Virus record (IMG/VR): IMGVR_UViG_3300029448_000510
Span: 1 to 21,696 of that record
Length of the DNA: 21,696 bases
Source: a virus
Direction: 5' to 3' (one strand)
How positions within the stretch are numbered: position 1 is the first letter of the stretch; every line of letters begins with the position of its first letter. The position numbers and the translations under genes were made by a program. The notes under the pieces are model-generated. The model did no database searches, had not been told where the DNA came from, and saw nothing but the letters and a program-made list of their open reading frames with translations. This document shows positions 1-21,696 of this stretch, piece after piece.

Positions 1-438
1 GAAAGATAAAGTACCGTTAGCATCTGTTGTTATAAACTGTCCGTTAGTTACAGTTCCAGGAAGTGTATATGTTATATCCCCAGATAAAGAAGCAGGAGAA
101 ACTACTGTTATAGCGTTTGTTCCATTAGCTGACGCTTCATATAGTTCAATTTTTCCTGCGTTAGCTGAGTTTCCAATCTTAAGAGAGTCTATTTTTGAAT
201 TTGAGTCTACAAGTATAGCGCTACTTGCTGTAACGGTACCTGCGGTATGATCTAGCATATCTGTAAACAGAGAACCCCCGATAATCTCAGGAGTATTTCC
301 ACCACCGTTTACATGACCAATTGCAAGACGCTTTCCATACGTCCCACCAGACCCATAGGCATAAAATAACTCACCCTGGGCAACGCTGGTATCTTTACCT
401 GTACCCGTAGTTCTTTTAATTTGAATTGTTTGAGCCAT
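1..438 (-). CDS. Tail fibre-like protein, N-terminal part, cut by the window edge
   Basis: An open frame of 146 codons starts at the ATG at 436-438 and runs off the left edge without a stop. The start follows a GGAG Shine-Dalgarno at 445-448 with a 6-base spacer, 17 bases after the preceding stop. The protein begins MAQTIQIKRTTGTGKDTS, then a short stretch ending in AQGELFYAYGS, then a repetitive Ser/Thr/Asn/Gly-rich beta region (ASSAILVDSNSKIDSLKIGN, later SLSGDITYTLPGTV). I recognise this opening (IKRT, then LAQGEL, then a xLxIG block) from fibre or fibre-attachment proteins of many aquatic phages; this is family memory, not a search. It is the last gene of a short block driven by the promoter at 1221-1249. 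It probably binds the host surface or joins a fibre to the tail tip. The receptor-binding end lies outside the window. Confidence 0.72.
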   Translation of the reverse strand, partial: MAQTIQIKRTTGTGKDTSVAQGELFYAYGSGGTYGKRLAIGHVNGGGNTPEIIGGSLFTDMLDHTAGTVTASSAILVDSNSKIDSLKIGNSANAGKIELYEASANGTNAITVVSPASLSGDITYTLPGTVTNGQFITTDANGTLSF

Positions 439-455
439 TTATAACTCCGAATATC

Positions 456-866
456 CTAGTAGGATCCTGCGTCTATTGTGTCTGAATCACCTGCAGCTGC
501 TCCAACTATTATTGGAACCCACTGAAATGTGCCTGAACTTGTTTCTCTATAGACTTTAAATTGTTCGTCATCAGTATCATACCAAGTATCCCCTTCCTGA
601 ATATTTGATCCAGTAGGAGTAGAATCTCCTCTGAAATCTTGGTCTGCTAATCCTTCTAATACTGTTTGTAAATTTGTAGAAGTAATGGTATTATGGGTAC
701 TTACGGTTACATTATTTGCTGTAATTTGTCCGGGTACTTCAAAAGGAACTGCTAACGTGTACGCCTGTACCGTGGTAACGTCATCTGTAATATCTACAGA
801 TAAAGTATCCCCAGTTGCGGTTACACCCGTAACGGTTTCAGTAACTTGTAAAGTAGTTTGACTCAT
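456..866 (-). CDS. Small tail/fibre-associated structural protein, hypothetical
   Basis: A 136-residue protein with no signal peptide or membrane segment. The first half is rich in Thr and Val and looks like beta strands. The second half holds a block, TNLQTVLEGLADQDF (about residues 64-78), followed by GDTWYDTDDEQFKVYRE (about residues 92-108). That block resembles a short module I know from fibre-linked proteins of marine phages, where an LxxVLExLADxxF helix precedes an EGDxWYDTDxxxxKVY hairpin. No enzymatic motif is visible. Its ATG overlaps the stop of the upstream gene as ATGA (863-866), so translation is probably coupled. Position between a beta-sandwich protein and a fibre gene suggests a tail-tip or fibre-adaptor role. 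The exact function is unknown. Confidence 0.7.
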   Translation of the reverse strand: MSQTTLQVTETVTGVTATGDTLSVDITDDVTTVQAYTLAVPFEVPGQITANNVTVSTHNTITSTNLQTVLEGLADQDFRGDSTPTGSNIQEGDTWYDTDDEQFKVYRETSSGTFQWVPIIVGAAAGDSDTIDAGSY

Positions 867-1201
867 CTTGTTACTTCAGGAGTTAAGGTTACATCTCCCT
901 GTATTATTCTTTTGACAATACTGTCATTTGCAGTAAATATTTCCAAGTCGTAGACATATTGTCCTGCCGCTAAAAGTTTACTGGTATTTCCAGGAAGCTG
1001 CATTTTTAAGGCTCCCTCACTTGCATTTGTTATTGTAACAGTAAAAGTTGCAGAAGCAGAAGAGGCTGAATGAGTTGTGCGCAGCTGGGCCCGACCTGAA
1101 TAGTTAGCCAGGTTTAGAGCTGTCCCTGATTGCTTAATCACCAAGTCTAAGGCAAAGTCGGAGCCTTGGTCGATTATTAGGTTATATGTTCCTGCACTCA
1201 T
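863..1201 (-). CDS. Small Ig/BppU-like tail-tip protein, hypothetical
   Basis: A 112-residue, mostly beta protein. The pattern is QGSDFALDLVIKQSG (residues 12-26), then NLANYSGRAQLRT, then a FTVTIT strand, then LLAAGQYVYDLEIF, ending in GDVTLTPEVTR. This order (QGxxF, a L.xYxxRAQIR strand, AGxYVYDLE, a final GxVxxxPxVTR) matches a common family of small phage baseplate or tail-fibre-attachment beta-sandwich domains, similar to the N-terminal domain of BppU; this assignment is from memory. The start has a good GGAG Shine-Dalgarno at 1209-1212 with a 7-base spacer. It is the first gene after the promoter at 1221-1249, with a predicted leader of only about 13 bases. It likely sits at the tail tip between J and the fibre. 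Confidence 0.72.
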   Translation of the reverse strand: MSAGTYNLIIDQGSDFALDLVIKQSGTALNLANYSGRAQLRTTHSASSASATFTVTITNASEGALKMQLPGNTSKLLAAGQYVYDLEIFTANDSIVKRIIQGDVTLTPEVTR

Positions 1202-1269
1202 GTATTTTCTCCATTTTGAAATTATATACCAAAGGACCTATTTAGTCAAGTTTTATTTTTAGGGTGGTA
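1202..1269 (-). promoter_or_regulatory. Intergenic promoter P2 for the fibre cassette
   Basis: On the minus strand the -35 box is TTGACT (1244-1249) and the -10 box is TATAAT (1221-1226), with a 17-base spacer: 11 of 12 positions match the sigma-70 consensus. A run AAAAATAAAA lies just upstream of the -35 and could act as an UP element. It is preceded by CACCCT (1261-1266), which touches the end of the J gene region. The predicted start of transcription is near 1214, so the leader is about 13 bases and the Shine-Dalgarno (1209-1212) lies almost at the 5' end. No terminator hairpin is visible between J and this promoter, so readthrough from the tail operon is also expected. Confidence 0.82.
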
Positions 1270-4200
1270 TTACGAAAGGTCTCCAAGTTTTACTCGCGTA
1301 GTATTACCCTCTTTAATAATAATTCTTCGGTTGTTAGACTCTAAAACAATACTTCCATTAGCATCCGTCCCTGTTATTGTATTTGCAGCAATAGTCCAAC
1401 CTCCTACCTCTCCAGCTTCTTTATTACCATCTTTAGCATGTAGATTAGTAGCAGTAGTACCTCCTATAGATACAGCATTCGCAATACTACCTGTATTGAA
1501 TGTAAAATTATCTGCAGTAATATTTCCAGCTTTTGTTATTTTAAATACAGCAGTACCTGCTTTATTCCTTGTTTCAAAAACAGAATCTGAATCAGCACCA
1601 GGTAAGGTTAATAATATTTTTGAACCACCTCCGTTTGTTCCTCCCGTATTTCCAAAGTTTGGCCCTTGAATTGTTCCTGTTGTAATATGAGCACCATCTA
1701 TAGCGGTTGTATCATAAACAGAAGAGCCATCCTCACTAAAAGTGCCACCGCTAAAGGTAACTACACCTGTAAAAGAAGTATGCTCAACAGCAGCAGTTAT
1801 ATTTACTGTTACAGTATTTGAGGTTGCACCTGAACTTCCATCTGTAAAGGAGTATCTCGCTACCCAGTAGTGATCATCACTATCTATATTTACTACGTAG
1901 AAATTGTTGCTATAACCTCCTGCATCAGTTGCTTCCTGAGTTAAATTATTACTTAAAGTTCCAGTTATTCCTCCAGCTGAAAAACTATAAGTACCAGTAC
2001 CTGCGGGAGTAAAAGGATTGGTATTATTAGTAGTTCGAAAATAAATATACCCTTGAACACTTCTTTTGCCAGAGTCTCCCGCGCTACCTTGATCTCCATG
2101 AACCGCTATTACTGCACCAGCACTCCAATTCCAAGAATGTGCATTAATAGTAGTATTAGCGGAAGCATCAGTTATAGTAACCTGTCGTTGATGTAGATAC
2201 GGCTTAGCGGTTGTAGTTTTCTGAGGGGCTGCATACCAATCATTTGATTCAGACGCACTATTAGTCCAAGTAATCGTACCTGAATCAAAATTTATTGTTC
2301 CAGCGGTACCAGTAGTCCCCCCTGGAGTACCATTATCTGGAAAACTCTGTGCAGCACCATCGGTAGCAGCAAGTTTATAAATAGTTATAACTTTAGTAGA
2401 TGCTCCTGTTTGCCCCGTATCTCCTGTTATAGATTTACTCAAGGTCTGAGTAGTGTTAATAGTTTTCGCATTAGCATTTGCTTGCTTATAAATTATAGGC
2501 CAAGTAATTACTTCATCTGTATCAGTATTGGCAGTAGTAGAATGATTACCAATAGTAACAACATTACTACTGACACCGGAGGGAGTTCCAATAGTTACAT
2601 CGCTTCCTGTAACCGTAGGGGTCCCAATATACCATTCCCCGTTGTCTAAAGTTCCTTGAGGGTTGTTGTAGCTATGTGCTCCAGATCCTCCAACATATGA
2701 ATAAACTTCACCCCCAACAATTAATTCAAGTGTAGTACTAGATCCTGGGATAGTAGCTACATCTGCACCTCCTATTTTACCACTTAAATCGGTAGTATAT
2801 GTATGCGCTTGATTTGAGTTTACAATAGCTACACCACCTGAACCAATTTTAATGCCTACTATAGAAATACTATCTGTGGCTACAACTGAACTGGGTGCAT
2901 CTCCAGCGCTATAACTACCTGGTTTTTCTCCTACTTCTACTTTTACTACTTTTGGCCAGTTTGCTTTAACATAAGTGGCTGGAATACTTGCACTTGCATA
3001 CGTATATGTAGCAGCTTGAGTGCCTGTTGTGTCTGTCCAAGCACCCACAGTACCATCAAAAGTAAATCTATATAAAGGATCAGTAAAATTATTTGCAGTT
3101 GCAGTAATTACAATATTGTTACTACCACTACTATTATAAACAGGAGTACTACCTTCTTCATCATAAACTATAGAGTAGTCATCTGAAGTTAAGTTTACAA
3201 TTTTACCATCAGCCCCAGCGGCACCTGCAATTGATGCTCCATCTTTTACTTTAATAATTTTAAAACTTTTTGATTTTGAGTTACTTTGATCTGATGTTTC
3301 TCTTACCGTAACAGTAAAGTCTAAAGAGGACCCACTATCATAACCTATACCACCGGAACCATCATGTAACTGATATGTTAAAGTTTGTCCTGTAACAGCA
3401 CTATCAGAAGAGCCTATAAAAGAGCTTTGTGCAGATGCACTTATTGCCGGACTTCCTTGAGTAAAACCATTTCCAGTAATTGTAAACTCAGGAGCATCGT
3501 ATGCTATTGCGTCCGCTACTAGGGTAATTACTGCTTCGCCCTGTAAAGCACTACTTGAATTATAGTTAAGAAATACAATATTTGAATCCACTATAAGAGC
3601 ACGTAGCCCTGTAAGAGTTGTATCCTCTATCCAATTTATAGGAGTATGAGTATAGTTACTTCCACTTCTACTTACTCGTGCAATAATTGCATCATTAGCT
3701 GTATCAGTTCGTAAAGTATTTCTTGCAATTGCTTTAGCTTCATCAACACTTGTAACTGTTGAATCAGTATCATTTAATCTTCTATCAACATATAAAGTAT
3801 CATCATCCTGTATAAAAGTAACCTTTCCACCTATATACTTATCTGTTGCATACTTTATTCGAATTATATCCCCTACTTCAAATCGAGTAGTAAATGCAGT
3901 TGTACCTTCGCTTTTAACAACCTTATTAGTTCTAGCGGCAACTGTTACCCTAGCATCCGCATTATTTGTACAATCTGTCCAATCATTCTCTGCATTAGCG
4001 GCATACTGGGTTAAGTCTCTCCAGTATCCTTGCGAAGTGTTTTCAAAGTCGATAGCAACGCTTGATACTAACTTAAAGTAGTCACTAGTAGAATCAGCAT
4101 CAAAATAAATAAATCCATGACCCCCGTCTGCAAGAGCTGTTAAACTTTGTTGATAAGTAGCGGCTGTACTTTGATTTGCATTATTAACCTTTGTACCAGG

Positions 4201-7200
4201 TGCTCCAGGAGATTGCATAGCCCAGTCAACTACGTTCATAGACCACGTACTGGTGCTTGAAGACATCTTAGAGTTTGATCTTATACCATTAGGAACTCCA
4301 TCAGCAGTTCTAATACAAGAAACTGCAAACTTATCTTGTACTTCTATTACCTGCCACTTAATCTCTGATCTTTTACCCTCTTTTGATATAGTTTGAACCC
4401 CAAAATTATAAATACCATCAGGAATCCCACTAAAATTTACGAAGCGCCTAGATGCGTTTGTAATATCAATTAAGTCAGTACCATCCGGAAGTTTGGGATG
4501 TATATGTAAGGCAAAAGAAGATAAATGCCCATACTCTGTCCCATCACTATTTAAAGGAGTTTCCCACATAACCTGCAACTCTTGAAGCTGCTGCTTATGC
4601 ATGGGAGTTTCAAATACATATACCGCTTCAGGTTGTGGAACAGTATCAGGCTCTGGAGTACGAACAGGATCTTGTATTGCTACTCTTAAGTCTTTATCAA
4701 CTACATCAAACTTACTATTGTAAAACTCTACTCCTGTAATTTGATGATTATTATCTTTATCCTGTTTTATACTTAAAATTTTATATTCTTTATAGGAAGG
4801 TAAAGTGTTCACACCTTTAAACGTTTCTTTAATAGCCCATACCGTAGAATCAGGAATAGTACCTGAAAAAGCACTAGAAAGTGCAATTTGAGATACTCCA
4901 TTTACTATAGTAACATTTGAAGAAGTAAAAGACTTGGCTTCGACAGAAGTCGAGTTTCTAAACTCTACTAATATGTCATTTCCTGCATCGTCTTGTATAT
5001 TTAGAATATTTTTTTCTACTTGCTCATCTGAGTCATTAGTACCTATAAGTTGAGTTGAAGTACCTGCTATCTTTCCATAAGTAACAGTATCTCCTCGATT
5101 ATATGTATAAGCAGTTCCTCCATGAGTTACAGTTGCAGAAGCATCTTGTGCAAGAACTACAGTACGCTTCATAACTAATAAAGACAGAGTATATGTGTAA
5201 TCAGACCCTGCTTGGAAAGAAAAAGATTCTGCATTACCTCCTTCAACCTGTGCTTCAGAAGAAAGAGAAGCTACATTCCGGTCTAGTGTAATAGCAGAAT
5301 TGGAAGAAGCAGTTATTCTACCACTAAAAGAAACTCCTGTTTCCACTTTATTCTGTAAATTTATTATGTCCCCTGGAGCTAGAAAACTTGCATTAGTAGA
5401 GGTCTTAAAGGTAACAATCTCTGTTTGATTTACTGCTGTCCATGCTTTCCATCTACCAAATCTTATTGCTTGGCCTTCCGAAGTACATCCAAAAGCAACT
5501 GCCTTAGCAGGAAGAACTCTTCCTGTTTCAATTATATTATCTCTATCCTCTATTATTAAAGGCTCTGCTTTGTATGCCGACAAAGGATTATTCCAAAGAA
5601 CAGTAAATTGGTTAGCTCTAGTTTTACTAGCAGTATTCTGGGTTGAAAGAGTACCTTCAAGTATATTTGCTTCTGAAAAATTATATATAGGAGTTGCAGG
5701 AGAGTCTTGTACTGTTGACATTTGGCCATCTAGCCAGTACAACATACCCCTAAAAACAGTTGCCATGTCTTTAAGAACTTTATAAGCCTCGGCAGATTTA
5801 GTAAGGTATAAATTTGTCGTAAAACGAGGCTCTGTTCCGCCATCTCTTGTAGGAACTAATTCATCACAGTATTTTGCAATTTTATAAAGTTGAAACTTAT
5901 TTATATCAGTCTGAGCTAAAAAATCTCCTAATCCATATCTATTATTTATAAGTATATCATAAAATATCCATGCAGGATTATCTGTATAGTACGTTGCAAG
6001 ATCAAGACTACTAGAGTTAGAGGTGCCTTCATCACTAAACTCTCCATTCCATAATCCTGTATAAGTTGCTACCCCTGTTGTTGTTAAATGACGGGGAGTA
6101 TAGTTTGAAGGAATTTTTACTTTTAAACCCCTTACATGGTATGAGCGTTTTGGAGGGTTACTAAAACTTTTTGAACTAAATCTTACCGAAGCCATTGCAG
6201 AATAAGGATGCTCAAGCTTTTCGTCAATAATTGCTATAACTTGTGCAATTTTTACACTATCTATTACCGCACTTACTCCGGAAGTTCTTCCTTGAACAAT
6301 ATAACCCTGCCCATTTAGTTTTCCTGTATGATTATTACTATTACTTTGTCCATCAGGAGTAAGGCGAGTAATTTGCAGTCTCATATCCTGTATATTTAAA
6401 AAAGTATTTACAGGTATTTCAACAGTATAGGAAATAGCAGTTTTTTGGAGACCAAACCACTTTTGGTACTTAAAAGCTCCTCCTGTAAGATCCTTCCAGT
6501 CTGTGGGGTTTGCTCCACCAGTTTCTGATCCCTGAAGTTGTATATTAAAAGCAGCTCCTCCACTGAAGTCGTTTCCTTCTTCGTCCATTGCATAATGACC
6601 CCCAGGAAACTCAAAATGTACTTTTATTCTATCAATTTCATTTATCTGTGCGCTTGTAAAAGAAGTACTAAATACTATTATTTTTTGTACCATTCCAGTA
6701 GGTACAGGGTCTACATCAGGATAACCTACGCCTATAGTTGTAGGATAAGAATTTGTGTTATTAAATATCTCTGCTTGAGCAGAAGATAAAGTAACTGGAA
6801 AAGATGCAACTCCCTGTCCTGCTATTTGGTAGAAGGGTTCTTGAATACGATTCCCTACACGAAACTCAATAGAGGATCCTGGGTACTTTTGTCCACCTCG
6901 AGGAGAACCTCCAGTAGTACTTGATCCTAGTACTCCTACTTCTCCACCTAACGTGAATTCTTTGTCAGTAACGGCAAGAGCATTGCTACTTTTAGGTATA
7001 TAAATAACATTATTAGTATTAACTGTTTGAATTTCTACTTTTAGAACCCAATCTATAAATACTTCTGCATAAACCTCGTTTGTTCCTGATGCATACGTTT
7101 CCGGTATAATTTGTGCGTTTATAGTAGTATTATAGGGTTTAAAAATAGCGCGTTTTGTATCTCCTGAATTTAACTCTGAGTCATATCCCGTGTCATGAGT

Positions 7201-7830
7201 GGATATTAAATCACCTTTTAAAGTCTCACCACTAGGTAACTTAACTCTACATATGGGTTTCAGGTTGGAAAATTCTCCACCACGTAAAGTAGGCTTAAAG
7301 TCTTGATCAAAAAACGTAGTTTCTGCAAAAGGGGACGTACTAGCTACAGCGCACAGCCTAATACTTCCTATTGTATGAATAGTTGCGGGGCCTTCTAGTG
7401 TTTTTGTAACTATTCTTTCTACTTTTGCCTTAGAAGACGATGCCGAAATAATAGTTATCCAACGATATACATAATCACTACTGTAAGTTTCTGCTAAATC
7501 ATTAAAGTATGCTGTGTTTCCTTGTCTGTCTTTTAAAGAAGCTGTGACAGGTTGATTAAGCCCAGAAGCTGCTGCAAAAGTTATAGTGTGAGGCTCCCCT
7601 GTTTCTTCTGCTTTAGAGCTTTCTTTTAAAATTCTATTCCTATCAGCTAGTTGATCCCCCGCTAAATAAACAGATGCTTCACCATTTACCAAACCCTCTA
7701 TAGGACCTTCAGAAATTAAATCAGTAACAGAAACTTCTTGAATATCTGACCCACGTTTTGACGCTATAAGAGGATCCAGATACCCAACAGTACCTGGGCC
7801 CGGTTCGAAAGGATTCCAGCCCGGATACAT
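1270..7830 (-). CDS. J: Tail tip attachment protein, lambda J-like, greatly enlarged
   Basis: A 2186-residue central tail-tip protein, about twice the length of lambda J (1132). The N-terminus carries the family motif VSVTDLISEGPIEGLVNG (about residues 33-50). The J core follows: SYHVRGLKVKIPSNYTP (about 560-580), NNPAWIFYDIL then RYGLGD (about 615-635), YCDELVP and GGTEPRFTTNLYL (about 650-680), matching lambda J segments closely. A jelly-roll-like insert seems to lie at about 300-520. A fibronectin-III-like stretch covers about 1050-1165. The last third is a chain of beta modules joined by Gly-X-X linkers near residues 1530, 1800 and 1910, ending in a region (ITTGTI, GGWTIAANTI) typical of fibre C-termini. 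In lambda, J forms the trimeric tip hub and its C-terminus binds the receptor; the same is inferred here. It starts at a TAATG junction with the I-like gene. Confidence 0.95.
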   Translation of the reverse strand: MYPGWNPFEPGPGTVGYLDPLIASKRGSDIQEVSVTDLISEGPIEGLVNGEASVYLAGDQLADRNRILKESSKAEETGEPHTITFAAASGLNQPVTASLKDRQGNTAYFNDLAETYSSDYVYRWITIISASSSKAKVERIVTKTLEGPATIHTIGSIRLCAVASTSPFAETTFFDQDFKPTLRGGEFSNLKPICRVKLPSGETLKGDLISTHDTGYDSELNSGDTKRAIFKPYNTTINAQIIPETYASGTNEVYAEVFIDWVLKVEIQTVNTNNVIYIPKSSNALAVTDKEFTLGGEVGVLGSSTTGGSPRGGQKYPGSSIEFRVGNRIQEPFYQIAGQGVASFPVTLSSAQAEIFNNTNSYPTTIGVGYPDVDPVPTGMVQKIIVFSTSFTSAQINEIDRIKVHFEFPGGHYAMDEEGNDFSGGAAFNIQLQGSETGGANPTDWKDLTGGAFKYQKWFGLQKTAISYTVEIPVNTFLNIQDMRLQITRLTPDGQSNSNNHTGKLNGQGYIVQGRTSGVSAVIDSVKIAQVIAIIDEKLEHPYSAMASVRFSSKSFSNPPKRSYHVRGLKVKIPSNYTPRHLTTTGVATYTGLWNGEFSDEGTSNSSSLDLATYYTDNPAWIFYDILINNRYGLGDFLAQTDINKFQLYKIAKYCDELVPTRDGGTEPRFTTNLYLTKSAEAYKVLKDMATVFRGMLYWLDGQMSTVQDSPATPIYNFSEANILEGTLSTQNTASKTRANQFTVLWNNPLSAYKAEPLIIEDRDNIIETGRVLPAKAVAFGCTSEGQAIRFGRWKAWTAVNQTEIVTFKTSTNASFLAPGDIINLQNKVETGVSFSGRITASSNSAITLDRNVASLSSEAQVEGGNAESFSFQAGSDYTYTLSLLVMKRTVVLAQDASATVTHGGTAYTYNRGDTVTYGKIAGTSTQLIGTNDSDEQVEKNILNIQDDAGNDILVEFRNSTSVEAKSFTSSNVTIVNGVSQIALSSAFSGTIPDSTVWAIKETFKGVNTLPSYKEYKILSIKQDKDNNHQITGVEFYNSKFDVVDKDLRVAIQDPVRTPEPDTVPQPEAVYVFETPMHKQQLQELQVMWETPLNSDGTEYGHLSSFALHIHPKLPDGTDLIDITNASRRFVNFSGIPDGIYNFGVQTISKEGKRSEIKWQVIEVQDKFAVSCIRTADGVPNGIRSNSKMSSSTSTWSMNVVDWAMQSPGAPGTKVNNANQSTAATYQQSLTALADGGHGFIYFDADSTSDYFKLVSSVAIDFENTSQGYWRDLTQYAANAENDWTDCTNNADARVTVAARTNKVVKSEGTTAFTTRFEVGDIIRIKYATDKYIGGKVTFIQDDDTLYVDRRLNDTDSTVTSVDEAKAIARNTLRTDTANDAIIARVSRSGSNYTHTPINWIEDTTLTGLRALIVDSNIVFLNYNSSSALQGEAVITLVADAIAYDAPEFTITGNGFTQGSPAISASAQSSFIGSSDSAVTGQTLTYQLHDGSGGIGYDSGSSLDFTVTVRETSDQSNSKSKSFKIIKVKDGASIAGAAGADGKIVNLTSDDYSIVYDEEGSTPVYNSSGSNNIVITATANNFTDPLYRFTFDGTVGAWTDTTGTQAATYTYASASIPATYVKANWPKVVKVEVGEKPGSYSAGDAPSSVVATDSISIVGIKIGSGGVAIVNSNQAHTYTTDLSGKIGGADVATIPGSSTTLELIVGGEVYSYVGGSGAHSYNNPQGTLDNGEWYIGTPTVTGSDVTIGTPSGVSSNVVTIGNHSTTANTDTDEVITWPIIYKQANANAKTINTTQTLSKSITGDTGQTGASTKVITIYKLAATDGAAQSFPDNGTPGGTTGTAGTINFDSGTITWTNSASESNDWYAAPQKTTTAKPYLHQRQVTITDASANTTINAHSWNWSAGAVIAVHGDQGSAGDSGKRSVQGYIYFRTTNNTNPFTPAGTGTYSFSAGGITGTLSNNLTQEATDAGGYSNNFYVVNIDSDDHYWVARYSFTDGSSGATSNTVTVNITAAVEHTSFTGVVTFSGGTFSEDGSSVYDTTAIDGAHITTGTIQGPNFGNTGGTNGGGSKILLTLPGADSDSVFETRNKAGTAVFKITKAGNITADNFTFNTGSIANAVSIGGTTATNLHAKDGNKEAGEVGGWTIAANTITGTDANGSIVLESNNRRIIIKEGNTTRVKLGDLS

Positions 7831-8486
7831 TATTCAGCACTCGCAGGATAACGGGTAATATTTCCTTCCGCATCCGATGAAATAGCATAAGAACCACCTG
7901 CGTTTTCAGAAGCCATTAAACCTTCTGTTGTATTTCGTAAGTCAAAAGTAACTGGTTTTCCTGGCACTCTCAGTTCTCCGTATAGTATAGGGCAAGGAGC
8001 GCCTTCAGGAATAGACTGTTCTGCTCCTTGAAATAGGTACCCCTCTTTTTGATCTTCTTGATTATCCGTTGCAGGATCCGGCATCATAAGTTCTGCTATT
8101 CCTGCAGATAATAGCATCATGCCTGCTGCCTGCATTATACCCACAGCAAGTGCCCCCCAACCCATTGGATTAGTTAAAGCAAGAACTACAAGAATTGCTC
8201 CTACTATAACTTTAAAAGCTCCTTTTGATCCAACAGGAACAGGAGTAATAACTATATCACCTCTATCTAAAGGTAATAAAATTTCTTTTTCGTCTGTTAA
8301 ATATTGATCTGCAATTTGAATTTTAAAACCTATCTGGTTTTCAGTTTTATCTAATAAGTACTTTCTTACGTCTTGATGGTTTGCATCAAGGTATTGCATA
8401 ACTTCCTGTATACTATCGGCAGCTACTTCTACAACCCTTCCAAACTTCTCCCCCATGTCTCCTGCTAAATATAATTTACGTAACAT
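7830..8486 (-). CDS. I: Tail assembly protein, lambda I-like
   Basis: A 218-residue protein matching lambda gpI in layout. The N-terminal half looks like a ubiquitin-like beta-grasp domain (MLRKLYLAGDMGEKFG at the start, ending near DIVITPVPVGSKG). Next is a hydrophobic segment at about 92-136 (VIVGAILVVLALTNPMGWGA, then MMLLSAGIAELM) with two likely membrane-prone helices. The C-terminal segment YLFQGAEQSIPEGAPCPILY, then GELRVPGKPV, parallels the lambda segment with VLPVLYGEMRVGS. gpI is needed for assembly of the lambda tail tip and is not abundant in the finished virion. The start overlaps the end of the K-like gene by 11 bases; the stop forms TAATG with J. The K-I-J order is the lambda order. 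Confidence 0.92.
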   Translation of the reverse strand: MLRKLYLAGDMGEKFGRVVEVAADSIQEVMQYLDANHQDVRKYLLDKTENQIGFKIQIADQYLTDEKEILLPLDRGDIVITPVPVGSKGAFKVIVGAILVVLALTNPMGWGALAVGIMQAAGMMLLSAGIAELMMPDPATDNQEDQKEGYLFQGAEQSIPEGAPCPILYGELRVPGKPVTFDLRNTTEGLMASENAGGSYAISSDAEGNITRYPASAE

Positions 8487-9174
8487 ACCTATAAGCTCCT
8501 ACTAAATATGTATACCAAAAAGGGTATAAGTTTTCTCGGCAAGATAGCCTGTTTATTGCATGGTGGTAGAAAATATCGTTTCCAATATATACTCCACAAT
8601 GGTTGTTTGTCTCTTCCTGTACTCTAAATATAAGTACATCATTTTCTTTTAAGTCTGATAACTCTATTTCTTCGTGATTCCAGTTTTTAATTACCTCTGG
8701 ACAAAAATAGTCAAGCCCTTTAGTATACCAGCTATCTTCAAATAAAGCTCTTTTTGGAATTTCAATTTTTTGAGTTAGTAAATAATCTCGCATTGCTTCA
8801 AAACAATCTCTTACTCCAAACTTGTACTCTCTTCCGAAGAGATTAACTGTATTTTTCTTGGGCTCAACCACTGTTAAATTCATTTCAGGATAACTAAATA
8901 TGTAATAGGGGATTCCCATAGTATTACAAGCTTCTATATCTGTTTCTCCTGGGGCCGAACTATCTCCAATATGATTATGTACTATACCTATAATATCTGT
9001 TGATAAGAAGAAGTTAAAGTATTCTTCTGAGTCCATAAGAAAGTCATCTTTATCTTCTGCTATATTTGTAACTGGAACCCACTTTTTCTTTCCTTTTACA
9101 ACTGTAATAAGCCCGCAGCCTTCCCTAGGATATTCTTTATCAAAATGGTTTTTTATTTCTGTGTATAAGTGCAT
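8476..9174 (-). CDS. K: Tail assembly protein, lambda K-like (JAMM plus NlpC/P60)
   Basis: A 232-residue two-domain protein. The N-terminal MPN/JAMM domain shows the Glu in PREGCG (E18), the metal-binding HNH (H66, H68) and D79. The Ser expected three residues before that Asp is Gly (G76 in APGETD). The C-terminal NlpC/P60 domain has the catalytic Cys in FGVRDCF (C124), a His in NNHCGVYIG (H192) and a further His in FYHH (H204 or H205), matching lambda gpK (GVTDCY, PNHAAIYCG, LLHH). In this family the NlpC/P60 domain is a cysteine peptidase/amidase fold that may cut peptidoglycan during DNA entry or trim tip proteins; the role here is inferred. It begins at a TAATG junction with L and overlaps I by 11 bases. 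Confidence 0.94.
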   Translation of the reverse strand: MHLYTEIKNHFDKEYPREGCGLITVVKGKKKWVPVTNIAEDKDDFLMDSEEYFNFFLSTDIIGIVHNHIGDSSAPGETDIEACNTMGIPYYIFSYPEMNLTVVEPKKNTVNLFGREYKFGVRDCFEAMRDYLLTQKIEIPKRALFEDSWYTKGLDYFCPEVIKNWNHEEIELSDLKENDVLIFRVQEETNNHCGVYIGNDIFYHHAINRLSCRENLYPFWYTYLVGAYRYVT

Positions 9175-10658
9175 TATATTTGCCTACTTCCTGGAAAACC
9201 CCCATAAGGAAGGGCTTGAATTGTGTCTAAGTCTACTAGTGGAATGGTACTTTGGTTTGCACTCGCACTACCTGTAGCATTTTTAGCTTGATATCGTATT
9301 TTACAAGAATTTAATAACTTTCCGCATTGGTCTCCTCGAGTCCAATAATTGGAAGGAGTTGCAGGAGTAATACTATTATTAGTTAAAGTAACTCTATAAA
9401 CTGTAGAAGTTGATGTAAAATCAAAAGCCTCATCAATCACACTACTTGCATTACCTACAGGGTGAACAACATAATCACTTCTCATAGTATCAGTTGAATT
9501 AGTAGAGAAGGTAACTCCTGATACGTAAGGTACATATACTCTGACCTGTTGCCAAGCACTATTAGTTGCAGAGGGCACAGTAGTATTAGAAGCAGTTTCA
9601 GATCTCCAGTAAGTGTATCCCCCTGCCCCATCAGATAAAGCAACTAAAGCACTTTTAGCAAAAGAACCACTTGTATCTCCAGGATGTGTTTTCCCTGATC
9701 TTATAGTATTATTTGTATTATGAATTATATACTTCCAAACTATTGGTTCATCAAGGTCTGTAAAATAAACATAATACTTTCTTTCAGTACCATCATCGTC
9801 TACAGAAAGCTCTCCATTTGGAGTCCAAGAACAGGCCCCTGTAGGAGTATCAAAAGATAAACCTTGATATGCCCAAGGGCAGTACTTTCCTATAATTTGT
9901 CTACGAGGTAGTTTTATTCCTTGAAGATCAAAAGGGTTTGCAAGTTCAAATATAACCGCACTTTCTGTCTTTTGTTTAATACTATCAATTATATAAGTTC
10001 TTTTTGGGTATTCAACTATTGCTTTTGTACTCACGGTCGTAGGATCTAAAGATAAATACTTTTCTAAAGTTTGTCTTTTAGTTATACGTTTTCCTATCAA
10101 TTTATCCATAGAGAACTCAGATAAACCTGTAGAACCTCCATCATCTGCATTCTGAAAAGCTGAAGAAGTACGCATAATACTTTCTACATTTCCTACTGCA
10201 ATGGTTGGTCTATTCTGCGCTCCATCCGACTTTATTTCAAAATCAGTCATCTCCATAGGAAGAGCATAATAAGTATTTCCATCAAAAACTATAGGGGAAT
10301 AGTCTGTACCTGTAATACCTGCTCCTGTAATAACCATTCCAACAGTTAAACTACTGCTATTATTTAGTACAAGAGTATTAATACTGGGATTTCCCCCAGA
10401 AACTGTTTTTGTAACTGTAACAGTTGAGCCTGTAGCATCTAATCCTGTAAAGGTAAGAGTTGTACCCACAGATATAGTTTGTGAGCTATTCAAGGTAATC
10501 GTAGCTCCATTTATATTTGTAACTCTAACAGCCGAGGATAAGCCCGGATGAAAATAAAGAGTTGTACCAGATTCATACTCTAGTTCAAATAAAGAAACCA
10601 GACCGCTGGATATCTCTAAACTTTGTAGATCTGCTGCTAATAAATTGGGATTACTCAT
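9174..10658 (-). CDS. L: Minor tail tip protein, lambda L-like, with two large inserts
   Basis: A 494-residue protein, roughly twice lambda gpL (232). The core pieces match: FDGNTYYALPMEMTDFEIKS then NRPTIAVGNV (about 125-157), KLIGKRITKRQTL, then KYCPWAYQG (C260), C276, and DQCGKLLNSCKIRY (C445, C452). In lambda gpL four cysteines bind a 4Fe-4S cluster; the first pair flanks a WxYxG motif and the second pair is seven residues apart, as here. Two regions are extra: about residues 42-118, a Thr/Ser/Gly-rich beta module (ATITLNSSQTISVGTTLTF and a second similar half), and about residues 280-440, between the second and third cysteines. gpL joins the tip cone around J. The gene starts in an ATGA overlap with M and ends at TAATG with K. 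Confidence 0.92.
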   Translation of the reverse strand: MSNPNLLAADLQSLEISSGLVSLFELEYESGTTLYFHPGLSSAVRVTNINGATITLNSSQTISVGTTLTFTGLDATGSTVTVTKTVSGGNPSINTLVLNNSSSLTVGMVITGAGITGTDYSPIVFDGNTYYALPMEMTDFEIKSDGAQNRPTIAVGNVESIMRTSSAFQNADDGGSTGLSEFSMDKLIGKRITKRQTLEKYLSLDPTTVSTKAIVEYPKRTYIIDSIKQKTESAVIFELANPFDLQGIKLPRRQIIGKYCPWAYQGLSFDTPTGACSWTPNGELSVDDDGTERKYYVYFTDLDEPIVWKYIIHNTNNTIRSGKTHPGDTSGSFAKSALVALSDGAGGYTYWRSETASNTTVPSATNSAWQQVRVYVPYVSGVTFSTNSTDTMRSDYVVHPVGNASSVIDEAFDFTSTSTVYRVTLTNNSITPATPSNYWTRGDQCGKLLNSCKIRYQAKNATGSASANQSTIPLVDLDTIQALPYGGFPGSRQI

Positions 10659-11062
10659 ACGCCATATATTCTTTTAAATTGTGCGGATACATTATAGTGA
10701 TTTGCATTTGCATATTGAACTGACCAATTAGTACAAACAACTTTAACTGTTGTTACAGGATTTCCATCACTATCATTCGTGGAGCTGTTTGCGTCAGGAA
10801 TAGTAAAATCAAAACTTAAAACACCCCCTTTATCATCAAAAAACTTTACTATATCATCTGCTACAGTTCTTTCTCTATTTTTCATACTGATTCTATAAGT
10901 TTCTTCAATATGATTTATTCCTTTTATTGCACGTTGTTCGTATCCGTCCCCAAATCTTGCTACTCTTACTGAGGGCTTTGAGTTTCTTGCAAGATCGTTA
11001 TCTGGAAGAATTGTTGCTGTTGTTATATTTGTACCAGAAATTTGAAATCCAATATCAGGCAT
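10655..11062 (-). CDS. M: Minor tail protein, lambda M-like
   Basis: A 135-residue protein of the lambda gpM family (lambda M is 109). The diagnostic stretch is VRVARFGDGYEQRAIKGIN at about residues 32-50, corresponding to VRKVRFGDGYSQRAPAGLN in lambda M. Downstream, a FFDDKGGVLSFDFTIPD segment and the final VVCTNWSVQYANANHYNVSA, ending FKRIYGV, match the LEEHGGWKSFLWTPP and VTCAKWSS parts of lambda M. In lambda, gpM forms a ring between the tape-measure end of the tube and the L/J tip. The start overlaps the tape-measure stop as TAATG and the end overlaps the L start as ATGA, so it lies between two coupled junctions. Confidence 0.93.
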   Translation of the reverse strand: MPDIGFQISGTNITTATILPDNDLARNSKPSVRVARFGDGYEQRAIKGINHIEETYRISMKNRERTVADDIVKFFDDKGGVLSFDFTIPDANSSTNDSDGNPVTTVKVVCTNWSVQYANANHYNVSAQFKRIYGV

Positions 11063-14000
11063 TATACTGCTCCATACGGACTAAGAATTCCGCCGTTTCG
11101 TTTTTGATTAACTAACTCTTCTTGTATCATTTCTGCAATTCTCTCACCTAACTGGGACATATTCTGACTAGTACTATCTGTCTCAGAAGTGGCACCACCC
11201 TGGCTATCCATATTTATGGTGACTGCTACATTATTGTTTTGCGCACCACCTGCTGATTTCCCGGGGGACATATCTACAGGAATACTTCTACCGTCTGGAA
11301 GAGGTACTACAGCTTCATTTCCATGTAGTACAGCAGGGTACCCCGATCTAGGGCCTCTTGCGACTCCTCCACTAGCATACCCTAAGGGCGGGTATAGTCC
11401 TGTTTTGTGTCCTGTTCCTGTAACAGACTTCCCTATCATTACTGCCGTGAGCTCCTGAGTTGCTAAGGTGTTTGCTGCCTCGGCCGTGACTTCCACCTTT
11501 CCCATTATTTTATCTCTTAGTGCATTTAATTTATCCCAAATAACTTTTGCCTGGGTAATTGCAGTCATTAAAGCCAGTGCTTTTTGTACTGCTTGGGCAG
11601 CTTTACTATTTCCTAATAATGTACTAACTGCTAACCCTAATCCTGCTACCATTTTTGCAGTTTCGCCTGTTAGGGCTGTCATTACACCTTGTAAACCGCC
11701 CTCTCCTTCTCCTTCTTCCGGCGAGTCTGGAACAATGGGTGTGCCATGACTACTAACAAGTCCTTCTCTAAAGCCTTCTGGCTCGCCTCCAGGTATAGCA
11801 CTAGAGTCCCCTCCAAGTTTAGCTACAGTAGTATCATCAAGAGCAACTACTGTTTGTGCTTCTGTTTTTACTGCTGTTATATCAGTATCAGGAGTAACTT
11901 GTACACCCGGATTATCAAGAGCATATCGTAATGCACCGGGAGGTAATATACCCCCTGGAGGACCCTCATCTACTGTCTCAATGGCGGGTTTTTCTCCCTC
12001 ATGTGATGCTCCCATACAGTTAGAAGAAGAGCAAGCATCTTTAATTGCATTAGAAAACCTGTCAGCGGATTCGTCTAATGCTTTTTTCATTTTTCCAGTT
12101 GCTGTATCTACTCCGTTCTCTAAACCTAGCTTTAATGTCTCAGCTCCTGTTGTATGCCCTGCTAATATCTGTTCCTTTAGTATTTCCCCTTCGGTCTTCA
12201 TCTTTAGAAAGCCCATAATTTTACCCGTTAAGTTTTTTGAGAAAGCATCTATCATAGAATCTACTACACTTTTTCCCATCTTTAACATGGCATCCTTAAA
12301 ACTACTTTCCTCTCCTTTCATAAGGCTAGAAATGGCACCTTGCATTCCTGTCTCAAAAGCTTGCTTTCCCGCAACACCTATTTGAAACATCATACCTAGT
12401 TGCTCTGCTAATTGCTCATTTTGCTCTATTATCTTATCTCTTTGTAATTCTAATTGTGTGACTCGTTCAGACTCTGTGTTTTTCGCTTCGGTTGTAGCGA
12501 CTGAAATCTCATTATTATATTTAACTATATCTTGCTTATTTATTGCAATTTTTTGAAGTATTCCCAACTCCTGTGCCTGTAGAGTTGTTGAACCATGTAA
12601 AGCCTTTTGAAATGCTTTTTCAATTCTAAGTTTATTGTTTGCGATTTGTATTTCTACTCTGGAAATCCTATTGAGAACCTCTAACTGCTTCGTTAGTACT
12701 GCTATAGATGCATCTGCCTCACCTGCAAGGTCTTTTCTTGCCTTCTTCAGCCTCGTCAACATGCCTATCTGATCTTCCATCAACTGCTCTAAACTAGATA
12801 CAGATGTAGAGTACTTCGTAATAGAATTAATTGCTGAAGTATACTGTTTTGTTAATTCTGCTTCTTGTTGCTTTACAAAGCCAGCTTGCTGACCAAGTTC
12901 TTGAAATCCTTCTGATAACTCTTTAAGCCTAGCTATTTTAGCATCGTCTAAAGACTCACCCTTCTCATTTAATCTTATTTGCTGGTTCAGCAAGTCAAGA
13001 AATTCTTTCTGGTTACTGGTAGCCTTGTCGCCAAGTGCCTTAAAGAAATTTCTAACTTGGACAGTAGATTCTGAAAATTTCGTACCTAACTCTTTAACCT
13101 TGTCTGCAACCTTGCTTGCATCTTTTTGATACAAATCAAAAGTATCCTGCTGCAGTTTTAATCTAGTAAGCTCGGCTCTCTCGCTATCCTCAAGGGGGTC
13201 CACGGGTTTTCGATTTTGCCAGTTTGGTCCCCTCTTCACATTTCCTGGCTGTTTTTCTCTCTTAACACGCGCTTCTAAAGCTGCCATCCGTTCTTTTTCG
13301 GTGTCTGTAAGTTCTACAATACCCTTAGACGCCAGTAAACTGCCATTATGAAAGTCCGCCATAGCTTGCGAAGCATCTATAATTGAGGGAGTTATACCCG
13401 CAAAAAAGTTGCCTTGAGCTTCTAAAGCTGACAGCCCACTCTGGCCACCTTCAGTTAGAGACCTTTGAATGTCGTTAAATTTTTTGTATTCCTCAGTTAC
13501 AGTACTAAGGGACTCTGCAATATCCTCAAAAGTAAGTGCTAAATTTTTTGCTACCTCGCTTTCTTTAAAAAATCCTAAAGACTTTGCAAACTGCATAGAA
13601 AGTTCATATGCAAGTATTAACATTCCTATCCATCCTGCTGCACGAAATAGCTTGTCTACTTTTCCGGACATTTTTGCAAAACCACTCTGCATAGCAGCCA
13701 TTGTAGATGACCATTGTGCTTTCATTTTTTTCATTTGCAAGCCTGCACCTGCTGTCATTTTTCTCCAGCCCATACCTATTTTTTCCATTGTGGTATTATG
13801 GCCTCGTTGCATGCCTTTTAGCATAGCAATATAGTCCTGTTTCTGACGCTTATTCATATTTCTTACTGCGCCGTTTCCTTTCTCTGCATGTCGTAGCATT
13901 TGAGAAACACGTCTTTTATCTTTTCTTAAGGTCTCTGTATCTCCGGTCTGAAGCATCTCAAGACCACTTCCTTTTTTAGCTTTTCCTGCAGCTTGAGCAG

Positions 14001-15075
14001 CTCCTTGAGGACCTGCTTTCTTTCTCAGTCTTTCTTGTGCTGCCTCTAACTCTTCAATTTCTTTTTGGGCAGCGTCATATGCTTCTCCTGCTTCCAATGC
14101 AGATTGTTTTGATTTTTCTGCCCAGCTATCTAACCCTGGTATTATTGCTTTTAATATTGGTACTGCCATAAGAGCAAGAGCTGCTGTTAATCCTAATATA
14201 TTCTCTGTTAAAAATTTAGCTGTGGGCTCTGCTATGGATGCAGTAAATGTCTTAACATGCTTCATTACTCTATCAAATTCAATACCTAAACGAGATACAG
14301 CATTCACTTGTACATCCGTGGCTTTTGCTACTGCACCGTACTTAGCCTCTAACTGAGTTTGAACTTCTACAAATACAGCTTGTTTCTTTTCATAATTACT
14401 TAAATCTTGTGCAGATTTATTTAGGGAAGTAGCATAGTTTTCCTGTGCATCATTTAAACGAAGTATAATACCTAATTCATCTAAAAGTTCTGGTTCTGCT
14501 TTTGTTACACCCCGAATAAGACGGTTAAAAGAGTCTGTAACATCCCTTCCTAGTATTTTTGATAAGTTTCCAGCACCCGCAGCCAGCTGTTCTATTTGCC
14601 CTGCTCCAAGCCCTGAAGCAATACCTATAGAAGCTGCTTCACTAGCTGCCTTAAACTCTAGCATCATTCCGGAGGCTTCTTGAACATTTTTTGTAAGAGA
14701 CTGCATACCTACACCAGTTGCGCCTGTAAAAGCAACTTGAGCATCCTGCATTACACGAAAGTCAGCCGCTGACTTTAAGAATTGAAAGGCAGCAGTAATG
14801 GCAAATACATTAGAAGCAAGGACTGCATAAGCAGGAACAAGAGTTCCTGTCATTCCTTGTGCCATTTTTGAAAAGTTTTTTGTAGAATTAGCAGATTGTT
14901 GTGATAAACCTTTTAAGTTTCGATCCGCATCTCTACTAGATTTACCAGTTCTAGTACTAGCCTTACCTACATCGTCAAGAGCAAGGCCTAGTTTTTTGGC
15001 ACTAACAGCCACTCTCTGCATAGAACCGCCATCAGAGGTTTGAATATCAATAAATACTGTATCTTTTTTTGCCAT
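11062..15075 (-). CDS. H: Tape measure protein
   Basis: A 1337-residue protein, the longest helical protein in the block. It is rich in Ala, Gln, Lys and Glu. Hydrophobic segments lie near residues 78-100 (TLVPAYAVLASNVFAITAAF), 290-314 and 478-500. Coiled-coil-like stretches lie near 330-353 and over roughly 745-895. Near the C-terminus it has the motif LHGNEAVVPLPDGRSIPVDM, which is widespread at the ends of tape-measure proteins. Such proteins fill the tail lumen, set tail length and are ejected to help DNA cross the envelope. At about 0.15 nm per residue, 1337 residues would give a tail near 200 nm; this is a rule-of-thumb inference. It follows the GT chaperone at a TAATG junction and precedes M at another. 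A CSSSNC pair occurs near residues 1014-1020. Confidence 0.96.
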   Translation of the reverse strand: MAKKDTVFIDIQTSDGGSMQRVAVSAKKLGLALDDVGKASTRTGKSSRDADRNLKGLSQQSANSTKNFSKMAQGMTGTLVPAYAVLASNVFAITAAFQFLKSAADFRVMQDAQVAFTGATGVGMQSLTKNVQEASGMMLEFKAASEAASIGIASGLGAGQIEQLAAGAGNLSKILGRDVTDSFNRLIRGVTKAEPELLDELGIILRLNDAQENYATSLNKSAQDLSNYEKKQAVFVEVQTQLEAKYGAVAKATDVQVNAVSRLGIEFDRVMKHVKTFTASIAEPTAKFLTENILGLTAALALMAVPILKAIIPGLDSWAEKSKQSALEAGEAYDAAQKEIEELEAAQERLRKKAGPQGAAQAAGKAKKGSGLEMLQTGDTETLRKDKRRVSQMLRHAEKGNGAVRNMNKRQKQDYIAMLKGMQRGHNTTMEKIGMGWRKMTAGAGLQMKKMKAQWSSTMAAMQSGFAKMSGKVDKLFRAAGWIGMLILAYELSMQFAKSLGFFKESEVAKNLALTFEDIAESLSTVTEEYKKFNDIQRSLTEGGQSGLSALEAQGNFFAGITPSIIDASQAMADFHNGSLLASKGIVELTDTEKERMAALEARVKREKQPGNVKRGPNWQNRKPVDPLEDSERAELTRLKLQQDTFDLYQKDASKVADKVKELGTKFSESTVQVRNFFKALGDKATSNQKEFLDLLNQQIRLNEKGESLDDAKIARLKELSEGFQELGQQAGFVKQQEAELTKQYTSAINSITKYSTSVSSLEQLMEDQIGMLTRLKKARKDLAGEADASIAVLTKQLEVLNRISRVEIQIANNKLRIEKAFQKALHGSTTLQAQELGILQKIAINKQDIVKYNNEISVATTEAKNTESERVTQLELQRDKIIEQNEQLAEQLGMMFQIGVAGKQAFETGMQGAISSLMKGEESSFKDAMLKMGKSVVDSMIDAFSKNLTGKIMGFLKMKTEGEILKEQILAGHTTGAETLKLGLENGVDTATGKMKKALDESADRFSNAIKDACSSSNCMGASHEGEKPAIETVDEGPPGGILPPGALRYALDNPGVQVTPDTDITAVKTEAQTVVALDDTTVAKLGGDSSAIPGGEPEGFREGLVSSHGTPIVPDSPEEGEGEGGLQGVMTALTGETAKMVAGLGLAVSTLLGNSKAAQAVQKALALMTAITQAKVIWDKLNALRDKIMGKVEVTAEAANTLATQELTAVMIGKSVTGTGHKTGLYPPLGYASGGVARGPRSGYPAVLHGNEAVVPLPDGRSIPVDMSPGKSAGGAQNNNVAVTINMDSQGGATSETDSTSQNMSQLGERIAEMIQEELVNQKRNGGILSPYGAV

Positions 15076-15503
15076 TAGCCTCTTACATTGTGAGTATAGT
15101 TCTTACCACTCTCTTGCTGTCGTTTTCGGTCATCAGCCTTTCTTTTTCTATCTGCTTCTTCCGCTTTGTGCTGTACAGTTATACCTTCGTACATCTTCAT
15201 AAAGTATAATGTAATTTTTGGTTCTTCTACTTCAAATAAATTAAATAAAGTATCTATATGGCTCCAATCTTTTCCCATGTAGGATCCTGACATTCCTTCC
15301 CACACATCAGATAGGTAGCTATACACAAAAAATGCCACTTGAACCTCTGCAGGAAATGCAGTTGCTTCAAGCGGCATTCTTTTAGGATCTGGTTCTTCGC
15401 CTAATTGTTCACAGATAAGTAAATATTTTTCAACATCAATACTTGATTTTTCTTTTACATATCTTTCAAGTAACTCCTGTACTTCAGCTACTTGTTCCCA
15501 GTA
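15075..15503 (-). CDS. GT: GT extension of the tail chaperone, made by -1 frameshift from G
   Basis: This frame is open from a TGA just upstream of the slip site down to the TAA at 15075-15077. It has no convincing start of its own. A downstream ATG at 15377 has no Shine-Dalgarno and would leave 100 residues, while clearly protein-like coding continues upstream (YWEQVAEVQELLERYVKEKS, then EKYLLICEQLGEEPDPKR). Joining G through its Phe141 to this frame from TAC at 15503 adds 142 residues, giving about 283 in total; lambda gpGT is about 279. In lambda the T domain of GT recruits tube subunits while the G part coats the tape measure. The stop overlaps the tape-measure start as TAATG. The T part ends in a very basic, charged tail (EADRKRKADDRKRQQE). 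Confidence 0.85.
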   Translation of the reverse strand, partial: YWEQVAEVQELLERYVKEKSSIDVEKYLLICEQLGEEPDPKRMPLEATAFPAEVQVAFFVYSYLSDVWEGMSGSYMGKDWSHIDTLFNLFEVEEPKITLYFMKMYEGITVQHKAEEADRKRKADDRKRQQESGKNYTHNVRG

Positions 15504-15509
15504 AAATTT
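15467..15509 (-). promoter_or_regulatory. Programmed -1 frameshift site of G/GT
   Basis: The slippery heptamer is A AAT TTT at 15503-15509 in the G frame (GAA AAT TTT ACT). It fits X XXY YYZ, and both tRNAs can re-pair one base back (AAA TTT). It is the only in-frame heptamer of that pattern between the TGA that opens the -1 frame and the G stop at 15488-15490. Eight bases downstream a weak hairpin can form: CAAGTA (15489-15494) pairs with TACTTG (15467-15472), with a further CTG/CAG pairing inside. Its AT-rich stem may only mildly stimulate slipping. Confidence 0.75.
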
Positions 15510-15925
15510 TCTAAGTCACCTACTGTTTCTGTGACCCACGTATCAAAGTCTGCAGCGTTCTTCATAAGCAACTCTGCATTATCCCCTGTATACGGCAATT
15601 CATCATCGGGATCAAAGGAAGAGACATCTACCAAAAGAAGCTCTTCTAGGTATCGATACTTTAGTCCTTTCCACCCTTTAATTACTGCTTTACAATATTC
15701 AATTAGAAACTTATCTTCGTCTAACTCTTCTTCTAGCTGCCTAGTTTTCTTATTCCATTTATTAGATAAGCAACGTTTTCGTAGTTTAACTAACTCTTCT
15801 CTTGCTAGGTAGCATAAGTCTACTGACATTCCTGCATATCCAGGAAAGTCACAAGCTACTGTTTTGCTTGGAGTCATAAGACTCGCTAATGATACTGGCT
15901 CTTTCTTTACTGCTGTTTGTGGCAT
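15488..15925 (-). CDS. G: Tail assembly chaperone, lambda G-like
   Basis: A 145-residue protein; lambda gpG is 140. It starts with a Pro/Lys/Ser-rich stretch including LASLMTPSKTVACDFPGYAG, then a helical body with YLAREELVKLRKRCLSNKWN and KFLIEYCKAVIKGWKGLKYR, then an acidic C-terminal part (DPDDELPYTGDNAELLMKNA, ending in ENFTGNK). The D/N-rich LPYT segment after a KxVIKGWxGL helix is typical of phage tail chaperones; the assignment also rests on position between tube and tape measure, size, and the frameshift into a T-like frame. It is expected to bind the tape measure while the tube assembles and to be absent from virions. It is the first gene after promoter P1; an AGGA about ten bases upstream serves as ribosome site. 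Confidence 0.87.
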   Translation of the reverse strand: MPQTAVKKEPVSLASLMTPSKTVACDFPGYAGMSVDLCYLAREELVKLRKRCLSNKWNKKTRQLEEELDEDKFLIEYCKAVIKGWKGLKYRYLEELLLVDVSSFDPDDELPYTGDNAELLMKNAADFDTWVTETVGDLENFTGNK

Positions 15926-16000
15926 GTGAATAAATTCCTATTAAAAATTAAATTATACGGTATAAGAGACGAAATGTCAAGAATTATTTTTGGAGGGTGA
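15926..16000 (-). promoter_or_regulatory. Intergenic promoter P1 for the tail operon
   Basis: On the minus strand the -35 box is TTGACA (15975-15980) and the -10 box is TATAAT (15952-15957), separated by exactly 17 bases: 12 of 12 consensus positions for sigma-70. The region just upstream reads CACCCT (15994-15999), CC, AAAAATAA, TTC, then the -35. The A-rich tract could contact the RNA polymerase alpha subunit. The predicted transcription start is near 15945, giving a leader of about 20 bases before the G chaperone ATG at 15925. Nothing protein-coding is seen in this gap. Confidence 0.88.
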
Positions 16001-16029
16001 TAAGTGAAGGGGCCGAAGCCCCTTACTTA
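16001..16029 (-). terminator. UUCG-capped hairpin after the tail tube gene
   Basis: Directly after the tube-gene stop, the transcript reads TAAGT AAGGGGC, loop TTCG, GCCCCTT, one bulged C, ACTTA: a 12-pair stem with one bulge, closed by the very stable UUCG tetraloop. No U-run follows (the next bases are TCACCCTCC), so it is at best a weak intrinsic terminator. It may instead protect the 3' end of the abundant tube mRNA. It lies between the tube gene and promoter P1. Confidence 0.7.
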
Positions 16030-17748
16030 TTAAGAGTACGTAGCTGGTGCGTAATACACAAGGTTAGTAATCTCGTTTGCTGTACCAAAGTCCGCGGGTA
16101 ATGCGTGGAAGTTACTTTCAAGTGAAATCACATCTTCTACAGAGTGAGAAGGCACCTCAAAGTGAACCTTAGGCATTGTTATTACAAGAGCCGGTGTTCC
16201 TGCTTGTGCAGATCCACCAATTTCCAGTGTTACCGTGAACACGTTTACAACTTGTCCCATTGCAGCGGTAGACGTAAGATCATTAAAGAACTGTCGAGAA
16301 GTTCCTGAAGTCTTGTCTGAGTCACTCAATGTTAAGTAGCAAGTTGCTGATCCTGTAACGTTACGAGCACCTGTTACGTGCTCTAGCGGTTTGTTTACAA
16401 AGCCCAACTCATCAGGTACTAAGTACGAAATATTATTACCAATGGTAAAGCTTCCGCCTGTCATTGTAAGGTTGTACTTACCATCCCCATTTGAAACCAT
16501 TCCACCTGGGAATACTGTTTTATTATCAGCAGTAATCTCAATCTTAGTTAAACGATTTCGTATAAAGGTATTTGTACTTGTTACAGCTTCATCAATTGCT
16601 TGAGTAAGTGTAAGGTTTCCAGAACCTGGGACTGTTTTAACCATATGAACAGCAGTACCTTGAGCATTATCAGTCTGGAAGTAAAAATCACCAGCAACCA
16701 ATAAATCCCCATCAGTACCATCTTGAGTACGTTTCGGAGTTGTAGCATTTCCAGTTTGTCCAACTGTTAACGTAGTACCGGTTCCAGTTCTAAAGTTTGT
16801 GGAAAGATCCTCAATCTCTTTTGCGAAACCTGACCAGTTCAAAGTAGCGATTCCTTCAACATCAAAGTCAATACTTACTTCGTTTGCAACTGCTTCTGAA
16901 CACTTATAAATAACAGGGTTCAAAGCATCTGTTTCAATTACAAAGTAAAGTTGCATTGGATGAAGGGCTGATCTATTTGATTCAGTCATTACAACAGTAC
17001 TAGTACTAGTGGCGGGAGTAATAACGGGGCCAGATACTTTATTTACAGCTCTTCGAAAGCCTTTTGCACCTGAAGTTAAAGTTGCAACATCAAAAGTAAA
17101 TGCAGTATCTCCTGCGTCAGCACCAATTTTTTCACTTGGAACACTAATAGTCTCATCTACTGCGTATCCATCACCAGGAGAAGCAACAGCCGAAACTGTC
17201 GTAACCCCACTACCATTTACTGCTATAGTAAAAGATGCGCCTGTTCCGCCACCACTTACATCAGTGGTATAATCACTTTCTGTAACTGTGTATGTACCCT
17301 CGGCTCGGCTTGTATCTGTTCCGCCACCAAGAGTATCAACAGTTGCAATACCTGTTGAACTATCATAAACGTCTGCACCTGACATTGCTGCCCAGAGAAC
17401 TTCTTCCACAGAGTGAACATCAGTTCCTGACCCATCCGCAGTTGCAACACCACTTGCTACGCTTCCACCTTTCGATTTAAAGGGTCTAATATAAGTACTA
17501 AAAGACCACTCTGCTGGAGCAAGAGAGTCTGTAAATAAACGTCTACCTCTACGAGATACGCCTACTGTACTTTCCATTTCCGAGAGTAATATTTCAGAAG
17601 TATTTGTAGTCTGAGAGAAACTATATCCATCAAGAATAGGTACCTCCCATAACTGTCCCGCTCCCGCGGTGTTAGCATCTTCGTCGTCTTGATTCCGAAA
17701 TTGAATAAACAATCTCGTATCCCGACTAAAATACAACTGATCTGCCAT
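16030..17748 (-). CDS. V: Major tail tube protein with beta-rich inserts
   Basis: A 572-residue protein, more than twice lambda gpV (246). The assignment rests on position (after the tail terminator, before the chaperones), on a strong AGGAG ribosome site at 17756-17760 with a 7-base spacer, and on its own 3' hairpin, all expected for the most abundant tail protein. The N-terminus (LYFSRDTRLFIQF, LWEVPILDGYSFSQTTNTSE) looks like a tube-forming beta domain. Residues about 148-224 form a separate module: EGTYTVTESDY, SGGGTGASFTIAV, then PGDGYAVDETISVP. I know this Gly-rich module from structural proteins of marine phages. A further Thr/Gly-rich stretch lies at about 325-420. The C-terminus is again tube-like (HFEVPSHSVEDVISLESNFH). 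The inserts probably decorate the outside of the tail. Confidence 0.83.
   Translation of the reverse strand: MADQLYFSRDTRLFIQFRNQDDEDANTAGAGQLWEVPILDGYSFSQTTNTSEILLSEMESTVGVSRRGRRLFTDSLAPAEWSFSTYIRPFKSKGGSVASGVATADGSGTDVHSVEEVLWAAMSGADVYDSSTGIATVDTLGGGTDTSRAEGTYTVTESDYTTDVSGGGTGASFTIAVNGSGVTTVSAVASPGDGYAVDETISVPSEKIGADAGDTAFTFDVATLTSGAKGFRRAVNKVSGPVITPATSTSTVVMTESNRSALHPMQLYFVIETDALNPVIYKCSEAVANEVSIDFDVEGIATLNWSGFAKEIEDLSTNFRTGTGTTLTVGQTGNATTPKRTQDGTDGDLLVAGDFYFQTDNAQGTAVHMVKTVPGSGNLTLTQAIDEAVTSTNTFIRNRLTKIEITADNKTVFPGGMVSNGDGKYNLTMTGGSFTIGNNISYLVPDELGFVNKPLEHVTGARNVTGSATCYLTLSDSDKTSGTSRQFFNDLTSTAAMGQVVNVFTVTLEIGGSAQAGTPALVITMPKVHFEVPSHSVEDVISLESNFHALPADFGTANEITNLVYYAPATYS
17077..17307 (-). 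other. Inserted Gly-rich beta module within the tail tube protein
   Basis: Residues about 148-224 of the tube protein. It has three recognisable parts: a GTYTVT strand, a SGGGTGASFTIAV strand with the following GVTTVSAVASPGDGY turn, and a DETISVPSEKIG segment closing on AFTFDVATL. The unit is self-contained and separates the two conserved-looking parts of the tube domain. Likely a small surface domain on the tail exterior; function unknown. Confidence 0.55.
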
Positions 17749-17809
17749 AGTTTTTCTCCTATGAAACTTGAAAAGACTGGTCGTGAATTTTTATTCGTGC
17801 CAGAATTTT

Positions 17810-18265
17810 CTAATAGCGAACTTCAATAAGAATCTCTCCGACTCCTAAAGGTTCGAGTACACCTTCATCAGTATCAATACTGAGAATTGTGATTTGATGG
17901 GTAGATTGTTCTAACCCTAACCTATCGTGATAAAGTAACTTACTATTTGTTTCTAATACTGTTTCTACATCTTCAAGTAGTTCATCTAATGCAGTTACAG
18001 CCTCTTCTTCATTTACATAACAACGAACAGTAAGATTTAAAAAACGATCTTTATACCCGCCTGCTTGGTATATTCTTGATTCACTTCCTGCATTTATATG
18101 TATTGCAGGAAACTCCTCTACCTCATCCCAAAACTTAAGCCTAGGACTTGTTTCTGCTACTGCTGTATGATAAATTCCTCGTCCATCAATGAGAGCCATT
18201 TTATCGGCCAGAGCTTTTGTAATAGCAGATCTACGTGTAGTATATGATCTTGCTGTACTTGCCAT
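17810..18265 (-). CDS. Tail terminator (lambda U position)
   Basis: A 151-residue protein in the slot of lambda gpU (131). It opens with a helix (TTRRSAITKALADKMALIDG), then an FPAIHINAGSESRIYQAGGY segment, then a strand and helix FLNLTVRCYVNEEEAVTALD and ELLEDVETVLE, ending in strands with GVGEILIEVRY. This helix-strand-helix arrangement, with an amide-rich loop before a LxVRCYV strand, is typical of tail terminators that cap the tube and form the joining surface to the head. Sequence identity to gpU is not obvious, so the call relies on fold-like pattern and place. It starts in a TAATG overlap with the neck gene. A 61-base gap with no clear promoter separates it from the tube gene. Confidence 0.75.
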   Translation of the reverse strand: MASTARSYTTRRSAITKALADKMALIDGRGIYHTAVAETSPRLKFWDEVEEFPAIHINAGSESRIYQAGGYKDRFLNLTVRCYVNEEEAVTALDELLEDVETVLETNSKLLYHDRLGLEQSTHQITILSIDTDEGVLEPLGVGEILIEVRY

Positions 18266-19629
18266 TAAACTCTCCTAGTGTAAAATCTTCCTAATGCGTA
18301 CCCGGCAGCTATTTCTCGTATGGAAGCGTCAATCAGGTTTCTTGGGTCCCTATCAGGGTCTGCCCGGCTTGAGCCGCTTGTTCTTTCATATACTGAATAC
18401 GGATCTTTTCTATAAGTATAACCAAAACTAGGCATCCCTTGAGGGGTTTGTATTACATCTGTAAGCTGTACACTTTGTGCAAATCTCCCTGTTTGATTTT
18501 CTAATCTTGGGGCTCCCATATTCTTTCTTACTGTTTCGGGTAGTTTATCATTTATAAGAGCCATTATAGTATATAAACTTGCTTCTGGCCTACCGCTACT
18601 ATTTTTTGCCTGTTGTAATTTTGTTTTAGCTCTATATTGTTTGTCTTTGCCCTTTATCTTACTATTAGACTTAATAGATTCCGTAGAAGCTTTTCTATTC
18701 ACAGGTTGGACGTTTGAAGTAACTTTTAGTCCTTTTTCTCTAAGTGCTGAAATTGCTAGCCATCGGGCATGATTTCTTGCGTCTGTTGCTATACTATTAC
18801 TTGCTTCTTGATCTGACCAACCGTTTGTTTTTGCCCATGCCAACATCTTCTTTTCAAGCTTTGGCTTAAGTGTTGACCAGTCTGTTGCTAGTGCTCCTGC
18901 TGGGTTGCTTGAATCAGGGCCTACTTCAATATCAACTATAATACCCGGATCAAATTTTACCCTATTTTTTCCTTTATAGCTTCCCTTTTTAAAGCTAGCC
19001 TCTATTTGACCAAAACGATCCACAAATCTTTTAAGAGGCTCAAAAGCGGCGAACTCTTCCCAAGTAGGAGATCTTTGAGCCCATTCCGCTGCAGCAAGCA
19101 ACTGTAAGGCACCTACTGATCTTTTAGTCTTATGTAAACGCTGAGTTCCTTGGGCCATTAAAGAACTTTCAGAGGCTTCTTTACCTCTTTCTGATCTATG
19201 CTGCGTTAATTTATCATGTCCTGCATCTTCTAATGCACTATTAACTTCTTTTTTACCTACTCTTTTTAGCGTATTAAAAGGAGTTTTAATTGTCCGACTT
19301 TGATGAAAACTAATACGTTTACCTGGGTCCCATGAAATTAATCTTGCATCTGTTCTTGATCTCATTACATGAGTATGAACTGCATTTAGAGCCTCTTTCG
19401 CCGCTTTTCTAAAAAATTTTATATCTAGTATAAGAGGCTCATATCCTTCGCTATTTTGCTTTACTCGTCTATTAACTACCGCGTTGTACCCTTCTAAAAA
19501 AGACTGGGCTACTGGCTCTAAACTCATTGTCACACGTTGAGGTTGGCCGTCTATTGCTCCTCTGGCTGCTTCCGAGTCCAGAAACTTTTCCATTCTTTTT
19601 AATGTTCTTTGTACCTCTGCTTTAGCCAT
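18265..19629 (-). CDS. Large basic neck or tail-completion protein
   Basis: A 454-residue, strongly basic protein rich in Lys, Arg, Ser and Ala, with no membrane segment. It lies where phages usually encode a 100-200 residue HK97-gp10-like or lambda-Z-like protein. The C-terminal part, LENQTGRFAQSVQLTDVIQT, then FGYTYRKDPYSVYER and RDPRNLIDASIREIA, resembles the gp10/neck family signature (a TGRxxxSv strand, then a PYxxYxE segment and a final helix). The first 300 residues (for example SFHQSRTIKTPFNTLKRVGK, LLAAAEWAQRSPTWEEF) I do not recognise. Reading: a neck or tail-completion protein with a long N-terminal extension that may touch DNA or the connector, given its charge. It is joined by TAATG to both neighbours, so all three are probably translated together. 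Confidence 0.65.
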   Translation of the reverse strand: MAKAEVQRTLKRMEKFLDSEAARGAIDGQPQRVTMSLEPVAQSFLEGYNAVVNRRVKQNSEGYEPLILDIKFFRKAAKEALNAVHTHVMRSRTDARLISWDPGKRISFHQSRTIKTPFNTLKRVGKKEVNSALEDAGHDKLTQHRSERGKEASESSLMAQGTQRLHKTKRSVGALQLLAAAEWAQRSPTWEEFAAFEPLKRFVDRFGQIEASFKKGSYKGKNRVKFDPGIIVDIEVGPDSSNPAGALATDWSTLKPKLEKKMLAWAKTNGWSDQEASNSIATDARNHARWLAISALREKGLKVTSNVQPVNRKASTESIKSNSKIKGKDKQYRAKTKLQQAKNSSGRPEASLYTIMALINDKLPETVRKNMGAPRLENQTGRFAQSVQLTDVIQTPQGMPSFGYTYRKDPYSVYERTSGSSRADPDRDPRNLIDASIREIAAGYALGRFYTRRV

Positions 19630-20216
19630 TAAAAATTCTTATACAAGTCTAAGACTCGCTTGATGTGATCAGGAAAACTCACATTGTTAGGTTGACTAGT
19701 ACTCCCTGGATTTTGTAAACTTGCTCCTGCAATACTCTGTCTTTGCTTATGCTCATCCTTCAAGTAATAAGTAACCAAATCAAGAACTGCAAGTTTTAAG
19801 TCTCCCGGAATCGCAGAATATCCTGCGGTATATATAACTTTTACTGCGCCTGTTCCTGTAGGCCAGTTTTTATATCCTCCAGAAGTAGTTCTTAATATAC
19901 TATCTGTTTTACTATCTAAAGCGTATTCATATGCTCCGGTAGTAAGCGTACTATAAGCATTATTATATGCTGTTCTCTCTTGTACACTTACAATCGTATT
20001 GACGGGGCTTTCAGTAAGCTGTACAATATGAGTGCCCCAATCAACATTAAACTCTTCCGTTTTATTTGAAGAGTAAAAATCTACAAAACTGTTTCCACAA
20101 TAAGTCTTTACTAATGTACTTATAGAAGGGATTAAAACATTAAGACGTCCATCCTCTTTTGGCTGAGTGATGCCCTCTGCGGTTTTATACTCCTGTAATG
20201 TTATCAGATCTGCCAT
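19629..20216 (-). CDS. Head-tail connector/adaptor (HK97 gp6-like)
   Basis: A 195-residue protein following the capsid gene. The N-terminus MADLITLQEYKTAEGI, then LIPSISTLVKTYCGNSF, fits the helical start of gp6/gp15-type adaptors (a LITLxExK opening, then a helix of the form IxxxSxxVxxYxG). The middle is a beta insert (THIVQLTESPVNTIVSVQER, YALDSKTDSILRTT). The key C-terminal motif is VKVIYTAGYSAIPGDLKLAV, then a LVTYYLKDE helix, closely like the VxYxAGYxxIPxDLxxA motif of this family. Twelve such subunits form a ring beneath the portal. Its ATG has no Shine-Dalgarno: the preceding bases are ACTAATTTACTT. The terminator for the capsid gene ends only 13 bases upstream, so this gene depends on transcripts that pass that terminator. 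Confidence 0.85.
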   Translation of the reverse strand: MADLITLQEYKTAEGITQPKEDGRLNVLIPSISTLVKTYCGNSFVDFYSSNKTEEFNVDWGTHIVQLTESPVNTIVSVQERTAYNNAYSTLTTGAYEYALDSKTDSILRTTSGGYKNWPTGTGAVKVIYTAGYSAIPGDLKLAVLDLVTYYLKDEHKQRQSIAGASLQNPGSTSQPNNVSFPDHIKRVLDLYKNF

Positions 20217-20228
20217 AAGTAAATTAGT

Positions 20229-20256
20229 AAAAACTTAGGGGAGGAGAACCTCCCCC
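20229..20256 (-). terminator. Rho-independent terminator after the capsid gene
   Basis: On the minus strand the transcript has GGGGAGG, loop TTCT, CCTCCCC (stem 20238-20244 with 20249-20255), then TAAG and a run of five T (20229-20233). A GC-rich 7-pair stem followed closely by a U-run is the standard intrinsic form. The run begins four bases after the stem, so strength is probably partial. It would lower transcription of all genes downstream relative to the capsid. Confidence 0.78.
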
Positions 20257-20264
20257 AGTTTCCA

Positions 20265-20282
20265 TGATTACCAAGGTAATCA
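20265..20282. repeat. Perfect 18-base inverted repeat after the capsid stop
   Basis: TGATTACC AA GGTAATCA is a perfect palindrome with 8-base arms around AA. It lies between the capsid stop (20293-20295) and the terminator. As RNA it gives a 7-pair stem with a four-base loop and no U-run, so it may be a stabilising hairpin that works with the terminator. As DNA it could bind a dimeric protein. No second copy was noticed in the window. Confidence 0.55.
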
Positions 20283-20292
20283 GTCGTATCAA

Positions 20293-21696
20293 TTACTGAT
20301 ACTCGATTCGTACTGCAGGCTCATTGTTAGTTGTGCCAGCAACCAACTCGTTAAATCCGAGAGATTGTGCGGCAACAATGGCCGTGCGCTGACCGGCTAC
20401 TTCGTAGTCAGTCTCAATGCTAACACCCTTCAGTCGGGGGATAACATAGTTGCGTACGTTGACAGCAGCGGCAGCGGTACCTGTAAAGGCGCCAGCTTCC
20501 TTCGTGCCTTGAGCAAGTGCATCAGTTGCAACTACGGGAGAACCGTAAATGCTTCCAACAGCACCGATCAGCTTCATTGCTGTGTCGTTACCAACTTCTG
20601 ATACATCAGAGAAGGCAGCGTCTGCAATCAAGTTGTAGTACTGGTCAATACCAACGATGTATGCAACATCGGCAGGATTCATACCATATTTGCCCATCTC
20701 AGATCGGATGGAAAGCAAATTAGCACCAGTAATAGCATCGGAAGTACCAGATGCATCGGGGTCAGTTACAAGAGCAGAGTCTGCTGCGAGGAAAGACCCA
20801 GCACCATCAGTACCAGCTCCACCTACGAGACCTACAAAAGAGGAGTTACCATTTATGATGGCTCCGTCAATTGCTTTTGCATGAGCTCTTGCAAGAGCTG
20901 AAGTAATAATAGGCAGAACGCTTATCACTACTTGCTCGTCGGTGTCATTCGCAATGAACGTACCAGAAACGAGTCTAAAAGCTTGTAACAACACGCGATT
21001 AACGTTATAGTTGTTGTCACTTGCACCAGACTCTTCCAACAGATTGGCAGTAGTTTCCAAACCAGTTGCGTTGAAGTTAGCATTCTCAGTATCAGGTGCG
21101 ATCGGCAATACGGTTGCACCAGAAGCTACTTGAATTTCGCGGAAGAGAGGAGCAACTTTCTGCTCTAATCGTACTTCCTCTTCAAAAGCCTGAGAAACAC
21201 CTACGTCGATACCAGCTGCGCTAGTAGCATCATAGGTTACGCCTGCTTTCTGTAAGACGTCCTTCGCAAAGCCAGTGTCCCAACCTTTACGAGTAACTTT
21301 ACCAAGGATGTGTGCTTGGAGAAGCTCTTTACCATGCTTCGTAATATCACCTCGGTCCCGATCTGCGAAAACACGCTTAGAATCACGCATCTTTTCGATT
21401 TCATCGGATTTTTCTTTAAGCTCAGCTGCATGTTGCTTAATAACTTCATCCAACTCAGCATCTTTGTCAGCCAACTTAGATTCAACATCTTGAACCAAAC
21501 GCTCAGCACCTGACTCAACGGCAGTTGCTACAGCAGCTTTGACCTCTTCTTCTTGCTGAACTCGTGCTTCTGCTTCCGCAGTAGCTTTCTCGTCAGCTTC
21601 CTTTTGTACAGCTTCATCAGCTGCTTTTTGCTCGGCTTGCTTCATTGCAATTTTAGCAGCAGTTTCCTCAGCTACTTTTTTAGCAAAAGCTTCCAA
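20293..21696 (-). CDS. Major capsid protein, HK97 fold, 5' end outside the window
   Basis: The frame runs to the right edge with no true start: the edge codon is TTG and upstream sequence is missing. 467 residues are visible. Residues about 1-105 are a highly charged Ala/Glu/Lys coiled coil (VAEETAAKIAMKQAEQKAAD and on to ELKEKSDEIEKMRDSKRVF), like the delta domain of HK97, where a fused scaffold is later cleaved off. From about 110 the HK97-type body follows: GKELLQAHILGKVTRKGW, then APLFREIQVASGATVLPIAP, then LARAHAKAIDGAIINGNSSF, then YIVGIDQYYNLIADAAF and YGSPVVATDALAQG, ending TDYEVAGQRTAIVAAQSLGF. The body pattern fits the Phage_capsid family. The gene is visibly richer in G+C than the tail genes, fitting biased codon use in a highly expressed gene. 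A maturation protease would be expected just upstream. Confidence 0.93.
   Translation of the reverse strand: MEAFAKKVAEETAAKIAMKQAEQKAADEAVQKEADEKATAEAEARVQQEEEVKAAVATAVESGAERLVQDVESKLADKDAELDEVIKQHAAELKEKSDEIEKMRDSKRVFADRDRGDITKHGKELLQAHILGKVTRKGWDTGFAKDVLQKAGVTYDATSAAGIDVGVSQAFEEEVRLEQKVAPLFREIQVASGATVLPIAPDTENANFNATGLETTANLLEESGASDNNYNVNRVLLQAFRLVSGTFIANDTDEQVVISVLPIITSALARAHAKAIDGAIINGNSSFVGLVGGAGTDGAGSFLAADSALVTDPDASGTSDAITGANLLSIRSEMGKYGMNPADVAYIVGIDQYYNLIADAAFSDVSEVGNDTAMKLIGAVGSIYGSPVVATDALAQGTKEAGAFTGTAAAAVNVRNYVIPRLKGVSIETDYEVAGQRTAIVAAQSLGFNELVAGTTNNEPAVRIEYQ

Follow-up and report, generated by a model that had tools for sequence, protein, structure and literature searches.

A host-type promoter of the T5 kind, designated P_B, most probably restarts transcription downstream of the major tail tube gene in the window (the whole analysed stretch of 21,696 nucleotides), the genes from the tail assembly chaperones to the tail tip then forming a late unit of their own with a hairpin at its boundary. 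As judged from the sequences compared, P_B is a genuine promoter conserved across a large group of T5-like phages, uncultured and for the most part marine. The proposed promoter of the sigma70/sigmaA type combines a UP-like A-tract, a perfect core and 17-bp spacing, at which the host RNA polymerase would restart directly after the tube gene, late in infection, and transcribe the chaperone, tape measure and tail-tip genes (~14 kb, up to a further promoter, P_C) as a separate unit. The phage tail consists of many tube subunits and few tip proteins, a stoichiometry that would provide the motive for setting the level of the chaperone-to-tip block apart: the low-copy tail-tip genes may thereby be uncoupled from the high-copy tube gene.

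Phage affiliation and gene content

On the evidence of its proteins, the phage, itself represented by an uncultured virus record, is T5-like and not lambda-like. Matches to T5-like phages were obtained with the capsid, tube, chaperone and tape-measure proteins, and searches with the major capsid, the tube and the first chaperone retrieved about 900 phage records each, almost all of them T5-like. The matched T5-like phages infect Vibrio, Salmonella, Escherichia and Klebsiella, and T5 itself was matched by the capsid protein. PHROG profiles identified a major tail protein, two tail assembly chaperones, a tape measure, a tail terminator, a head-tail adaptor and a fibre-assembly protein; a Pfam search returned no model for the tube or the chaperones.

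The genes concerned are encoded on the minus strand and comprise the major tail tube protein (16030..17748; PHROG 3575, major tail protein, related to T5-like Vibrio phages), tail assembly chaperone 1 (15488..15925; PHROG 313, E 3e-12, related to T5.143-type proteins) as the first gene after P_B, tail assembly chaperone 2 (15075..15377; PHROG 3914), the tape measure protein (11062..15075; PHROG 3779) and, as the last gene before P_C, a giant putative tail-tip/fibre protein (1270..7830) named from its position and size. Downstream of P_C, a fibre-assembly-like gene (863-1201) is located.

The head and tail genes are arranged in an order similar to that of a lambda-type late operon, and the initial annotation had interpreted the window in these terms. 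This frame was not supported, since capsid, tube, chaperone and tape measure are all T5-like and late sigma70 promoters are normal in phages of this kind. Unlike lambda with its single far-upstream late promoter, the late strand carries at least three promoters, three of which are conserved. The phage family is thus corrected from lambda-type to T5-like. In one relative (L410:5928-7919), the head maturation protease and the major capsid protein, encoded by separate genes in T5, share a single frame of 663 amino acids.

The consensus promoter P_B

The whole-window sigma70 scan revealed a single 12/12 site, TTGACA-N17-TATAAT at 15980-15952 on the minus strand, located within the 104 bp that separate the tube gene (572 aa, stop at 16030) from the chaperone gene (145 aa, ATG at 15925). 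In minus-strand order the sequence reads AAAAATAATTC TTGACA TTTCGTCTCTTATACCG TATAAT, with the -35 hexamer at 15975..15980 and the -10 hexamer at 15952..15957. The chaperone ATG follows 26 nt downstream of the -10 hexamer, and the transcript is predicted to start near 15945 with a leader of ~20 nt; the earlier placement of the promoter as starting 20-27 bases before the gene is accurate if the start of the transcript is meant. The perfect minus-strand match reported by the initial annotation was confirmed, and the case is stronger than was stated there; not reported at that time were an A-tract (15991-15981), a hairpin (16030-16000) and, with 11/12 matches, a further conserved promoter (1249-1221).

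According to a first-order Markov estimate, chance would produce 0.008 sites with 12/12 matches per window when both strands are counted, and 9e-5 within the intergenic DNA of its minus strand. Sites with up to two mismatches were no commoner in the window than in shuffles. Scan hits in general therefore mean little, and the case for P_B is built on its perfection and conservation, not on the scan alone. That P_B represents a functionless chance match in AT-rich DNA, as the equal abundance of one- or two-mismatch sites in shuffles might suggest, has a negligible probability in view of the low expectation at 12/12, and this reading is already refuted by the clade-wide conservation described below.

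P_B possesses the sigma70 consensus core with 17-18 bp spacing and the A-rich region just upstream of the -35 hexamer (about -43) that mark T5-type late promoters, and it lies among the late structural genes of a T5-like phage, on the same strand as these. The A-tract AAAAATAATTC (15981..15991, minus strand) directly precedes the -35 hexamer and resembles the proximal UP element of E. coli. When viral contigs were scanned for AATAATTC together with the core, at least 120 matches were obtained, as compared to 16 for a permuted octamer control. Among 119 consensus promoters sampled regardless of what precedes them, 13 differed from AAAAATAATTC at no more than two positions (mean of 0.3 with shuffled targets). 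The A-tract plus promoter was also found in at least 118 stretches of a genome collection, mostly in Clostridia genomes. A-tract plus core as a phage signature was rejected, because the form is common in bacterial genomes and represents a general housekeeping promoter; being this widespread, it names no host.

Conservation of the tube/chaperone junction

Relatives of the tube gene were fetched from IMG/VR, and the sequence following the tube stop was read wherever covered. Together with a second set of relatives fetched with the chaperone, 116 junctions (76 distinct) from uncultured, mostly marine phage contigs were obtained. All 76 distinct junctions, which were chosen by a 10/12 threshold and include some loci first fetched by the promoter pattern itself, display at least 10/12 matches and a spacing of exactly 17, and are immediately preceded by the A-tract AAAAATAATTC or a slight variation of it. 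At a chaperone identity of >60 %, every distinct junction passed this threshold, including those fetched by protein alone. The -35 hexamer is TTGACA in 57 and TTGACT in the other 19 of the 76 junctions, and the -10 hexamer reads TATAAT (43), TATACT (29) or TAGAAT (4). Pairwise identity amounts to 92 % for the hexamers as well as for the 11-base A-tract, which is near-invariant except for two or three positions, and to 47 % for the spacer; even in pairs with spacers at most 35 % identical, the hexamers still share 90 %. Among the relatives fetched with the tube, every one with the sequence covered carries the A-tract and a promoter, even at a tube protein identity of only 37-45 %, as in five loci (L009, L015, L016, L029 and L032) whose hexamers deviate from the consensus at one or two positions. 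These patterns support strong purifying selection on P_B across the clade, and likewise the earlier proposal of an independent promoter at the tube/chaperone boundary. Within the otherwise variable spacer, position 13 (15962 in the window) is invariant in the 76 junctions (2.0 bits).

The junctions failing the threshold belong to T5, cultured T5-like phages and distant contigs, and most of those with a placeable tube gene harbour another gene between tube and chaperone. Such a gene of ~0.9 kb is present in T5 and in cultured Vibrio T5-like phages. The cultured T5-like phages examined have no promoter at the tube/chaperone junction, which counts against the restart model, and a DNA search for the junction in cultured phages produced short matches only without locating it. 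Four of the uncultured relatives (L029, L090, L150 and L111) contain a gene between promoter and chaperone, and in the latter three, which are among those failing the threshold, the promoter still directly follows the tube gene. For the intervening gene of L029, homology to T5.144 was considered, but the pairwise comparison gave no more than E 0.002 at 20 % identity. From the occurrence of such genes in T5, in cultured Vibrio T5-like phages and downstream of the promoter in these four relatives, P_B could be viewed as a relic that arrived with or outlived the intervening gene and has no current role. This is very improbable, as a relic would decay, whereas 76 junctions have kept core, spacing and A-tract despite their diverged spacers.

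Hairpins at the junction

The 3' end of the tube gene coincides with a hairpin, TAAGTAAGGGGC-TTCG-GCCCCTTCACTTA (16000..16030, minus strand), and the surrounding stretch (15920-16035) folds with -19.9 kcal/mol. In most junctions, a GC stem with a TTCG loop is located between tube stop and promoter, often followed by a U-tract, and the stems differ in sequence with pairing kept (GGGGC/GCCCC, ACCCGC/GCGGGT, AGGGAC/GTCCCT). In sister clades the hairpin has the form of a canonical terminator, and in most of the clade it would act as an intrinsic terminator separating the two units. In the window and seven close relatives (eight junctions in total) the U-tract is absent, and the window carries CCCCTTCACTTATC in its place. 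This state is nested among U-tract forms on the chaperone tree, which is based on few columns and leaves many forks unresolved, and the loss is for this reason taken to be derived. The longer stem without U-tract in the subclade of the window would probably pass some upstream transcription, and the separation from tube transcription may thus be leaky.

This derived loss, with CCCCTTCACTTATC replacing the U-tract of the window, lends some plausibility to the less favoured reading that the subclade hairpin protects or processes the 3' end of the tube mRNA, that the late strand is read from upstream and that P_B merely adds to this transcription. The retention of GC stem and U-tract in most of the clade and of the stem, even lengthened, in the subclade of the window speak against it. 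The two readings are, moreover, compatible and differ as a matter of degree, with restart at P_B behind a hairpin boundary being the preferred one.

In 17 distinct junctions (L431, L449, L452, L458, L461, L467, L480, L482, L483, L485, L488, L494, L497, L499, L500, L503 and L125), a terminator-like hairpin, mostly with a U-rich tail, follows the promoter inside its own leader. The chaperone tree, with its many unresolved forks, forces at least four changes in the order of hairpin and promoter. The arrangement of this subclade, as read from its sequence, does not fit a simple boundary at which transcription stops and then restarts; a hairpin within the promoter's own leader would call for attenuation or read-through.

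A further strong hairpin with a T-rich tail follows the major capsid gene (20228..20264, minus strand; -29.3 kcal/mol for the fold of 20210-20300), comparable with the annotated terminator after D20-21 of T5. An Rfam search of the window gave no match.

Relation to T5 promoters

In T5, sigma70 is used for all transcript classes, and primer extension showed the promoters P-J5 and P-G25 to be both late (PMC7472727). According to the T5 record, P-G25 directly follows an annotated rho-independent terminator downstream of the tape-measure gene, on the same strand as the late genes; its sequence comprises AAAAATAAAAATTTC followed by TTGATA-N17-TATAAT, and the next gene begins within ~40 nt. The order of hairpin and promoter at P_B resembles the P-G25 layout of a terminator followed by an A-tract promoter; the hairpin of the window lies upstream of P_B but has lost the U-tract that the canonical forms of the sister clades possess. 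Unlike T5, the window has the pair behind the tube gene, and its tape measure gene is not followed by a gap. P-J5 is, like P_B, a sigma70-type promoter of the tail region with an A-tract, but is situated inside the gene preceding the tube gene and directs transcription towards the latter; in the equivalent gene of the window, no site with at least 9/12 matches was detected on the late strand. For phage AKFV33, 32 host-type promoters were predicted with 17-18 bp spacing, a TATAATA -10 and an A-rich AAAAATT stretch at -43 (PMC3326045); the -35 consensus is TTGCTw there (PMC3326045), as opposed to the full TTGACA/T here.

P_B is one of a genome-wide set of host-type promoters of a kind already known in T5. 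The initial annotation had considered expression not tied to the late switch. Such independence is not supported, considering that T5 consensus promoters are late (PMC7472727) and that the late and replication strands of the clade share the same promoter form.

Further promoters and the discriminator

Longer contigs of relatives contain three late-strand promoters: P_A after the terminase gene and before the portal-side genes, P_B in the middle, and P_C. In the window, P_C (TTGACT-N17-TATAATTTCA with the -10 hexamer TATAAT, 11/12; 1221..1249, minus strand) follows the giant tail-tip gene and is preceded by ACCACC plus AAAAATAAAAC; relatives have retained it at 14-15 kb downstream of P_B. The late region would accordingly fall into three or more host-promoter units, delimited downstream of the terminase, tube and tail-tip genes. 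A-tract and core recur in this form on the opposite strand, where they precede, among others, the genes for DNA ligase and a DNA-binding protein.

An early or constitutive P_B, by which the tail chaperones would be made ahead of the other structural proteins, is unlikely. Its core and A-tract are identical to those before the opposite-strand replication genes, but T5 promoters equally close to the consensus are late (PMC7472727), and the subclade of the window carries TT after the -10 hexamer, with the T found at P_A and P_C and not the ATA usual elsewhere.

The base after TATAAT is T in 23 of 24 P_A and P_C sites, the P_C sites being essentially one homologous site and the counts not phylogenetically independent. 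At promoters that could be placed at none of these three junctions, the base is A in 138 of 162 cases (mostly ATA); this class was partly chosen by the AATAATTC pattern, drawn from several phage groups and defined only by the absence of marker genes. P_B is mixed (25 T, 55 A), with TT in the subclade of the window and ATG in others. The contrast between T and A in the discriminator is a lead rather than a result. A GGTG/CACC box upstream of the A-tract, found at P_C in 12/15, P_A in 1/9, P_B in 43/81 and other promoters in 11/162 cases, was dismissed as a late mark for being too uneven across the promoter classes.

It is an open question how T5-like phages distinguish early from late promoters when both are strong, nearly identical sigma70 promoters; in T5, the early ones have ATATT in common within the discriminator (PMC7472727). 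One tentative and rather doubtful proposal is that a single core plus A-tract serves early and late genes alike and that timing is conveyed by flanking bases, with a phage protein switching promoters at the discriminator; T after TATAAT would stand for late genes and A/ATA for the rest, possibly in combination with an ACC box that precedes the A-tract. The invoked protein would be similar to gp026 of T5, proposed to act on the discriminator. For testing early/late discrimination, the clade offers hundreds of natural promoters with a shared core and diverged surroundings.

Across 25 contigs, the 11-12/12 pattern occurred 134 times and its reversed control 16 times, these totals being our own sums and including two contigs (G018 and G025) without demonstrated clade membership. 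In two contigs (G019, 41.2-41.9 kb; G021, 35.3-35.7 kb), several 11-12/12 promoters on both strands are clustered within a few hundred bases, close to where gene blocks of opposite strands meet.
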